Source: Flavipsychrobacter sp. (lineage in GTDB: Bacteria; Bacteroidota; Bacteroidia; Chitinophagales; Chitinophagaceae). From it: a stretch of DNA of 64,000 nucleotides. Location of the stretch: assembly GCA_021155965.1 (NCBI GenBank), contig JAJNBJ010000019.1, positions 1 to 64,000 on the forward strand, written 5' to 3'. Under the pieces are notes generated by a model. It did no database searches, was not told the origin of the DNA, and saw only the letters and a program-made list of their open reading frames with translations. Positions 1 to 64,000 of the stretch are shown here, piece after piece. How positions within the stretch are numbered: position 1 is the first letter of the stretch; the number at the start of each line of letters is the position of its first letter. Made by a program: the position numbers and the translations under genes.

Positions 1-1375
1 CCACAACAGTAGCCGTATTAGAACATCCGTTTGCGTCGGTGCCTGTAACTGTATATGTTGTTGTTACAGTTGGGCTGGCGGTAACGTTTGCCCCTGTAGA
101 TGCCGATAATGTTCCTGCAGGCGCCCATGTGTAGGTTGCAGCACCACTTGCTGTTACCGTTGCCGATGCCGTTGCACAAATCACGGAACCAGCGCCTGTG
201 CCGACTGCCGGCAAAGGATTAACCGATACCATCACGGTTGCAGTATTGACACAGCCGTTGGCATCCGTACCGCTAACTGTATAAGTTGTGGTTGATGAAG
301 GTGTAGCCGTTACACTTGCGCCCGTTGAAGCGGACAATGAGGCGGAGGGGACCCATGTATAAGTTAAAGCGCCGCTTGCCGTCAATCCTGCAGATACACC
401 TGCGCAAATCGTAGTAGCAGTGCCTGCGCCGACTGAAGGCAACGGATTAACTGTTACTGTTACTGTAGCCGTATTACTACATCCTGAAGTACTCCCGGTC
501 ACCGTATATGTTGTAGTAACGGTTGGCGAAGCAGTAACACTTGTGCCGGTAGATGCCGATAAGCCTGCCGTCGGCGCCCAGCTATATGTAGCTGCGCCGA
601 TTGCATTCAATACCGTTGATGAGCCTGCGCAGATAGCCACATCGGGGCCACCGCTGACTGTTGGCAGTGGGTTTACCGACACGGTTACCGTAGCTGAGTT
701 GATGCAGCCATTGGCGTCAGTTCCGGTTACAGTATAGGTTGTAGTTGAACCCGGGGTAGCAGTTACGCTAGTGCCAGTAGTTGCTGACAATGTAACGCCT
801 GGCGCCCATGTATAAACAGATGCGCCGCTCGCTGTCAGGCCTGTTGAACCTCCGGTACATATCCCTGCATCAGGTCCGCCGCTTACTACGGGTAGCGGGT
901 TAACAGATACTGTGACCATTGCAGTATTTACGCAACTGTTGGCATCTGTTCCTGTAACTGTATAAGTTGTGGCAGATGTAGGGTTTGCGGTTACGCTTGC
1001 TCCCGTTGAGGCGGAGAGTGTGGCAGATGGCGCCCATGTATAAACTACTGCGCCACTTGCCGTTAAACCTGTTGATGAACCAATACAGATGGCCACATTC
1101 GATCCACCGCTCACAGAAGGAAGCGGATTAACGGTTACGGTTACAAAGTCTGTATTTACACAACCATTGGCGTCGGTACCGGCAACGGTGTAAGTAGTAC
1201 TTGAAATCGGGCTAGCTGTTATGCTGCTGCCGGTTGATGCAGAGAGCGTGGCCGCAGGCATCCATGCATAAGTGACAGCACCGCTTGCAGTAAGTGGCGT
1301 CGGCGATCCTGCACATACCGTCGCAGCGCCACCGGCGCTAACTGACGGTAACGGGTTAATTGATACCGTTACGCT
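1..1375 (-). repeat. Tandem ~225-bp coding repeats (Ig-like, SVNPLP-ended)
   Basis: Five complete and one partial tandem units can be read on the minus strand, each about 75 codons and ending in the SVNPLP or TVNPLP linker. Neighbouring units share most positions but are not identical, so this is an old, diverged array rather than a recent expansion. Arrays of this kind recombine and collapse easily, in the cell and in assembly. Confidence 0.8.
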
Positions 1376-1545
1376 GCCTCCCATTGAATTGGTACATGTT
1401 GTTGTTGTATTGGTTGCTATAATAGTATAAGTACCAGCGGCTGTTTGCGAGCCAAAGCTGAGCGCTGAACCGGTTCCCGCAACAGGGCTGCCTGAGGGCG
1501 ATGCGCCCAAATACAATTGATAATCGACTCCTGTTTGCGACAAGC
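1..1545 (-). CDS. 3' part of giant Ig-like-repeat surface protein (partial, frameshifted from the upstream part)
   Basis: Read on the minus strand, this stretch stays open without a stop from about 1545 to the left edge of the window. It encodes the end of one repeat of the upstream type, then five complete repeats of about 75 residues and a sixth cut by the edge. Each repeat carries a Cys after a Gly-Ser-rich start, a TWxP core and a TTTYTVTGTDANGC-like strand, and ends in SVNPLP. It is clearly the continuation of the protein that starts at 5756, but it lies in another frame because of the lesion near 1541-1560. The true C-terminus, where a T9SS sorting domain would be expected, lies outside the window. 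The role is inferred to be a secreted adhesin or structural protein; no catalytic domain is seen here. Confidence 0.75.
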
Positions 1546-4500
1546 TTGGTAACCAGGTAAGCATTAGGAAGAGGGTCTATTGTAATAACTGCACTGCCGG
1601 TCATTGTGCCAAAGCAGCCGGTTGATGTATTAGTGCCAACCACCGTATATGTGCCAGCAGTTGTTTGGAGGCCAAAACTGATGGCAGAACCAGTACCAAT
1701 TACCGGGCTGCCAACTGCCGTAGAACCAAGGAACAGTTGATAACTTATACCGGAAGTAGATCCGCTCAATCCAACGTTTACACCTGCACCGCCGGAACAG
1801 TAGCTGCCAGTGCCGGTAACGGTATAGCTGGTTATGCCAGCCGCAGCATTAATAACCGCACTGCCGGTCATATTGCTGGTACATGCGTTTACGGTATTAG
1901 TTGCCACAGCCGTATAAGTGCCCAACGTTGTGAACATTCCAAAACTAATTGACGTACCGGCTCCAGGCACGGCGCTTCCAACAGGTGAGCCACCGCGATA
2001 CAGCTGGTATTGGATACCGATCGCAGAGCCTGCAAGGCCAATCGGCAAACCAGGGCCACCGCCGCACACCGAGCCTCCACCAGTCATTATAACCGGAGCA
2101 GGAGAAGTGAGTATGGAGACGACCGTACTACCCGACATTCCGTTCACACAGCCGGGCGCGGCGGTACTAGTTACCGTTACTGTGTACAATCCTGCTAATG
2201 GTTGCGCACCAAAACTTATTGCAGCACCGGTGCCAGCTACAGGGCTGCCTATTTGAGTTGAACCTCCTTTAATCAATTGGTAATTATATCCCGCGTTAGA
2301 ACCCGACAAGCCTATTGTGGCACCTGCCGTACCCGAACAGTAAGGGCCACCGCCAGTAACTGAATGAACACTTGAATACGGAGTTACTGTTACAGTAACT
2401 GTAGCCGCATTAGAACAACCAATGGCACTTGTACCTGTTACGGTATAAACAGTGGTTACAGTCGGCGTAGCAGTCACATTCGCACCTGTTGATGACGACA
2501 AACTTACCGCAGGTGCCCAGGCATAAGCAGAGGCACCGTTGGCTGTTAACCCGGTTGACAACCCGGTACATATAGCAACACTTGAACCTCCGCTCACGGT
2601 TGGAAGAGAATTAACACTAACCTGAACCGTAGCGGTACTGCCACATACGTCTGTTACTGTATAAGTGATTGTGGATGTTGGGTTAGCTGTTACGCTACTG
2701 CCGGTTGTTGCAGACAAGCCGGTAGAAGGTGACCACCTGTATGATGTACCACCCAAGGCCGTAAGTGTCGTAGATGAGCCATTACATATGGTAACATTTG
2801 AACCAGCACTTATAGGCGACGGGGTATAAACTGGAGCCAATGCATTTACAGTACCTGTTACCCAGTTTGATGCAGAGCCCGACAATGCAGAGTTGACCAG
2901 CGTAGCATTCCGGCCGTTACCGCTATAATCTATGGCTGTTGTCAACCCTGTATTAGTACCACTGGAAATACACTGGTCTAGTGTGTAATAAGCAACAAGG
3001 TTTGTCTGCGCACCATTCAATTTGCCTGACATATTGTTAACGATTTCTCCATCGCACAGTGCACGATTCCAGATGCGTATCTCATCAACCACACCATTCA
3101 AATACGCTCCGCTTCCCAAATTCGTTCCATCGTTTACACCGAAAAGAAGAAACAGTGCTGAGCCGGAACGTGACCATGTGCCCGTGGTAGAAGAAGATGA
3201 TGCCACGCCATCCAATAATCCGTCAAGTTTACTGGTAGTTGCATTATACCTGATAGCGGCATGGTGCCAGGTACCAAAAGTTATAAAGCCAAGGCTTACG
3301 GATGTGAGGCTCCAAACCCTTACTTTCACTTCGCCTGTGCCGAGTACTTCTATCCAGGTATCATGCCAGCCACTGCCAACTCCACCGGGCCCTTTTTCAA
3401 CAACTACATCGCCGGCTGCATTTGCTTTAAACCACAGATCAATTGTCATACTTGCGCTGCCACTTGAGAAACTGGACCACAGGTCTGGAGTGATCATATA
3501 ATCATTAGTGCCGTCGAAAGCGACGCCATTGTATCCACTTACGGTTATATTAGTTGTTGCGGAGTTGATGCATCCGAATCCGTTAGTAACTGTGTAACTA
3601 ATGCGGGCTGTACCTTCCGATACACCGGTTACAACGCCCGAGGTGCTATTAACAGTAGCCACACCTGTTGCCGAACTGGACCATACACCACTTGAAGTGG
3701 CATCGCTTAAAGTAGTCGTATTATATAATGTTAAAGTAGTTGTGCCGGTTATAGCCGAAACAGTTGGCAATGAGTTTACAGTTACCGTAACTGTGGCCGT
3801 ACCCGGACATCCTGCCGTATTAGTGCCGGTTACTGAATACGTAGTTGTAACGGTTGGTGAAGCTGTAACGCTGGTGCCGGTAGTCGAGGATAAACCTGCT
3901 GCAGGCGTCCATGTATAAGTGCTACCGCCACTCGCAGTTAGCGACGTGGAGTTGCCGGTACATATCGCAACGCTTGAACCTCCACTGATAGATGGAGTAG
4001 GATTTACTGTAATCGCAAATGTACCTGGTGTACCTGTACAGCCATTGGCAGATGGTGTTACGGTAACAGTCCCGGTTATCGCGGAGCCACCACTGTTGGT
4101 TGCAGTAAATGATGGCAGATTACCGGATGTAGTATAGGTAGCCTGTACATACAATTGCTTTGGCGTTCCCCCGCATGGGTCTCCAAATACTGCATTTGTA
4201 GCAGGTATTGATGCAGAGTTATTCCCAAGTAAATACCCTTGTACAATAGCCAAGCTGCCTGCAGCATGGCAACCACTAATTGCGTTACTACCACATGATC
4301 CTGTAGGCGTGCCATAGCTGGCAAAAGTGACAGACGTAAATACAGCTCCGGAAGGCGCCGTCATCACAACTGTACCGCCTTCTGCTGCGGTACCGCATAT
4401 TGTGCCTGATCCTGCGCCTAAACCAATCGCCGTATTGTTGTTTGCCCATGTGAATGTTGTACCACCCACAGGTCCGGAGAATACAACTGCGGATGTAGTT

Positions 4501-5756
4501 GCGCCGTTACAATAAGCAACATTTGAAATGCTGTTCACAGTGGGCAAAGGGTTTACGCTTACTTGCACTGTAGCTGTATTTACGCACCCATTGCTGTTTG
4601 TACCTGTTACGGTATAGATCGTTGTGCTGGTAGGATTGGCCGTTACACTTGTGCCTGTTGTAGCAGACAGGCCTGATCCCGGTGTCCAGGTATAAGTATT
4701 GCCACCACTGGCAGTGAGTGCTGTTGAACCGCCGCTGCATATTGTGACATTTGAACCGCCGCTGATCGTAGGCAACGCATTTACGCTTACTGTAACCGTC
4801 GCAGTATTAGAACAGCCGTTGGTACCGGTTACTGTATAGGTGGTAGTTACAGTCGGTGTGGCCGTTACACCAGCACCAGTAGATGCTGATAATGTAGATG
4901 AGGGGCTCCATGTATAGGTAAGGCCACCACTTGCGGTAATAGCAGCAGAATTGCCTATACAGATTGCCACATTCGAGCCTCCACTGATCGAGGGCAGCGA
5001 ACTGTTTACTGTCAACGTCACATTATTGCTTGATGTCATTGCACCGTTAGACTCAACAACCAGCACGCTATAAGTACCGGCATCACCTGATACAAGCGAA
5101 CTAATGTTGTATGTTGTATTTGTGGCCCCAATGATATTGACACCATTTTTACTCCACTGATAACTGATTGTATTTGCAGTATTGGTTGGCGTCGCAGCTA
5201 CAGACCATGTATAACTTTCTCCTACACATTTTGTTGCGCCCACAGGCTGAGTAGTAATGGTTGGAGGTGTAACCGGGGCGCTCGTACAACTTGTCCCTGA
5301 GCACCCCACATAGGTACAACTTGCATACACTGCACCGGTTGTTGGGTTCACATATACGATGGTGAAATTACCACTGGTAGGCAGGTTTACGTTGAAAAAA
5401 CAATAATCAATAGAACGGTCTCCACCAACAGTAGTAAATGCAGTTGGCGGCCCCATAACTGCAGTAGAGAGCGTTGTGCCCACATAAATTGCACTTACAG
5501 CAGGTTCAAAAGAAGGCGTTACAGTACCTGCATATACAGCCGTAAAATTCCCCTGTTTTGTAAGGGATGCACAGCAGGTCGAATACTGAAAAGCAGTACC
5601 GGGAACGTTTGTGGCCTGCGCCGGAGCTGAGCCGCCGGAGCCGGCGCAAACGCCAAGGTTATTTCCATTGTTACGGCTTTCGAATGTTGGGCACTGCGCA
5701 GACGCTAAATTGGCAAAAAGAACAATGCTACAAAGCAGGTACAAAATTTTTTTCAT
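1356..5756 (-). CDS. Giant secreted repeat protein, N-terminal part (Ig-like / LamG domains), frameshifted near its end
   Basis: A long open frame starting at an ATG with a clear signal peptide (MKKILYLLCSIVLFANLASA, cut before QCPTF). Domains in order: a Cys-containing N-terminal domain (about 22-155), one Ig-like domain with YQWSKNG (about 165-250), several Ig/PKD-like repeats of about 75 residues, a BIG2-like domain (about 666-740), a LamG/concanavalin-like domain starting GVAFDGTNDYM (about 743-965), two more Ig/PKD repeats, then a second repeat class of 85-90 residues with YCSGGxG and GTGxAISFG. The last ~60 residues, encoded below about 1545, are unlike any repeat because an out-of-frame deletion shifts the frame; the stop at 1356 is artefactual to the shift. 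Export through a type 9 secretion system and an adhesion role are inferred, since the C-terminus lies beyond the window. Confidence 0.8.
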   Translation of the reverse strand: MKKILYLLCSIVLFANLASAQCPTFESRNNGNNLGVCAGSGGSAPAQATNVPGTAFQYSTCCASLTKQGNFTAVYAGTVTPSFEPAVSAIYVGTTLSTAVMGPPTAFTTVGGDRSIDYCFFNVNLPTSGNFTIVYVNPTTGAVYASCTYVGCSGTSCTSAPVTPPTITTQPVGATKCVGESYTWSVAATPTNTANTISYQWSKNGVNIIGATNTTYNISSLVSGDAGTYSVLVVESNGAMTSSNNVTLTVNSSLPSISGGSNVAICIGNSAAITASGGLTYTWSPSSTLSASTGAGVTATPTVTTTYTVTGTNGCSNTATVTVSVNALPTISGGSNVTICSGGSTALTASGGNTYTWTPGSGLSATTGTSVTANPTSTTIYTVTGTNSNGCVNTATVQVSVNPLPTVNSISNVAYCNGATTSAVVFSGPVGGTTFTWANNNTAIGLGAGSGTICGTAAEGGTVVMTAPSGAVFTSVTFASYGTPTGSCGSNAISGCHAAGSLAIVQGYLLGNNSASIPATNAVFGDPCGGTPKQLYVQATYTTSGNLPSFTATNSGGSAITGTVTVTPSANGCTGTPGTFAITVNPTPSISGGSSVAICTGNSTSLTASGGSTYTWTPAAGLSSTTGTSVTASPTVTTTYSVTGTNTAGCPGTATVTVTVNSLPTVSAITGTTTLTLYNTTTLSDATSSGVWSSSATGVATVNSTSGVVTGVSEGTARISYTVTNGFGCINSATTNITVSGYNGVAFDGTNDYMITPDLWSSFSSGSASMTIDLWFKANAAGDVVVEKGPGGVGSGWHDTWIEVLGTGEVKVRVWSLTSVSLGFITFGTWHHAAIRYNATTSKLDGLLDGVASSSSTTGTWSRSGSALFLLFGVNDGTNLGSGAYLNGVVDEIRIWNRALCDGEIVNNMSGKLNGAQTNLVAYYTLDQCISSGTNTGLTTAIDYSGNGRNATLVNSALSGSASNWVTGTVNALAPVYTPSPISAGSNVTICNGSSTTLTALGGTSYRWSPSTGLSATTGSSVTANPTSTITYTVTDVCGSTATVQVSVNSLPTVSGGSSVAICTGLSTGLTANGASAYAWAPAVSLSSSTGANVTATPTVTTVYTVTGTSAIGCSNAATVTVTVTPYSSVHSVTGGGPYCSGTAGATIGLSGSNAGYNYQLIKGGSTQIGSPVAGTGAAISFGAQPLAGLYTVTVTSTAAPGCVNGMSGSTVVSILTSPAPVIMTGGGSVCGGGPGLPIGLAGSAIGIQYQLYRGGSPVGSAVPGAGTSISFGMFTTLGTYTAVATNTVNACTSNMTGSAVINAAAGITSYTVTGTGSYCSGGAGVNVGLSGSTSGISYQLFLGSTAVGSPVIGTGSAISFGLQTTAGTYTVVGTNTSTGCFGTMTGSAVITIDPLPNAYLVTKLVANRSRLSIVFGRIALRQPCCGNRFSAQLWLANSRWYLYYYSNQYNNNMYQFNGRQRNGIN
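1376..2390 (-). repeat. Second class of tandem coding repeats (~260 bp, GTGxAISFG type)
   Basis: Three full units of 85-90 codons and a fourth, shortened one. Each has a TVTGxGxYCSGG start, an LSGSxxGIxYQL middle, a GSPVxGTGxxISFG strand and a final Cys near MTGSAV. The fourth unit lacks roughly 44-47 bp between the tyrosine of its first strand and the LSQTG segment, which is where the reading frame is lost. Confidence 0.75.
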
Positions 5757-5823
5757 AAAAGGCTGAATTTGAGTAGTTTTTTATATTCAAATAATCTTGG
5801 TGCGCAAAAATGAAGAAAATATG

Positions 5824-5832
5824 TAGGCTTTA
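5824..5832. repeat. Target-site duplication, left copy (TAGGCTTTA)
   Basis: The 9-bp sequence TAGGCTTTA lies directly outside the left inverted terminus of the mobile element and recurs exactly at 8068-8076 outside the right terminus. Duplications of this size fit the 3-9 bp range reported for IS982-family insertions. Confidence 0.85.
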
Positions 5833-5853
5833 ACCCGTTGGCGGAATTAATTT
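5833..5853 (+). repeat. Left terminal inverted repeat
   Basis: 21 bp beginning ACCCGTTGGCGG, exactly complementary to 8047-8067. The identity stops at the next base on the inside, and the outside is the 9-bp target duplication. Confidence 0.85.
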
Positions 5854-5899
5854 AGAAATTAAAAATACTAACAAATCGGCATATTAGATGGGATTATGC

Positions 5900-6127
5900 C
5901 TATTCCTTTTCGATCTTAGCTTTTAATGCTTTGTAGGTGGTATCGTGAACTTTAGGATTTATCTCCTTTTCTATTTCTGTAGTATCTGCTCCCATCTGCT
6001 TTAATATCGTCAAAAGCAATCTGGTTTGCAGCCTAGCATTTTTAGCTGTCTTAGTAATTTCAAGTACTTGTTTTAAAATCGCATAGTGTACGATTGCGAT
6101 AATGATACCAATAACCAGGTATTCCAT
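5900..6127 (-). CDS. Small one-TM protein, passenger of the IS element
   Basis: A 75-residue protein beginning MEYLVIGIIIAIVHYAILKQ: one N-terminal membrane helix (about 3-20) followed by a charged, helical cytosolic tail rich in Lys and Glu. No family is recognised. It sits inside the inverted terminal repeats, between the left terminus and the transposase, on the same strand as the transposase. No strong ribosome-binding site is seen. It may be a cargo protein, or a spurious frame kept open by chance in a short element; its coherent helix-plus-charged-tail layout favours a real protein. Confidence 0.5.
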   Translation of the reverse strand: MEYLVIGIIIAIVHYAILKQVLEITKTAKNARLQTRLLLTILKQMGADTTEIEKEINPKVHDTTYKALKAKIEKE

Positions 6128-6369
6128 GTTTTGTGGTAATTAAGAGAATAAAAAATAGCGTAGCCGAAACTCTTTTGCTTCTCCAGGCTTACCACAGCCG
6201 CTTGACACAAAAGGAACAGCTACGCCATTATGGGCGCACTATTACAATCGTACTGTGTCAAGCCTGCTACACTTTATTTGTGGTAATTCGGAGAAGCAGT
6301 TTTGATTTTAATACTACAAAGTCTTTACATAGGCATTAATTGATCCACACAATATTAAGAAAAGTCACT
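6128..6369. other. Non-coding, inverted-repeat-rich segment inside the IS
   Basis: About 240 bp between the small membrane-protein gene and the transposase stop. Visible pairings are CTTGACACA near 6201 with TGTGTCAAG near 6256, and GCGTAG near 6154 with CTACGC near 6224. A TGTGGTAATT direct repeat occurs near 6133 and again near 6285. The segment lies downstream of the transposase and upstream of the small gene on the minus strand, so it could act as a terminator/leader or a structured RNA; no known family is recognised. Confidence 0.35.
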
Positions 6370-7281
6370 TTATTTATAGCATAGGGCATATTTTAAGCAG
6401 CCTACAGGTTTACCAGTAACGAACCTGTTTATGTATTGTAGTGCAGTCATTCCGCTAACTTTTGCTAATATCCTAGACCGATAACCAAAGAAAGATTTAG
6501 CATAATTCCGTTGCATCATAAACTGGTCACATAGCTGTGAGAATATAGTCTCTATTCTCTTGCGTATCCGTTTCAAAACATATGGAGCAGCTATAGCATT
6601 TTTCTGGTTATTCCGCAATGGTGTTTCCAGACATATCTTTCTAGTGCTCCAAAGATTGTCTTTTATACTCTGGTTGATATATCCCTTATCACCTACTACA
6701 ATGCAATTGCTTAATGCGTTTCCTACGTCTTTAAGAAAGTAAATATCATGTATGGAGGCCTTACCTATATCCATCAATTGTATTACTCCATTAGGAGCAC
6801 AAACACAATGCATCTTATAACCGTAATACCATTTATTCTGTGCCCTGCAATAACCTTTATCCGGTGCTGTATACTCCATCTCTTTTCCTATTTTGCTGCG
6901 TTCCATTCTTGCTAGTTTACAAATCTCTAATGGCATACTGTCTATTGCATATACTTCAGTTATATCGTTTAGCCTATCAGCCATTGCCTGCCTTACTACT
7001 GTCTGGTAATTGAACAATGACTTTCTACGATCATTGTATTGTCTCCGGCTTAACAGGTTAGGGAAGTCGTTTTTGTATTCGGTATGGAGGATTGTAAATA
7101 ACCTGTTCTCACTATCTATGCTCAGGCATTCGGCTGTAATGCTTAACGCTATAACTTCTATATCGGTAAATCTGGGTTTTAGGCCAGGACGTAAGAAGTT
7201 CCCTGTCTCAGGGCATTGAGTGCCAAGAGTTTCCTTTATAATAGGCAGTATCTTATCAAAAGCGGCTTTGATACTGTACAC
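6370..7281 (-). CDS. IS982-family transposase
   Basis: A 303-residue DDE transposase of the normal IS982 length. The first catalytic Asp lies in YAIDSMPLEICK, followed by the conserved R-SKI segment, then GYKMHCV, and the second Asp in VVGDKGYINQS. The third acidic residue is the Glu in RKRIETIFSQL, followed by the typical CDQFMMQRNYAKSFFGY and LQYINRFV tail seen in Bacteroidota members. All blocks are present and the frame is uninterrupted, so the enzyme may be active. It would cut and join the ACCC-starting termini at 5833 and 8067. A nested, smaller IS was considered, but no convincing inner termini were found. Confidence 0.9.
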   Translation of the reverse strand: MYSIKAAFDKILPIIKETLGTQCPETGNFLRPGLKPRFTDIEVIALSITAECLSIDSENRLFTILHTEYKNDFPNLLSRRQYNDRRKSLFNYQTVVRQAMADRLNDITEVYAIDSMPLEICKLARMERSKIGKEMEYTAPDKGYCRAQNKWYYGYKMHCVCAPNGVIQLMDIGKASIHDIYFLKDVGNALSNCIVVGDKGYINQSIKDNLWSTRKICLETPLRNNQKNAIAAPYVLKRIRKRIETIFSQLCDQFMMQRNYAKSFFGYRSRILAKVSGMTALQYINRFVTGKPVGCLKYALCYK

Positions 7282-7295
7282 AAGCAGAAAATCTT

Positions 7296-7325
7296 TGTTC
7301 TATCCAAGATTTTCCTTACATTTGT
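7296..7325 (+). promoter_or_regulatory. Bacteroidota-type promoter reading outward over the tRNA-like sequence
   Basis: TTTG at 7296-7299 and TACATTTG at 7318-7325 match the -33 TTTG / -7 TAnnTTTG pattern with about 18 bp between them. It points to the plus strand, away from the transposase start and antisense to the tRNA-like sequence and the 162-residue gene. No plus-strand gene follows, so it may produce an antisense RNA or be fortuitous. Confidence 0.35.
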
Positions 7326-7341
7326 AGTAAGGAAAAAATAG

Positions 7342-7410
7342 TGGAGGATACCGGAATCAAACCGGTTGCGTTAGGTCTCAAGTCTCCCGCAGAACATCAG
7401 TCCATCCCCC
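7342..7410 (-). other. tRNA-like sequence (degenerate) inside the IS
   Basis: On the minus strand, GGGGGAT at the 5' end pairs with ATCCTCC at the 3' end (six Watson-Crick pairs and one G-T), followed by a discriminator A. A T-arm is clear: stem ACCGG/CCGGT around the seven-base loop TTTGATT, close to the TTCRANY consensus. A GGAC/GTTC pairing could be a short D-arm. The middle holds GACTTGAGACC, resembling an anticodon loop, but the anticodon stem does not pair. The total length is 69 nt, a few bases short, so this looks like a decayed or atypical tRNA rather than a functional one. Confidence 0.4.
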
Positions 7411-7479
7411 TAAGTTTTTTACTAACATTTAGAAAGTCTTGCGCGTCCTCGAAAAACAGCAAGACTTTCTTTTTTATTC

Positions 7480-7968
7480 CTAATCAGGTAAAAACTCAGA
7501 TTTACAATCTCCGTTTTCATCAAACCATTCTAACAGTCCGTAGTAGTAATATTTAATATCCTTGTCTAACTTATCTCTTTGAAAAATCCTGTCTAAATTC
7601 TGTTTAAGTAAGCCTGCTAAATTCGATTTAGCATTAGTATACGTTTCTCCCTCGTCACTAATGCTAGTATCGTTGTATTTCTCTTTTGCCAGTGTAAGTA
7701 TTTGAGTAAGTGTTAAGAGTTTCTTTTTTCTTGAAAGAATAAACTTGGCCTTTTTAGTCCAGCTCCATTCCTCGTTGTAATCAACTCGCTTTATTTCGCT
7801 GGGCAATAGCTTTCCGCCATTTAATGCTTTGAGTATTGCACGTTCTTTTTCAATAGCAGATTCAGTTTCTTCTTTAATTTTTATGAGATCAGTAAGTCTT
7901 TGCTTAGTAGCCTGCTTTAAGAGTGCAAGCGTTTCGGGAGAGAAATTAATAGTTATTTGTTCCGACAT
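7480..7968 (-). CDS. Coiled-coil / winged-helix-like protein, IS passenger
   Basis: 162 residues. The N-terminal half (about 1-55) is a long amphipathic helix rich in Glu and Lys (LLKQATKQRLTDLIKIKEET), likely a coiled coil. The second half, starting WSWTKKAKFILSRKKK (about 68-150), has the helix-helix-strand layout of a winged helix and recalls HARE-HTH-type domains. It ends in a YYYYGLLEW strand. No catalytic motif is visible. Upstream bases of the start fit a minus-strand unit reading toward the transposase. Possible roles are regulation of transposition or cargo; the similarity is by eye only. Confidence 0.6.
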   Translation of the reverse strand: MSEQITINFSPETLALLKQATKQRLTDLIKIKEETESAIEKERAILKALNGGKLLPSEIKRVDYNEEWSWTKKAKFILSRKKKLLTLTQILTLAKEKYNDTSISDEGETYTNAKSNLAGLLKQNLDRIFQRDKLDKDIKYYYYGLLEWFDENGDCKSEFLPD

Positions 7969-8046
7969 GGAAACAAATGTAGGAGTATTTTTGAAATTTT
8001 ATCTAGTTTTTTAATTTTTCTAGATAATTTATTTAAGAATAGATTA

Positions 8047-8067
8047 AAATTAATTCCGCCAACGGGT
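8047..8067 (-). repeat. Right terminal inverted repeat
   Basis: The reverse complement of 5833-5853, identical over 21 bp and ending CCAACGGGT at the outer edge. The next base outward starts the 9-bp target duplication. Confidence 0.85.
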
Positions 8068-8076
8068 TAGGCTTTA
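8068..8076. repeat. Target-site duplication, right copy (TAGGCTTTA)
   Basis: An exact copy of 5824-5832, directly outside the right inverted terminus. Confidence 0.85.
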
Positions 8077-8230
8077 CATATTTTTATTATCCACAAAACA
8101 CATATTTATATATATACATTAATTTTATTATTTTTTATAAATGATAAGTTAATAACAAGTAATTAATTAATTTTTATAATTATAAACAATATAATTTGCT
8201 TATAAATTATCTGGTTGTTAACAAAAAGGT
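8077..8230. other. Very AT-rich gene-free stretch
   Basis: About 150 bp composed largely of A and T, with runs such as TAATTAATTAATTTTTATAA and no reading frame that looks coding. It lies between the IS and the Cys-rich peptide zone. It could serve as promoter or curved DNA, but no clear promoter box was assigned. Confidence 0.5.
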
Positions 8231-8235
8231 CTCGC

Positions 8236-8360
8236 GGCATATACCACTTAACGCCAGTGCCTGTTGTGCCTTGGATGAACAAAAAAAGGATGAAGGAGAG
8301 ATAGGGTGTGGCTGTAATACATCTACCGGTGCAACAGCCAAAATGGGTTCTTGCTGCTAA
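8236..8360 (+). pseudogene. Remnant of a small Cys-rich secreted peptide (5' end lost)
   Basis: The plus-strand frame ending at TAA 8358-8360 encodes NASACCALDEQ, then GCGCNTSTGATAKMGSCC. The six cysteines in about 36 residues and the NASA-like segment recall the mature end of the intact Cys-rich peptide encoded 80 bp downstream. There is no in-frame ATG and no signal peptide upstream, only AT-rich sequence. It is therefore best read as the surviving 3' part of a paralog whose 5' part has been lost. The similarity is by composition and arrangement only. Confidence 0.45.
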
Positions 8361-8440
8361 ATCCAAATTTCCTGCATCATTTCATTGAGGATTCAGTCAT
8401 AGTTAGGACAAGAGTCATTATTAATACTAAAAGCCAAGCA

Positions 8441-8653
8441 ATGAGAAAAAAACTAATTCTTACGGTAACTGCACTAGCGCTTACTACTGGGGGTATCTTC
8501 GCCTACTTCAACACGCAGGCGTCTGCCTCTGCAAAAGCCGGTTGCGAACAAAATTGCCCTTCGTCATGCTGTGATGATGATGGGGGATGTCCTCCCGACT
8601 GCGACTACACGCTATGTAAATGTTGCGGTATCACATTAAATAAAAGCCGCTGA
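8441..8653 (+). CDS. Small secreted Cys-rich peptide
   Basis: A 70-residue protein with a signal-like N-terminus (MRKKLILTVTALALTTGGIF) followed by a short mature part with nine cysteines (patterns CEQNC, SSCC, GGCPPDC, CKCC) and an acidic DDD patch. Starting at 8441 is preferred over in-frame starts further upstream because it places a basic-plus-hydrophobic leader at the very N-terminus. The layout resembles short Bacteroidota peptides of the NVEALA type, but no NVEALA motif is present. Metal binding or disulfide-rich signalling are possibilities, neither shown. The stop codon falls in the loop of the terminator hairpin. Confidence 0.65.
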   Translation: MRKKLILTVTALALTTGGIFAYFNTQASASAKAGCEQNCPSSCCDDDGGCPPDCDYTLCKCCGITLNKSR

Positions 8654-8671
8654 ATTGCGGCTTTTATTTTC
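8641..8671 (+). terminator. Rho-independent terminator after the Cys-rich peptide gene
   Basis: A 10-bp perfect stem, TAAAAGCCGC / GCGGCTTTTA, around a 6-nt loop that contains the stop codon of the preceding gene, followed by TTTTC. Confidence 0.8.
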
Positions 8672-8833
8672 ATTAATGCGAAAAACAATTTGATGCACAG
8701 TCAAAAGATAACTTCAATTTCTTCTGTTATCAATCTACATATCCACTAAGAGATGAAATACTGGAACTGATAGAAGGTAATAAACCAGCTTTACTACAGC
8801 GAAGAAAATAGGCGACTGAATACTCGCTAAGAT

Positions 8834-9054
8834 GTAAGCTTCGTAGATACCTTGTGAACGGGACTGCAAAATACTTCCGATGCAACTTTCTCTAAACTTT
8901 TACCGGGATTAAATAACGTTACAGGTCGCATACTATATTATAGTTTTTATTGTTGGTTATTAGATGTTTATAGTAAAACCATAGGAAATACAAACCCAAA
9001 AGAACAGCAGCAGTTTTTAAGGAGGGCTGAATATATTATTGCACTCCTGAGAGT
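8834..9054 (+). pseudogene. Remnant of an uncharacterised protein (YYSFYCWLL type)
   Basis: The plus strand reads VSFVDTL, a stop at 8855-8857, then LQNTSDATFSKLLPGLNNVT and RILYYSFYCWLLDVYSKT, ending QFLRRAEYIIALL. This is a recognisable N-terminal block of a family of large uncharacterised proteins often seen near defence genes; the family name cannot be fixed from here. The in-frame stop, the missing start and the abrupt change into transposase sequence at about 9055 show that it is dead. What remains is about 70 codons of a much longer gene. Confidence 0.5.
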
Positions 9055-9325
9055 AGTGTTTTTTGCCGATTCCGCTTATACAGACTATAGCATAGAGGAC
9101 AACTTCATGGATGCCGAATCTGTAAGAATGATGGTACATCGTAAAAGTAATAGCAAACGCCCCGACCAGCCTCTATTGTAAAGACTGTATGAGAAAAATA
9201 ATGGAAACTACCTTTTCAGAGGTAAAAGCACTATTTTTAAGAAAAGTACATGCCGTTACTTTCAAAAGGATTTTTAATAAAATTGTTGATGTTCATTATG
9301 GCTACAACCTTAGCTACCGACTTTG
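9055..9325 (+). pseudogene. Remnant of an IS982-type transposase, C-terminal part
   Basis: The frame continues as FFADSAYTDYSIEDNF and MMVHRKSNSKRPDQP to a stop at 9179-9181. It resumes in another frame as RKIMETTFSEVKALFLRKVH, AVTFKRIF and a YNLSY-like end. These match the GDKAYTDY, RKKNSKRP and ETxFSxIxxLxPxxIHAVT blocks of IS982-family transposases that differ from the intact one at 6370. The catalytic Asp block is altered (ADSAY), there is a frameshift, and the N-terminal two thirds are missing. Confidence 0.6.
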
Positions 9326-9335
9326 ATTTATCATT

Positions 9336-9367
9336 AAAATAAGAAAGCCGCTCTGGGAGCGGCTTTC
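9336..9367 (-). terminator. Terminator of the lipoprotein gene
   Basis: A 10-bp perfect stem GAAAGCCGCT / AGCGGCTTTC with a 5-nt loop. On the minus strand it is followed by a T-rich run, 8 bp past the stop of the gene at 9376. Confidence 0.8.
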
Positions 9368-9375
9368 AGTACTGG

Positions 9376-9798
9376 TTATTTTGAGAACTGCAACTGTTCG
9401 TTGCTGGTGCTGTTGTCATCTTTAAGCGAGATGAGATTATCAGACTTACTTACGAGCGCCCAGTCATCATTCAGTTCCAGTAAACGGCTATCAGTGGTAA
9501 TAAGGCTGATGGCAAATTTGGTAATGCCATCGTCCTGGTATTGCCTCCATGTGCCAGTAACCGTTGTGCCACTCCTCACTGCAGACATTGTGCCATCTGC
9601 AGCGAACTCGAATGTATAGCCACTGTAATGGCTGGTCTTGTTATCGCTTCTTTCTGAAAGCAGTGTGAGGCTCCAGCCCGAACCGGGTGTGGCTGCAGAA
9701 GACGATGAACTTATTGGGGTAACAGTCTTGCTGTCATCATGTGTACAAGAGCTGAATGCCAGCACAAAACAGCTGAGCAGTATGATTAGATTTTTCAT
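9376..9798 (-). CDS. Lipocalin-like lipoprotein
   Basis: A 140-residue protein with a lipoprotein signal (MKNLIILLSCFVLAFSSC; lipobox FSSC, Cys18), then a Ser/Thr-rich linker and a small beta-rich domain. The latter has WSLTLLSERSDNKT, YTFEFAADGTMSAVRSG, TGTWRQYQDDG and a final LQFSK. This strand order, with a GTW turn, is typical of Bacteroidota lipocalin-like lipoproteins of unknown ligand. It is a single-gene unit with its own terminator. Periplasmic or outer-membrane anchoring is expected; the ligand is unknown. Confidence 0.7.
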   Translation of the reverse strand: MKNLIILLSCFVLAFSSCTHDDSKTVTPISSSSSAATPGSGWSLTLLSERSDNKTSHYSGYTFEFAADGTMSAVRSGTTVTGTWRQYQDDGITKFAISLITTDSRLLELNDDWALVSKSDNLISLKDDNSTSNEQLQFSK

Positions 9799-9948
9799 TG
9801 AATTATTAATTTAAGTTTTAGAAAATTGGCGCACCAATACAATGGCGCGATGTAAACAAATAGATACGCAATACCTAAACTTCACGGCATATAACCATGA
9901 GGCGAGCGTTTTAGGAAAATGTTTGTGTTACAAAAAACGAGAAAACGA

Positions 9949-10332
9949 TCAAACCTGGGGAGGCTTAAACAAGGCACCTGCGGAAGGGTCGGGGAAGAAC
10001 TGCCTTTTAAAAGGAGAGTAATGAGTGCCTGTTAATTCATGACCGGTTTGAAGAGGTAATGTAGTAACCACATAACCGTAGGCCTCGAGCGAAGCCCTGT
10101 CAGATTTCTTAAACGGCAGTTGCATGTCCTTGCTGTCATCATCTGCAACACCATCATCGCCTATGTAATGCATGAAAATAAAATCCACGAATGTGATATC
10201 TGGCTTTTGTTGCTTATGTTCATGGTAATGATCAATTAAAGCAGGTACTTTTAGAAACTGCTGTAAAGGTGTTGTGTACAGCAGGACTATAAGAATAAGG
10301 CAGTATGAACTTATCTGTTTTAAATATGTCAT
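9949..10332 (-). CDS. Small secreted/one-TM protein of unknown function
   Basis: A start at 10332 gives 127 residues beginning MTYLKQISSYCLILIVLLYT, a hydrophobic leader or membrane anchor; an AAAAGA stretch lies just upstream. An in-frame start at 10389 would put 19 polar residues before the leader and is less likely. The mature part has HYHEHKQQKPDITFVDFIFM and a DDDSKDMQLPFKKSD segment. The LPALIxHYxEHK-xVSFxxFxxxHY pattern recalls small Bacteroidota proteins with His-rich segments found near metal-transport genes, but none is adjacent here. Confidence 0.55.
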   Translation of the reverse strand: MTYLKQISSYCLILIVLLYTTPLQQFLKVPALIDHYHEHKQQKPDITFVDFIFMHYIGDDGVADDDSKDMQLPFKKSDRASLEAYGYVVTTLPLQTGHELTGTHYSPFKRQFFPDPSAGALFKPPQV

Positions 10333-10389
10333 TCTTTTCGCTAGCGTAAGCTTATAGTTACAAAGGTATTGAACAAAAGCAATACGCAA

Positions 10390-10744
10390 ACTGCTGAATC
10401 CTCTATTTTAACTTATATTTTTAGTGGCCCCTCCGGACCTGGGTTAACGAGCACTGTATGCACCGGGGATCATTGCCACTGCAAAAAACGGGCTGTGAAC
10501 AATGGAATGGGAAGAATTTAAACTTTGATAATTAATATCCATAATCATCCAGGGGCCTGCCATATAGGACGGAAAGTAAAAAGACGGCGGATTGGTTATA
10601 AATTTTATTTCGGGCGCAAAGGTAATGAGTTTTTTAATTCAAATTGCTGCGCAACAAAAAAAGATCTTGAACATTCTATCTCCCTGATAAGAAGCGGCTG
10701 ATATATCAAAATAAGCCGCAGGAGAAATACGTTATATTTACGTG
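10390..10744. other. Gene-free leader region
   Basis: About 350 bp with no coding frame. It holds a hairpin GCGGCT / AGCCGC (10694-10719) with a 14-nt AT loop shortly before the next gene, an AGGAG just after it, and TATATTTA at 10734-10741, which is one base off the -7 consensus. No riboswitch family was recognised. Confidence 0.4.
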
Positions 10745-12340
10745 ATGCGTGCGCAATTGCTGTTTTTTATAGTATTGTATCTAGGTGTTTCTGTTACAGC
10801 AACAGCACAGATCGCCACGTACCAACTCAGCCTCAGGGATTCTACTCTGAATATTCTTTACGTTGGTGTGTCTAACCGGGTTGCCATTACAAACCTGCCT
10901 GCCAATACAAGGGTAAAATTTGAAAATGAGTTCCTCACTCCCTACAACAATATTTATAACCTTACCCCCCGCAAACCTGGCAATAGCGCATTGTGCGTTT
11001 ACAATAAAACCAACAAAATTATCTTCTCAAAAGAATATACAACCAGGTACTCAAGCGGTGTTCCGCTACAGGTAGGAATCGTAAAGTACCCTGTTGCAAG
11101 CGTGAGCGATATATTAGTAAAGCCGGCGCTGGTTTGCTATACAGGCGACTCACTGAAACCTTGGTGCCGTATTGTAAGTTATGACATGATGCTATGCACA
11201 AATGATACGGTAGAAACTAAGAGCTTATCAGGGGATAACCTCACGAATATACCCTTTGATAAAGACATACAAGACAAAATAGCCATGATGAAAAATGGCG
11301 ATAGAATTTTCATAGAAAATGTTAAAGCCATCGGACCGGATAAAACCATGAGAACGCTTGTCACTATACCTATAACAATAGCATTTACAATAACCGATAC
11401 AGCTGTTTCGTCGCCCTACAACCGGAAGTTCAGGGATGAATTAAGGGTGGTTTTGGATGCAATGGTTGTATCTAATAGTGTGAAAAGTAAGGGAGGTGGC
11501 CTGCTCGAAAAACTACAAGAGGTGGCTACTGACAGTGAACTGGCAGAACTGACCGACCATGAAAATACAGCAGTAAAAAACTATGCCTTTTTAGCGTTAA
11601 CCTCCAGGAAGAGTATGGACCCGTTTCCTATTCTCATGAAACACTTCAACGATACAGATCGGGTTAACACCCGGTCTGTAGATGTTGGCATTTCGTGGCC
11701 TACCAATGAATACCTCCTTTTAAACGTATATCCAACCGGCCGGCATTCAGACAAGTATAAACTGAACGAGACTCAGCAGGCAACAGTTGACAGCATTATG
11801 CTCTTTGACAGTACCAACAAGATCGGCGTGCGCGACCTCATGCTCCGCTATATGAAGCCTGAGCAGAGATTCTATGACCGGGTAAGAGAAATAGCGTTAT
11901 CAGGCAAGCAACCTATCGCGGTGCTTATACTGGCTAAGTACAAAAATAAACAAGACGTTGACCTGGTAAAAAGATCGTTTGAAAAAGATGAGTTCTATGC
12001 TGTATGTGCTGCGCGCGAATTTCCTCACCCCGCATTTTACCCACTGTTAACAAAAATGTTTAAAAAAGAGTGGGCAAAATTGGAGCCATACAGCGAATAT
12101 GGCAAATGGGGAGTGCTGTGCGAGGCACTGGCTAAGTACCCTTCAGCGGAAACCCGCAGGCTTTTTGAAAAGATCACCACATTTAAAGGTGAATATGATT
12201 ACCTGCAGTTAAAACACTCGCTGCTTGTAGCAATAACTAAATTCCCAAACCCGGAATTTGAGCCACTTAAGAAAAAGATCAAGCTTGATGAATCTTATAA
12301 GTACGGAATGAAAGATGATATAGAACGAGTAACTTGGTGA
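10745..12340 (+). CDS. Secreted GldM-C-like protein with HEAT-like repeats
   Basis: 531 residues with a signal peptide (MRAQLLFFIVLYLGVSVTATA). The region to about residue 215 resembles the C-terminal domains of GldM: LNILYVGVSNRVAI opens one domain, and NGDRIFIENVKAIGPDKTMR matches the last GldM domain, where GxxIYIEDVRCxGPDG is usual. The second half (about 240-520) consists of helical, HEAT-like segments (LTDHENTAVKNYAFLALTSR, DLVKRSFEKD). It is not GldM itself: the N-terminal membrane helix and coiled coil are missing, and no gld genes adjoin. A periplasmic scaffold role is a guess. The ATG at 10745 is preferred over the GTG directly before it. Confidence 0.65.
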   Translation: MRAQLLFFIVLYLGVSVTATAQIATYQLSLRDSTLNILYVGVSNRVAITNLPANTRVKFENEFLTPYNNIYNLTPRKPGNSALCVYNKTNKIIFSKEYTTRYSSGVPLQVGIVKYPVASVSDILVKPALVCYTGDSLKPWCRIVSYDMMLCTNDTVETKSLSGDNLTNIPFDKDIQDKIAMMKNGDRIFIENVKAIGPDKTMRTLVTIPITIAFTITDTAVSSPYNRKFRDELRVVLDAMVVSNSVKSKGGGLLEKLQEVATDSELAELTDHENTAVKNYAFLALTSRKSMDPFPILMKHFNDTDRVNTRSVDVGISWPTNEYLLLNVYPTGRHSDKYKLNETQQATVDSIMLFDSTNKIGVRDLMLRYMKPEQRFYDRVREIALSGKQPIAVLILAKYKNKQDVDLVKRSFEKDEFYAVCAAREFPHPAFYPLLTKMFKKEWAKLEPYSEYGKWGVLCEALAKYPSAETRRLFEKITTFKGEYDYLQLKHSLLVAITKFPNPEFEPLKKKIKLDESYKYGMKDDIERVTW

Positions 12341-12348
12341 CAAAAAAT

Positions 12349-12356
12349 TAACTTTG
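12349..12356 (+). promoter_or_regulatory. -7 promoter box (TAACTTTG) for the DUF2200 gene
   Basis: An exact match to TAnnTTTG, 18 bp before the ATG and just after the preceding stop. It suggests that DUF2200 has its own promoter rather than depending on the gene upstream. Confidence 0.5.
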
Positions 12357-12374
12357 ATAGACAATATCAATTAA

Positions 12375-12722
12375 ATGGACTATACAAGAGTATTTAAAAT
12401 GTCATTTGCGGGTGTGTACCCGCTGTATATACAAAAGGTGGAGAAAAAGGGCCGCACAAAAGCAGAGTTAGACGAGGTTCTTTGCTGGCTAACAGGATAC
12501 AATGAAAAAACATTGCAGCAGCAGATAGATAAGAAGAACAGCCTCGAAACTTTCTTCGCAGAGGCAAAACTTAACCAAAATGCTTCAAAGATCACGGGTG
12601 TGATATGCGGCTACCGTGTTGAAGAAATAGAAGACAAGCTGATGCAGAAGATCCGTTATATGGATAAGGTGGTTGATGAGTTGGCAAAGGGAAAAGCAAT
12701 GGAGAAGATCTTAAGAAAGTAA
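12375..12722 (+). CDS. DUF2200 family protein
   Basis: A 115-residue cytosolic protein matching DUF2200 along its whole length: [39 protein letters not shown], a Phe-Phe-x-Glu-Ala segment and [20 protein letters not shown] followed by a [10 protein letters not shown] tail. The family is small, widely distributed and functionally uncharacterised. It lies 34 bp after the GldM-C-like gene, with its own -7 box between them. Confidence 0.85.
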
Positions 12723-12763
12723 TGAAAAAACAACGCTTTCCGCTCTGTTTCTCCGCGCTTACC

Positions 12764-13177
12764 TCAATCCTCTATCGCCTCAATACCCTGCTCCTTCAAC
12801 CTTTCAAGGTGGTCTTTCATTGCTTTGAGCTGTTCCGCAGGGTGGCCCTGCCAATCTGTGATCTCACCGGTGACCCTAAGCGGCTCTTTTGTACGGTATG
12901 ACTTTGTGGGATTGCCTGCGAATTTTTTGTCTGTCAGGTTGGGGTCATCTTCGATCCGGCCTGTAGGCTCCACTATATAGATCCTGCCGCGGCCTTCACC
13001 CAAGGCAAGCTCAGCGCCCCAGGTAGCGGCATCCATCGTAGCAGTGAGATAAACATAGGCCGCTTGCTTCCTCGCTCCGTAGTTTGAATTATAGCCCGGC
13101 CCTATGAGGTCTCCTTGCTGCAGATCAGCCTTTGTGCCGTGAAAGTATTGTGGTGAGCTGAATTCGTTAGCGGACAT
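12764..13177 (-). CDS. arr: Arr-type rifampin ADP-ribosyltransferase
   Basis: 137 residues, the normal Arr length. It shows the family blocks YFHGTKADLQQGDLIGPGY, AYVYLTATMDAATWGAEL, GRIYIVEPTGRIEDDPNLT, KKFAGNPTKSYRTKEPLRV and DWQGHPAE, and ends in IEAIED. The His of FHGTK, the Tyr of YVYLTA and the Asp of EDDPNLT correspond to the known active-site positions. Arr enzymes transfer ADP-ribose from NAD+ to the C23 hydroxyl of rifampin and inactivate it. The gene is monocistronic and has no cassette or transposon signs, so it looks like a resident chromosomal arr. Resistance in this host is not shown by sequence. Confidence 0.9.
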   Translation of the reverse strand: MSANEFSSPQYFHGTKADLQQGDLIGPGYNSNYGARKQAAYVYLTATMDAATWGAELALGEGRGRIYIVEPTGRIEDDPNLTDKKFAGNPTKSYRTKEPLRVTGEITDWQGHPAEQLKAMKDHLERLKEQGIEAIED

Positions 13178-13310
13178 TGTAAATTTCTTTTAACGAAAAT
13201 ATGATTTATTCGCACGCAGAAATACAGGTTAAGTATTCACTATTTATTTCAAAAAATATGCTGCATAATTATAAACAGAACAATATCTTGCACTACACTT
13301 AAAATATACT

Positions 13311-13982
13311 ATGTCAAAAATAAACAGGTTCAAATACCGGATGAGTAAAGAAAGGCTGGAAATGTTCAGCGATGGAGTAATGGCAATAGCTATCACGTTG
13401 CTGGTACTGGAGATAAAGATACCCAGCCATGAAAAGGTAGAAACGGCAGGTGGCTTGTATAACTACTTAACGAAGATCTGGCCAAGCTATCTGGGTTATG
13501 CAATGAGCTTCTTGCAGATAGGTATTTACTGGTCTAACCATCACTGGTTGTTCAGTTTCATCACCAAAACCAATCACGTATTTAACATGCTGAATGTACT
13601 GTTCCTGATGGCAATATCTTTCGTGCCGTTTACCACGGCCATCTTCAGCGACTTTATCTTATCTCACGGGCATTTCAATGCCGCAGTAACTGCTTATTGC
13701 ACAGGGCTGTTAATGCCTGTAATAACTGTATGCCTGGTTGTTTTTTATGCAGGCTACAAACGCAGGCTGATGCCCGCTACACTTAAGCAATCGTTTCTAA
13801 ATGAACAATATATGAAACTGGCAATGGGTCTTTTGATGGCTATTGCATCTGTTGCACTATCTTTCTCTTACCCTGTGGCATCTATAGTTATTATTGCTGT
13901 AACATTTCTTATTTACCTTATTCCGCCAACTCCGCCGGAATACGAAGAAGGGGCTATTATACAGGAACAAAAACACCACTAA
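13311..13982 (+). CDS. TMEM175-family potassium channel (DUF1211)
   Basis: A 223-residue integral membrane protein. The diagnostic RLEMFSDGVMAIAITLLVLE, with the FSDG motif, is in the first helix. It continues through six predicted helices including YLGYAMSFLQIGIYWSNHHW and LNVLFLMAISFVPFTT, and ends in a Pro/Glu-rich tail. Bacterial TMEM175 proteins form tetrameric K+-permeable channels in the cytoplasmic membrane. It is transcribed alone, followed about 60 bp later by the SRPBCC gene. Confidence 0.85.
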   Translation: MSKINRFKYRMSKERLEMFSDGVMAIAITLLVLEIKIPSHEKVETAGGLYNYLTKIWPSYLGYAMSFLQIGIYWSNHHWLFSFITKTNHVFNMLNVLFLMAISFVPFTTAIFSDFILSHGHFNAAVTAYCTGLLMPVITVCLVVFYAGYKRRLMPATLKQSFLNEQYMKLAMGLLMAIASVALSFSYPVASIVIIAVTFLIYLIPPTPPEYEEGAIIQEQKHH

Positions 13983-14041
13983 AGCGGGGCGTGATTTGCC
14001 TATTAGTTTTTACCTTTAGGGAACAATAAAAAATAATAACC

Positions 14042-14494
14042 ATGTCAACAAACAGCGTTACACTGCATAGGGTGCTTAAAGCATCTCCTGAAAAAGTTTA
14101 CCGTGCATTTACAGATGCCAATGCCTTGGCATCGTGGATACCACCTTATGGGTTTTTATGTGTTGTTCATGAAATGGATGTGAAAGTTGGCGGCAAGTAC
14201 AGGATGTCGTTCATCAACTTCACTACCGGCAACGGTCATTCTTTTGGCGGGCAGTATGTAGAACTGAAACCGAACGAATTCCTGAAGTATACCGATAAAT
14301 TCGACGACCCGAATCTGCCGGGGGAAATGATCACATCGGTTTGGATAAAGAAAGTATCTGTAGGTACTGAGCTTAAGATCACGCAGGAAGGTATCCCTGC
14401 GGTGATACCGGCAGAGGCATGCTACCTGGGCTGGCAGGATTCATTAGACAAACTGATCAGGCTGACAGACCCGGAAATTCCAGACGGAATGTAA
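14042..14494 (+). CDS. SRPBCC (AHSA1-like) family protein
   Basis: A 150-residue single-domain protein of the START/Bet v 1-like superfamily. The N-terminal VTLHRVLKASPEKVYRAFTD and WIPPYGF, followed by the VGGKYRMSFINF strand and a C-terminal helix (WQDSLDKLIRLTD), are typical of AHSA1-type SRPBCC proteins. They bind hydrophobic ligands or act as co-chaperone-like proteins; the ligand here is unknown. It converges with the tryptophanase gene, with 43 bp between stops and no obvious terminator. Confidence 0.85.
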   Translation: MSTNSVTLHRVLKASPEKVYRAFTDANALASWIPPYGFLCVVHEMDVKVGGKYRMSFINFTTGNGHSFGGQYVELKPNEFLKYTDKFDDPNLPGEMITSVWIKKVSVGTELKITQEGIPAVIPAEACYLGWQDSLDKLIRLTDPEIPDGM

Positions 14495-14537
14495 AGCGAG
14501 AGCGAAGGAATAATGCGCAGAGCGATTTGGAACGCTC

Positions 14538-15917
14538 CTACTTCAAAGGTTCAAAGTGTGCTGTGAAATGTCTCAGGAACTTTGGCTCTTTGGTGATCTT
14601 TAAACCCCGGGTGTTTGCAGCGTTCTTCATTGCCTCGTCAAATACTTCTATCACATAGTCTATGTGGCTTTGTGTATAAACACGGCGAGGTATAGCCAGC
14701 CGTACGAGCTCAACCGGTGCAGGTATGAGTTTGCCCTTATCATCGTACTTGCCAAACATCACAGAGCCGATCTCTACAGCACGCACGCCGCCTATTTTAT
14801 ACAACTCACATACTAGAGCCTGCCCGGGATACTGCTCTACAGGAATGTGCGGATATAATTGGCCAGCATCTACATATACTGCATGCCCGCCAATAGGATA
14901 TATAACAGGCACACCTTTAGCACGTATATGCTCACCAAGGTATTGCGTGCTTTTTATACGATAGTTAAGATAATCTGCATCAAACACCTCCCTGAGGCCA
15001 ATAGCAATTGCTTCCATATCCCTGCCGGATAACCCGCCATAGGTGGAGAAACCTTCGTTGATGATCAGGAGGCTGGTGCATGCTTCAGCTAATTGTGCAT
15101 CTCTCAATGCAAGAAATCCACCCATGTTCACCAAGGCATCTTTCTTAGCACTCATAATAGCACCATCAGCAAGAGAGAACATTTGTTGCGCTATCTGGCG
15201 GTATGGGACATGCTTATACTCTTCTTCAAAATGATGTATGAAATAAGCGTTCTCGGCAATACGGCAGCAGTCAATAATAAAGCGAACTCCATGCTTCCTG
15301 CATATTGCAGCAACATCTTTCGCATTTTGCATACTTACCGGCTGGCCACCACCACTGTTGTTTGTAACAGTGAGAATAACAGCGCCAATGTTTTGTACAC
15401 CATGCGAAGTTATCAGTTCATCAAGCCGTGTCACATCCATGTTGCCTTTGAAAGGATATTCAGATTCCCTGTTCTTAGCCTCGGGTGTGGGTATATCAAT
15501 TGCCTGTGCACCATTAAACTCAATGTTGGCACGGGTAGTGTCGAAATGGGTATTACTGATGAATACCTTTCCCTTACCACCAAGGTAACTATATAAGATA
15601 TGCTCTGCTGCCCTGCCCTGGTGTGTTGGTAGTATATACGGATAGCCTGTAAGGTCCTGTATCTCATACTGCAGGCGTTCCCAGCTTGCGGCACCTGCGT
15701 AAGATTCATCTCCACGCATGATACCTGACCATTGCTCACTGCTCATAGCCGACGTGCCGCTGTCTGTCAGCATATCAATAATTACCTCACGTGAACGGAG
15801 CAGGAAGGGGTTGTAATATGCATTGCTGAGATATTCTACCCGCTGCGCCTCAGTGGACATAGTAATAGGTTCGACTGATTTGATCTTGAACGGCTCAATA
15901 ATGGTCTTAAACTCCAT
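14538..15917 (-). CDS. tnaA: Tryptophanase (tryptophan indole-lyase)
   Basis: A 459-residue PLP enzyme of the beta-eliminating lyase family, which cleaves L-tryptophan to indole, pyruvate and ammonia. It has [19 protein letters not shown], the PLP-Lys block SAKKDALVNMGG (Lys259) and RRVYTQSH. Residues that separate tryptophanase from tyrosine phenol-lyase favour tryptophanase: Asp126 in HFDTT (Thr in Tpl), Ile in VRAVEIGS (Arg in Tpl), and His in LRHFTA near the C-terminus (Phe in Tpl). No tnaC-like leader peptide is evident in the 129 bp shared with the divergent tpl gene. It is cytosolic; indole may act as a signal. Confidence 0.92.
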   Translation of the reverse strand: MEFKTIIEPFKIKSVEPITMSTEAQRVEYLSNAYYNPFLLRSREVIIDMLTDSGTSAMSSEQWSGIMRGDESYAGAASWERLQYEIQDLTGYPYILPTHQGRAAEHILYSYLGGKGKVFISNTHFDTTRANIEFNGAQAIDIPTPEAKNRESEYPFKGNMDVTRLDELITSHGVQNIGAVILTVTNNSGGGQPVSMQNAKDVAAICRKHGVRFIIDCCRIAENAYFIHHFEEEYKHVPYRQIAQQMFSLADGAIMSAKKDALVNMGGFLALRDAQLAEACTSLLIINEGFSTYGGLSGRDMEAIAIGLREVFDADYLNYRIKSTQYLGEHIRAKGVPVIYPIGGHAVYVDAGQLYPHIPVEQYPGQALVCELYKIGGVRAVEIGSVMFGKYDDKGKLIPAPVELVRLAIPRRVYTQSHIDYVIEVFDEAMKNAANTRGLKITKEPKFLRHFTAHFEPLK

Positions 15918-16037
15918 AACAAAATAAAAGGCGCAAGTACGGAATATCTGAGGTTATAAATCCTGACGTAAATCATAACGGCAACGTGATTGCAGTCATA
16001 AAGCACTACCCGGTTTATTGATTGTTTTGCGTTTTAA

Positions 16038-17435
<1,398 letters not shown>

Positions 17436-17505
17436 TAGTCGCTTCCATTTTTTCGTGATGCTTATTTTATGCAACTTTGGCTCCTGCTATTCCTAACCAA
17501 CAGCC

Positions 17506-17955
17506 ATGTATAAACTTATCAGAACAAACTCAGACAATACCGATTTTCAAGAACTGGTGGGGCAATTAGACAAAGACCTTGCCATACGCGATGGCGATGA
17601 CCATGCATTTTATGCGCAATACAATAAGATCGCTGCTATAAAGTATGTGGTGGTTGCGTATGAGGGGACTACCCCTCTAGGTTGTGGCGCCATAAAAGAG
17701 TATGAGGAGGGCACTATTGAAGTAAAACGAATGTTCGTAACCCCGGAGAAAAGGGGAAAGGGCATCGGCTCGGTAGTTTTGAAAGAGCTGGAGAGCTGGG
17801 CGAAAGAACTGGGCTATGCCAAATGTATTTTAGAAACAGGAGAAAAACAGCCGGAAGCAATACAACTCTACAAAAAGAACGGCTATAACATTATACCCAA
17901 CTATGGGCAATATGCTAATGTGGCAGCCAGTGTTTGCTTTGAGAAAAGTGTTTAA
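17506..17955 (+). CDS. GNAT family N-acetyltransferase
   Basis: 149 residues with the GNAT fold. The core EVKRMFVTPEKRGKGIGS contains the acetyl-CoA-binding RGKGIGS loop, followed by VLKELESWAKELGY, KCILETGEKQPEAIQLYKKN and a GY turn. The substrate is unknown. It probably belongs to a loose plus-strand group with the DUF1905 protein 17 bp downstream. Confidence 0.85.
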   Translation: MYKLIRTNSDNTDFQELVGQLDKDLAIRDGDDHAFYAQYNKIAAIKYVVVAYEGTTPLGCGAIKEYEEGTIEVKRMFVTPEKRGKGIGSVVLKELESWAKELGYAKCILETGEKQPEAIQLYKKNGYNIIPNYGQYANVAASVCFEKSV

Positions 17956-17972
17956 TATAAACCTTACAAGTA

Positions 17973-18458
17973 GTGCACAAATTCAAAGCGCCCATAAAGA
18001 TCATAGGCATTAACCCTTACGTTGATGTGCCTGAAAAAATATTAAAGGATATTTTTAAGAAGGCCGGGAGAGATAAGGGGAAGTTCCCGATATGCGGAGA
18101 GGTGAACGGGAAGCCTTATAAACAAACACTGGTGAAATACAGCGGCGAGTGGCGGCTCTATATCAACACTATCATGCTAAAGAACTCGCCTAAACGGATA
18201 GGTGAAATTATTGAAATTACCGTGCAGACTGATACATCAGACAGAACTGTAAAACCTCACCCAAAATTTGCAAAGGCGCTTGCTGCAAGCAAAGAAGCGA
18301 AGGCTGTTTTTGACAAGCTCTCACCATCTCGGCGAAATGAGATAGTGCGGTATATAGCTAATCTAAAAACAGAGGAAAGCGTGGAAAGGAATGTGAACAG
18401 GGCTATTAGCTATCTTCTGGGAAAGGATCGGTTTGTGGGGATGAGCAAACTTAATTAA
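17973..18458 (+). CDS. DUF1905 / YdeI-OmdA-like protein
   Basis: 161 residues with two parts. The N-terminal DUF1905-type barrel (about 1-85) has YSGEWRLYINTIMLKNS and GEIIEITVQTD. The C-terminal OmdA-like helical part has FDKLSPSRRNEIVRYIANLK and VNRAISYLLGKDRF. Such proteins are annotated as YdeI/OmpD-associated or bacteriocin-protection related, with no proven activity. The start is GTG, 17 bp after the GNAT stop. A terminator follows the gene. Confidence 0.75.
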   Translation: MHKFKAPIKIIGINPYVDVPEKILKDIFKKAGRDKGKFPICGEVNGKPYKQTLVKYSGEWRLYINTIMLKNSPKRIGEIIEITVQTDTSDRTVKPHPKFAKALAASKEAKAVFDKLSPSRRNEIVRYIANLKTEESVERNVNRAISYLLGKDRFVGMSKLN

Positions 18459-18461
18459 ACT

Positions 18462-18492
18462 AAAAGCCCCCAACCTTAGTTGGGGACTTCAT
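18462..18492. terminator. Bidirectional terminator between DUF1905 gene and katG
   Basis: The stem CCCCAAC / GTTGGGG (18468-18485) with loop CTTA lies between two convergent genes. It has A-rich sequence on the left side and T-rich sequence on the right, so it can serve both. Confidence 0.7.
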
Positions 18493-18513
18493 TTAAAATC
18501 TGCATCCAAAAAC

Positions 18514-20775
<2,262 letters not shown>

Positions 20776-20995
20776 TTAATCAAAATAATTTTGGGTTCAA
20801 TTGCCTCATTTTCAACTGCGGAAAGGTAACAAAATTAAAACTCCACCGGAAATGACCTTAATCATTGCGTTATACACCTATCATTATTTTCAATGGTAAT
20901 GTTTACAAAATCCTGACATTTCAGTGAACTAATTTCAAAAATATTTCTTAACTTAGATGTAATCAAGATTTCTTACAAATTTAATTTGGCCGTTG

Positions 20996-21277
20996 ATGAG
21001 AACGAGAAAGGCAAGTTATGTCATTTCGGAGGTGAAGGCGCAGGTGAAACAACCATTTGCTGAATGGTATGTAGGTACTACCGAATGGGACGATGTGTGG
21101 ACACGCACAAAGACAGAAATGATGGTATTTTACCTTGTGGACACCGAAGCTACGAAAGATGCTTACGAACAATTAGTGAATGCAGGTATGACGGGCAGGA
21201 AGCCGATAGGCGATCGGCCGCATTATTTGTACCTGTATCATAAGGACGGCATACTGCCCGACGGCTTTTTGTTTTAA
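20996..21277 (+). CDS. Conserved-looking hypothetical protein
   Basis: 93 residues, no signal peptide or membrane helix. It has KASYVISEVKAQVKQPFAEW, a WDDVWTRTKTEMMVFYLV segment and an HYLYLYHKDG strand, so a small alpha/beta fold is likely. No family is recognised. The ATG at 20996 is preferred over the TTG just before it. A strong terminator follows, which supports a real transcription unit. Confidence 0.6.
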   Translation: MRTRKASYVISEVKAQVKQPFAEWYVGTTEWDDVWTRTKTEMMVFYLVDTEATKDAYEQLVNAGMTGRKPIGDRPHYLYLYHKDGILPDGFLF

Positions 21278-21302
21278 GCAAGGTAAAAAAAGTCCACCGC
21301 AT

Positions 21303-21330
21303 CCGCCCCGTTAACGGGGCGGGTTTATAT
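21303..21330 (+). terminator. Terminator
   Basis: A 20-bp perfect palindrome, CCGCCCCGTT / AACGGGGCGG, followed by GTTTATAT, 25 bp after the preceding stop. Confidence 0.75.
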
Positions 21331-21396
21331 CTTTTCTTTACCGGATTATTTATACATTAGCATTGTACACCCCGAAAATATAGCGGGAGGAGATGA

Positions 21397-22371
21397 ATGC
21401 TTATGTTTGCACCGGTGTTAGATAAACCTGTTGCTGATGAATTGAAAGCGCACAAGCGCCAAATGCGCCTGATGGGTAATGCGTTTGAAATTACTGTTGT
21501 ATCAGGCGATACTGAATTTGCCGGTCATTGCATAGACAGGGCAGTAAATGAAATAAGCAGGATAGAAGCCCTGCTCACCACCTTTAAAGACGATAGCCAA
21601 ATCAATCTTATTAATGCAAATGCCGGCGTACAGCCGGTACAAGTAGACAAAGAAGTTTGTGACCTTATAGCCAGATCGATTAAACTATCTGCACTTACGC
21701 AGGGAGCTTTTGATATAACTTATGGTTCCGCAGATAAACGTTTCTGGAATTTCGACAGGAATATGCGCTCTCTACCTGATAAAGAAACTGCGAAACAGGC
21801 TGTAAGGCTCATTAATTACCGCGACATAGTGCTTAACCCCAATAATTGCACTGTCTTTTTAAAAGAAAAAGGCATGCGCATTGGTTTTGGTGGCATAGGC
21901 AAAGGTTATGCCGCCGAATGTGCAAAGCGTTTGCTGCAGCAATTGGGCGTGCAAAGCGGCATAGTAAATGCATCGGGCGACTTGGCAGCATGGGGCACGC
22001 AGCCCAACGGACAACCCTGGACGGTGGGCATAGCTGACCCCAATTTCAAAAATAAGCCATTCTCTTACCTCAACATCTCCGGTATGGCAATAGCTACATC
22101 GGGCAATTATGAGAAGTTTGTGGTGATAGATGGCAAGAAGTATTCACATACTATAGATCCAAAGACCGGGTTCCCGGTTTCGGGTATTAAAAGCGTTTCC
22201 GTTATTTGCCCGGATGCAGAGATTGCGGATGCAATGGCTACCCCAATTACTATTATGGGCATAAATGCCGGCTTGCACCTCATTAACCAAATGAAAAATA
22301 TAGCCTGCATTATTATTGATGACGACGATAGATTATATACCTCGGATAATATTAAACTCAGTGCTGCGTGA
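21397..22371 (+). CDS. apbE: FAD:protein FMN transferase, ApbE family
   Basis: 324 residues. The ApbE landmarks are MRLMGNAFEITVVSGD, GAFDITYGS, the GFGGIGKGYAAECAKRLL block, SGIVNASGDLAAWG, and ATSGNYEKF followed by YSHTIDPKTGFPV; the latter carries Mg/FAD-site residues. ApbE enzymes attach FMN to Thr/Ser of extracytoplasmic proteins. No lipoprotein or Sec signal is obvious at the N-terminus (MLMFAPVLDKPVADE), so its location is uncertain. A strong GGGAGGAG precedes the ATG. The next gene starts inside its stop codon (4-bp overlap), showing an operon with DUF4266 and DUF3570. Confidence 0.92.
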   Translation: MLMFAPVLDKPVADELKAHKRQMRLMGNAFEITVVSGDTEFAGHCIDRAVNEISRIEALLTTFKDDSQINLINANAGVQPVQVDKEVCDLIARSIKLSALTQGAFDITYGSADKRFWNFDRNMRSLPDKETAKQAVRLINYRDIVLNPNNCTVFLKEKGMRIGFGGIGKGYAAECAKRLLQQLGVQSGIVNASGDLAAWGTQPNGQPWTVGIADPNFKNKPFSYLNISGMAIATSGNYEKFVVIDGKKYSHTIDPKTGFPVSGIKSVSVICPDAEIADAMATPITIMGINAGLHLINQMKNIACIIIDDDDRLYTSDNIKLSAA

Positions 22372-22595
22372 GACAACTGAAATACATATACCTACTATTA
22401 ACCGGCTTATACTTTTTGGCATGTTTGCCATCATGCACAGCGGTGAAGGGTTACCAGAAAAAATACCTGAATGATGCTGAAATGGCATTGCACGCAAGGA
22501 AACTCGAGAAACCTGAGATAAATTTCCAAACATACCGGGAAGGGGCATCGGGTGCTAATGGTGGAAAAACAGGCGGAGGCTGTGGATGTAATTAG
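22368..22595 (+). CDS. DUF4266 small lipoprotein
   Basis: 75 residues starting at a GTG that overlaps the apbE stop (GTGA). A lipoprotein leader ends in CLPSC. The body ends in FQTYREGASGANGG and GGGCGCN, the family's characteristic REGAxGGxGGxGGGCGCN-type C-terminus, with two cysteines at the very end. DUF4266 is typically found with ApbE and DUF3570. A role in holding a cofactor, or serving as a redox partner at the outer face of the membrane, is inferred from this context. Confidence 0.88.
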   Translation: MRQLKYIYLLLTGLYFLACLPSCTAVKGYQKKYLNDAEMALHARKLEKPEINFQTYREGASGANGGKTGGGCGCN

Positions 22596-22598
22596 GTT

Positions 22599-23774
22599 AT
22601 GAGGAAACTATCTTTATCCATACTCGCGCTTTTCTTCCAGTTATTTTCTGCTTTTTCACAGAGTGATACATCCGCATATAAACAAAGAAAGCTGAAACCG
22701 GCGGAGGTCAATTTTATTACGAGCTATTATGTGCAGGATGGTGAGAATGCAGCGGTGACGGGCGGTGTAGGCTCGGAAAAGCTTACCGATTTTGCGAACA
22801 TACTGGAGCTGAAAATAGTTGGCGGAGATAAACGTGAGCGGCAACATAATCTAACACTCGATGTTGGCTTTGATCATTACAGTTCAGCATCTTCTGATAA
22901 AGTTGACCCCACCACGCTGTCATCTGCCTCGTCTGAAGATGGCCGCTTCTACCCTTCTATTACTTATGATGTGACCAACAAAGCAAAGACGCTAACCGCA
23001 GGAGGCATTGCTTCTTTTTCCATTGAGTCTGATTATACGTCTTATGGCATTGGTACCAACATCATTAAAACATCGAAAGACAAGAACACAGAAATAGGAC
23101 TAAAGCTGCAGGCTTATTTTGATTACATATTCATTTACTACCCAATAGAGCTGAGATATTTTTATGGCGATGGCGACCAGGCGCCACGCACAACTTATAA
23201 TGCTTCGCTTTCTTTTGCGCGGGTGATAACGCCCCGGCTGCAATGTGCTTTGCTTGCTGATGTATCGTACCAGGATGGCTTACTCGCGACAAGATTTCAG
23301 CGGGTGTATTTTAAGGATGGCTCAGTGCAACCTGAGACATTACCTAACCATAGACTCAAATTGCCATTGGGGTTGCGAGCCTCTTACTTTTTGAGCAACC
23401 ACTTTATAGCGCGTCTGTTCTATAGATTTTATATAGATGACTGGGGCATAACCGCACATACAGCAAGCTTAGAGGCCCCAATTAAAATAGCCCCTACCCT
23501 TTCGATTAGCCCATTTTACCGGTATTATGTGCAGAGCGGCGCTAAATACTTTGCGCCTTTCAGGGAGCATGTACCAACGGATGCATTCTATACCAGCGAT
23601 TACGACCTCTCGGCTTTCGACAGCCATTTTTTTGGCGGCAATTTGCGCTTTGAACCGGAGAAGGGAGTATTAGGCATCAAACATTTTAAAATGCTGGAGC
23701 TACGGTATGCGCATTATTTACGCAGCACGGGTTTGTTTGCAGATATTATTACGCTTAATGCACAATTCAGGTAG
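22599..23774 (+). CDS. DUF3570 outer-membrane protein
   Basis: 391 residues with a signal peptide (MRKLSLSILALFFQLFSAFS) and a beta-barrel-like pattern of amphipathic strands to the C-terminus, which ends in an aromatic-containing ITLNAQFR. The start KLKPAEVNFITSYYVQDGENA and the line GGVGSEKLTD match DUF3570. Such proteins occur with ApbE and DUF4266; a conduit or scaffold role in extracellular electron transfer is proposed for related clusters but is not shown here. It lies 3 bp after DUF4266. Confidence 0.85.
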   Translation: MRKLSLSILALFFQLFSAFSQSDTSAYKQRKLKPAEVNFITSYYVQDGENAAVTGGVGSEKLTDFANILELKIVGGDKRERQHNLTLDVGFDHYSSASSDKVDPTTLSSASSEDGRFYPSITYDVTNKAKTLTAGGIASFSIESDYTSYGIGTNIIKTSKDKNTEIGLKLQAYFDYIFIYYPIELRYFYGDGDQAPRTTYNASLSFARVITPRLQCALLADVSYQDGLLATRFQRVYFKDGSVQPETLPNHRLKLPLGLRASYFLSNHFIARLFYRFYIDDWGITAHTASLEAPIKIAPTLSISPFYRYYVQSGAKYFAPFREHVPTDAFYTSDYDLSAFDSHFFGGNLRFEPEKGVLGIKHFKMLELRYAHYLRSTGLFADIITLNAQFR

Positions 23775-24325
23775 TACGAAAACCGGGGTATAATTTTCGG
23801 GATGCCCGTTTTCGGTTAATAATTTTTAGCGAGTGCCGTGAAACACGCTGTGGGCAATAGTATGCATTTTACCTTAAGGTATAAAGGGTATAAAAGGGTA
23901 TAAAAAACGGTATAAAAGGTATAATTATACCCTTCCTTTTTAGGTAAACAACAATACAATATTTCAAAGAACTATAGCAGTTAAATGCAGCAAAATCTGT
24001 GCCAAAGGTGAGTGCGGAGAAACAGATTGGAGAAACAGTGGCAACTTTAACAAAAGCTTTAACTGCTGAAAAAGAGCGCTTATGTTCTACGCTTTTTGTT
24101 ATGGCTCTATCGGTTTAAAACGTACCGTGATGCGGTTGTCTCCTATTACTCAGCAATGGTTCGAAACTCACCATGACAGCATATCCTATATAAGGTTTGT
24201 TGGTGAGGATATCAGCAAAGGCAGAAATATCAGCTTTCGTACCTTGATGCCGGCGAGTCCTGCGGAAAAAGCGGAGACTCCCCCGAGACAGAGAAAGCAT
24301 TTAATAAAATGTTCTATTTTTATTT
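23775..24325. other. Gene-poor stretch with short repeats
   Basis: About 550 bp with no convincing gene. It begins with a weak inverted repeat (CGAAAAC...GTTTTCG, 23777-23814) that could end the DUF3570 unit, followed by a GGTATAA repeat cluster (23879-23932). A short GTG-started frame near 24009 (VSAEKQIGETVATLTKALTA) stops after 37 codons. The later open frame does not look like a protein. Confidence 0.45.
23879..23932. repeat. Cluster of five GGTATAA repeats ending in a palindrome
   Basis: GGTATAA occurs at 23879, 23887, 23897, 23909 and 23918, spaced 8-12 bp apart. The last copy forms the perfect palindrome GGTATAATTATACC. It could be a multi-site binding region or simple-sequence expansion. 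Confidence 0.6.
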
Positions 24326-24625
24326 TTGCATTCGAATTTATTAGAAGTGAGTAACAAGTGGCATATTGAGCCTAAAGACGTATATCGTTCCACAATGGAG
24401 GGCGGAACGGGCGTTAGAAAAAATTCAAGGCAGTCGAGGGCATTGATTGAAAAAGAAATACATATGGATCTAGTTCATCGCCCAACTAATATTGAGGTGC
24501 ACGGAACTATGAAAGGTAACGGCACAAGGAAGGAATTAACCTCACTAAGAGAAAACCTTTATAATCAGTTGTATACAGAACTTGAAAACAAAGTCGCAAA
24601 AGCCTTGAAAATACCGGGACGATAA
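24326..24625 (+). CDS. Possible hypothetical protein
   Basis: A 99-residue frame, charged and helix-rich in its second half (SLRENLYNQLYTELENKVAK), with an RKNSRQSRALIEKEIHMDLV stretch. No family is recognised. It may be the C-terminal end of a decayed gene, since the sequence just upstream is non-coding in appearance. It converges with the M28 peptidase gene. Confidence 0.35.
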   Translation: MHSNLLEVSNKWHIEPKDVYRSTMEGGTGVRKNSRQSRALIEKEIHMDLVHRPTNIEVHGTMKGNGTRKELTSLRENLYNQLYTELENKVAKALKIPGR

Positions 24626-24638
24626 ACAAGAGAAATAG

Positions 24639-26264
24639 TTACTTCTTCCTCAAAGCCTTAAACTCAGAACCTTCCTTCCATTGCGGCCATTCTTGTCCGT
24701 AGGCGAGGCGTTTGCCTACGTTGAAGAGGAGGCGCAGGTTATCGAGGCCACCTTCGAATGTCCAGGTGGGGTCGTATTCGTCTGATGGCTGATGGTAGCG
24801 TTTGTTGGTGTACTCATCGCGCAGGCGTTCGCCTTCTGTTTTGCCGCCTTGCACCATGTCGGTGCCGCCACCTGCATTCAATGCAGGCACCCCTTTCTTC
24901 GCAAAGTTGAAATGGTCTGAACGGAAGTAACCACCTGCTTCCGGTTTTGATTCGGGGGAAAGGTAACGGCCCTGTTCTTTGGCTGCTTCTATAAAGTAAT
25001 CCTCCATATCGCACTGGCCACGACCACCAATGCTTATGTCTTTGGTTTTACCATGCGGGCTCACCACATCCATATTCAATGTGCCCACTGTTTTATCCAA
25101 AGGATAAATAGGATGCTCTGAATAATATTTAGAGCCCAGTAGACCCTGCTCCTCCGCAGTTACCGAAAGGAAGATGACCGTGCGTTCCGGTTTGCCTTTC
25201 CTGCTGTTGAATGCTCGTGCCATTTCCAGTAGTGCAGCAGAGCCACTGCCGTTATCGAGCGAGCCATTATAAATACTGTCACCTGTGGTATCCGGTTTGC
25301 CTACACCAAAGTGATCCCAGTGGGCGGTGTAGATGATGTATTCATCCGGGTGCTTGCTGCCGGTTATTTTCGCAATAACGTTCTTCGACATGTTATACAC
25401 CGTACCTATCCTTGCTTTGGTAGCCAACTTAACACCCAGTGGTACTGCTTTAAAGCCCTGCTTATCTGCTGTTGCCAATAATGTGGTGTCCTTACCTGCG
25501 GCCGCCAGTAACCGTTTTGTTGCATCGCCACTCAACCAGCCGTTGAGTGAACAATGATATTGACTGCTGCCGCGTGTATCCAAATACAGGTTTGATTTAC
25601 CCCATGAATTTTGCACCACGCTGAATGGATATGATGCGCCTTTTGTATTGTGTACTATCAGGCAGGCTTTTGCGCCCTGGCGTGCTGCTTCTTCATATTT
25701 GTACGTCCACCGGCCGTAGTAGGTCATGGTGCGGCCTTTGAAGATGGTTGTATCGCCTGCATTAAAGCCGGGGTCGTTCACCAGTAACAGTACTATTTTA
25801 CCTTTAACATCAATACCTGCATAATCATTCCAGTTATACTCAGGCGCAACTACACCATAACCGGCAAAGATCACTTCTTGATTATCCAGCGACAGCACTG
25901 AATCTGTATGCTCGGTAGCAAGCACATAGTCGTCAATATTCTTTAGTTCGAATGAACCTTTTGTTCCCTGCACTTTCATGGTCGGATCTGCGTTTACGGT
26001 TATGTCCACCAGCGGCACCTCCTGTATGAAGGTGTTGCCGTTACCCGGCTCCAGGCCAAGGCGGGCAAACTGGCTGCTCATATAAGCAACAGTGCGTTCC
26101 TCCCCAATAGTGAACGGCCTGCGGCCCATAAATGAATCGGACGACAGTACATCAAGGTGCGCCATAAGGCTGTCGCGGTTGAAGGTGTCTTTGTCTTCGG
26201 CAACCGGCTGGCTGCATGCTGTTGCCAGCATACCCAGGAGGAAACAGTACGGAACGTAGCGCAT
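24639..26264 (-). CDS. M28 family metallopeptidase with PA domain, lipoprotein
   Basis: 541 residues. The lipoprotein signal ends at LGMLATAC (Cys17). A PA domain (about 130-285) interrupts the N-terminal part. The M28 catalytic domain follows: TAHWDHFGVG supplies the first metal His, SLDNGSGSAALLEMA the bridging Asp, VTAEEQGLLGS the general base and a metal Glu, TLNMDVV an Asp, and SDHFNFAKKGVPAL the last His. All are present, so a zinc aminopeptidase active on exported peptides is expected. It is a single gene; specificity cannot be told from sequence. Confidence 0.93.
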   Translation of the reverse strand: MRYVPYCFLLGMLATACSQPVAEDKDTFNRDSLMAHLDVLSSDSFMGRRPFTIGEERTVAYMSSQFARLGLEPGNGNTFIQEVPLVDITVNADPTMKVQGTKGSFELKNIDDYVLATEHTDSVLSLDNQEVIFAGYGVVAPEYNWNDYAGIDVKGKIVLLLVNDPGFNAGDTTIFKGRTMTYYGRWTYKYEEAARQGAKACLIVHNTKGASYPFSVVQNSWGKSNLYLDTRGSSQYHCSLNGWLSGDATKRLLAAAGKDTTLLATADKQGFKAVPLGVKLATKARIGTVYNMSKNVIAKITGSKHPDEYIIYTAHWDHFGVGKPDTTGDSIYNGSLDNGSGSAALLEMARAFNSRKGKPERTVIFLSVTAEEQGLLGSKYYSEHPIYPLDKTVGTLNMDVVSPHGKTKDISIGGRGQCDMEDYFIEAAKEQGRYLSPESKPEAGGYFRSDHFNFAKKGVPALNAGGGTDMVQGGKTEGERLRDEYTNKRYHQPSDEYDPTWTFEGGLDNLRLLFNVGKRLAYGQEWPQWKEGSEFKALRKK

Positions 26265-26364
26265 TGGTATAATTTAGAATAATAAATGTACTCGAATTCC
26301 GGCATAAGTTAATGGGTGATAAAAAGGGTGTTGTGAGCCGGGTAATATTTGCCAATTTTGAAGC

Positions 26365-27216
26365 ATGGAGATCAAACCTCTTGATAAACTCAGCTTTCAT
26401 AAATTATATGCTGTAAGAAATGAGGCGTTCAAAGATTATGTGCGGCAGTGGACAAAGGAAGAATTCCAGGCCATGCTGCACAGGCGGGGATATGTGCCTG
26501 AATTATCGTTCGGTGCTTTCGATAACGATGATCTGGTAAGTTTCACTTTGAATGGCACCGGCGATTGGGCCGGGCAAAAGACTGCATACGATACAGGTAC
26601 GGGAACTATACCCGCATACCGTGGAAAGGGGTTGGCCACAAGTATCTTCAATGCATCTGTACCTTTTCTGAAACAGGCGGGAGTTACCCAATACCTGCTG
26701 GAAGTATTGCAGGATAATACAAAAGCTATTTCAGTTTACACCAATATAGGATTTACGATCGCGCGCAGTTTCAATTATTTTGTACAGGATGTCGCTAACC
26801 TCAAATTGCCCGCAGTTATTCCTGCTTCATATCAATTGCGGACTATTAATACTCCGGATATAAATGAGGTATCTGCATTTTGGGATTTTATGCCATCATG
26901 GCAGAATAGTCATGATGCAATAATGCGCAAGTCGGAAAATTTTGTAATTGTTGGTGCATATGATGGCAATAAATTGGTTGGTTATGGCATCATAGAGCCA
27001 ACATCAGGCGATATACCTCAACTGGCAGTGAACAAGGGATACAGGAGGCAAGGCATAGGCTCAGCCATTTTAAAAGAACTGTTGCAGCATAACCAATCTT
27101 CAGCTATCAAGGTCATCAATACAGATGCTGCATATGAGCCTATGACCGCATTCCTCCAAAGCAACGGCATACCGCAAAGTGGCGCACAGTTTGAAATGAT
27201 AAAACAATTGGGTTAA
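26365..27216 (+). CDS. Two-domain GNAT acetyltransferase
   Basis: 283 residues with tandem GNAT domains. The N-terminal one (about 1-140) has GTIPAYRGKGLATSIFNAS and LLEVLQDNTKAISVYTNIGF. The C-terminal one (about 155-283) has PQLAVNKGYRRQGIGSAIL. The two acetyl-CoA loops (RGKGLA and RRQGIGS) are both intact. Substrate unknown. It is followed 9 bp later by the methyltransferase gene, likely co-transcribed. Confidence 0.85.
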   Translation: MEIKPLDKLSFHKLYAVRNEAFKDYVRQWTKEEFQAMLHRRGYVPELSFGAFDNDDLVSFTLNGTGDWAGQKTAYDTGTGTIPAYRGKGLATSIFNASVPFLKQAGVTQYLLEVLQDNTKAISVYTNIGFTIARSFNYFVQDVANLKLPAVIPASYQLRTINTPDINEVSAFWDFMPSWQNSHDAIMRKSENFVIVGAYDGNKLVGYGIIEPTSGDIPQLAVNKGYRRQGIGSAILKELLQHNQSSAIKVINTDAAYEPMTAFLQSNGIPQSGAQFEMIKQLG

Positions 27217-27225
27217 TTTCGAGGG

Positions 27226-28029
27226 ATGTTCGGTAACCTCTTTAAAAGAACAAAAAAAGTTGTTGCAGATGTCCCTGCAAACAACACTTTTGATACCAGC
27301 CCAATATATCACTGCCCGGTCTGTAACTCGGATGTTGAACAATTTTTGCCTGTTAGCAATGATTACCTGGAGACACTACGGAGATATGAATTCAACTACC
27401 CGCTTTCTGAAATAGAAACTTTCAACCCACAAGCATATAGCTGTCCTAAATGCAACGCTAGCGACAGGGAGCGATTGTATGCACTTTATTTCCTGCAACA
27501 ATTTGCCAGCGTAAACAAAAACAACAAAACAAATCTCATTGACTTTGCGCCTTCGCCAAGTCTGTCCGCCTTTTTCCGGAGGTTCGATTTCATCAATCAC
27601 CGCACTGCTGACCTGTATATGGAAGGCGTAGATGATGTTGTTGACCTGACGGATATGAGCCTGTACGCTGATAATTCATTCGATATATTTGTATGCTCGC
27701 ATGTGCTTGAGCATATTGAAGACGACAGCAAAGCAATGCGTGAGCTATACCGTATTCTGAAACCCGGTGGCCGGGGCATTGCCATGGTTCCTATATGGAC
27801 AAAAGGAGAACTGGTTATTGAGAACCTGCCCATTACAACAGAAGCAGAACGCTGGAAGTATTACGGGCAGGGCGACCATGTCAGGCTATATAATCGCGCA
27901 GGATTTTTGGGGCGGTTACAAAATGCAGGTTTTAAAGTAAGTCAGTACACAGTAAGTGATCTTGGCGAAACGGTTTTTGCCAGAAACGGCATCCATGCCA
28001 ATTCCATCCTTTATATAGCAAGCAAGTAA
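27226..28029 (+). CDS. SAM-dependent methyltransferase with zinc-ribbon-like N-terminus
   Basis: 267 residues. The N-terminal part has two Cys pairs (YHCPVCNSD and YSCPKCNASDRERLYALYF) that could bind zinc. The class I methyltransferase domain follows, with the degenerate motif I LIDFAPSPSL, motif II DLYMEGVDDVVDLTDM, NSFDIFVCSHVLEHIEDD, and ELYRILKPGGRGIAMVP. The layout matches Methyltransf_11-type enzymes acting on small molecules or glycans. The substrate is unknown. The upstream GNAT suggests a two-gene unit. Confidence 0.85.
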   Translation: MFGNLFKRTKKVVADVPANNTFDTSPIYHCPVCNSDVEQFLPVSNDYLETLRRYEFNYPLSEIETFNPQAYSCPKCNASDRERLYALYFLQQFASVNKNNKTNLIDFAPSPSLSAFFRRFDFINHRTADLYMEGVDDVVDLTDMSLYADNSFDIFVCSHVLEHIEDDSKAMRELYRILKPGGRGIAMVPIWTKGELVIENLPITTEAERWKYYGQGDHVRLYNRAGFLGRLQNAGFKVSQYTVSDLGETVFARNGIHANSILYIASK

Positions 28030-28046
28030 TTCTACCCTGCGCTTTT

Positions 28047-28073
28047 TTATATCATTGATTATCAATGATATAA
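28047..28073. promoter_or_regulatory. 27-bp perfect AT-rich palindrome
   Basis: Two 13-bp arms (TTATATCATTGAT and its complement) around one central base. It lies between the methyltransferase stop and the ArsR promoter, just after a T6 run. It may terminate the upstream unit or bind a dimeric regulator. Confidence 0.45.
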
Positions 28074-28091
28074 AAATATTTTGTTGAAAAT

Positions 28092-28138
28092 TTTGTGAAA
28101 CCAAAAGGTTTCATATATATTTGCAACCAAAAGGTTTC
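28092..28138 (+). promoter_or_regulatory. Promoter with two ArsR-type operator palindromes
   Basis: A TTTG (-33) at 28092-28095 and TATATTTG (-7) at 28116-28123 form a Bacteroidota promoter with 20 bp between them. The palindrome GAAACCAAAAGGTTTC (28097-28112) lies between the boxes, and a near-copy GCAACCAAAAGGTTTC (28123-28138) begins at the -7 box, 26 bp downstream. Binding would block RNA polymerase, so autorepression by the ArsR protein encoded 6 bp further on is the natural reading. Confidence 0.7.
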
Positions 28139-28143
28139 CTATT

Positions 28144-28476
28144 ATGAGAAGAGATGTGTTCCAGGCAATAGCCGACCCCACGAGAAGAGAGATACTGAAC
28201 ATGGTGGCCTACAAGCCCCTGAATGTAAATACCGTTGCCGAGAATTTTGATGTGAGCCGGGCAGCCATTTACAAACACATGAAAATACTGATAGAGTGCG
28301 GGCTGATAGATATGAAACAGCAAGGCAGGGAAAGGTATTGTGAAGCAAAGCTGGAAAAACTAAACGAAGTATCAGTATGGGTGGAACAATACCGGAAGTT
28401 CTGGGAAAGTAAACTCGACAGCCTGGAAATGTATTTAAACAAACTTCAAAACAATAAAAACAATGAGTCAAAATAA
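28144..28476 (+). CDS. ArsR-family winged-helix regulator
   Basis: 110 residues, a single ArsR-type winged helix: FQAIADPTRREILNMVA, NTVAENFDVSRAAIYKHMKI (recognition helix) and GLIDMKQQGRERYCEAKLEKL (wing), then a C-terminal helix with WVEQYRKFWESKLDSLE. No Cys metal-site motif (ELCVCDL) is present, so it is probably not a metal sensor. It is of the kind found with SRPBCC and DoxX genes. It overlaps the SRPBCC-VOC gene by 14 bp, and two palindromes in its promoter suggest autoregulation. Confidence 0.9.
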   Translation: MRRDVFQAIADPTRREILNMVAYKPLNVNTVAENFDVSRAAIYKHMKILIECGLIDMKQQGRERYCEAKLEKLNEVSVWVEQYRKFWESKLDSLEMYLNKLQNNKNNESK

Positions 28477-29386
28477 TACTGCCAACCGCGAAATACGAAT
28501 GTCAAGAACACTGAACGCACCGGTGGAACTGGTGTGGGAAGTATGGACCAACCCTGAACATATTGCGCAATGGTGGGGACCAAATGGTTTCACCAACACC
28601 ATTTCTAAAATGGATGTGAAAGCAGGTGGCGAATGGAACCTGGTTATGCACGGACCAGATAGTACCGACTATAACAACAGGAGCATATACAGGGAAGTGG
28701 TAAAACATGAAAAGATCGTGATGGAGCATATGTCTGCCCCGCACTTTATTGCCACCATCACGTTTAAAGCAGACGGTAACAAAACCCACCTGGACTGGCA
28801 TATGCTATTCGACAGTTCAGAACAATTCATACATGTAGTGAAGACATTCAAAGCTGACGAAGGCCTGAAACAGAACATAGATAAGCTGAACAAGTACCTG
28901 GAAACACAACTTTCATTACGTAAACAATATAAAACAACCAGTATGGCAAGAACAAGCACCTATCTCAATTTCCCCGGCAATACAGAAGAAGCATTCCTGT
29001 TTTATAAATCGGTATTCGGCACTGAATTCAGTGGCAATGGCATACGCAGATTTGGCGACCTGCCTGCAGCCGAAGGACAACCCCCATTATCTGATGCAGA
29101 TAAGAAGCTGATCATCCATGTGGAGCTACCTATACTGGGCGGGCATATGCTGATGGCGACAGATGCACCTGAATCGATGGGCTTTAAAGTGAATTTTGGC
29201 AATAACTATTACATCAACCTGGAACCGGATTCAAGAGAAGAAACCAAAAAACTATTCGAGGCACTCTCTGCCGGTGGACAAATAACCATGGAACTGGGTG
29301 ATATGTTCTGGGGTGGCTATTTCGGGACGTGCATAGATAAGTTCGGTGTTAATTGGATGTTCAATTACACCCAAAGGGAAAATTAA
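28463..29386 (+). CDS. SRPBCC-VOC fusion protein
   Basis: 307 residues in two parts. Residues 1-150 form an AHSA1-type SRPBCC domain (MSRTLNAPVELVWEVWTNPE, QWWGPNGF, a YLE-type end). Residues 161-307 form a PhnB-like VOC domain (ARTSTYLNFPGNTEEAFLFY, GGHMLMATDAPESMG, WGGYFGTCIDKFGVNWMFNY). The joint (28920-28945) reads like an intergenic spacer: a TAA lies one frame away, and the internal ATG at 28943 is a normal VOC start. A small indel may have fused two genes, or this is a sequencing error. The VOC substrate is unknown. Confidence 0.8.
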   Translation: MSQNNTANREIRMSRTLNAPVELVWEVWTNPEHIAQWWGPNGFTNTISKMDVKAGGEWNLVMHGPDSTDYNNRSIYREVVKHEKIVMEHMSAPHFIATITFKADGNKTHLDWHMLFDSSEQFIHVVKTFKADEGLKQNIDKLNKYLETQLSLRKQYKTTSMARTSTYLNFPGNTEEAFLFYKSVFGTEFSGNGIRRFGDLPAAEGQPPLSDADKKLIIHVELPILGGHMLMATDAPESMGFKVNFGNNYYINLEPDSREETKKLFEALSAGGQITMELGDMFWGGYFGTCIDKFGVNWMFNYTQREN

Positions 29387-29407
29387 GAATAGCTTAAACA
29401 GACTAAA

Positions 29408-29902
29408 ATGCAAGCAGAAACTTTTACGCTAGAACGTACATTTAATGCTCCGCGCGAGCTGGTATATAAAGCATGGACCAACCTGGAACACCTTGCACAA
29501 TGGTGGGGGCCAAAAGGGTTTGAGCTGCAGGTTAAGAAGCTGGACCCGCAGCCTGGTGGCATTTTTCACTATGCTGTCATTTCTCCCGCCGGTGATGAGA
29601 TATGGGCGAAATTCATTTTCCGTGAGCTGGTTCCGCCTGAGCGATTGGTTTTTATCAGCTTTTTCTCCGATGCAAGCGGTAATATGGGTAGCCATCCATG
29701 GGCACCCGGCTTGCCCAAGGAGTTCTTGAACGTGATCACGCTAGCGGAAGAGGCAGGCAAAACACGGCTCACGATCACTATTACACCATACAATGCCACT
29801 GCTGCACAGTCAGATTCATTTGCTGAGTCCAGGCCGAGTATGCAGGCAGGCTTTAACGGCACATTCGATAAACTAGACGACCTCCTTATAAAATTAACCT
29901 AA
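29408..29902 (+). CDS. SRPBCC (AHSA1-like) protein
   Basis: 164 residues. FTLERTFNAPRELVYKAWTN, LAQWWGPKGFEL, GGIFHYAVISPAGDEIWAKF and a C-terminal GFNGTFDKLDDLLIKL helix define an AHSA1-like SRPBCC domain of normal length. It lies 21 bp after the fusion gene in the ArsR-controlled operon. Ligand unknown. Confidence 0.9.
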   Translation: MQAETFTLERTFNAPRELVYKAWTNLEHLAQWWGPKGFELQVKKLDPQPGGIFHYAVISPAGDEIWAKFIFRELVPPERLVFISFFSDASGNMGSHPWAPGLPKEFLNVITLAEEAGKTRLTITITPYNATAAQSDSFAESRPSMQAGFNGTFDKLDDLLIKLT

Positions 29903-29919
29903 ACAGAAACACACACTAT

Positions 29920-30294
29920 ATGAAAAAGACAGCCATCATTTACTGGATCTCAACCATTGTGTTTGCAGGGCTTATGCTTTCCTCTGCCATACCTAATGCC
30001 TTGGCTACACCTGAATGGGTGGCGCTTTTTGCTATGCTGGGCTATCCTAAGTATCTCGTTTCCTTTTTGGGTATTGCGAAAATACTGGGTGTGATCGCCA
30101 TACTTATTCCAGGGTTTCCTCGCATCAAAGAATGGGCATATGCCGGACTGGCGTTTGACCTTATCGGTGTCGTTTATTCAAGTTTGGCTATGGGGCCGTT
30201 TAACCCGCAAATGTTATTTATGCTGATCTGGATAGTGCCTGGCATCGTTTCTTATATCTATCACCATAAAAAATTAAAACTCAAACAACCATGA
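29920..30294 (+). CDS. DoxX family membrane protein
   Basis: 124 residues with four predicted membrane helices: IIYWISTIVFAGLMLSSAI, a VALFAMLGYPKYLVSFLGIA segment, LGVIAILIPGFPRIKEWAY, and a last MLFMLIWIVPGIVSYIYHH. The LGYPxYLxxxLGxxKxLGxxxLLxPxxPxxKEWAYAG pattern is typical of DoxX-like proteins found beside ArsR and SRPBCC genes. It starts 17 bp after the SRPBCC gene, and its stop overlaps the next start (ATGA). Confidence 0.9.
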   Translation: MKKTAIIYWISTIVFAGLMLSSAIPNALATPEWVALFAMLGYPKYLVSFLGIAKILGVIAILIPGFPRIKEWAYAGLAFDLIGVVYSSLAMGPFNPQMLFMLIWIVPGIVSYIYHHKKLKLKQP

Positions 30295-30719
30295 ATAACC
30301 AGCCATTTATAATAGAACGCGTTTTCAATGCACCGGTATCACGGGTATGGAAAGCCATTACCGATGAAACCGACATGCGCCAATGGTATTTTACCCTTCC
30401 CGGTTTTAAAGCCGAAGTAGGTTATGAATTCAATTTTACCGGCGGACCAGACGACAGGCGATACCTCCACTTGTGCAAAATAACAGAAGTAGTACCGGAA
30501 CAAAGGTTGACCTATAGCTGGCAGTATGACGGTTATGAAGGTAATTCTTTTGTAACCTTCGAGCTGTTTGCAGAAGGTGATAGAACGAGAATAAAGCTCA
30601 CACATGCCGGACTTGAAACTTTCCCCGCAAATAACCCTGACCTTGCGAAAGAGAATTTTGCTGCAGGCTGGACAGAATTCATTGGTACATCGCTTAAGGA
30701 ATTTGTAGAGAAACAATAA
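30291..30719 (+). CDS. SRPBCC (AHSA1-like) protein
   Basis: 142 residues. IIERVFNAPVSRVWKAITDE, MRQWYFTLPGFKAEVGYEF, RLTYSWQYDGYEGNSFVTFE and a terminal GWTEFIGTSLKEFVE helix fit the AHSA1 group. It overlaps the DoxX gene by 4 bp, so the two are translationally coupled. It is the third SRPBCC domain of this operon. Confidence 0.9.
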   Translation: MNNQPFIIERVFNAPVSRVWKAITDETDMRQWYFTLPGFKAEVGYEFNFTGGPDDRRYLHLCKITEVVPEQRLTYSWQYDGYEGNSFVTFELFAEGDRTRIKLTHAGLETFPANNPDLAKENFAAGWTEFIGTSLKEFVEKQ

Positions 30720-30722
30720 ACC

Positions 30723-30932
30723 ATGATCGAAGTATTCAGAACAAATGTATGTGAAGAAATACAGGCCAGTGAGATCATTGCGCTGCTTCAGCAACATTTC
30801 CCTGGCAGCAAAATAAACTTTGACCTCGAAGACTGTGACAAAGTATTAAGAGTAGAAGCTGATCACATTTTACCCTATCCGGTGAGCAAACTACTGCATT
30901 CGCATGGGCACCTATGCGAAGTATTAGCATAA
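30723..30932 (+). CDS. Small hypothetical protein, HMA-like in layout
   Basis: 69 residues: MIEVFRTNVCEEIQASEII, NFDLEDCDKVLRVEADHI and a terminal HGHLCEVLA. The beta-alpha-beta-beta order and the FDLEDCDxVLRV block occur in small Bacteroidota proteins of ferredoxin-like fold; no CxxC metal motif is seen. It lies 3 bp after the SRPBCC gene and is probably the last gene of the operon. Confidence 0.7.
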   Translation: MIEVFRTNVCEEIQASEIIALLQQHFPGSKINFDLEDCDKVLRVEADHILPYPVSKLLHSHGHLCEVLA

Positions 30933-30971
30933 ACACATTATCTTAGAATCTTTTTCACACACCCGATCCAA

Positions 30972-32369
30972 ATGAGCAATCACAGTAAGGACATTTCTGT
31001 AGCTAAAATATTTTCCATTATTAAGCAGTCGCTGAATGGTGAGCAGCAGGACTATACCAAGGGCAGCATACCACGTGCGGTAGTGCTGCTGGCTATACCT
31101 ATGATACTGGAGCTAAGCCTGGAGAGTGTATTTGCTGTGGTAGATATGTTCTTTGTGGGTAAGCTAGGGCAAAATGCCATACAAACCGTTGGGCTTACAG
31201 AATCTGTTATCACGCTTGTTTATTCCGTTGCTATTGGGTTGAGTACTGCAGCTACCGCTATTGTGGCACGGCGTATTGGCGAAAAGAATGTAGCAGGTGC
31301 AGCGCATGCGGGTGCGCAGTCGCTGGTCGTTTCTTTCCTGGTCGCCACTATAGTAACCGTTGCAGGGATGGTATTTGCCGGTGATATACTTAACCTGATG
31401 GGTGCCAGTGATGAAGTGGTGCGGGAGGGAACTATATTCACCCGAATCATGTTTGGCGGCAGCCTTGTTATTATACTGCTGTTCCTGATCAACGGTATTT
31501 TTCGCGGAGCGGGAGATGCAGCTATGGCTATGAAAAGCCTGTGGTTAGCGAGCCTTACCAATATTATTCTCTGCCCAATATTGATCCATTTCTTTGGGTT
31601 GAAGGGTGCAGCTATTGCTACCGTTACCGGCCGTGCTACGGGTGTGCTTTATCAGTGTTATCACCTTTTTAAAGGCAGCGGTATCGTGAAGTTCAACAAA
31701 GAGCATTTTGGGTTTGATGGCGCGCTTATCCAATCAATAATAAAGATCGCATCCCCTGCCACCTTCCAGTTCATCATTGCCAGCGGCAGCTGGATAGTAC
31801 TGGCGCGGCTGGTTGCTGAAACTGGCGGCACTACCGCATCTGCAGGTTACCAGATAGCCATACGCAACGTGGTGTTCTTTATTCTGCCTGCATGGGGATT
31901 AAGCAATGCAGCCGCAACCCTTGTGGGGCAAAACTTGGGCGCGAAGGAATTCCACCGGGCTGAAAAGAGTGTCATGCTCACTACAAAATACAATGCCATA
32001 TTCATGAGCTTTGTGATGCTGTTGTTCGTATTTTGTTCAAGGTTCATTATACGGCTGTTCTCGCAGGATGAAGCAGTAGTAAAGTATGGCGCAGAATCGC
32101 TGCAGATAATAGGTCTGGGTTATATTTTTTATGGTATCGGTATGGTAATGACGCAGGCACTAAATGGTGCGGGCGATACGCGCACACCTACCATTATTTA
32201 CTTTATTGGTTTCTGGCTTTTCCAGATACCGTTGGCTTATCTGCTGGCATACACATTCAACCTTGGGTCAAAAGGCGCATTTATTGCAATACCTGCAGCA
32301 GAAACATTGATCGCTATAGTAGCCTGGTACTACTTCAAAAAGGGTAAATGGAAAGAGGTAAAAGTGTAG
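30972..32369 (+). CDS. MATE family efflux transporter
   Basis: 465 residues and twelve predicted membrane helices in two six-helix halves. The first half opens with IPRAVVLLAIPMILELSLES and VDMFFVGKLGQNAIQTVGL. A repeated MFGGSLVIILLFLINGIFRGAG block and the second-half NAAATLVGQNLGAKEFHRAE and GAGDTRTPTIIYFIGFWLFQ are typical of MATE proteins. It would export cationic compounds using H+ or Na+; the substrate is unknown. It starts 39 bp after the small gene and may be co-transcribed. Confidence 0.93.
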   Translation: MSNHSKDISVAKIFSIIKQSLNGEQQDYTKGSIPRAVVLLAIPMILELSLESVFAVVDMFFVGKLGQNAIQTVGLTESVITLVYSVAIGLSTAATAIVARRIGEKNVAGAAHAGAQSLVVSFLVATIVTVAGMVFAGDILNLMGASDEVVREGTIFTRIMFGGSLVIILLFLINGIFRGAGDAAMAMKSLWLASLTNIILCPILIHFFGLKGAAIATVTGRATGVLYQCYHLFKGSGIVKFNKEHFGFDGALIQSIIKIASPATFQFIIASGSWIVLARLVAETGGTTASAGYQIAIRNVVFFILPAWGLSNAAATLVGQNLGAKEFHRAEKSVMLTTKYNAIFMSFVMLLFVFCSRFIIRLFSQDEAVVKYGAESLQIIGLGYIFYGIGMVMTQALNGAGDTRTPTIIYFIGFWLFQIPLAYLLAYTFNLGSKGAFIAIPAAETLIAIVAWYYFKKGKWKEVKV

Positions 32370-32396
32370 TTGCAACAGATGTGTTAACTTAGCTAT

Positions 32397-32933
32397 ATGC
32401 AATTCGACAATTACACTATCAGATATGTATCTATAGACGATCTACATGATTACTTCAATCTCATTGATAACAACCGTTTGCGGTTGGAAGATTTCTTTGC
32501 GGGAACAGTAGCCATTACCAAAACGATAGACGATACCAAAATCCACCTTGAAGACGTAACCACTAAACTGGCACAAAGAAAATATTTTCCGTTCGTGGTG
32601 GTTGATAATACTACCGGCATGATCATCGCTTCCATACAGGTGAAAAGCGTGGACTGGAGCATACCAAAAGCAGAATTAGGCTATTATATTGATGTTCATT
32701 ATGAAGGCAAGGGCATTATCAGGAAAGCAACTGCGCTGATCATAGATTTTTGCCTGAACGAACTGAAAATGGAGAAAGTGTATATCAGGACCCATGAAAG
32801 CAACATCCCCAGCATAAAGGTTGCCGAGAAAAATGGGTTTGAATATGAAGGCACCATCCGTAAAGATTATAAAACCACGAGCGGAAAAGTTGTAGATATA
32901 ATGTATTTCGGTTTGCTGCGCGAAAATAAGTAG
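32397..32933 (+). CDS. GNAT family acetyltransferase, RimL-like
   Basis: 178 residues. AELGYYIDVHYEGKGIIRKA gives the acetyl-CoA-binding loop, followed by KVYIRTHESNIPSIKVAEKN and GFEYEGTIRKDYKT, the signature of ribosomal-protein alanine acetyltransferase-like GNATs (GNAT_3). Substrate unknown. It follows the MATE gene by 27 bp. Confidence 0.88.
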   Translation: MQFDNYTIRYVSIDDLHDYFNLIDNNRLRLEDFFAGTVAITKTIDDTKIHLEDVTTKLAQRKYFPFVVVDNTTGMIIASIQVKSVDWSIPKAELGYYIDVHYEGKGIIRKATALIIDFCLNELKMEKVYIRTHESNIPSIKVAEKNGFEYEGTIRKDYKTTSGKVVDIMYFGLLRENK

Positions 32934-32981
32934 GGGCTCAAAATTTTGCGCCCCTACAATACAATGTGATCGTCCATTGTC

Positions 32982-33848
32982 TTATTCCACTTTCACCATC
33001 TTCTCCTGCAGCATAGCATCCCCTTCTTTAAGGCGTATGTAATATCTGCCGGCCTGTACATTCTCCGCTTCAAACTCTACTTCAAAGCGGTGCCCCCTTG
33101 CCGGGAACGGCTGGTTCTCGAAAACAGGCTGTATCATCGTGCCCGCGGAATCATACACACCTAAGGTCAATGTCTTAGGGGATTCAGTACGTATCTCAAA
33201 CTGCGCAATAATCTTTAGCATTTTCGGATTGTAGGCAGGAGAACCCGGGTTTTGCTCATCGGGCACTAATGTGTAGTAGTCGGGCTTAGGCTTTCCGGTA
33301 GTAGCGCTGATCAGTTCTATCAGTTTTTTAGATACCACATCTCGTGCAGGGTCATACACCCCACTCAGCGAATGATCATTCGTTATAGCCCATACCGCAT
33401 GCTGACCCAGGTAGTCGAATAGCGCATTTGTTTTAATGAAACGCAATATTTTCACCAGCGTATCGCTGCCTATACGATCGAAAGAGTATGCGAGGTCTCT
33501 TTTCGGGCAGCCTTTTGGTGCGTTGCCGCAAAAGGTCTGCACCAGCACCTCTCCCTGCGCATGCGGCAACACAGCCAGCGTTTCCTCTCCTGCAAGTACC
33601 ATAGGTTGGTAGTTGCCTTCATCTGGTTTCAGTATCATGCCCAGGTCCACTGTTATCTGCATCACCGATTTGGTGTTATTAGTAACGAAGAGCTTCGTGG
33701 TCTTGCCCGTGTACATACCCTCAACGTTTACCGCTGTAAGCTTCACAGAATTATCTTTCAAGGCTTCTGACAGGCTTTTTTTAGTATTGGCTGCGGTGGC
33801 TGCCAGTGGCAGTACAAAGAGCAGGAAGATGCACAACAGGTTTCTCAT
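32982..33848 (-). CDS. Secreted protein of unknown function with a sorting-domain-like C-terminus
   Basis: A start at 33848 gives 288 residues with a Sec signal (MRNLLCIFLLFVLPLAATAA); longer in-frame starts would bury the signal. The mature part has a VNVEGMYTGKTTKLFVTNNT strand, an AVLPHAQGEVLVQTFCGN segment, and a C-terminal beta domain (LTLGVYDSAGTMIQPVFENQ, GRYYIRLKEGDAMLQEKMVK) that resembles a FlgD/T9SS-type tail. Function is unknown. A TACCAC-N4-GTGGTA palindrome lies 76 bp upstream of the start. Confidence 0.6.
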   Translation of the reverse strand: MRNLLCIFLLFVLPLAATAANTKKSLSEALKDNSVKLTAVNVEGMYTGKTTKLFVTNNTKSVMQITVDLGMILKPDEGNYQPMVLAGEETLAVLPHAQGEVLVQTFCGNAPKGCPKRDLAYSFDRIGSDTLVKILRFIKTNALFDYLGQHAVWAITNDHSLSGVYDPARDVVSKKLIELISATTGKPKPDYYTLVPDEQNPGSPAYNPKMLKIIAQFEIRTESPKTLTLGVYDSAGTMIQPVFENQPFPARGHRFEVEFEAENVQAGRYYIRLKEGDAMLQEKMVKVE

Positions 33849-34189
33849 AAATAACAGATTTTCAGTAAAACAACGAAAATAATAGATCAACTAATATACC
33901 GGAATACCGCGAAGAGGGTAAATTACCACGAAAGTGGTACAACAAACGGCAGGCTACTATATTATTTTTGTAATGACCCAACTTCTGAGGCAAGGTTTAC
34001 GTCTTATTATGTACACAGGGTTAAAAATTTGAAAAAAATCGGAAGAAAAATTTGGTAATATCATAAATTTTAACTTTTTTGCATCAAATAATCTCAAAAA
34101 ACACTTCTCTATAGGCGAAACTTCTACTTAACCAACATTTTCAAACGTATGGCGTGATCGTTACGTAACGTTTAAAACCGGTAGAAGTT
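33849..34189. other. Divergent promoter region
   Basis: About 340 bp of AT-rich intergenic DNA between the secreted-protein gene (-) and the ECF sigma gene (+). It contains the palindrome at 33924-33939 and no coding frame. No RNA gene was recognised. Confidence 0.5.
33924..33939. promoter_or_regulatory. Perfect palindrome TACCACGAAAGTGGTA
   Basis: A 6-bp arm pair around GAAA, 76 bp upstream of the secreted-protein start. A site of the same architecture (TACCACTATCGTGGTA) lies at 48813-48828. Confidence 0.55.
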
Positions 34190-34768
34190 ATGCGCTTTCT
34201 CCATCTATCAGATGCCGAACTCATCCATGAATATATTCATGGACATGAACAAGCCCTTGAGGTATTGATCAACCGTTATAAGGACAAGGTGTATACCTCT
34301 GTCTACATGCTGGTAAAAGATAAATACCTGGCTGAAGATATTTTCCAGGATGCCTTCCTGAAAATGATCAAAACCATAAAAGAAGGCCGCTATGCCGAGC
34401 AGGGCAAGTTCCTGCCATGGGCAATACGGGTTGCCCACAACCTGTGTATGGACCATTTCCGCCGGTCGAAACAGCAAATCCCGGTTACTTTGCCGGATGG
34501 GCAGGACATTTCTGTACTGTTTGGTGCCGGGGATATGGCATCAGACGGCATAGAAAAACGCCAGGTACACGAAAGTGTGCGCAAACTGGTGGAAGGCCTG
34601 CCGGAGGAACAAAGAGAAGTAATTGTGCTGCGTATCTATTCCGACCTTAGCTTTAAGGAGATATCAGAGCTTACGGGAGTAAGCATCAATACAGCCTTAG
34701 GTAGAATGAGATACGCATTAATAAATCTTAGAAAGTTAATAGAAGATAAGGAATTGGTATTGCGCTAA
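34190..34768 (+). CDS. ECF RNA polymerase sigma factor
   Basis: 192 residues. Region 2 contains ALEVLINRYKDKVYTSVYML, LAEDIFQDAFLKMIKTI and LPWAIRVAHNLCMDHFRRSK. Region 4 contains GLPEEQREVIVLRIYSDLSF, KEISELTGVSINTALGRMRY and the final helix LINLRKLIE. The lengths of both regions and the linker are normal for ECF factors. No anti-sigma gene adjoins: the next gene is rsmE, preceded by its own promoter. The signal it responds to is unknown. Confidence 0.92.
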   Translation: MRFLHLSDAELIHEYIHGHEQALEVLINRYKDKVYTSVYMLVKDKYLAEDIFQDAFLKMIKTIKEGRYAEQGKFLPWAIRVAHNLCMDHFRRSKQQIPVTLPDGQDISVLFGAGDMASDGIEKRQVHESVRKLVEGLPEEQREVIVLRIYSDLSFKEISELTGVSINTALGRMRYALINLRKLIEDKELVLR

Positions 34769-34790
34769 ATACCTTTTTGCCCTATATTTG
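34758..34790 (+). promoter_or_regulatory. Promoter of rsmE
   Basis: TATATTTG at 34783-34790 is an exact -7 box, with TATTG (34758-34762) about 20 bp upstream as the -33. Only 8 bp separate the box from the ATG at 34799, so the transcript would have almost no leader. It starts inside the end of the sigma gene. Confidence 0.5.
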
Positions 34791-34798
34791 TGCCCCGT

Positions 34799-35515
34799 AT
34801 GCCCAAACTACCCAGTTTTTTTTACAACGGCCCATTGGTCGAAGATAGTACCGTAACCCTGGATGCAGACACCGCCAAACACATCTGGCAGGTATTACGC
34901 ATGGTTCCTGATGACAAGATCCTCCTTACAGATGGCAAAGGCTCTGTAGCCGAAGGACATATACATGTGGCAGAACGCCATAAGTGTAATGTTTCTGTCG
35001 GCCCGGTATCGTACCATCCCCGCCAGGGCGGCATTTTACACCTTGCCGTAGGTTTTACGAAGAACAATAGCCGCAATGAGTGGCTGCTGGAAAAAGCGAC
35101 CGAACTGGGCGTGGGCACTATCGTCCCGCTCATTGCTTCCCGCTCGGAAAAAACACACATCCGCCACGACCGCTGGCACAAAATATTGCAATCAGCCGTG
35201 CTGCAATCGCAGCAATATTATATTCCGGTATTAACGGAGACCATGCCATTCAAAACCGTAATGCAGCAATATGGCTCAGTATCCCAAAAATTTGTAGCAC
35301 ATTGTTTCGATGATGGGAACAAGCGGCCAATTTCTGAAATGTTAAAACCTGCAGCTGAGACCATTTTACTCATAGGCCCGGAAGGGGATTTCACCCCGGA
35401 TGAAGTAAATTTGTGTGCAAAGCATGGGTTTACACCTGTGTCTCTGGGTACACAAAGGCTGCGTACCGAAACCGCTGCAATAGCAGCTGCAGCCTGGTTC
35501 AATCTGAATTTTTGA
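34799..35515 (+). CDS. rsmE: 16S rRNA m3U1498 methyltransferase
   Basis: A start at 34799 gives 238 residues; the GTG nine bases earlier lies on the promoter box. PUA-like N-terminal domain (SFFYNGPLVEDSTVTLDADT, KHIWQVLRM) followed by a SPOUT domain with a trefoil knot: VGFTKNNSRNEWLLEKATEL, VPLIASRSEK, then LLIGPEGDFTPDEV and SLGTQRLRTETAAIAA, which bind SAM. It methylates N3 of U1498 in the 30S subunit. Its stop overlaps the start of the DUF4159 gene by one base. Confidence 0.93.
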   Translation: MPKLPSFFYNGPLVEDSTVTLDADTAKHIWQVLRMVPDDKILLTDGKGSVAEGHIHVAERHKCNVSVGPVSYHPRQGGILHLAVGFTKNNSRNEWLLEKATELGVGTIVPLIASRSEKTHIRHDRWHKILQSAVLQSQQYYIPVLTETMPFKTVMQQYGSVSQKFVAHCFDDGNKRPISEMLKPAAETILLIGPEGDFTPDEVNLCAKHGFTPVSLGTQRLRTETAAIAAAAWFNLNF

Positions 35516-36189
35516 TGCGAAAGGTTAGGTTTTTATTACTGCTCATTATCACTGTTTTTTTTAGCACAGGCTACTCCAATGCCCAGGGCATGAAGCTGGG
35601 ACTGATGGTTTATAATGGCGGTGGCGATTGGTATGCCAACCCTACTGCACTGAAGAACCTTGCAATGTTTTGCAACGAACAATTGCATACCAACTTCGAT
35701 CTTACCGAAGCACATGTAGAGGTGGGCAGCCCGGATATCTTCAATTACCCTTTCATTCACATGACAGGCCATGGACGCTGGGCACTGAACGATGCCGAAG
35801 CGCAAAACCTGAGGAAATACCTTGAAGGTGGCGGATTTCTGCATATAGATGATAACTACGGGCTTGACCCTTATGTGCGTCCTGCACTAAAAAAAGTTTT
35901 TCCTGAATTGGAACTGGTGGAGCTTCCTTTTAACCATGCTATCTATCATCAGAAATTTAATTTTGCAAACGGTCTTCCCAAAGTACATGAGCATGACAGC
36001 AAGCCTCCCAAAGGCTATGGGCTGATCTATAAAGGCAGGGTGGTATGTTATTACAGCTTCGAAACCGACCTTGGTGATGGGTGGGAGGATCCCGATGTGC
36101 ACCGCGATAGTCCTGAAAAACGCACGCAAGCATTGCAAATGGGGGCGAATCTTATACAATACGTTTTTGCCAACAACATTATAGAATAA
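35515..36189 (+). CDS. DUF4159 secreted protein
   Basis: A start at 35515, overlapping the rsmE stop (TGATG), gives 224 residues with a signal peptide (MRKVRFLLLLIITVFFSTGY). The rest matches DUF4159: GLMVYNGGGDWYANPTALKN, FIHMTGHGRWALNDAEAQNL, YLEGGGFLHIDDNYGLDPYV and ELPFNHAIYHQKFNF. The fold is thought to resemble glutamine amidotransferase-like domains, without a proven activity. An in-frame start at 35413 lies within rsmE and is rejected. Confidence 0.88.
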   Translation: MRKVRFLLLLIITVFFSTGYSNAQGMKLGLMVYNGGGDWYANPTALKNLAMFCNEQLHTNFDLTEAHVEVGSPDIFNYPFIHMTGHGRWALNDAEAQNLRKYLEGGGFLHIDDNYGLDPYVRPALKKVFPELELVELPFNHAIYHQKFNFANGLPKVHEHDSKPPKGYGLIYKGRVVCYYSFETDLGDGWEDPDVHRDSPEKRTQALQMGANLIQYVFANNIIE

Positions 36190-36221
36190 AAAAGCAGGCT
36201 CTGGAAGCCTGCTTTTTTATA
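36186..36221. terminator. Terminator between DUF4159 gene and DUF1579 gene
   Basis: A 13-bp perfect stem AAAAAAGCAGGCT / AGCCTGCTTTTTT with loop CTGGA overlapping the stop. A and T runs on both sides make it usable by the two convergent genes. Confidence 0.85.
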
Positions 36222-36235
36222 GTTGCATCTAACAA

Positions 36236-36880
36236 TTATTTCTTTACCAATTTCATTTCCATTGTTTTATATTCGCTGCCACCTGCAGGGGTCATAAACA
36301 TTTCCATGTAGTGATTTTTGTCATCTACTATTTTGTAGGTTTGCCTCATCTCGCAGTCTTTGCCGGTAGTGCAGTCGGTCATTTTTCCCTTCAGGTTCAT
36401 TGTTTTGGTCGCCTCATCATAAGTTCCTTCCATAACCATGATGCCTGTTCCCATATTATCGATCCATGTGTTTACAAACATTTTCTTAGAATTGTCGTAG
36501 GCTAAGGTGCTAGTACCCTCAAAAGGCATTCCACCCCAATCGCCTTTGTGTGTCGACTGCTGGTAACGGCCTCCAAAAATCATTTTATTCTCGCAGGAAC
36601 CGGTACTTTTAGTTGGTGGCTTCGATGGATCCATCCACATCGTGGTCTCTGTATTCCATTTACCATCAGATGTAGCAAGCATTTTGTGCATTTCACCAGG
36701 TGTGGCATACTCCATCATTTTCTTCATCATAGTAGCAGAATCCATTGGTGGCGGAGCTTCTTCCTTTGCAGGTGCGGTTGCAGTTGCAACCGTATCAGCC
36801 GGCGGTGTAGTAGTTGTTTCAGTAGTGTTGTTGCAGCCTATCATTGCCACAACAACAAATAGTAAAGCTGTCTTTTTCAT
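36236..36880 (-). CDS. DUF1579 lipoprotein
   Basis: A start at 36880 gives 214 residues: MKKTALLFVVVAMIGC with a lipobox Cys at 16, then a Thr/Pro-rich linker and the DUF1579 domain. Typical pieces are HKMLATSDGKWNTETTMWMD, FGGRYQQSTHKGDWGGMPFE and YDNSKKMFVNTWIDNMGTG. The domain is a lipocalin-like barrel of unknown role. The protein is unusually Met- and Thr-rich. Confidence 0.85.
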   Translation of the reverse strand: MKKTALLFVVVAMIGCNNTTETTTTPPADTVATATAPAKEEAPPPMDSATMMKKMMEYATPGEMHKMLATSDGKWNTETTMWMDPSKPPTKSTGSCENKMIFGGRYQQSTHKGDWGGMPFEGTSTLAYDNSKKMFVNTWIDNMGTGIMVMEGTYDEATKTMNLKGKMTDCTTGKDCEMRQTYKIVDDKNHYMEMFMTPAGGSEYKTMEMKLVKK

Positions 36881-36987
36881 AGATAAATTTTTTGCCAAAA
36901 TATAAAAAACTTACCGATGTTTCAAACCTATATAGAAAAACAAATTATTAAGAATAGGTTTTCATTTCGTTTAGTACATTTATCCCC

Positions 36988-38358
36988 ATGCGGTGTTTCG
37001 GGGCATTTTTCTTTTCTCTTTCCGTTTTATTTTTTTCATCGGCTTATGGCCAGCAAAGCCAGCTGGATCATATAATGGAGGGGTATGCCGCAAATAATAG
37101 CTTTAACGGGGTCGCGCTTATAGTAAAAAAAGGAAATGTTTTACTCTCTAAGGGATATGGATATAGGGATATGGAACAAAAATTGCCCCATGTTGCCAAC
37201 ACCATTTTTCCCATAGGCAGCCTTACCGAGCAACTGACAACAGAAATGATCCTGTCGCTGGACAGCAAGGCTGCCCTGAGCCTAGAGGATAAAGTGTACA
37301 AATACTTCCCGGAGATACCTTACAGCGAAAGGATATCCATAAAAAACCTGCTTACCCACACATCCGGACTTGCTGATTACACTATCGATTCTATCCTCCT
37401 GAAAACTGGTAAAAAGAAACAGCCAGGCAGGAAGGAAATACTGGAATGGTTAACTACTAAGCCCCTGGCGTTTTATCCCGGAACAAAATATGCCTATAGC
37501 GCGACAGATTATTTTATTGCCGGGTTAATTGTCGAAAAAGTAGCCCGGTGGGGCTATACTGATCTTGTACACGACAAGATATGCAAGGTATGTGGCATGA
37601 GGCAGTCGGGCTACGACTTTGCTAACCTTGTTGATGACAACAAAGCAGTGGGCTATTATTCAATAGGAGCGAAGACAGTAAGAGCCCCGCTAACCGATAC
37701 AGCCATCTCGTATTCATCGTTCGGCGCATACAGCACCACCGGCGACCTTTATAAATTTTATGTGGCACTGCGCCAGCATAAAATGCTGCCACAAGACTGG
37801 CAGGACCTTGCTTTCACCCCATTGAAAGACCAGGCTGCGCTGGGCTGGAAAGTTGAAACCATCTACAACAAAAAATTCATGGTGCATGAAAGCACCATAC
37901 CAGGTTACACAGCCATGGAACTGTGGCAGCAGCAGGACGATGTGTTCATTGTTTTGCTGCAAAATAATATGAACCCACCTGTGCCGCTGACAACAGTAGC
38001 CGACGGTATATTAAAGGCTATCTATGGTATTGAGCCTAAAAAAATTGCTGAAAAGAAAGAAACTATTGAAAAAAAAGAGGGAGACCAACCCAAAGAACCG
38101 AAGCACTACCTTGAAAAATACGCAGGCGAATTTGAATTTACCCCTGAGTTCTCCCTTAAGTTCTATTTACAGGACAACCAGCTTTTTGCGGAATCGCCCA
38201 CAATGAAAGCGATACTAATGGTGGCCGAAGGGCCCAACACTTTCAGGACAACAGGTGTAGCCGCAAAAGTGGAATTTGTGAAAGATAAGAGCGGCAAGAT
38301 AAACAAAGCCATACTGCACCAGGGCGGCGAGAAAACACCCGGCGAAAGGGTAAAATAG
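36988..38358 (+). CDS. Beta-lactamase-fold protein lacking catalytic motifs (probable pseudoenzyme)
   Basis: 456 residues, signal peptide (MRCFGAFFFSLSVLFFSSAY) and a class C beta-lactamase/serine hydrolase domain (about 25-350), then a Lys/Glu-rich linker and a C-terminal beta domain. The fold markers are clear: VALIVKKGNVLLSKGYGYRD, LLTHTSGLADY, SATDYFIAGLIVEKVA. Catalytic residues are altered: the SxxK site reads S78-L-T-E81, the Y-x-N site reads Y170-S-A172, and the last motif reads HES rather than H-x-G. Family members normally need the Lys and Tyr-x-Asn. It may bind peptidoglycan or peptide ligands without cutting, or be inactive. It ends convergent with the GT2 gene. Confidence 0.85.
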   Translation: MRCFGAFFFSLSVLFFSSAYGQQSQLDHIMEGYAANNSFNGVALIVKKGNVLLSKGYGYRDMEQKLPHVANTIFPIGSLTEQLTTEMILSLDSKAALSLEDKVYKYFPEIPYSERISIKNLLTHTSGLADYTIDSILLKTGKKKQPGRKEILEWLTTKPLAFYPGTKYAYSATDYFIAGLIVEKVARWGYTDLVHDKICKVCGMRQSGYDFANLVDDNKAVGYYSIGAKTVRAPLTDTAISYSSFGAYSTTGDLYKFYVALRQHKMLPQDWQDLAFTPLKDQAALGWKVETIYNKKFMVHESTIPGYTAMELWQQQDDVFIVLLQNNMNPPVPLTTVADGILKAIYGIEPKKIAEKKETIEKKEGDQPKEPKHYLEKYAGEFEFTPEFSLKFYLQDNQLFAESPTMKAILMVAEGPNTFRTTGVAAKVEFVKDKSGKINKAILHQGGEKTPGERVK

Positions 38359-38359
38359 A

Positions 38360-39280
38360 TCAGTATTTCAACCTTGCTTCTACTTTGCGCAGGTATTCAA
38401 GGGTAGCCTTGCTTACAGTGTAGCGTTTCTCAGTAAAGGGGATCTTGAATATCTGCCACCACGATGAGAGGAATGCACCCAGGTGACCTTTAGAAACCCG
38501 CAGGTACTGAAAAGACCAACCAACAGCCGTTGATACGAAATACTTAAACGGCAGGTAGCGCCAAGCTACTTTGCTTTTATTGACCCACTGCATCTGCAAC
38601 TTTTTATAGGTAGCAGGGCGGCCAAGTGGCGACTCCTTATGCATGACGGTCACACTATTGTCGTAGCCTATGGTATAGCCAGCATTCAGTGCACGATAAC
38701 TTAATTCATACTCCTCCATGCCATAATGAAAATCTGTTGGGTAAAGGCCGGTCTTATCCATCAGTTCTTTTTTCATGATGTGCGCACCGCCTGCAAAGTA
38801 GGCAGTATGGAAGCGTGGCTTGTCTTTGTACTTATCGTATTGCTTATGCGGGAAAGCAGTTACCTGCACTTCTTTATTCTCGTAGTAGATGACCCGGAAA
38901 GTGATGATACCCGTATTCGCATCCTTAAAGAACGGTTCGCTGAACAATGATGCCAGCTTCTTTATATCTTCGGAATCGGGGAACACCATATCATCATCAA
39001 TGCTCAGCAGCAGGCTGCCTTTAGCCATAGGTATGAGCTTGTTCCTGCCTTTGGAAACACCAAGGTTCACATCAGACCAAATATAGGTGGCTTTGATATC
39101 GGGGTTGGCATTCACATAATCGATTACCGGCTGGTATGACTCGGTTGACGCGTTGTTGCATATAAGTATCTCCTCCAGCACCTCCTCTTTACGGGCCTGG
39201 GCTTTGAGGCTCACCAAAAGCTCCAGCAGATCGGCACAGCGATTATAGGTAATGATGAGTATGGAAATACGGTCGGGCAT
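38360..39280 (-). CDS. Glycosyltransferase family 2 protein
   Basis: A start at 39280 gives 306 residues (MPDRISILIITYNRC), preferred over the TTG at 39310, which would run into the maf stop. The GT-A fold shows ICNNASTESYQPVIDY, VNLGVSKGRNKLIPMAKGSL, the DxD-type LLSIDDDMVFPD, and HIMKKELMDKTGLYPTDFHY followed by GMEEYELSYRAL. It would add a sugar from a nucleotide donor to an unknown acceptor at the membrane or in the cytosol. It is last in the ubiA-maf-GT2 minus-strand run. Confidence 0.9.
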   Translation of the reverse strand: MPDRISILIITYNRCADLLELLVSLKAQARKEEVLEEILICNNASTESYQPVIDYVNANPDIKATYIWSDVNLGVSKGRNKLIPMAKGSLLLSIDDDMVFPDSEDIKKLASLFSEPFFKDANTGIITFRVIYYENKEVQVTAFPHKQYDKYKDKPRFHTAYFAGGAHIMKKELMDKTGLYPTDFHYGMEEYELSYRALNAGYTIGYDNSVTVMHKESPLGRPATYKKLQMQWVNKSKVAWRYLPFKYFVSTAVGWSFQYLRVSKGHLGAFLSSWWQIFKIPFTEKRYTVSKATLEYLRKVEARLKY

Positions 39281-39299
39281 TCTGTGGATAAATATAGCA

Positions 39300-39866
39300 T
39301 TAAATGCCAAAATCAGTTTTCAGGACAGCCATTACATCCCCTATCGGCAAGCCCATTACGTTATAGTAATCCCCGTTTATCTTCTCAATGCCCAAAACAC
39401 CTATCCACTCCTGTATGGCGTAGGCACCGGCTTTGTCATATGGCTTGTAATGAATAATGTAGTGCGTTATTTGCTCGTCCGTCAGCTTGCGGAAATATAC
39501 TTCTGTAGTTACAGAAAAAGCTTTCTCTTTCCCACCCTTACGGATACAAACACCTGTCACCACTTTGTGCATCCTGCCCGAAAGCTGCCGCAATATTTCC
39601 TTTGCATTCGCTTCATCTCTTGGTTTGCCGAGTATATGATGGTCCAGCAACACAATAGTGTCGGCAGCAATCACGATCGCATCATTTACAAGATGAGATA
39701 CCGCATCTGCCTTCTTCTTCGCCAAGTGTTCCGGCACCTGTTCACCCGACATGCCGGGCGGGTTGGTCTCATCCACATCGGCTACCAGCACCTCAAACTC
39801 AATTTCTGCCATCTCCAATAGTTGTTTGCGGCGCGGCGACTGCGATGCAAGTATTATTTTGGTCAT
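39300..39866 (-). CDS. maf: Maf-family nucleoside triphosphate pyrophosphatase
   Basis: 188 residues, normal length. The signature MTKIILASQSPRRKQLLEMA opens the protein; ETNPPGMSGEQVPEHLAKKK, AADTIVLLDHHILGKPRD, and GAYAIQEWIGVLGIEKINGD with YYNVMGLP complete the family. Maf proteins hydrolyse non-canonical or canonical NTPs (house-cleaning). Its start overlaps the stop of ubiA by one base (TAATG), and the GT2 gene starts 20 bp after its stop. Confidence 0.93.
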   Translation of the reverse strand: MTKIILASQSPRRKQLLEMAEIEFEVLVADVDETNPPGMSGEQVPEHLAKKKADAVSHLVNDAIVIAADTIVLLDHHILGKPRDEANAKEILRQLSGRMHKVVTGVCIRKGGKEKAFSVTTEVYFRKLTDEQITHYIIHYKPYDKAGAYAIQEWIGVLGIEKINGDYYNVMGLPIGDVMAVLKTDFGI

Positions 39867-40771
39867 TAGTTAAACGAATTCAGTTGAAAATAATAAACTA
39901 CCAGCGAAAATACACCTAATAACATGATCACCTTCAGCCACCTGCTGGCTTTGGCATAGTGCTGGGTTGTAAACTCTTTATTCAGGAATACCCCCCATGC
40001 TACCACCGGTAGTACCAGCAATATAGACACATATAGAGACAAGACGATGTAATTACCCTGGTAAAGAACAATTGCAGCTGCCAGTAGCGGGATAACAACC
40101 AGCACAGACAGTGCTAAAGTATATCGTGCTGCAAATTTCAACCCACGCTTCACAGGCATGGTTACGCAACCTTCCGCTTCATCGCCTATAAAATCTTCCA
40201 TGTCTTTCACAATCTCACGCATCCAGGTGAGCATAAAAGCGAAATACGCATAAATACCCAGCACCCATACCGGCAACTTATACATGGCGTGATGTAATAC
40301 CGGCTCATATACAAGCAGCACAATTATAGTGAGCGCAGTAAGCAAAGAGACGGCGATATTGCCTGTCATATACTGCCGCTTAAGGTCGGTGGAATAGAAC
40401 CACAACAGCAAGGTACAGGTTACCTGCAGCAGCAACCATTCATAGTGCCGGGCATAAACAACTACATATGCTGCCAGCAGCAGTCCTATTACATTCAGTA
40501 CCGTATGTGAAATGATCGCCTGCTTACGGGGTATTGCTTTTTCCAGCACTACCTTCTCAGGCCGGTTAATGAGGTCTATTTTAATATCGAAATAGTCGTT
40601 GATGATATATCCGGCAGCCGCAATGAGCACTGTAGATATAGCCAACAATGAGAAATTAAAGAAATTAAGCACGGCAGGCTGTTCAGGTAAAATAACACAC
40701 CACCACACAAGTAACTGTGTAAGCAAAATGATTGCCAGGTTCTTCCACCGTATCAGTTTTAGCCAGGCCAT
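39866..40771 (-). CDS. UbiA-family prenyltransferase
   Basis: 301 residues with about nine membrane helices. The prenyl-diphosphate/Mg site NDYFDIKIDLINRPEK and the second Asp-rich site VKDMEDFIGDEAEG are present. Enzymes of this group in Bacteroidota are annotated as geranylgeranylglycerol-phosphate geranylgeranyltransferase-like; the acceptor here cannot be fixed. It lies between pyrE and maf on the same strand, with a 1-bp overlap with maf. Confidence 0.88.
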   Translation of the reverse strand: MAWLKLIRWKNLAIILLTQLLVWWCVILPEQPAVLNFFNFSLLAISTVLIAAAGYIINDYFDIKIDLINRPEKVVLEKAIPRKQAIISHTVLNVIGLLLAAYVVVYARHYEWLLLQVTCTLLLWFYSTDLKRQYMTGNIAVSLLTALTIIVLLVYEPVLHHAMYKLPVWVLGIYAYFAFMLTWMREIVKDMEDFIGDEAEGCVTMPVKRGLKFAARYTLALSVLVVIPLLAAAIVLYQGNYIVLSLYVSILLVLPVVAWGVFLNKEFTTQHYAKASRWLKVIMLLGVFSLVVYYFQLNSFN

Positions 40772-40790
40772 ACAGAACGAAAAGGAAAAA

Positions 40791-41420
40791 TTATTTACCC
40801 CAATTCCCAGGATCCACGCGCCACTGCCCTAAGGTTTCTTTTTGGTCGGATGTGATGAGTTTTTGTTCTTCACATACTTCCATCAGCGCAGCGTAATTGC
40901 TTATTGTGTGTAGCGGCAAACCTGCTTTCTCAAAAGCCTCATCTGCTACAGGGAAACCATAGGTAAACAATGCACACATACCCAATACTTCAGCGCCCTG
41001 TTCACGCAGCACATCTACCACTTGCAGGCTGCTCTTACCGGTCGATACCAAATCTTCCACCACAACAACCTTCTGACCTTTTTGCAGCACACCTTCTATC
41101 TGGTTGCCCATGCCATGCTCCTTGGGCTTAGAACGCACATAGATGAAAGGCAATTTTAAAAGATCGGCAGCCATTACACCATGTGCTATACCTGCCGTAG
41201 CCACACCTGCTATCACTTCCGCATCGGGGAATTTGTCCAGGATCATATTTGCCAGCTCGCTTTTTACAAAATCACGTACATATGGAAATGATAATACTTT
41301 ACGGTTATCGCAATACACTGGCGACTTCCAGCCTGATGCCCAGGTATATGGATTCCCTGGATTAATTTGTAATGCTTTGATCTGCAATAATTTCCCGGCA
41401 AATTCTTTAGGTGTGCTCAT
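40791..41420 (-). CDS. pyrE: Orotate phosphoribosyltransferase
   Basis: 209 residues. The PRPP-binding motif KVVVVEDLVSTGKSSLQVVD, the catalytic-loop segment VRSKPKEHGMGNQIEG and SGWKSPVYCDNRKVLSFPYV identify PyrE. It makes OMP from orotate and PRPP in pyrimidine synthesis. It is the first gene of the pyrE-ubiA-maf-GT2 run and divergent from the NUDIX gene, 42 bp apart. Confidence 0.95.
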   Translation of the reverse strand: MSTPKEFAGKLLQIKALQINPGNPYTWASGWKSPVYCDNRKVLSFPYVRDFVKSELANMILDKFPDAEVIAGVATAGIAHGVMAADLLKLPFIYVRSKPKEHGMGNQIEGVLQKGQKVVVVEDLVSTGKSSLQVVDVLREQGAEVLGMCALFTYGFPVADEAFEKAGLPLHTISNYAALMEVCEEQKLITSDQKETLGQWRVDPGNWGK

Positions 41421-41457
41421 AATGAGCGCAAAAATAACGAGGGCGGAGCAAAAAGGT

Positions 41458-41465
41458 TACTTTTG
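41458..41465 (+). promoter_or_regulatory. -7 promoter box (TACTTTTG) at the NUDIX start
   Basis: An exact TAnnTTTG match only 3 bp before the ATG at 41469. If used, the transcript would be leaderless. Confidence 0.45.
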
Positions 41466-41468
41466 CAT

Positions 41469-42110
41469 ATGGGTTTCTCACAAAAAATATATTTCAACGA
41501 TAAACAGCTTATCCTTACCACCGACAGGGAAGAATACATCAGCGCCCATCCCGAAGCAGAAGGTTATTTTATCTACGATGGCGCTACTGCACGCAGTTTC
41601 CAGCAGGCTACCCAGCACCTGGAAAAATTTGGCGTGGTTGGTGCAATGATCGAAGATGTATCAGAAGAATCATTAACTGAACAGTTGGCTGCAATGTACC
41701 ACACTATTGATGCCGGCGGCGGGCTGGTATATAATGAACTTGGCGAGATACTGATGATCTTCCGTCGGGGCAAGTGGGACCTGCCCAAGGGCAAGCTGGA
41801 CAATGGCGAAGACATAGCCGCCTGCGCCCTGCGCGAGGTAAAAGAAGAGACCGGCCTGAATGAATTGACCCTTGGTGAAAAAATAGGTGAGACCTACCAC
41901 ATTTACAACCAGAAAAGCGAGGATATCCTGAAACGCAGCACCTGGTATACCATGCACGGACGAAGCGCCGATAAATTGAAGCCGCAGAAGGAAGAAGATA
42001 TAATGGAAGCGCTATGGGTAGGCAAAAAAGACCTGCCGGCACTCGCAAAAAGATCGTACGCACTCATCAGGGATGTGCTGGAACAAACCGGTGACCTGCA
42101 GAAAAGTTAA
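41469..42110 (+). CDS. NUDIX hydrolase
   Basis: A start at 41469 gives 213 residues. The N-terminal ~75 residues form a separate alpha/beta stretch (DREEYISAHPEAEGYFIYDG). The NUDIX domain follows with GKLDNGEDIAACALREVKEE and TGL, the full GX5EX7REUXEEXGU box. Substrate unknown; the family cleaves nucleoside diphosphates linked to X. It is divergent from pyrE. Confidence 0.9.
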   Translation: MGFSQKIYFNDKQLILTTDREEYISAHPEAEGYFIYDGATARSFQQATQHLEKFGVVGAMIEDVSEESLTEQLAAMYHTIDAGGGLVYNELGEILMIFRRGKWDLPKGKLDNGEDIAACALREVKEETGLNELTLGEKIGETYHIYNQKSEDILKRSTWYTMHGRSADKLKPQKEEDIMEALWVGKKDLPALAKRSYALIRDVLEQTGDLQKS

Positions 42111-42155
42111 CGTTTCTGCATCATACCATTAACACGTCTGCAACACCAGGTAGGG

Positions 42156-42163
42156 TAACTTTG
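42156..42163 (+). promoter_or_regulatory. -7 promoter box (TAACTTTG) of the YkvA gene
   Basis: An exact TAnnTTTG match 16 bp before the ATG at 42180. Confidence 0.5.
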
Positions 42164-42179
42164 CATAAAAATACGTGTG

Positions 42180-42494
42180 ATGGCAAGATTTACTCCAGTG
42201 CGTTCGGTTCAAAATATTCGCCATGGCTGGCACCTGTTCAAAAATCGCAGAACAATGTGGCAGATGGTTCGTGAGATAGTAAAAGGGCAATACAAAATGT
42301 CTTTACCTACACTTGCTATAATAGTAATTTCCCTTATATACATTATCTCCCCTATTGACATTGCACCGGACTTTATCCCGGTACTTGGCTGGCTGGACGA
42401 TGGACTGGTCCTTTACTTCCTGCTTAAACGTTTCACATCCGAAACACAACGTTTCACCAGGCACAAAGCAGCGGAACGCAGGTCACACTGCTGA
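42180..42494 (+). CDS. YkvA family membrane protein (DUF1232)
   Basis: 104 residues. The DUF1232 core SLPTLAIIVISLIYIISPID followed by IAPDFIPVLGWLDDGLVLYF is complete; it forms one or two membrane helices after a basic N-terminus. The role is unknown. The ATG at 42180 is preferred to the GTG just before it. Confidence 0.88.
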   Translation: MARFTPVRSVQNIRHGWHLFKNRRTMWQMVREIVKGQYKMSLPTLAIIVISLIYIISPIDIAPDFIPVLGWLDDGLVLYFLLKRFTSETQRFTRHKAAERRSHC

Positions 42495-42554
42495 TATCAC
42501 TCATTACATTTATTTAAGAATATATTACCATTCTTTTTTCGTAGTTTTATAGAA

Positions 42555-43217
42555 ATGTCATCTTTTAAGCTATCCAGCGTAACCGCGATCCTGGCAACTA
42601 TGATGTTCTGCCTGTTCGCTACCCACGGAACAGCGCAGGTTCAATGGCAATTGAAAAAAAACGAGGATGGCATTAAAGTCTATACAGGCAATACACCAAA
42701 TTCCAATTTCAAATCGATAAAAGTTGAGTGTACTGTAAATGCCACACTCTCCCAGCTTGTTGCTTTTTTACTGGATGTAACAAAACAAAAGGACTGGGTC
42801 TACTGCAGCAAGGACTGCCGCCTGGTAAAAAGGGTAGCACCAAACGAGATCGTTTATTACTCTCAGCTGGAAGTACCATGGCCTGCTACCGACAGGGATT
42901 ATATATCGCACATCGTTATCACGCAAAATACGCCGCATGCATTGGTCATTGAAGCAAATACAGAACCCGATCAATTGCCCCAAACACCGGGTGCGGTACG
43001 TGTGAAGAAGTCTCAGGCACGCTGGGAGGTTACAGCTATATCGAAAGACCAGCTAAAAATACTCTATACAGTTTCCTTCGACCCGGCAGGATCTCTGCCT
43101 GCATGGCTGGTGAATATGTTTGTAACCAAGGGCCCGTACCTCACATTCCAGAAACTGAGAGAAGTGGCGAACAAGCCCGAGTATAAGAATGCGCATGTGG
43201 ATTTTATAAAAGACTAA
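42555..43217 (+). CDS. Secreted START-domain lipid-binding-like protein
   Basis: 220 residues: signal peptide (MSSFKLSSVTAILATMMFCL, ending near GTAQ), then a START domain: WQLKKNEDGIKVYTGNTPNS, VAFLLDVTKQKDWVYCSKDC, EIVYYSQLEVPWPATDRDYI, and LVNMFVTKGPYLTFQKLREV. START domains hold lipids in a hydrophobic cavity. It is convergent with coaD, the stops overlapping by 4 bp, with no terminator between. Confidence 0.88.
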   Translation: MSSFKLSSVTAILATMMFCLFATHGTAQVQWQLKKNEDGIKVYTGNTPNSNFKSIKVECTVNATLSQLVAFLLDVTKQKDWVYCSKDCRLVKRVAPNEIVYYSQLEVPWPATDRDYISHIVITQNTPHALVIEANTEPDQLPQTPGAVRVKKSQARWEVTAISKDQLKILYTVSFDPAGSLPAWLVNMFVTKGPYLTFQKLREVANKPEYKNAHVDFIKD

Positions 43218-43672
43218 AACTTCACCTCCTTCGGCATAAACATGCCTGCTTCGCCACCGTTACGTATCACATCGCGCACAAGGGTGGAAGAAATAGTAGA
43301 ATATAATGGTGAACAGGTGAGGAATACCGTTTCTATATCCGGTGCCAGCATACGGTTCATATCGGCTATGGCCTTTTCGTATTCAAAATCGCTGATGTAG
43401 CGTATGCCACGCAGTATGAAATGTGCATCTATTTTTTTGCAAAAATCCACCGTTAAGCCTTCGTACCCGGCAACCCCGATACGGGCCTCGTTCTTAAATA
43501 TCTCTTTTATCCAGCCAATACGTTGCTCTACGGTGAACATAGGCTGCTTGGATGAGTTGATGCCAATACCTATCACCAGCTTGTCGAACATATTCACTGC
43601 CCGCTCTATAACATCTACGTGGCCGAGCGTTATGGGATCGAAAGTGCCGGGAAATAAACAAATGCGTTGCAT
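43214..43672 (-). CDS. coaD: Phosphopantetheine adenylyltransferase
   Basis: 152 residues. CLFPGTFDPITLGHVDVIER carries the nucleotidyltransferase T/HxGH motif; RGIRYISDFEYEKAIADMNR and the YSTISSTLVRDVIRNGG block complete the family. It makes dephospho-CoA from phosphopantetheine and ATP, the penultimate CoA step. It follows rsmD with one base between them, in a DUF3822-rsmD-coaD operon. Confidence 0.95.
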   Translation of the reverse strand: MQRICLFPGTFDPITLGHVDVIERAVNMFDKLVIGIGINSSKQPMFTVEQRIGWIKEIFKNEARIGVAGYEGLTVDFCKKIDAHFILRGIRYISDFEYEKAIADMNRMLAPDIETVFLTCSPLYSTISSTLVRDVIRNGGEAGMFMPKEVKF

Positions 43673-43673
43673 A

Positions 43674-44219
43674 TTATGCAGTTGGTTGTGTGAAAAAAGA
43701 AAAAACCGTTGTCCCGTAGTTCTTCATCTTTAAAAACCTCGGGTGTTTTTGATAATCATTCCGTGGGGTATGCTCCAATACAAAGATACCATCCGGCAGC
43801 AACATATTCTTTTCGAAGACCAGGAGCGGCAGGTCATCAATATTCTGCAGCGCATAGGGTGGGCCGGCAAAAATAAAGTCGTATTGCGCGGTATTGGTGT
43901 TCATGAACTTAAAAACATCGCCCTGGATGATGTGCAGCTTGTCTGCAATATCCAGCTCTTTAGCTGTTTTTTTAATAAAGTCAATTGTTATCCGGTCTTT
44001 CTCTACAAGCGTAAGGTCTCCTGCCCCACGCGACGCCAACTCATAGCTGATACTGCCCGTACCCCCAAAAATATCAAGGGTTTTCAACCCCTCGAAGTCT
44101 ATCATGTTATTCAGCATATTAAACAGGCCTTCCTTAGCCACCTCAGTAGTAGGCCGTGCGGGTATACGCGCAGGCGGACTGAACCTCCTGCCGCCAAATG
44201 TGCCACCTACTATACGCAT
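43674..44219 (-). CDS. rsmD: 16S rRNA (guanine966-N2)-methyltransferase RsmD
   Basis: 181 residues: MRIVGGTFGGRRFSPPARIP, RPTTEVAKEGLFNMLNNM, and the SAM motif TLDIFGGTGSISYELASRGA. Motif IV, normally (D/N)PPY, reads AGPPYAL because the codon before Pro-Pro is GGC in place of GAC or AAC. The acidic/amide side chain holds the target amine in this class, so activity may be changed; a single A-to-G base difference explains it. The gene overlaps DUF3822 upstream by 10 bp and precedes coaD. Confidence 0.9.
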   Translation of the reverse strand: MRIVGGTFGGRRFSPPARIPARPTTEVAKEGLFNMLNNMIDFEGLKTLDIFGGTGSISYELASRGAGDLTLVEKDRITIDFIKKTAKELDIADKLHIIQGDVFKFMNTNTAQYDFIFAGPPYALQNIDDLPLLVFEKNMLLPDGIFVLEHTPRNDYQKHPRFLKMKNYGTTVFSFFTQPTA

Positions 44220-45040
44220 GCTACTAATTGTTGGGTAAGATAGATGGCGCCATCCCAGTTTGCAGTAATAGAGCGGCCATTACCGGCCCTCAGCCCCGGG
44301 AAGTATGCAGACAATTCGTTAATGATACCGTGTTCGGTAGCGCTGATGGTGTTGCACCTGAGCGATATTTTGGATGGGGAGATATTGTTCTCCATACACA
44401 GTTGCCGTATCTCGAACGCGATGTCCTCGGCGCAGGTATAGTCGAACACCCGGTGCCACAGCAATTGGCTATAGTTATGCAGGGTAGCGCACACCTGCTC
44501 TCCTGTAATACAGCATTGCAGGTACAGGCTCTGTTTGGTAGAATTGCAGAAATGGTATGCCGCCATAGGCTGCACCACAGCCTTCCTGAAGTTTATCTTT
44601 ACCAGTTCGCTGATGTCCATTGGTGCTGACAAAATGTAGCGTGCTTTATCCTCTTCGAGGGTGTATGCTTCTATCACATCTTTCTGCTCCACGTAAAAAA
44701 TATGCTTCAGCCAGTTCTTTGCTTCGTTCTCATCATAAAGGGCATCAGGTATAATCAGGTTTTTATTAGAACAGATGAAGACACCCTTCACCTTATCCTT
44801 CGCTGCCAGCAACGGTTCCTGGGCAAACATGTGTTCAAAAAAATTGATATCCCAAACAAGCCTGTTTTTGGCATACCCGGTATAATGCAGCGTAAGCAGT
44901 TCTTTGGTAACATTAAACCCGGCCACGAGCATACCCCGCTGCACGAGCACCAGCACCACTGTTGCCAACCGAGACATCATTCCGTCATCGTCCTGGGCAT
45001 TGTAAACCTGCTCGTATATATTATTATTTGCTGCCTTCAT
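44210..45040 (-). CDS. DUF3822 family protein
   Basis: 276 residues, cytosolic. The pieces VAGFNVTKELLTLHYTGYAK, FFEHMFAQEPLL, YHFCNSTKQSLYLQCCITGE and SLRCNTISATEHGIINELSA fit DUF3822, an actin/ASKHA-like family regularly found upstream of rsmD and coaD in Bacteroidota. Its function is unknown; gene linkage suggests a tie to rRNA modification or CoA synthesis. First gene of the three-gene operon. Confidence 0.85.
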   Translation of the reverse strand: MKAANNNIYEQVYNAQDDDGMMSRLATVVLVLVQRGMLVAGFNVTKELLTLHYTGYAKNRLVWDINFFEHMFAQEPLLAAKDKVKGVFICSNKNLIIPDALYDENEAKNWLKHIFYVEQKDVIEAYTLEEDKARYILSAPMDISELVKINFRKAVVQPMAAYHFCNSTKQSLYLQCCITGEQVCATLHNYSQLLWHRVFDYTCAEDIAFEIRQLCMENNISPSKISLRCNTISATEHGIINELSAYFPGLRAGNGRSITANWDGAIYLTQQLVACV

Positions 45041-45162
45041 TTAAAATACACACAATTATAGAATAAATTTGCCAGAATGTGCATATAGGATGAAGGGCAA
45101 AAGTAGTCTAAAAACGTGCATTGCTTTACAAATGCATTAAATTTCGAACCAAACATTACCTT

Positions 45163-46008
45163 ATGAAAAAAACTACTATTACAGCTTGGTTAATGCTGAT
45201 CTGTTTTACATCGTTCGGACAGCAACTGGACGTGGACCTGCAGCAAGTATCTGCTAGTATTGTTGCTGAAGCCAAAAAACTATATAACTCAGAAATGGCA
45301 TCGTGGTATGGAACGGATATTTTTCTTGAAAAATGTCCTAATAAAGATGTAGTAGATGGATATTTTTCTTACAACGATGGTAATGTGATCAAAAATATTT
45401 TCTTTTCTAAAGGATTGCATCCCAAAGTTGTCTTTTCATCCACTTTCGACAGCACCTTTAATGTTAAAAACGCAAGGGTTGATTTGAACGAGAGGGCATT
45501 TACTAAATTAGAAGAAGATTATTTTATCATTCGTGAAAGAGCATTTTTGGCCATGAAGGAAGATACTATGTTCCAATTTTATAAGAACACGAATCCAAAT
45601 CTTGTACCCTTGATAACAGGTAATGAAAAAAAAGTTTATGTACTTACCGGGCCGAAAGAAAGTGGCGTTGTAATTTTTGGAAATGACTATTTGCTAACCT
45701 TTGATAAGGATAACAACCTAGTAAATAAAGAGCGCTTGCACAATAGTATGCTGTCAACAAATTTCAAAGGTGCAGATAGCACACAAGTGGGGGGTATTCA
45801 TTCACACGTAATTCCAGGTAGAGGGGATTTCATTACTGCGACCGACATATGTACGCTCATGTTGTATGGAAAGTACACAAAGTGGAAACAGTATGTAGTC
45901 GTATCAGCAAAGTATTTCTCATTCTGGAATTGTGAAACAAATCAACTCTTCATTCTTACTACCGAAGATGCAAAGGCTCACTTCGAACAAAAGAAAAAAA
46001 CAGATTAA
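45163..46008 (+). CDS. Secreted protein of unknown function
   Basis: A start at 45163 gives 281 residues with a signal peptide (MKKTTITAWLMLICFTSFGQ). The mature protein has EAKKLYNSEMASWYGTDIFL, a DYFIIRERAFLAMKEDTMFQ segment and a HSHVIPGRGDFITATDICTL stretch. It has no cysteines beyond a few and no recognisable domain. A single long domain is likely. It precedes the MATE gene by 14 bp. Confidence 0.6.
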   Translation: MKKTTITAWLMLICFTSFGQQLDVDLQQVSASIVAEAKKLYNSEMASWYGTDIFLEKCPNKDVVDGYFSYNDGNVIKNIFFSKGLHPKVVFSSTFDSTFNVKNARVDLNERAFTKLEEDYFIIRERAFLAMKEDTMFQFYKNTNPNLVPLITGNEKKVYVLTGPKESGVVIFGNDYLLTFDKDNNLVNKERLHNSMLSTNFKGADSTQVGGIHSHVIPGRGDFITATDICTLMLYGKYTKWKQYVVVSAKYFSFWNCETNQLFILTTEDAKAHFEQKKKTD

Positions 46009-46022
46009 AAAACCTACAGATC

Positions 46023-47381
46023 TTGAACGAAACCGGCACAGTAAATAACCTTGGCGTATCTACCACTAACGGACAGATATTAAGGCTTGCTGCGCCTATA
46101 TCGCTGGCTTTGCTGATACCACAGTTGAGCTTTTTTGCCAATACGGTGTTCCTGGGCAGGCTGGGCATACGCGAACTGGGTATTAACGGCATTACCGGGG
46201 TATTTTACCTTATCCTGTCTATGATAGGCTACGGCCTTAGCAACGGTATGCAGATACAGATGGCACGCCGTGCAGGCGAGGGCGATAAAAGAGGGCTGGC
46301 TGAGACCCTTACCAATGGTGCGATGCTTTCCATAGTGTTCTCGCTGGGGCTTATGCTGCTCACACTTTGGTTTTGCCCCCTGTTATTCGGATACAGCCTT
46401 AACGACGGAGATAATTTTTCCTTAAGCATAGGCTTCATCTATATTCGGGTATGGGGCCTGCCATTCCTTATGATCAGCCAGCTTATCTCAGCCTTTTTTA
46501 TTTCCATAGGGCGTTCAAAGCTGCTCATCTATGGTTCCATTGTAGCAACGGCTACAAATATCCTGTTCGACTACCTGCTTATATTTGGCAAGGGTGGGTT
46601 TCCGGCAATGGGTTTCAAAGGCGCTGCACTGGCATCGGTGATAGCTGAAATATTATATGCCATCACCATGATCAGCATGTTCTTTGGTAGTAAGCTAAAT
46701 AAAGAATTCCCTGTCTTTAACTTCCGCCATTTCGATCTTGAATTATCGCAACGTTCCCTGAAAGTAGCATCCCCACTTATTGTGCAGTTCTTATTCAGCA
46801 TTGGTGGCTGGCTGGTGTTTTTCATTTTTATAGAGCATTTGGGTGGGCAATCGTTGGCGGCATCGCAGGTACTGCGCAATATTTTTGGGTTAGTAGGTGT
46901 GGGCACATGGGCATTGGCCACCACATGTAACACCATGGTGAGCAATATTATAGGCCAGGGCAAGCGCAGGGAAGTGGTTGGCGTGATCATAAAAATATGC
47001 AAGCTTAGCTTCCTCTACGCTGTGGTAATTTGCGTGATACTGCTTGCTTTCTCGCAGCAATTCCTTTCTATCTACTCCAGCGACCTTTCCCTGATAGATT
47101 TTGCCATTCCCAGCCTTCGTGTAATTGTGCTGGCTACACTTATTATGTCGCTCTCCACCGTGGTATTTAACGGAGTGGTTGGCACAGGCAATACCCTGGT
47201 AAACCTTACCATAGAAATGACCTGTGTGGGCATTTATCTTGTGTATTGCTATTTCATTATTTACGTGTGGCATAGCCCCTTATACCTCTGCTGGGGCTCA
47301 GAATTCGTTTACTGGATAGCCCTGCTCATAGCCGCCGGCTTTTACCTGAAAAGTGGCAGATGGAAAGGAAAAGACATCTAG
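46023..47381 (+). CDS. MATE family efflux transporter
   Basis: 452 residues, twelve membrane helices in two halves. TTNGQILRLAAPISLALLIP, FFANTVFLGRLGIRELGING, GLSNGMQIQMARRAGEGDKR and, in the second half, NTMVSNIIGQGKRREVVGVI are MATE marks. The start is TTG at 46023; no ATG gives a full first helix. It is distinct from the MATE gene at 30972 (little similarity by eye). Substrate unknown. Followed by a secreted-protein gene whose start lies 48 bp beyond its stop. Confidence 0.9.
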   Translation: MNETGTVNNLGVSTTNGQILRLAAPISLALLIPQLSFFANTVFLGRLGIRELGINGITGVFYLILSMIGYGLSNGMQIQMARRAGEGDKRGLAETLTNGAMLSIVFSLGLMLLTLWFCPLLFGYSLNDGDNFSLSIGFIYIRVWGLPFLMISQLISAFFISIGRSKLLIYGSIVATATNILFDYLLIFGKGGFPAMGFKGAALASVIAEILYAITMISMFFGSKLNKEFPVFNFRHFDLELSQRSLKVASPLIVQFLFSIGGWLVFFIFIEHLGGQSLAASQVLRNIFGLVGVGTWALATTCNTMVSNIIGQGKRREVVGVIIKICKLSFLYAVVICVILLAFSQQFLSIYSSDLSLIDFAIPSLRVIVLATLIMSLSTVVFNGVVGTGNTLVNLTIEMTCVGIYLVYCYFIIYVWHSPLYLCWGSEFVYWIALLIAAGFYLKSGRWKGKDI

Positions 47382-47428
47382 TTTCTTTGGAATTATGGAA
47401 TTACTGGACTTTTGTGTCTGTTATTCAT

Positions 47429-48223
47429 ATGAGAATGCCGTTTCTGCTATTCTTACTGATCCTTTGTAGCATCGCCGTATCTGCTGAGGACTATAAAAAG
47501 TGTACGTATCGATACTTCAAAAACAAGAAGGTGTCAACCTCTGAATGTTATGATGCCAATAACCGTTTTGGCAAAGTCCGTGCCTATAACCTGAAAGGTG
47601 AACTGATCTATGAAAATGAGATACGAAAGATAGGCGGAAGCGCACATGTGCAATTTGAGTATTATGCCAATGGCGCAGTTAAAAAAGCATCCTGGCGTAG
47701 TGCGCCGGATGGTGGCATACAATGGTATAGTTCTGTAACTACTTTTTCAGAAGATGGCAAGAAGACCGGTGAAACAGAGCATAACTGGGACGACTACCAC
47801 CACGTACGTACAATAAAACAAGAACCTCCCAAACAGTTCGTAAAGAAAGATACTTCCAATGTTGTTACCTGTGCCATTATTTATTCATCAGAGTTTTGGT
47901 TCATTAACAAAACGAAATATACTGTAACAGTAGATGCAACACGGGGAGAAGAACATTACACTACCACACTAAAACCCGGTCAGCAATTAAAAGGAGGGCA
48001 GCTTGTGCTTGCCGAACAGTTTGACAATATTGAGAAATATTATAAATTTTCAACACATACTACTGGCATGAGAGGTCAATACCTCCTCATTCGCCCATCG
48101 AAACAAGCGCCTATCGATAAAACCAGGGAAGTAAGGCAGTATTATTATGATATAATAGCCATTAATGAAGATACACCACACTATAAAAGTGTTAAACCCC
48201 TGGAAAGTTACCAGCAGCATTAA
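47429..48223 (+). CDS. Secreted protein with MORN-like segments, unknown function
   Basis: A start at 47429 gives 264 residues with a signal peptide (MRMPFLLFLLILCSIAVSAE). Residues about 40-125 show a MORN-2-like pattern (KVRAYNLKGELIYENEIRKI, FEYYANGAVKKASWR, TTFSEDGKKTGETEHNWDDY). The C-terminal half is beta-rich (YTVTVDATRGEEHYTTTLKP). Function unknown. A long in-frame upstream extension overlaps the MATE gene and is rejected. A strong terminator follows. Confidence 0.6.
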   Translation: MRMPFLLFLLILCSIAVSAEDYKKCTYRYFKNKKVSTSECYDANNRFGKVRAYNLKGELIYENEIRKIGGSAHVQFEYYANGAVKKASWRSAPDGGIQWYSSVTTFSEDGKKTGETEHNWDDYHHVRTIKQEPPKQFVKKDTSNVVTCAIIYSSEFWFINKTKYTVTVDATRGEEHYTTTLKPGQQLKGGQLVLAEQFDNIEKYYKFSTHTTGMRGQYLLIRPSKQAPIDKTREVRQYYYDIIAINEDTPHYKSVKPLESYQQH

Positions 48224-48229
48224 ATCTTA

Positions 48230-48272
48230 AAAGCAAGAGAGCCGCACTTAAAAAATGCGGCTCTCTTGCTAA
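48230..48272. terminator. Terminator between two convergent secreted-protein genes
   Basis: A 15-bp perfect stem AGCAAGAGAGCCGCA / TGCGGCTCTCTTGCT with a 9-nt A-rich loop, 9 bp after the preceding stop. Confidence 0.85.
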
Positions 48273-48290
48273 ATCCCAACCCCTGGGAAA

Positions 48291-48749
48291 TTATTCGTTC
48301 TTATCATATGCCAGGTTGAATATCTGGTCATCACCCATCACCAGCCACACTTTGTCCATATCTTCGTTGGTGAATTTGTGATGGAAGCAGAAATACTGGT
48401 AGTGCGTTTCACTGCCTTTTACATTGTATTCACATGCATAATCACCATCTTTAGCTACCGTGGTATAGCTGCGTATCAGCTTGCCATTCTTCAGCAATAT
48501 CATGATCTTGTAGTTATTCCAGTCCAGGCTGTTCTTAGCATTATTGATGATGGCAGCCTTCACATTGGTATATGGGTCAACATCTTTCCCTTCCACATAG
48601 TTGTAGGTAGTGGGGTAAAAACCGAATACGAAATTGATAGTTTTACTATCGTTACTGATCAGTTCGTAATAGAACGGATTTTTCTTCTGGGCGTTCGATG
48701 CTATCGAAAGGAGCAGAAGGGCGGCGAGCATTAATTGTTTTTTGAACAT
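48291..48749 (-). CDS. Small secreted protein of unknown function
   Basis: A start at 48749 gives 152 residues with a signal peptide (MFKKQLMLAALLLLSIASNA). The mature part is a compact beta-rich domain: YELISNDSKTINFVFGFYPT, NYKIMILLKNGKLIRSYTTV and FCFHHKFTNEDMDKVWLVMG. No family is recognised. A TACCAC-N4-GTGGTA palindrome lies 64 bp upstream, between this gene and the response regulator on the same strand. Confidence 0.6.
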   Translation of the reverse strand: MFKKQLMLAALLLLSIASNAQKKNPFYYELISNDSKTINFVFGFYPTTYNYVEGKDVDPYTNVKAAIINNAKNSLDWNNYKIMILLKNGKLIRSYTTVAKDGDYACEYNVKGSETHYQYFCFHHKFTNEDMDKVWLVMGDDQIFNLAYDKNE

Positions 48750-48812
48750 ATTGTGGTGAGTTTTTGTGTTATAATTATTATGCAATATTAACTAAGGCTA
48801 AAGCTAATGAAA

Positions 48813-48828
48813 TACCACTATCGTGGTA
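48813..48828. promoter_or_regulatory. Perfect palindrome TACCACTATCGTGGTA
   Basis: 6-bp arms around TATC, located 10 bp after the response-regulator stop and 64 bp before the secreted-protein start on the minus strand. It has the same arms and spacing as 33924-33939. It could also form a short hairpin. Confidence 0.55.
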
Positions 48829-48838
48829 TTTTTCAGCT

Positions 48839-49495
48839 TTATATAGCCAGCGCATACAGGCCTTTAGGCTTGGGAAAAACTTTATTTAACGCATCGGTAC
48901 GCGAATTCACCTGCAATTTTTCATATATATTATGAATATGCTTGCGCACAGTTTCTATATTAATGAACAGTAGTGAAGCTATCTCTTTGTAACGATAACC
49001 CTTTGACAGATAATCGAGTATCTCCTGTTCCCTTGCCGAAAGCTTGTCGAGCTCCTTATTTACTTTTTCCTCCTTCGCCTGAAAGAAAGTGAGCACTTTC
49101 CGGGCTATCTGACTGCTCATAGGCGCTCCGCCATTGTAGGCATCGGCAATTGCCTCCAATATCTTTGTAGGAGTGGTTGATTTAGTGAGGTAGCCCGTAG
49201 CACCTGCCTGAAGCGCATTGAATATATTCTCCGGGTCCTCCAGCGAGGTACACATAATGAACTGCATCTCAGGGCATAATGCCTTCAGCTTTCTTACACT
49301 CTCGATACCGGTAAGCCCGGGCAGATGTATGTCCACCATCACCACATCTGGTTCCAGCTCGGGTATGGCGCTTATTGCGTCTTCGCCATTTTCATAAGTG
49401 GCCACGCATTTATACCCCTCGCTGCCGTTTATCAGTACGGCCAGCATATCGCGGGTGTCTTTCTGGTCTTCTATTACTGCTACTCTGATTGTCAT
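48839..49495 (-). CDS. NarL/FixJ-type response regulator
   Basis: 218 residues. Receiver domain (1-120): VAVIEDQKDTRDMLAVLING, phospho-acceptor Asp in DVVMVDIHLPGLTGIES (about residue 55), the conserved Thr in IMCTS, and Lys in GATGYLTKS. LuxR-type HTH at the C-terminus: LSAREQEILDYLSKGYRYKE, IASLLFINIETVRKHIHNIY. It lies 51 bp after the kinase gene, so they form one unit. Dimeric NarL-type regulators bind short palindromes; the nearby TACCAC-N4-GTGGTA sites are candidate targets. Confidence 0.93.
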   Translation of the reverse strand: MTIRVAVIEDQKDTRDMLAVLINGSEGYKCVATYENGEDAISAIPELEPDVVMVDIHLPGLTGIESVRKLKALCPEMQFIMCTSLEDPENIFNALQAGATGYLTKSTTPTKILEAIADAYNGGAPMSSQIARKVLTFFQAKEEKVNKELDKLSAREQEILDYLSKGYRYKEIASLLFINIETVRKHIHNIYEKLQVNSRTDALNKVFPKPKGLYALAI

Positions 49496-49546
49496 AACTA
49501 AGTATATAAGATGATGTAAAAGTACTCACCAGGCAAATACCTGCAA

Positions 49547-52500
49547 TTACATTAAAGTGGTATTTTCCCTGAACAGCAGTTTTTCGAACGGTACAGTTAT
49601 ACTGATAGTGGTATTACCGGGTACCGAAGCAATGTTAAACGCTCCGCCTATCTGCTCTATGCGCTGCTTCATATTCCTCAGGCCATTCCCCCGCCCTTTT
49701 AGATGCGTCATGTCAAACCCCTTGCCGTTATCCTGCACTCTTATGTTTAATAAATTATTGTCCACAGCGAGGGATATGCTGATCTGGTTTGCTTGTGCAT
49801 GTTTGATACAATTATTGATCGCCTCTTTCGATGTCAGGAATATATTCCGCTGCGCTTCCCTCAATATGCGCATCTGTGGCACAATATCCGGAAAACGGAG
49901 TGTAACATCTATAGGCATATGCTCCAGGTAGTCTGCACAATATTCCCTTAATCTCGCTACTAATTGTTCCAGCGTGGTATTTTCAGGGTTAAGCACCCAG
50001 ATAAGATCGCGCATATTGTCCACCAGTTCTTTAGAGGTCGATGAGATGTGCTGTATATCTTCCTTCAGGTTCGCATCACCCGCAACTTTCTTTTTAGCCA
50101 GCTCTGCCATCAGTGATATTTTAGACAGGCCTGAACCAAGATCGTCATGCACATCTTTGGAAATACGTAACCGCTCCTTATACAGTAATTGCTGCTTCTC
50201 CAGTTCCCGTGTTCTTGCTCGCACCTTTTGCCTTACGTATAACCGTATACTGAGCACAGCTACGGCAACTGCTACAATAACCGACAATAACCTAAACCAC
50301 CACGTTTCCCAGAATGGCGGGTGTATGATGATCTTCATCGTCAAAGGCTCCTCATTCCACACCCCTTCGTTATTGCTCGCCTTCAGCATGAACGTATATT
50401 CGCCCGGCCTGAGGTTGGAGTAACGCACCCTGTCATTGGCAGTATATACCCAGTCTTTATCCAACCCCACCAGCATATAAGCAAAGTGGTTTTGGTCCGG
50501 ACGGGTGAATTCAAGCGCCCGCAGGGAAAAACTGACCGTATTTTTTTTATACGGCAGCTCGAGTACCTGTACATAATTAGCAGTATCCCAAGCAAAGAGC
50601 GAATCGTTGATAAATATCTCTGCAATTGCAGGCTGTGCCGGGTGCACGTTTGGCTTCACCTGCACCGGGTTGAACCAATTGATACCAGCAATGCCTCCAA
50701 AGTATAGCGTACCGTCTTTACCCACATAATATGCTCCGGTATTGAACTCATTAGATTGCAGCCCGTCTTTTGAAGTATAATTAATAAAGTCAGCGGTTAT
50801 TTTTTCCACATAGTGCACTTTTACAAACGACAGCCCTTTGTTGGTGCTTATCCAAAGCATACTATCGTTCTGGGGTAGTATAGCATATACACAACTGTTT
50901 GCCAGTCCCGCAGACTCATCAAAAGTGGCAGTCTTTTTTGAGATCGTATTATAAGCCACCAGCCCTTTTTCAGTGGCTATCCATAAAACCGGCGTACGGG
51001 TACTCTTATAAAAATGCCGGACAGCTATACGGTCGAAGGCTTCCTCGAGCACCTGTAAAACTGTATCCTGCAGCATCCTGATCTTCAGGTAACCACTTCT
51101 TTTGCCCACATTTATCACACCATCTTTTTCCAGGTGAAGATTATAAGTATAGGAACTTACATGTTGGCGGGTACGGTTAACACGTGGCCTTTTTATCACA
51201 ACGGCATCACCTTCAAAATACAACGAAAAAAAACTGAGGTTAGTGCCTAAAAGATAATGGCCTTTCTTCCACTCCACCATCGAAAAAATGATAGGGTCCT
51301 CGGGTGAATTTTCAAGGGTCAGGGGCAACCTTGCCTGTTTCTTTACAGACCCGGTCAGCCGGTCAAGCCAGAGGATATAACTCCCTATTGCCGCTACCAC
51401 ATAGCCGGCAGAGTCTTTGAACAAAGTGGATACCAGGAATGTTTCTATCGGCACGTGTAGCGGCACAGTTTTCTGCTGTTGTGTTACCGGGTCATAAATG
51501 ATCAGGCCGTTGTTATAAGTCCCTATCCATATTTTCCCGGAATCATCCCGATAAATGCTCTTTGCCATAAATGAGCTACCGTTCCCTATCACAGATACAT
51601 CAGGTGCATAACAGAAAAATTTAGGCTGCTTTATATCCAGTTTGAATAAGCCATTACCTTCCGTTCCCACCCATAGGTTTTGCGAGCGGTCTATGAATAA
51701 GCAGTTGACGGGATTATTCTGAAAACTAATTAGCTCAAAGGCACGTGTGCCCAGGTTGAATTTCCCTATTGCACCGTCATTCATACAGCCCAGGTAAACC
51801 GTATGTGTGGCTTCATCCTCCGCGCAGCTCTCCCATATCATTGGCTTGTTGCCCGCCTCATTTTTTAGTGGCACAAACTCTGCATTCCTGGTGCCGGTAT
51901 TATAGAAATATATACCACCTACGGCAGTAAGCAATAGCCTGCCATCATGCAAGAGGTTAACACTGGTAATATCGTTACTATGCAGCAGCCGTTCATCTTT
52001 TTGTTTCTTTTTATCAAAGAATAACAGCCCCGCATCGTCTGCTATCCACAAGCCCTCAGCCGTAGTCACACCATTATAGATGGGAAAAACCCTGGGCGAT
52101 TTTAACTGCAATGAGTCAGTAAACGGGTACAAGGTCTTTTGCAATGTTGTGGCGTTGATCTGAAAAACACCTATCCGCAATACCGAAGCCCACACATACT
52201 CACTATCCATTGCTAACAGGTGAGCGGCATTTCTGTTTGCATCGTAGTCTATAACAACCTTGTATTTTCCATTCCGGGTATTCATAAAAGACAGCCCGGC
52301 ATCCGTACTCATCCAGAACCGGTTAGCCCTGTCTTCAAAAACACTGGAGTTGATATTGCGGTCCTTCATTTGCGATGCCAGCGTATCATTGAACCGGCTT
52401 TTATACACCACAAAGTCTTTGCCATCATATCTATCCAGCCCATCGCCGGTGGCAAACCACATAAAACCATGTGCGTCCTGTAGTATATGATTGACTGAAT

Positions 52501-52606
52501 TTTGAGACAGTCCATCCTCCACAGTTATATGCTGCAGCCGCAAAATGCTTTGAGCATTTAGCTTTTGTGAGAAAAGAACACTTAAAAAAAGCAGTAGCTG
52601 TTTCAT
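49547..52606 (-). CDS. Two-component propeller sensor histidine kinase
   Basis: A start at 52606 gives 1,019 residues. Signal peptide (MKQLLLFLSVLFSQKLNA), then a periplasmic seven-bladed propeller region with repeats like LSQNSVNHILQDAHGFMWFA and DGLDRYDGKDF, a Y_Y_Y domain (YMLVGLDKDWVYTANDRVRY), one membrane helix (LLSVIVAVAVAVLSIRLYV), a HisKA_3 dimerisation domain (RISKDVHDDLGSGLSKISLM; phospho-His in DVHDD), and a HATPase with DNGKGFD and RGNGLRNMKQRIEQ. Unlike hybrid HTCS proteins it lacks a receiver and HTH; the regulator is encoded next door. The ligand is unknown; many relatives sense carbohydrates. Confidence 0.93.
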   Translation of the reverse strand: MKQLLLFLSVLFSQKLNAQSILRLQHITVEDGLSQNSVNHILQDAHGFMWFATGDGLDRYDGKDFVVYKSRFNDTLASQMKDRNINSSVFEDRANRFWMSTDAGLSFMNTRNGKYKVVIDYDANRNAAHLLAMDSEYVWASVLRIGVFQINATTLQKTLYPFTDSLQLKSPRVFPIYNGVTTAEGLWIADDAGLLFFDKKKQKDERLLHSNDITSVNLLHDGRLLLTAVGGIYFYNTGTRNAEFVPLKNEAGNKPMIWESCAEDEATHTVYLGCMNDGAIGKFNLGTRAFELISFQNNPVNCLFIDRSQNLWVGTEGNGLFKLDIKQPKFFCYAPDVSVIGNGSSFMAKSIYRDDSGKIWIGTYNNGLIIYDPVTQQQKTVPLHVPIETFLVSTLFKDSAGYVVAAIGSYILWLDRLTGSVKKQARLPLTLENSPEDPIIFSMVEWKKGHYLLGTNLSFFSLYFEGDAVVIKRPRVNRTRQHVSSYTYNLHLEKDGVINVGKRSGYLKIRMLQDTVLQVLEEAFDRIAVRHFYKSTRTPVLWIATEKGLVAYNTISKKTATFDESAGLANSCVYAILPQNDSMLWISTNKGLSFVKVHYVEKITADFINYTSKDGLQSNEFNTGAYYVGKDGTLYFGGIAGINWFNPVQVKPNVHPAQPAIAEIFINDSLFAWDTANYVQVLELPYKKNTVSFSLRALEFTRPDQNHFAYMLVGLDKDWVYTANDRVRYSNLRPGEYTFMLKASNNEGVWNEEPLTMKIIIHPPFWETWWFRLLSVIVAVAVAVLSIRLYVRQKVRARTRELEKQQLLYKERLRISKDVHDDLGSGLSKISLMAELAKKKVAGDANLKEDIQHISSTSKELVDNMRDLIWVLNPENTTLEQLVARLREYCADYLEHMPIDVTLRFPDIVPQMRILREAQRNIFLTSKEAINNCIKHAQANQISISLAVDNNLLNIRVQDNGKGFDMTHLKGRGNGLRNMKQRIEQIGGAFNIASVPGNTTISITVPFEKLLFRENTTLM

Positions 52607-52730
52607 TATAATAGCCATTAAAAATATTGCTATTTAGCGGATAATTACATACCGTTTAGCGGGTATTTAAGATCAAATGTGCCCTTTGTATAGCTTTGGC
52701 TAAAATCATGTGAGTTTTGTAATATTGTTT

Positions 52731-53174
52731 ATGGAAGAATTTGAACTTAAAGGGTACGGCGGGTCAATAAAGTTAGTTATCAAAGAAGTACCTGACTTCC
52801 CTCACTCAACCAGCCCTTTTGGCGGATATGATGCATCTTGTTCTGTAAAAATCAAATCGCCGAATTATGAGGTAAATGATTTAATATGGATCACTACCAA
52901 TGATATTTATGAATTTTGCCACCAAGTTCAAATTTGCCAGGAGCAGTTATGCGGTGAAGCCATTTTTGATTCTTATGAAAAGAATTTGAAAATGCAGGTT
53001 GTATATGATGAAAGAGGGCATTGTATTATTAAAGGCGGTCTTGAACGAAATGGTGAGGATACTTATAGACTGATATTTGAGCTAACAAGTGATCAAACCT
53101 ATATTAATGCTTCGTTGAAACAGATGCAAGCTTTTGTTCAAAAATATGGCGGAGCAACGGGTATCGAACATTGA
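52731..53174 (+). CDS. WapI-like immunity-type protein
   Basis: A start at 52731 gives 147 residues: EEFELKGYGGSIKLVIKEVP, YDASCSVKIKSPNYEVNDLI, WITTNDIYEFCHQVQICQEQ, and a C-terminal YRLIFELTSDQTYINASLKQ. The strand order and the LxLxIxGYxxP start with a WIT/LTWEVEDL-like middle resemble WapI/DUF6228-type immunity or orphan immunity proteins. No toxin gene is adjacent. The similarity is weak and by eye. Confidence 0.5.
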   Translation: MEEFELKGYGGSIKLVIKEVPDFPHSTSPFGGYDASCSVKIKSPNYEVNDLIWITTNDIYEFCHQVQICQEQLCGEAIFDSYEKNLKMQVVYDERGHCIIKGGLERNGEDTYRLIFELTSDQTYINASLKQMQAFVQKYGGATGIEH

Positions 53175-53222
53175 ATAAGTAGCCTGAAAGGCTTCACTGC
53201 GAATGACCCGGATGAAAATTTT

Positions 53223-53312
53223 TTAACCACAAGGGTACCAAGGCATAACACAGAAGATACAAAGAATATCTTTGTACCCTTTATGAACGACCTTTGTGCC
53301 CCTTGCGATTAA
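53223..53312. repeat. Imperfect inverted repeat, intergenic ACCACAAGG/CCTTGTGG-type element
   Basis: The left arm holds AACCACAAGGGTACCAAGG and GATACAAAG; the right arm holds CTTTGTACCC, CCTTTGTGCC and CCTTGCGATT, with partial complementarity over about 40 bp each side. Elements of this composition (ACCACAAAGGCACAAAG) recur in many Bacteroidota genomes between genes. It lies between convergent genes. Confidence 0.5.
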
Positions 53313-53318
53313 ATTTTC

Positions 53319-54755
53319 TTAGAATTCAGCGTTCTTCGGTGTGCGGGGGAAAGGAATTACGTCGCGTATGTTGGTCATACCGGTAACAAACAATACTACG
53401 CGCTCAAAACCCAGCCCGAAACCCGCATGCGGCACAGCACCAAAACGGCGGGTATCCAGGTACCAGTACATCTCATCCACAGGTATGTGCATTTCCTGCA
53501 TGCGCTGGGTTAGTTTATCCAAACGTTCTTCCCTTTGCGAACCGCCCACTATCTCACCAATACCCGGAGCTAGTATATCCATAGCCGCTACAGTTTTGCC
53601 ATCATCGTTCTGGCGCATGTAGAAAGCTTTTATCTCTTTAGGGTAGCCCGTAACAATTACCGGCTTTTTGAAATGCTTTTCCACCAGGTAGCGCTCATGC
53701 TCGCTCTGCATATCTATACCCCAGCTCACATCATACTGGAATTTCTTCTTCTTGTAAGCAGGTGACTCCAGCAGTATGTTAATAGCATCTGTATACGTGA
53801 TGCGCTCAAATTTATTGTTCAGTACAAATTCCAGTTTTTCTATCAGGCCAAGCTCGCTGCGCTCGTTCATCGGTTTTTGCTTCTCCTCATCTGCCAGGCG
53901 CTGAGCGAGGAACTCCAGGTCTTCCCTGTTGTTCTTCATGGCATAGTCAATAATATATTGCAGCAGGTCCTCGGCAAGGTCCATGTTGTCATATATATCA
54001 TTGAAGGCAACCTCCGGTTCTATCATCCAGAATTCCGCAAGGTGGCGTGCTGTATTCGAATTTTCCGCACGAAAGGTAGGCCCGAAGGTATATACCTCGC
54101 TGAAGGCCATAGCACCCAGTTCTGCCTCCAATTGCCCGCTCACAGTAAGGTTGGTAGCACGGCCAAAAAAGTCTTCTTTAAAATCTATAGTACCATCCTC
54201 ATTATGCGGTGCATTATCAAAGGGCAGTGTTGTTACTTTGAACATCTCCCCTGCACCTTCTGCATCCGACGCCGTGATGATTGGCGTATGCAGGTACACA
54301 AAGCCACGATCGTTAAAGAATTTATGTATGGCGTATGCCAGCGTATGCCTTACACGGAACACTGCGCCAAATGTATTGGTACGGAAACGCAGGTGCGCTA
54401 TCTCGCGCAGGTACTCCAGGCTCGGCTTGTTCTTAAGCTGCAGCGGGAATTTTTCCGGGTCGCACTCGCCAAGTATCGTTATAGTATCTGCCTTTACTTC
54501 GTACTTCTGTCCCCTGCCCTGTGAGGGTATCACCGTTCCATCCACGCTTACAGAAACACCGGTATTAATGGCTTTTACAATTGCCTCATCGGTGCCCAGT
54601 TCTATCACCACCTGCAGGTTGCCCATGCAGCTCCCATCATTCACGGCTATGAACTGGTTATTGCGGAACGAGCGCACCCATCCCTTTATATTTACTTTAT
54701 ATTCGCTTTTATCGCTGTTTAAGATGTCTTTGATCTTTGTCCTGCGTTGTGTCAT
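53319..54755 (-). CDS. asnS: Asparaginyl-tRNA synthetase
   Basis: 478 residues, normal length. OB-fold anticodon-binding N-terminus ([20 protein letters not shown]), then the class II core: motif 1 in [20 protein letters not shown], motif 2 in [20 protein letters not shown], and motif 3 in [16 protein letters not shown] near the C-terminus. The motif-2 FRAENSNT and a bulky insert distinguish AsnRS. The 5' leader has a small hairpin just before the ATG. Single gene. Confidence 0.96.
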
Positions 54756-54761
54756 ATTATT

Positions 54762-54775
54762 CCCGCATACGCGGG
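54762..54775 (-). promoter_or_regulatory. Hairpin in the asnS leader
   Basis: CCCGC / GCGGG with a 4-nt loop, 6 bp upstream of the asnS ATG. It would cover the ribosome-binding region. Confidence 0.35.
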
Positions 54776-54837
54776 CAGTTTTTTGAGACCGCGAAATTAA
54801 GGCTAGTTTCTATTTAGAAAAAAAGTATTTACGTAAG

Positions 54838-55215
54838 TTACTTTACAAAAAAGAGGTACTTGACCGCCAGCACCAGCAAAAGCCCACCGAAAATTCTCTT
54901 TAAGGTAACTTCTTCCAGGTTTAGGGCAAACTTACTGCCAAAGTAGCTGCCAACAACAAATGCTACCATCAGCACGCCTGCTATTTTAAAGTCCACGTAA
55001 CCGGCTTTATAATAATTGAACACCGCCAACAACCCTATCGGCGGCAGCATCAACGCCAGCGATGTGCCCTGCGCCATCTTCTGGCTCATGGCAAATACCA
55101 TTACCAGCACAGGCACTATCACCACACCACCTCCTATACCTACCAAGCTGCTGAGTACACCTGCTAATAAGCCTATTGCCAGCAAACCCATTATTGTCAT
55201 CATGTTCAAATTCAT
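54838..55215 (-). CDS. TauE/SafE family permease, half-size
   Basis: 125 residues and four membrane helices: GLLAIGLLAGVLSSLVGIGG, VVIVPVLVMVFAMSQKMAQG, TSLALMLPPIGLLAVFNYYK and GLLLVLAVKYLFF. The GxGGGxxxVPxL and AQGTSL blocks are the N-terminal-half signature of TauE/SafE transporters. Full-length members have two such halves; this single-domain form probably dimerises. Such proteins export sulfite, sulfoacetate or related anions; the substrate is unknown. Confidence 0.85.
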   Translation of the reverse strand: MNLNMMTIMGLLAIGLLAGVLSSLVGIGGGVVIVPVLVMVFAMSQKMAQGTSLALMLPPIGLLAVFNYYKAGYVDFKIAGVLMVAFVVGSYFGSKFALNLEEVTLKRIFGGLLLVLAVKYLFFVK

Positions 55216-55524
55216 ATTGATATTATTTGAGGTAAATATTACTGCAAATACGCCTATCGCTTTACAAAGAAAAAAATATCAGCAAAAATACAAAGGAAAT
55301 AGCTCTCATTTACGTCTATATGCCTGGGAGCATATTTTCACCACCCCGTGCTCATTTTAAAAAGACTAATCTGTTAGCCTATTTGAGACAATAATTATTT
55401 ACTCCATTCGTTTTTAGGTTTCGTTACAAAAAGATAACAGATGACGTATAGCACGTTATATCCAAACGATTATTTTTGGCAAAATATTTTCCATTCCTGT
55501 AATTGTTTTTCAGGGGTGGACTTA

Positions 55525-55532
55525 TATCTTTG
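55525..55532 (+). promoter_or_regulatory. -7 promoter box (TATCTTTG) of the exb-tonB operon
   Basis: An exact TAnnTTTG match, with TTG-containing sequence about 20 bp upstream (55503-55509), 63 bp before the exbB ATG. The leader is AT-rich. Confidence 0.5.
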
Positions 55533-55595
55533 CAAACGCACAAAAATTTTTTATCATTAATTATATCAGAAAACACAAAAACTAAAATCAAATTT

Positions 55596-56435
55596 ATGGC
55601 AGAAGTAAAAGCGGCGGCCGCATCAAAGGGAAACGTTGCCGGGAAACCAAAGAACTCAAGTAACTTTTTAATGAATTTTATAGTAGTGGTTGCCTGCATT
55701 GCGGCGGGTATACTTATCTACACATTCATCCTCGGCGACGCATCGCACTTTTCTGATGCCGAAAAACATCACCCAAAAACCGGGGACATATTAGGCCTCA
55801 TGTATTCCGGTGGTTTCGTGGTTCCTATCCTTATGGCTACACTGCTCACGCTGCTTTGCTTCATCGTAGAGCGCGCGCTCACCATCTTTAAAGCAAAAGG
55901 CAAAATGGATGCAGGCGAATTCGTTCGTAAAGTGCAGTACCACCTTGCTAACAAGAACATAGACGCTGCTATCGCTGAGTGCGACAAGCAGGCAGGTTCT
56001 GTAGGTAATGTTATGCGCTCGGGCCTTGTAAAATACCGCGAGATGACACACAACACCGACCTGGATACCGACCAGAAAGTGCTGAGCATCCAGAAAGAAA
56101 TTGAAGAAGCTACTGCGCTGGAGCTGCCTATGCTGGAGAAGAACCTGGTGTTCCTCTCAACCATCTCCTCTTGCGCTACGCTGCTGGGTCTTTTCGGTAC
56201 GGTATTGGGTATGATCCGTTCATTCGCGGCTATGTCCAGCGCTGGCGCACCCGATGCTGCCGCACTTGCTGCAGGTATCTCTGAGGCCCTTATCAATACC
56301 GCCCTCGGTATCGGTACATCATTCTTCGCTATTGTGGCTTATAACTTCTATACTACTATTATAGATGGTATCACTTATGGCATAGACGAAAGCGGCTTTA
56401 CCCTCACACAAAGCTTTGCTTCTACATACAGGTAA
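55596..56435 (+). CDS. exbB: MotA/TolQ/ExbB proton channel protein
   Basis: A start at 55596 gives 279 residues. Three membrane helices: FLMNFIVVVACIAAGILIYT, SGGFVVPILMATLLTLLCFI, and FLSTISSCATLLGLFGTVLG followed by INTALGIGTSFFAIVAYNF. The ALELPMLEKNLVFLSTISSC and GTVLGMIRSFAAM blocks are the ExbB/TolQ signature. With ExbD and TonB it uses the proton gradient to energise outer-membrane receptors. Starting further upstream would add a non-ExbB segment. Confidence 0.93.
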   Translation: MAEVKAAAASKGNVAGKPKNSSNFLMNFIVVVACIAAGILIYTFILGDASHFSDAEKHHPKTGDILGLMYSGGFVVPILMATLLTLLCFIVERALTIFKAKGKMDAGEFVRKVQYHLANKNIDAAIAECDKQAGSVGNVMRSGLVKYREMTHNTDLDTDQKVLSIQKEIEEATALELPMLEKNLVFLSTISSCATLLGLFGTVLGMIRSFAAMSSAGAPDAAALAAGISEALINTALGIGTSFFAIVAYNFYTTIIDGITYGIDESGFTLTQSFASTYR

Positions 56436-56544
56436 TAACTATATTTCATGCAGGCAACAATATTATCTGCATGAAATAAAAATATAAGCTGATTTGTGGA
56501 ATTCGCAAAAAAGTGGATCTTATTAATTAAAGCAGAAATTTAAA

Positions 56545-57195
56545 ATGCCTAAAGCGAAATTACCAAGGAAAAGTACACACATCGACATGACTGCGATGTG
56601 TGACGTGGCTTTTCTGCTGCTGACATTCTTTATGTTGGCAACCAAGTTCAAGCCTGATGAGCCGGTTGTGGTAAAAACCCCGTCTTCTATATCAGAAATA
56701 ATATTGCCTGATGTTGATATTATGCTGTTAACTGTAGATCCGAAAGGACGTATATTTTTCTCTATAGATAACAAACTGAAAAGGAAGGAGTTGATAGACG
56801 AGGTGAATACAAACCGTAACCTGGGCCTTACAGACCAGGAAAAAACGGCATTTGCCCTCGGTTCGTCTATCGGCGTGCCGTTCGGACAGCTTAAGCAGTA
56901 CCTGGCCGCTGCACCTGATGAGCAAAAGGCATTTGATGCTTCAGCCCCGGGTGTACCTGTTGATACTTCGGTATTATCAGTAAACAACGAACTGGCAGAG
57001 TGGGTAAAGAGTGCAAGGTTGCAAAACCCCAAGCTCCGTATCTGTATAAAAGCAGACGGCGATGCCTCTTACCCCAATGTGCAGAAAATAATCAAAACAC
57101 TGGAAGGTTATAAGATATTCAAGTTCAACCTGATAACCAACCTCAAAGCAGTGCCGGAAGGAACTGCGGCCTATGCTGAAAAGCATAAGGCATAA
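56545..57195 (+). CDS. exbD: ExbD/TolR family biopolymer transport protein (first copy)
   Basis: 216 residues, one N-terminal membrane helix (THIDMTAMCDVAFLLLTFFM) with the conserved Asp of the proton path in MCDVAFLLLTFF, then a periplasmic domain with IMLLTVDPKGRIFFSIDNKL and CIKADGDASYPNVQKIIKTL. It partners ExbB and TonB. The domain is longer than typical ExbD by an insert around 90-130. Confidence 0.92.
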   Translation: MPKAKLPRKSTHIDMTAMCDVAFLLLTFFMLATKFKPDEPVVVKTPSSISEIILPDVDIMLLTVDPKGRIFFSIDNKLKRKELIDEVNTNRNLGLTDQEKTAFALGSSIGVPFGQLKQYLAAAPDEQKAFDASAPGVPVDTSVLSVNNELAEWVKSARLQNPKLRICIKADGDASYPNVQKIIKTLEGYKIFKFNLITNLKAVPEGTAAYAEKHKA

Positions 57196-57246
57196 ACAAA
57201 TTAAAGTAACTGGTGGGGAGGCCCACATAAAACAAAATATTGCGCC

Positions 57247-57837
57247 ATGGCAGAAATGGATACCTCGAGTAGCGGGGGGCATAAAAAGGGCCCCGGGGTC
57301 AAAAAAGGTAAAAAATTAAGTACGCGTATCGATCTTACTCCAATGGTGGACCTTGGGTTCCTGTTGATCACCTTCTTCATGTTCACCACCACGCTGGCTA
57401 AGCCAAAGACGATGGAGATAAACATGCCCTACAAAGATGAGAAGCTGAAGGAGGAAGAGAAGAACAAAATAAAAAACAGTGTTGCGCTCACCGTGCTGCT
57501 GAGCAAAAACCACCGCATCTACTATTATGAAGGCATAGGTGATGATCCGAACAAGGCACCCGATCTGCAGATCACTTACTTTACACCTGCAAAAGGCATA
57601 CGTGATGTGATCATCAAGAAAAAGAAGATGGTGGACGATATGAAGCGTTTAGGCCAGCTGACCGCCAAGGACGAAACAACGGTGCTTATTAAACCAGATA
57701 CCACCAGCACCTACAGCGACCTGGTGAATATACTGGATGAAATGAACATCAACGACATAAGGGTTTACGCCATCATTGATATTTCTGATATAGAGCAGGG
57801 CTTTATAAAAGAGACCGAAGCAGCAAGCGGTCAATAA
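57247..57837 (+). CDS. exbD: ExbD/TolR family biopolymer transport protein (second copy)
   Basis: 196 residues. A Lys-rich start (GHKKGPGVKKGKKLSTRIDL), one helix with TPMVDLGFLLITFFMFTTTL (conserved Asp), and a periplasmic domain ending TYSDLVNILDEMNINDIRVY. It lies 51 bp after the first exbD. Two ExbD paralogs in one operon are usual in Bacteroidota and probably form a hetero-dimer. Confidence 0.92.
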   Translation: MAEMDTSSSGGHKKGPGVKKGKKLSTRIDLTPMVDLGFLLITFFMFTTTLAKPKTMEINMPYKDEKLKEEEKNKIKNSVALTVLLSKNHRIYYYEGIGDDPNKAPDLQITYFTPAKGIRDVIIKKKKMVDDMKRLGQLTAKDETTVLIKPDTTSTYSDLVNILDEMNINDIRVYAIIDISDIEQGFIKETEAASGQ

Positions 57838-57878
57838 TTAATAATAAGGGCGGCAGTGCCCCCGCAATGAAATAGAAA

Positions 57879-58670
57879 ATGGATATTAATAAAATATTAA
57901 GCAGCGACTACTTAGACATTGTCTTTGAAGGCCGTAATAAAAAATACGGTGGCTATGAGTTGCGCAAAAACTACCCCAAGCGCGTAACAAGGTCGTTACT
58001 GCTGCTGGCGGGGGTGGCGTTGTTCACAACAGCGTATGCCATAATCAGCAAGAGTTTGAAGCAGGAAAAGAAACAAGTGGCTATGGTGAAACAGGTGACC
58101 CTGATGGACCCGCCACCTATCGACCCCAAAAAACCACCACCACCGCCACCACCACCGCCACCACCACCGGTGAAACCAACAGTGAAATTTACACCACCGG
58201 TAATTAAGAAGGACGAAGAAGTAAAAGAAGAGGAAGTGCCGCCACCACAGAAAGAAATAGTGGCTGCAGGCAAGGAGACAGTGAAAGGCGACCCTGAAGG
58301 AATTGACCCCGGTATAGTGGAGCCTGATAAAGGTACAGGTGTTGTGGAAGCACCACCGCCACCCACCATCTTCACTTATGTGGAGCAAATGCCGGCTACT
58401 GAATATGACATTAACCAGTACCTGCAGAAGAACCTGCGCTACCCCGATGCCGCACGCGAAAGCAACATAAGCGGGCGCGTGATAGTTAAGTTTGTGGTGA
58501 ACCCTGATGGCACTGTAAGCGATGTTACTGTGCAGCGCGGCATTGGCGGCGGCTGCGATGAGGAAGCAAAGCGCGTAGTGGCAGCCATGCCTAAATGGAA
58601 ACCCGGCAAACAGAATGGTAAAGCGGTACCGGTGTACTTTACCCTGCCCATCGTGTTCAAATTAGAGTAA
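57879..58670 (+). CDS. tonB: TonB family energy transducer
   Basis: 263 residues. N-terminal DIVFEGRNKKYGGYELRKNY precedes one membrane helix (LLLLAGVALFTTAYAIIS), a long Pro/Lys-rich periplasmic arm with uninterrupted Pro runs and acidic EEEVPPP parts, then a TonB C-terminal domain: NQYLQKNLRYPDAARESNIS, GRVIVKFVVNPDGTVSDVTV, and MPKWKPGKQNGKAVPVYFTL. The last gene of the exbB-exbD-exbD-tonB operon, followed by a terminator. Confidence 0.94.
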   Translation: MDINKILSSDYLDIVFEGRNKKYGGYELRKNYPKRVTRSLLLLAGVALFTTAYAIISKSLKQEKKQVAMVKQVTLMDPPPIDPKKPPPPPPPPPPPPVKPTVKFTPPVIKKDEEVKEEEVPPPQKEIVAAGKETVKGDPEGIDPGIVEPDKGTGVVEAPPPPTIFTYVEQMPATEYDINQYLQKNLRYPDAARESNISGRVIVKFVVNPDGTVSDVTVQRGIGGGCDEEAKRVVAAMPKWKPGKQNGKAVPVYFTLPIVFKLE

Positions 58671-58690
58671 TACTGCGATATTTTTTTGCG

Positions 58691-58722
58691 AACGGCTGGC
58701 CTGAGGGACAGCCGTTTTTTAT
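58691..58722 (+). terminator. Terminator of the exb-tonB operon
   Basis: Stem AACGGCTG / CAGCCGTT (58691-58698 and 58709-58716) followed by TTTTATT. Confidence 0.8.
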
Positions 58723-58764
58723 TGGATTGCTTTGGAGAGAAATCGTAAAATGATTAAATTGTAG

Positions 58765-58772
58765 TAAATTTG
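58765..58772 (+). promoter_or_regulatory. -7 promoter box (TAAATTTG) of the antitoxin-toxin pair
   Basis: An exact TAnnTTTG match, 4 bp before the GTG start at 58777, so a leaderless transcript is likely. The -33 is not clear. Confidence 0.4.
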
Positions 58773-58776
58773 TAAT

Positions 58777-58995
58777 GTGGAGACTGTAATCGTTCAGATA
58801 ACTAATAATAAAGCCCTGAAATTATTAAAGGAGCTTGAGGATTTGCATCTTATCAAGATGTTGAAGCGGGACGTGCCTGCAAAAGAAAAGTTATCTGACA
58901 AATTCGGGGGTAAGCTGAATTTATCAGATGAGGAATACAAGAATTTCCAGGAGCACATTTCCCGAAGCCGCAACGAATGGGACAGCAATTCTTAA
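58777..58995 (+). CDS. Small antitoxin-like protein
   Basis: 72 residues, starting GTG. VIVQITNNKALKLLKELEDL has the layout of a short DNA-binding N-terminus, followed by a charged C-terminal tail (NLSDEEYKNFQEHISRSRNE). It overlaps the following PIN gene by 19 bp, which is typical of VapB-VapC pairs. The antitoxin family is not certain. Confidence 0.75.
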   Translation: METVIVQITNNKALKLLKELEDLHLIKMLKRDVPAKEKLSDKFGGKLNLSDEEYKNFQEHISRSRNEWDSNS

Positions 58996-59366
58996 TTGAT
59001 TCAAATATTGTTATTGACTACCTGGATGGAAAATTACCACTGACAGGAATGTCTTTCATGAATGATGTAATCAATGCGATCCCCAATATTTCAATAATTA
59101 CCAAAATAGAGGTGCTTGGATACAAGCCACCGGAGCATACCTATACTTTATTGACTGAGTTCGCAAATGCTGCAATTGTCTTTGACTTGAACGAAGAAAT
59201 AGTAACCGCAACAATTGCGTTACGAAAGATCCGCAAGATCAAGACACCCGATGCAATCATCGCCGCTACTGCAATAGTGTTCAACCTGACTCTGTTAACA
59301 CGAAATGTTACCGATTTTCAGAACATTAAAGGATTGCTGGTACTGAACCCATATGAAGTTAAATAA
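58977..59366 (+). CDS. PIN-domain toxin, VapC-like
   Basis: 129 residues. Acidic residues of the PIN site are visible: Asp8 in LIDSNIVIDYLDG, Glu44 in ITKIEVLGY, Asp in IKTPDAIIAATAI and Asp in TRNVTDF. VapC-like toxins cleave tRNA or rRNA when not bound by antitoxin. The upstream overlapping gene is the presumed antitoxin. Confidence 0.88.
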   Translation: MGQQFLIDSNIVIDYLDGKLPLTGMSFMNDVINAIPNISIITKIEVLGYKPPEHTYTLLTEFANAAIVFDLNEEIVTATIALRKIRKIKTPDAIIAATAIVFNLTLLTRNVTDFQNIKGLLVLNPYEVK

Positions 59367-59369
59367 ATC

Positions 59370-60708
59370 TTACTCCTTCGCAAACCGCCCTGCATACATC
59401 CCATTCACCTTTACGAAGTAGATACCTGCCGACAGGTGGCGGACATTCAATTGCACTTCTTTCTCTTTTGGAGCAACCCACGGCGAGGCCACTACCTCAC
59501 CCAGCATATTAAGTACGGCTATGTTTTCTATTTGGCTTGTAGTGGTGATGGTTATTTCGTTGTGGGTGGGATTGGGGTAGATGATAATATTTGAACAACG
59601 TGATAGTAGTATTTGATCAAAAGATGCTCTAGCCATCGTTGTATAATAATTTGTAATCTTCCGCACTTGTGCTCCCCAATTGGAATAATAGATATTCCCA
59701 AACTGGTCAAGATAAATAAATTCTGGATGCATTTGCGTGCTGGTAGCCGGTGTACCTTCTAAGGCAGTAGCATGAGTGCTGGTGTCCCCCGCAATAGTGT
59801 ATATAATGCCCGTTTGCGTATTTACCAAGCGGAAAACGTTATTACCGTTGTCTCCAATCACCATATTGCCCAAGCTATCGAAAGCAAAACTTATTGGGTT
59901 ATTAACCTGTGCGACAGTGGCGGGGCCTCCATCTCCTGAATACCCATAAGAAGTTCCAACAACCGTAGATATTATACCGATTGTGCTTATTTTTCTTATC
60001 CTGCTCCCGCCGCGATCTGCAAAATAGAAATTACCATTTTTATCAAAACTCATTGTTGATGCGTAATTTATTCGCGCTGCCGTTGCGGCCCCACCATCTC
60101 CATGCCCTCCACCTCCAATTATACCAGTTCCCGCAAATGTTGTAATAATACCTGTGGCAATATCAATTTTTCGGATCTTCCATTGCTCCCCTATAAATAC
60201 ATTACCAAAGCTATCCAAATAAGCGTTATCAGGATTATGTAATTCTGCATTTGTTGCTGGACCATTATCTCCATTGAAACCAGAAATTCCGTTCCCAGCT
60301 ATTGTAGTAATTACACCGGTTGCTGCATCTACCCTCCGAATACGATTATTTCCCATATCAGCAAAGTAAACATTGCCTAAAAAGTCGGCAAACAAACCAT
60401 AAGGACTATTTAATTTAGCAAGCGTTGCTAATCCATCATCTCCAGAATAACCGCTTACGCCCGTACCAGCTATTGTTGTAATAATTCCGGCAGATGTAAC
60501 TTTTCTAATTCTGTGATCAAGTGTAGCAATATAAAGATTATGTGCTCCATCCAAATGCCCTCAGTATTTCCAAGTTGAGCAGCAGTTGCAGCCCCCCCCC
60601 ATCGCCAAGTGTAGTAGGAGTCAACCTACCGGCTACGGTATAAACTAACATCTGTGCGTTTGCTCCGAAGTGGAAAGTCCATAAAACCAGAAAAAGCACA
60701 ATACGCAT
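59370..60708 (-). pseudogene. NHL-repeat secreted protein with T9SS-type tail, interrupted by two frameshifts
   Basis: The long frame from 60554 gives 394 residues of NHL repeats (GLFADFLGNVYFADMGNNRI, RRVDAATGVITTIAGNG, repeated about five times) and ends in a sorting-like domain (IIIYPNPTHNEITITTTSQI, GIYFVKVNGMYAGRF). The true start is at 60708 with a signal peptide (MRIVLFLVLWTFHFGANAQ) and a first repeat with GDGG. Between them lie a run of nine G (60592-60600), giving the wrong frame, and a site near 60546-60556 where one GGAT unit of a tandem appears lost. Restoring both joins the signal peptide to the repeats. The protein would be a secreted propeller. Confidence 0.7.
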
Positions 60709-60801
60709 AGGGTAATAATTGTTGGATATTGCAATTTATTAAATAAAAATGGGTTTTTAACCTATTAATTGCAATGACATAGCGATAAATATGTGACGAA
60801 A

Positions 60802-60832
60802 TTTGGTTACTTGGCGGCTTTAACTAAATTTG
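60802..60832 (+). promoter_or_regulatory. Promoter of the DUF3276 gene
   Basis: TTTG at 60802-60805 and TAAATTTG at 60825-60832, with 19 bp between them, match the -33/-7 pattern. The GTG start follows 31 bp later. Confidence 0.55.
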
Positions 60833-60863
60833 TGAGATATTCATCACACTAAAACAAAGAATT

Positions 60864-61307
60864 GTGGCGTACGAAAACAAAAATTTTGGAGAAAACAGGG
60901 GCGAAAGCCGTAATGAGAGCTTGTATAGCAAACGTATAAAAGCAGGTAAAAGAAGGACTTACTTTTTTGATGTGCGTGCTACCCGTGGTAACGATTACTT
61001 CATAACCATTACAGAAAGCAAAAAACGTTTCGACGATAATGGTTACGACCGCCATAAGATGTTCCTGTACAAGGAAGATTTCAACAAATTCCTGGCCGGG
61101 CTTACAGAAACCATCAACTACGTGAAAACAGACCTGATGCCAGATTTTGATTTCGACGCTTTCAACCACGACCAGGAGAATGAAGAAGGCAATGCAGCAG
61201 TTGCTGCTGCTGTTGAGGCAGTAGAAGCGGCAGAAACCGTTTCTGTTCCTGAAGTATCTGCCGTTGTTGCCAATGAAGGCGATAATGTGGATGACTGGAA
61301 GATCTAA
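60864..61307 (+). CDS. DUF3276 (PUR-alpha-like) nucleic-acid-binding protein
   Basis: 147 residues with a GTG start. The PUR-like block reads SLYSKRIKAGKRRTYFFDVR, FITITESKKRFDDNG, HKMFLYKEDFNKFLAGLTET, followed by a low-complexity Ala/Glu/Val tail ending DDWKI. DUF3276 proteins in Bacteroidota bind single-stranded DNA/RNA. Monocistronic, with a terminator after it. Confidence 0.92.
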   Translation: MAYENKNFGENRGESRNESLYSKRIKAGKRRTYFFDVRATRGNDYFITITESKKRFDDNGYDRHKMFLYKEDFNKFLAGLTETINYVKTDLMPDFDFDAFNHDQENEEGNAAVAAAVEAVEAAETVSVPEVSAVVANEGDNVDDWKI

Positions 61308-61339
61308 GAGCAATACCAAAATCCAAATAACAAATTCCT

Positions 61340-61374
61340 AGCCTTTATGATCAGCATCATAAAGGCTTTTTTAT
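61340..61374. terminator. Bidirectional terminator
   Basis: Stem AGCCTTTATGAT / ATCATAAAGGCT (61340-61351 and 61356-61367), loop CAGC, then TTTTTTA. It lies between the convergent DUF3276 gene and glycosyltransferase gene. Confidence 0.85.
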
Positions 61375-61380
61375 GCTCTT

Positions 61381-62607
61381 TTACTGCCCGGTCTTTAATT
61401 TTCGGGCCAGTGCAATAATCCGCGACCGGAGTTTATCTGCTAAGGAAAGCGTTATCTCCGGCGTGGTTGCAGTTGTCACAGGCGCAATAGTACTAATGGC
61501 TTTCGCGTATCTTTCCAGGCACACCTCCATGCTGAATTCAGCCTCAGCCAGTTGCCGTGCAGAGTGGCGCCGTGTGGCAGCCGGAACCTCTGCAAGCCTG
61601 TTTATTTTAGCTACGGCTTCTTCAATATTGCCTGTTTCATACACACCCAGGCAATCTGGCGCCAGCGGGTGCAGCTCATAATCTTCTATACCGCTCACGC
61701 GTGTGCCCACCATGCCGCAACCGGCAGCAAAGGCTTCCATCATGGCTATGGGCGTGCCTTCAAAATCGGAGGTGAGCAGGAGGATATCCGTATTGGATAA
61801 GTGTTGCGCCACCTCTTTCTGGGATAACCAGCCATAAAAGGTTACATGCTGCTGCAGCCCTTCGGCCTTAATAGCTGCCTCGAGCGGCGCTTTTGCGTCG
61901 CCGTCGCCAATAACAGACAGGTGAAAACGAATACCATCCTTGGCAAGTGCTGCGCATATCTTCGCAAGGTCGGTGGCGCGTTTCTGGTAAATACTCACAC
62001 GGCCCACATAGGCCAGTTGCAGCATATCGCCATGGATAGCGGCACTCCCGCCAGCCGGTGGCAGGTTGATGCCGCAGGGGATGGTGAAGATATGCGAGGG
62101 ATTAAAGGCGGGTACCTTTTTTTGCACTGTATGATGCACTCTGTGGGATACACAGGCAAGCACTGCCACGCTGTGGTAATATTGTTCCGCAAGTTTATAA
62201 TAATGCGCTTCATCAGCGTGCATCACGCCGACTATGGGGTAGCCGCGGTGCAGCGCTGTGGCCGCCGCCCATACTGCAAGGTCGTCAGACAGGATGATGG
62301 GCGTGCCCGCGGGAAGCTGTACCAATAGTTGCTTATAAATATAGGCCCGGTACTGCGGTGTGCCGAATTCAAATTCGTAGCCCGCTTTTGCGGTGATGGT
62401 TTTTACCGCATTAGGTTCTTTGCCCAAGAGCTGCAACAGCGTTTCCCTGCCTTTGGCAGAGAAGAATTCCTTTACAGGCTCAACAGTAACAAAATAGACT
62501 TCCAACCCCTGTTTATCATACGCAATAGCAGCATCAGCCATCCAGCGGGTGACACCACCCCTGTGGTAGGGATGGCAGAAGAATGCTATTTTCTGTTTAC
62601 CCGCCAT
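61381..62607 (-). CDS. Glycosyltransferase family 4 protein
   Basis: 408 residues with a GT-B fold. The N-terminal domain opens KIAFFCHPYHRGGVTRWMAD. The C-terminal nucleotide-sugar domain has LAYVGRVSIYQKRATDLAKI, HVTFYGWLSQKEVAQHLSNT, DILLLTSDFEGTPIAMMEAF and AAGCGMVGTRVSGIED, with the E-x7-E type catalytic pair. Donor and acceptor are unknown. Its start overlaps the asparagine synthase stop by 11 bp, so they are co-transcribed. Confidence 0.93.
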   Translation of the reverse strand: MAGKQKIAFFCHPYHRGGVTRWMADAAIAYDKQGLEVYFVTVEPVKEFFSAKGRETLLQLLGKEPNAVKTITAKAGYEFEFGTPQYRAYIYKQLLVQLPAGTPIILSDDLAVWAAATALHRGYPIVGVMHADEAHYYKLAEQYYHSVAVLACVSHRVHHTVQKKVPAFNPSHIFTIPCGINLPPAGGSAAIHGDMLQLAYVGRVSIYQKRATDLAKICAALAKDGIRFHLSVIGDGDAKAPLEAAIKAEGLQQHVTFYGWLSQKEVAQHLSNTDILLLTSDFEGTPIAMMEAFAAGCGMVGTRVSGIEDYELHPLAPDCLGVYETGNIEEAVAKINRLAEVPAATRRHSARQLAEAEFSMEVCLERYAKAISTIAPVTTATTPEITLSLADKLRSRIIALARKLKTGQ

Positions 62608-64000
62608 TCACCTGGTTATACCATTTATAAAAACAAACTATCCGCCACGGCATAGAATCAAACTCACGCCTGTTCTCCAGTATATCGTTCACGTATTGCT
62701 TCACCTTTTCCGCATTCAGCAATGTGCCGCCAAATTGTTTGCAGGCTTTATCTATATGTTCCAGGAACCATTCCTTGCCCTCGCCGCGCAACCACATTTC
62801 CTCCGGGGTTACAAATCCCATCTTATCTCGCCTGTTCGCAATAATCTCAGGTATGATACCGTGCATGGCATGCCGCAGGATGCGCTTTTTCACCCCGTGC
62901 TTAACAATATACCTTTCCGGCAGGCACTCACTTAGTTCCACCAACCTATAATCCATAAACGGCGTGCGCGACTCCACACTCCACGCCATTGAATTATGGT
63001 CCTCGTAGCGGAGGAGTGCAGGCAACGGTTGGAATTGCCGTTGCCACCTTAGAAATTCCACCATATTCGTGGCTATAAAAGTGAATATACCACCTCGTTC
63101 CGGCTTCGAGAGCCAGTCAATAGCTGGCGGGTTCTTCAACCTGTATTTAGCAGGCACAATGCCCCTGCCGAAGTTCAGCTGCAACGCACCCAACAAAAAG
63201 CCAACAGGCCATTTGCCTTTTTCTTTTTTGTAATGCAGCGCTTCATCATACAGTTCGCCAAGTTTCATTTTACGCAGCAGACCGGCATACATAGAAACGT
63301 CGTGCCCGCCATACCCTGCCAATTGCTCATCAGCCCCCTGTCCATCTATCATTACCTTAAGTCCAACCTCGTTCGTTTTCTGGAACACCGCCCACTGGCT
63401 GAAGATGGACGTGCTGCTGAATGGCTGGTCCTGGTGCCAGATGAGTTTATCTATGTCCTGTTGCAGCCATTTGAAGGAGGGGAATACCTTATGTGGGTGC
63501 GCATTTGTCTTGTTCACTACTTCTTCAGCAAATTTCCACTCATCGTACTTAAGGTCGTTAAAGCAAGCCGTAACCGTTTCCTGCCCCGCGAAATCTTCTT
63601 TCTGTTGGAGTAGGTCTGCCGCAATGCATACGATACTGGATGAGTCCAATCCGCCTGATAAACACGAACCCACTTTCACATCAGAACGCAGGCGCAGGTT
63701 CACGGCACTGGTAAGTGTATCCCTGTATAATGTTGCTGCTTCTTCGAAGTTCCTGAATTTTTGATTCTTACCCTCGGAGTACCAGCCTGATAAAAATGGT
63801 TCCATTTTTTCCGCAGACAGGTCAACCACGATATAGTCGCCCTGGCTAACAGACCTTATGCCCGTATCAAAAGTATCTATGCTGTGGTCAGTAACGCCGA
63901 TGGCCAGGTATTGCCGGGCAATGGGTTCATTTAGCTCAAATTTGTAACCCGGGGCAGTGCGTATCTGCTTTATCTCAGACGCAAAATAGATAGCGTTATC
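62597..64000 (-). CDS. asnB: Asparagine synthase (glutamine-hydrolysing), 3' part
   Basis: The frame is open to the right edge, so the N-terminal glutaminase domain with Cys1 lies mostly outside. Within the window there is the end of the glutaminase domain (NAIYFASEIKQIRTAPGYKF and DYIVVDLS), then the synthetase domain: the ATP PP-loop VGSCLSGGLDSSSIVCIAAD, IDGQGADEQLAGYGGHDVSM, RYEDHNSMAWSVESRTPFMD and RRDKMGFVTPEEMWLR. Paralogs of this length linked to glycosyltransferases often act in surface-polysaccharide loci rather than in amino-acid supply. The GT4 gene follows with an 11-bp overlap. Confidence 0.92.
   Translation of the reverse strand, partial: DNAIYFASEIKQIRTAPGYKFELNEPIARQYLAIGVTDHSIDTFDTGIRSVSQGDYIVVDLSAEKMEPFLSGWYSEGKNQKFRNFEEAATLYRDTLTSAVNLRLRSDVKVGSCLSGGLDSSSIVCIAADLLQQKEDFAGQETVTACFNDLKYDEWKFAEEVVNKTNAHPHKVFPSFKWLQQDIDKLIWHQDQPFSSTSIFSQWAVFQKTNEVGLKVMIDGQGADEQLAGYGGHDVSMYAGLLRKMKLGELYDEALHYKKEKGKWPVGFLLGALQLNFGRGIVPAKYRLKNPPAIDWLSKPERGGIFTFIATNMVEFLRWQRQFQPLPALLRYEDHNSMAWSVESRTPFMDYRLVELSECLPERYIVKHGVKKRILRHAMHGIIPEIIANRRDKMGFVTPEEMWLRGEGKEWFLEHIDKACKQFGGTLLNAEKVKQYVNDILENRREFDSMPWRIVCFYKWYNQVNGG

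Follow-up and report, generated by a model that had tools for sequence, protein, structure and literature searches.

An oversize, cargo-bearing IS982-family element with a conserved structured RNA in Flavipsychrobacter sp.

A 64,000-nucleotide stretch of Flavipsychrobacter sp. DNA (the window) contains an element of 2,235 bp (5833–8067), which is a cargo-bearing variant of the IS982 family and not a standard member. With a probability of about 70%, it represents a "transporter" lineage of IS982 that moves a gene together with its own cis-acting leader RNA. The anatomy of the element and the structure of the RNA family are well supported. Outside the RNA, the following parts were located:

5824–5832, no strand: left target-site duplication, TAGGCTTTA, the same 9-mer as at 8068–8076
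5833–5853, plus strand: left terminal inverted repeat, ACCCGTTGGCGGAATTAATTT, identical to the right end at 21 of 21 positions; same end in relatives
5900–6127, minus strand: cargo ORF of 75 aa with one apparent N-terminal membrane helix (judged by eye), from the ORF call, 16 nt from the RNA core
6370–7281, minus strand: IS982-family DDE transposase, 303 aa, GTG start, open frame (NCBIfam match and residue comparison)
7310–7336, minus strand: perfect hairpin TTTTCCTTAC/GTAAGGAAAA between the tRNA-like stretch and the transposase, read from the sequence; a similar hairpin lies at the same place in the Terrimonas ferruginea element L003
7342–7410, minus strand: degenerate tRNA-like stretch (Rfam tRNA 14.4 bits, cut-off 29)
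7431–7470, minus strand: 12-bp terminator-like hairpin downstream of the 162-aa ORF (inverted-repeat and fold evidence)
7480–7968, minus strand: cargo ORF of 162 aa with a coiled coil and a winged-helix-like C-terminal part (judged by eye), belonging to an accessory protein family of the genus
8047–8067, minus strand: right terminal inverted repeat, identical to the left end ACCCGTTGGCGGAATTAATTT at 21 of 21 positions
8068–8076, no strand: right target-site duplication, TAGGCTTTA, the same 9-mer as at 5824–5832

Anatomy of the element and its oversize relatives

The perfect 21-bp termini, the 9-bp target duplication and the intact IS982-type transposase between them, all described in an earlier sequence-only reading of this DNA, were recovered at the positions listed above. 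The transposase matched the NCBIfam IS982 model NF033520 with 223.6 bits (cut-off 130, E 2.8e-66). Its presumed triad D114, D198 and E244, assigned by motif and not by structure, is invariant across the four oversize transposases, and, as expected of an atypical DDE enzyme, no K or R stands 6–7 residues after the E (E+6 is L, E+7 is C). As in other IS982 elements, the inverted repeats start with AC (ACCCGTTGG...). The target duplications of 9, 8 and 9 bp in three of the oversize elements, with none in the fourth (L170), lie within the 2–10 bp given by a 2020 review of the family (PMC7335449). The same review gives the end consensus AC(N)6T(N)5TT, to which A1, C2, T15 and T16 conform whereas position 9 is G; since this end is also that of the plain sisters and of several IS982 elements from the Bacteroides group, the mismatch does not separate the element from IS982. 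The real departure is in length and content: the claimed oversize is borne out by a measured 2,235 bp with cargo, against a published 845–1282 bp with a transposase only. The terms passenger, cargo and accessory are absent from the main text of that review. The element is present as a single copy in its 50-contig assembly, and none of the other 34 genomes of the genus that were searched (0/34) matched the DNA flanking the insertion site.

Four oversize elements were found in total, each single in its genome or contig. Apart from the one in the window, L003 spans 2,411 bp and L043 (UBA1930) 2,261 bp, both with the same ends, a related transposase and their own duplications (8 and 9 bp, respectively). 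In L170, on an IMG/VR contig, an 8.2-kb pair of matching ends lacks a target duplication and may therefore have come about by rearrangement; the RNA there is placed 2.7 kb past the transposase. In each of the four, a structured RNA precedes an ORF for a putative secreted or membrane protein. The window element and L003 have every part in the same order, while L043 has the transposase–RNA–ORF part only. Their transposases form one clade (support 100/99), which is sister (97/97) to plain IS982 of about 1 kb from Chitinophagaceae. The plain sisters with the same ends stand in a separate clade without cargo. This is one oversize IS982 lineage, so far in Chitinophagaceae and one viral contig. An ordinary IS nested by chance between the termini of an unrelated element of about 1 kb was rejected on the three duplications, the single transposase clade and the separate, cargo-free position of the same-end 1-kb sisters. 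The proposal of a new cargo-bearing type held in that relatives with cargo, the same ends and their own duplications exist; the recurring cargo is the structured RNA, and not the two passengers named in the sequence-only reading. Between the termini, the 162-aa passenger has a counterpart, a distant one, only in L003 (two of the four elements), and the small ORF differs each time.

A scan for the ends in viral contigs gave 12 stretches in 11 contigs. The family RNA model (R2, see below) found the RNA in none of the 12, and no match to a passenger was obtained. Besides L170, transposase relatives were seen in L270, L272 and L277 (44–45% identity) and as a 74-residue fragment at a contig edge in L276 (53%). 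Among other arrangements, L076 (Bacteroides heparinolyticus) is above the usual length at 1,480 bp, its extra ~470 bp holding only a 65-aa ORF over short repeats, and an end pair in L084 spans 2,210 bp. Solo ends and short end-to-end derivatives of 221–501 bp also exist.

The structured RNA and its family

Between the transposase and the membrane ORF lies a structured RNA, overlooked in the earlier reading, with the following features:

6144–6298, minus strand: structured RNA, putative leader, fold z −5.03
6290–6297/6177–6184, minus strand: stem P1, located
6279–6286/6189–6196, minus strand: stem P2, located
6254–6263/6200–6209, minus strand: stem P3, located
6219–6225/6158–6164, minus strand: pseudoknot P6, GCGUAGC/GCUACGC, located
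6197–6199/6186–6188, minus strand: P5 core GGC/GCC, read from the sequence
6130–6141, minus strand: AATTACCACAAA, a second copy of the 6277–6288 stretch that holds the P2 5' strand, just before the start codon of the 75-aa ORF

None of 200 shuffles folded as strongly, and a U-rich run comes after the P6 tail. The fold z-scores in three of the elements were −5.0, −6.6 and −7.1, and the gap from RNA to ORF is 15–38 nt in the four IS982 elements. The copy at the start codon complements the P2 3' strand over 8 nt in the window and 7 nt in L170; this is confined to these two, the other 22 of 24 family members tested showing only 2–4 nt. A model built from the L003 RNA alone (R1) detects the L043 RNA (E 7e-6) and gives weak matches to the window and L170 RNAs (E about 0.09 each). 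The window RNA scores 21.5 bits with R1 (E 0.089) and 22.8 bits with the family model R2 (E 0.028), a divergent and weak family match, and R2 did not pick up the L170 RNA at E≤1. The assignment of both is based on the ~21-bit match to the L003-only model together with position and located stems, and the antisense echo of L003 itself, at 37.4 bits, lies above these ~21-bit matches. Because such echoes reach up to 37 bits, long hairpins evidently score on both strands.

A known Rfam RNA was rejected. Positions 5700–8200 had no Rfam match at E≤1, and Rfam 15 against ten RNA-bearing loci (L171–L180) gave five matches, one tRNA above the cut-off and four of miRNA type below it, none overlapping the RNA. 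The family model had matches in 101 genomes among 394 from the same taxonomic family as the window and in 37 among 296 from its phylum. In an alignment of 22 sequences, 98.2% of the cells were paired and 25 of 33 pairs had changed on both sides. With 62 sequences and both pseudoknots included, the values were 96.6% and 33 of 35, in an alignment fitted to P1–P4 and not to the pseudoknots; no shuffle in 500 was as high, and sliding the partners left at most 42.9% paired. P4 and P6 share one strand, and pairs of both changed on the two sides, 5/8 in one comparison and 6/7 with 62 sequences. Judged from these comparisons, the RNA is apparently a large, uncatalogued Bacteroidota family with pseudoknots, absent from Rfam 15.

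Searching 80 IS982 loci (538 kb) with R2, as a partial background, returned seven matches: two known elements, two strong ones outside the IS (L067, L104), two antisense echoes and one weak match. Those inside an element were confined to L054 and L057. Moreover, two IS1595 elements with 8-bp duplications, L199 (2,636 bp) and L256 (5,760 bp), carry the same RNA family plus an ORF whose start is signal-peptide-like by eye, and their transposases were confirmed by Pfam as DDE_Tnp_IS1595. A scan of the 62 RNA loci for inverted repeats with outside duplications matched 3 real loci against 0/62 block-shuffled ones; in larger windows of 8 RNA loci, it gave one element (L256) and none for L170.

Cargo proteins and the tRNA-like stretch

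The one-helix membrane protein and the coiled-coil/winged-helix-like protein of the sequence-only reading correspond to the 75-aa and 162-aa ORFs, both present and with these features recognizable by eye. Neither matched Pfam or NCBIfam above the cut-off, nothing better than E 0.017 was obtained for the cargo ORFs against PHROGs and PADLOC, and the 75-aa ORF had no match in these two at E≤1. Homologues of the 162-aa protein occur at 15 loci. Its AlphaFold model, made from two sequences, was poor (pLDDT 47.9).

The claimed tRNA-like sequence survives as a well-folded, degenerate stretch: 7335–7475 on the minus strand, comprising it and the neighboring hairpin, folds with z −4.79. It fails as a tRNA gene, which was rejected because ARAGORN called no tRNA and the Rfam score is below the cut-off. 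At the same place in L003, a tRNA-Sec-like match reached 18.6 bits against a cut-off of 47.

Interpretation and comparison with known systems

On the preferred reading, a single DDE transposase would recognize both ACCCGTTGGCGGAATTAA ends and would have moved the whole 2.2-kb unit, making the 8–9 bp target duplication. The shared cargo downstream of the transposase would be the structured RNA of ~150 nt and, within 15–38 nt, a variable gene for a small, presumably secreted or membrane protein; the RNA most likely serves this gene as a cis-acting leader. Its apical-loop strand GCGUGGG (GCGUAGC in the window) could pair locally (P4) or with the 3' tail before the U-run (P6), an alternative which may form a built-in on/off switch that would control transcription or translation. 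The P2-strand repeat in the window and L170 could mask the start codon. A broader version is tentative, at somewhat below even odds: unrelated transposons (IS982, IS1595 and perhaps tyrosine-integrase elements) may carry a portable regulatory cassette, a gene pre-wired to the pseudoknotted leader, under a host-wide control that would also govern resident HTH, ECF-sigma and TonB-receptor loci.

The strongest competitor, though unlikely, is that the RNA is free-standing and acts in trans, as a regulator of distant targets or an RNA antitoxin with its own terminator, and that the ORF is a neighbor or a toxin partner. At all 62 loci, the P6 tail runs directly into a T-rich stretch: the next 10 nt contain 6 or more T, which is true of 11% of background windows (the model's own tail favors this feature). 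Of the 53 upstream ORFs scanned, 18 encode HTH_3 domains, which would fit an RNA gene under separate control. Type I toxins are commonly small membrane proteins with one helix, and the window ORF resembles them. By script-called ORFs with ATG starts only, 40 of the 62 loci lacked the start of an ORF of 60 aa or more in the first 65 nt, and 37 had a divergent ORF 100–200 nt upstream, which would also suit a free-standing RNA. Against this, a same-strand ORF of that size follows within 65 nt at 22/62 loci by the same calls, and at the short distance given above in the four IS982 elements. The ORFs behind the RNA differ widely, ECF sigma factors, TonB plug proteins and RibD_C among them, so that they are not a fixed toxin partner. 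It is more doubtful still that the cargo is a defense or addiction module, consisting of a small membrane effector, the RNA and a DNA-binding protein, with the IS as its mere vehicle. Such a module would fit the proteins next to the 162-aa homologues at the five of their 15 loci checked with Pfam (HsdM methylase, AbiEii, HipA, a WYL protein and a Fic protein) and the nSTAND3 protein upstream of one RNA locus, L221, but the PADLOC result given above, the 162-aa passenger in only half of the four elements and the lack of a common family among the downstream proteins speak against it.

Two further explanations have little probability. A stretch of host DNA might have been enclosed by an IS982 copy and another, isolated end, giving a chance composite and no heritable type; L170 without duplication, the solo ends and the short derivatives would agree with this, whereas the three elements with perfect outside duplications, the same transposase–RNA–ORF order and one transposase clade make it very improbable. 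Least probable is an RNA-assisted DDE element, in which the RNA would serve transposition itself as a guide or structural RNA. It lies downstream of the transposase in 4/4 oversize elements, yet plain same-end sisters lack it, R2 placed it inside an element at only two of the 80 IS982 loci, and it also occurs in IS1595 elements and at many loci where the nearest upstream ORF is no transposase. As to a retron or a guide RNA of a mobile element, no partner reverse transcriptase or RNA-guided nuclease was among the families listed for the nearest ORF on each side (53 upstream and 38 downstream ORFs, with 25 of 30 upstream families listed).

Overall, a lineage with cargo has arisen within IS982, a family regarded as bare insertion sequences of 1 kb. 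A conserved complex RNA is a mark of cargo genes in two or more unrelated IS families and is also present at many further Bacteroidota loci. If this RNA is a switch, it would be a new regulatory RNA class in Bacteroidota and would offer a testable account of how small transposons control cargo genes in a new host.

Compared with IS982 as reviewed (e.g., IS1187 of Bacteroides; PMC7335449), the window element shares the transposase family, the AC-starting ends, the 8–9 bp duplication and a presumed DDE triad without K/R; it differs in its length of 2.2 kb instead of 845–1282 bp, in the structured RNA and two further genes, and in its separate transposase clade. Like the transporter IS described in PMC3129680, it combines one transposase with transposition-unrelated genes between IS ends, whereas here a conserved leader RNA would mark the cargo gene; no IS982 case among transporter IS was found in the literature searched. 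In the IS1595 elements with passengers (L199, L256), the same RNA precedes an ORF that by eye begins like a signal peptide, but their transposase is unrelated and their ends are GGTAAYTAYATAC.... Type I toxin mRNA leaders with a pseudoknot (PMC11228461) are similar in outline only, as a leader ahead of a small membrane protein, while the gene behind the present RNA family varies widely. Finally, among the candidate structured RNAs reported from human microbiomes (PMC8040213), HTH-XRE genes are among the commonest neighbors and there are Bacteroidetes candidates, one of them near TonB; the likeness to our family lies in the neighbors, compared by description only, and the two sets may overlap.

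Anatomy of the element and its relatives

The sequence-only reading had described an IS982-like element with passenger genes, and its anatomy proved exact: the 2,235-bp element runs from 5833 to 8067, its two ends agree over all 21 bases, and TAGGCTTTA flanks it on both sides. It is single-copy in its own assembly and contains the following features.

5900-6127, minus strand: 75-aa ORF behind the RNA
6144-6298, minus strand: structured RNA, a putative leader
6370-7281, minus strand: transposase, IS982-family
7342-7410, minus strand: tRNA-like stretch
7480-7968, minus strand: 162-aa passenger ORF

When 99 genomes, the element's own among them, were searched with the transposase, eight gave matches, which included two further full-length relatives at about 60% identity. 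The Terrimonas ferruginea element (L003; 2,411 bp, 8-bp duplication) has the same ends as the window element and the same order of parts, namely a 169-aa ORF, a terminator-like hairpin, a tRNA-like stretch, the transposase, the structured RNA and a secreted-protein-like ORF. Identical ends also bound a plain 1-kb element (L004). The end-pattern search matched 15 of 394 family genomes and uncovered a UBA1930 element (L043; 2,261 bp, 9-bp duplication TGGTATAGT), which has the transposase-RNA-ORF part in common with the window element and two different ORFs upstream; no counterpart of the 162-aa passenger or the tRNA-like stretch was seen in it. A fourth transposase lies on an IMG/VR viral contig (L170) between ends 8,190 bp apart that show no target duplication; here the RNA is found 2.7 kb past the transposase.

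These four oversize relatives all share the presumed catalytic residues (D114, D198 and E244), and in a tree of 20 transposases theirs form one clade (100/99), sister (97/97) to plain Chitinophagaceae elements. When 80 public IS982 loci were surveyed together with the window and the viral locus, most of the elements that could be measured had lengths of about 0.97-1.05 kb. At E ≤ 1e-70 the transposase matched only six of 396 genomes of the order, namely the three already identified, another with a decayed copy of plain length (L281) and two with more distant matches, so the oversize lineage is rare in the sampled genomes. Judging from the ends and duplications, the transposase most likely moves the whole window unit end to end.

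Short end-to-end derivatives with the ends of this IS982 group occur at L045 2882-3382 (501 bp), L050 3287-3507 (221 bp) and L052 598-871 (274 bp), two of the three with 8-bp duplications. A 1,480-bp IS982 element of Bacteroides heparinolyticus (L076 1013-2492) has about 470 bases after its transposase, which contain short TCTTCGTATC-like repeats beneath a 65-aa ORF. About 1 kb from the window element, two ORF fragments at 9056-9326 (ADSAYTDY..., METTFSEVKALF...) resemble, by eye, the remains of a different type of DDE transposase.

Passenger genes

At E ≤ 0.01, homologues of the 162-aa passenger turned up in 15 of the 148 other genomes searched, the best of them at 2.9e-6. A profile of 14 homologues gave 40.7 bits for the window protein, a partly circular figure as its members were found using that protein, and 15.0 bits for the Terrimonas protein, with 400 shuffled controls at or below 6.4 bits; compared directly, the two passengers reached no better than E 0.002. 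In the five of the 15 homologue loci whose neighbours were checked, Pfam identified these as HsdM-type methylase, AbiEii, HipA, WYL and Fic proteins. The ORF behind the RNA differs in every oversize element (75, 137, 127 and 217 aa).

Shortly 5' of the passenger gene, TACATTTG, which we take to be a Bacteroidota -7 type promoter box, stands at window 7974-7981 and L003 778-785, in L003 as the sole match against 0.21 expected by chance. By eye, terminator-like hairpins at window ~7443-7458, L003 ~1322-1358 and L134 ~3383-3419 share a similar loop (about GTTTTnGnnGACnG) on differing stems, and all precede a tRNA-like or transposase region.

The structured RNA family

Behind the transposase lies a stretch whose fold is much stronger than those of its shuffles (z -5.0 in the window, -6.6 in L003, -7.1 in L043). 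A covariance model of the L003 RNA alone gave 41.4 bits for L043 and about 21 bits (E ~0.09 each) for the window and L170, below the 37.4 bits of the L003 antisense; with a cut-off of E ≤ 0.01 it found matches in 101 of the 394 family genomes. A 22-sequence model matched 37 of 296 phylum genomes at E ≤ 1e-4, spread over 13 families, under strict filters that miss weak members: the element's own genome was negative despite a copy scoring 55 bits when searched singly. This second copy (G000:C23:56765-56913; L284 1501-1649) sits between a 418-aa phage-integrase-family ORF (Pfam) and a lipoprotein-like ORF (by eye), which it leads. The 22-sequence model gives the window RNA just 22.8 bits and misses the L170 RNA: the two form a divergent subtype. 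No match to the family was found in Rfam 15.

The family covaries strongly. With 22 sequences, 98.2% of cells were paired, and both partners had changed in 25 of 33 pairs; with 62, the values were 97.0% and 30 of 33, in alignments fitted to stems P1-P4 and so favouring them. Replacing P4 by two pseudoknots, which were not part of the fit, gave 96.6% and 33 of 35; none of 500 shuffles reached as high, and at most 42.9% of cells paired when slid. Pseudoknot P6 pairs an apical strand, GCGUGGG, with the tail CCCACGC, which precedes a U-run; it reads GCGUAGC/GCUACGC in the window, and several distant members have other sequences that still pair (by eye). The RNA is structurally secure as a family. 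P4 uses the apical strand of P6, and the two are therefore mutually exclusive. The P2 5' strand is duplicated at the start codon in the window and L170.

Genomic contexts and probable mode of action

The 62 contexts lean to strong scores: besides L003 and L043 they comprise 20 family loci, most of them among the best-scoring, and 40 loci out of the 62 phylum matches listed. Scanning them for flanking repeats recovered the two IS982 elements already known and, at L199 2508-5143, an IS1595 element (2,636 bp, 8-bp duplication TTACAGTA) carrying the RNA and an ORF, against 0/62 in shuffled controls; larger elements would escape, since 40 loci extend only ~1.7 kb or less per side. A second IS1595 element (L256 1929-7688; 5,760 bp, 8-bp duplication TTAATTTT) carries the RNA and ORFs. 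Pfam confirmed IS1595 transposases in L199, L256 and L203; at L203/L257 the transposase lies beside the RNA, and element ends were not found. Two members of the RNA family, in Marinoscillum (L067 5863-6013) and Bacteroides faecalis (L104 2056-2217), lie near plain IS982 copies, outside them.

The RNA is most likely a cis leader deciding expression of the cargo gene; judging from the competing pairings, P6 with its U-run would switch that gene off and P4 would switch it on. Script-called ORFs (ATG only) of at least 60 aa start within 65 nt of the RNA at 22 of 62 loci, and a divergent ORF starts 100-200 nt upstream at 37. Action in trans stays a live rival because the other 40 loci are without such a close ORF and a divergent HTH gene is frequent. 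Pfam found HTH_3 in 18 and IS1595 transposase in two of the upstream ORFs scanned (53 of 59 usable); downstream (37 of 49 usable plus the window ORF, the 12 omitted being mostly very short), it found CarbopepD_reg_2 (4), Sigma70_r2 (4), Plug (3) and RibD_C (2). At L194, L197, L205-L209, L216-L223 and others, a small, frequently HTH gene often lies divergently upstream of the RNA, with ECF sigma or TonB/CarboxypepD_reg genes downstream.

A review of IS982 gives a length range of 845-1282 bp, and the words passenger, cargo and accessory are absent from its main text (PMC7335449); listings of the openly accessible literature yielded no report of passengers in IS982. The window element is real, a cargo-bearing variety of the known IS982 family, and the RNA is a more surprising part than the cargo-bearing IS982 itself.
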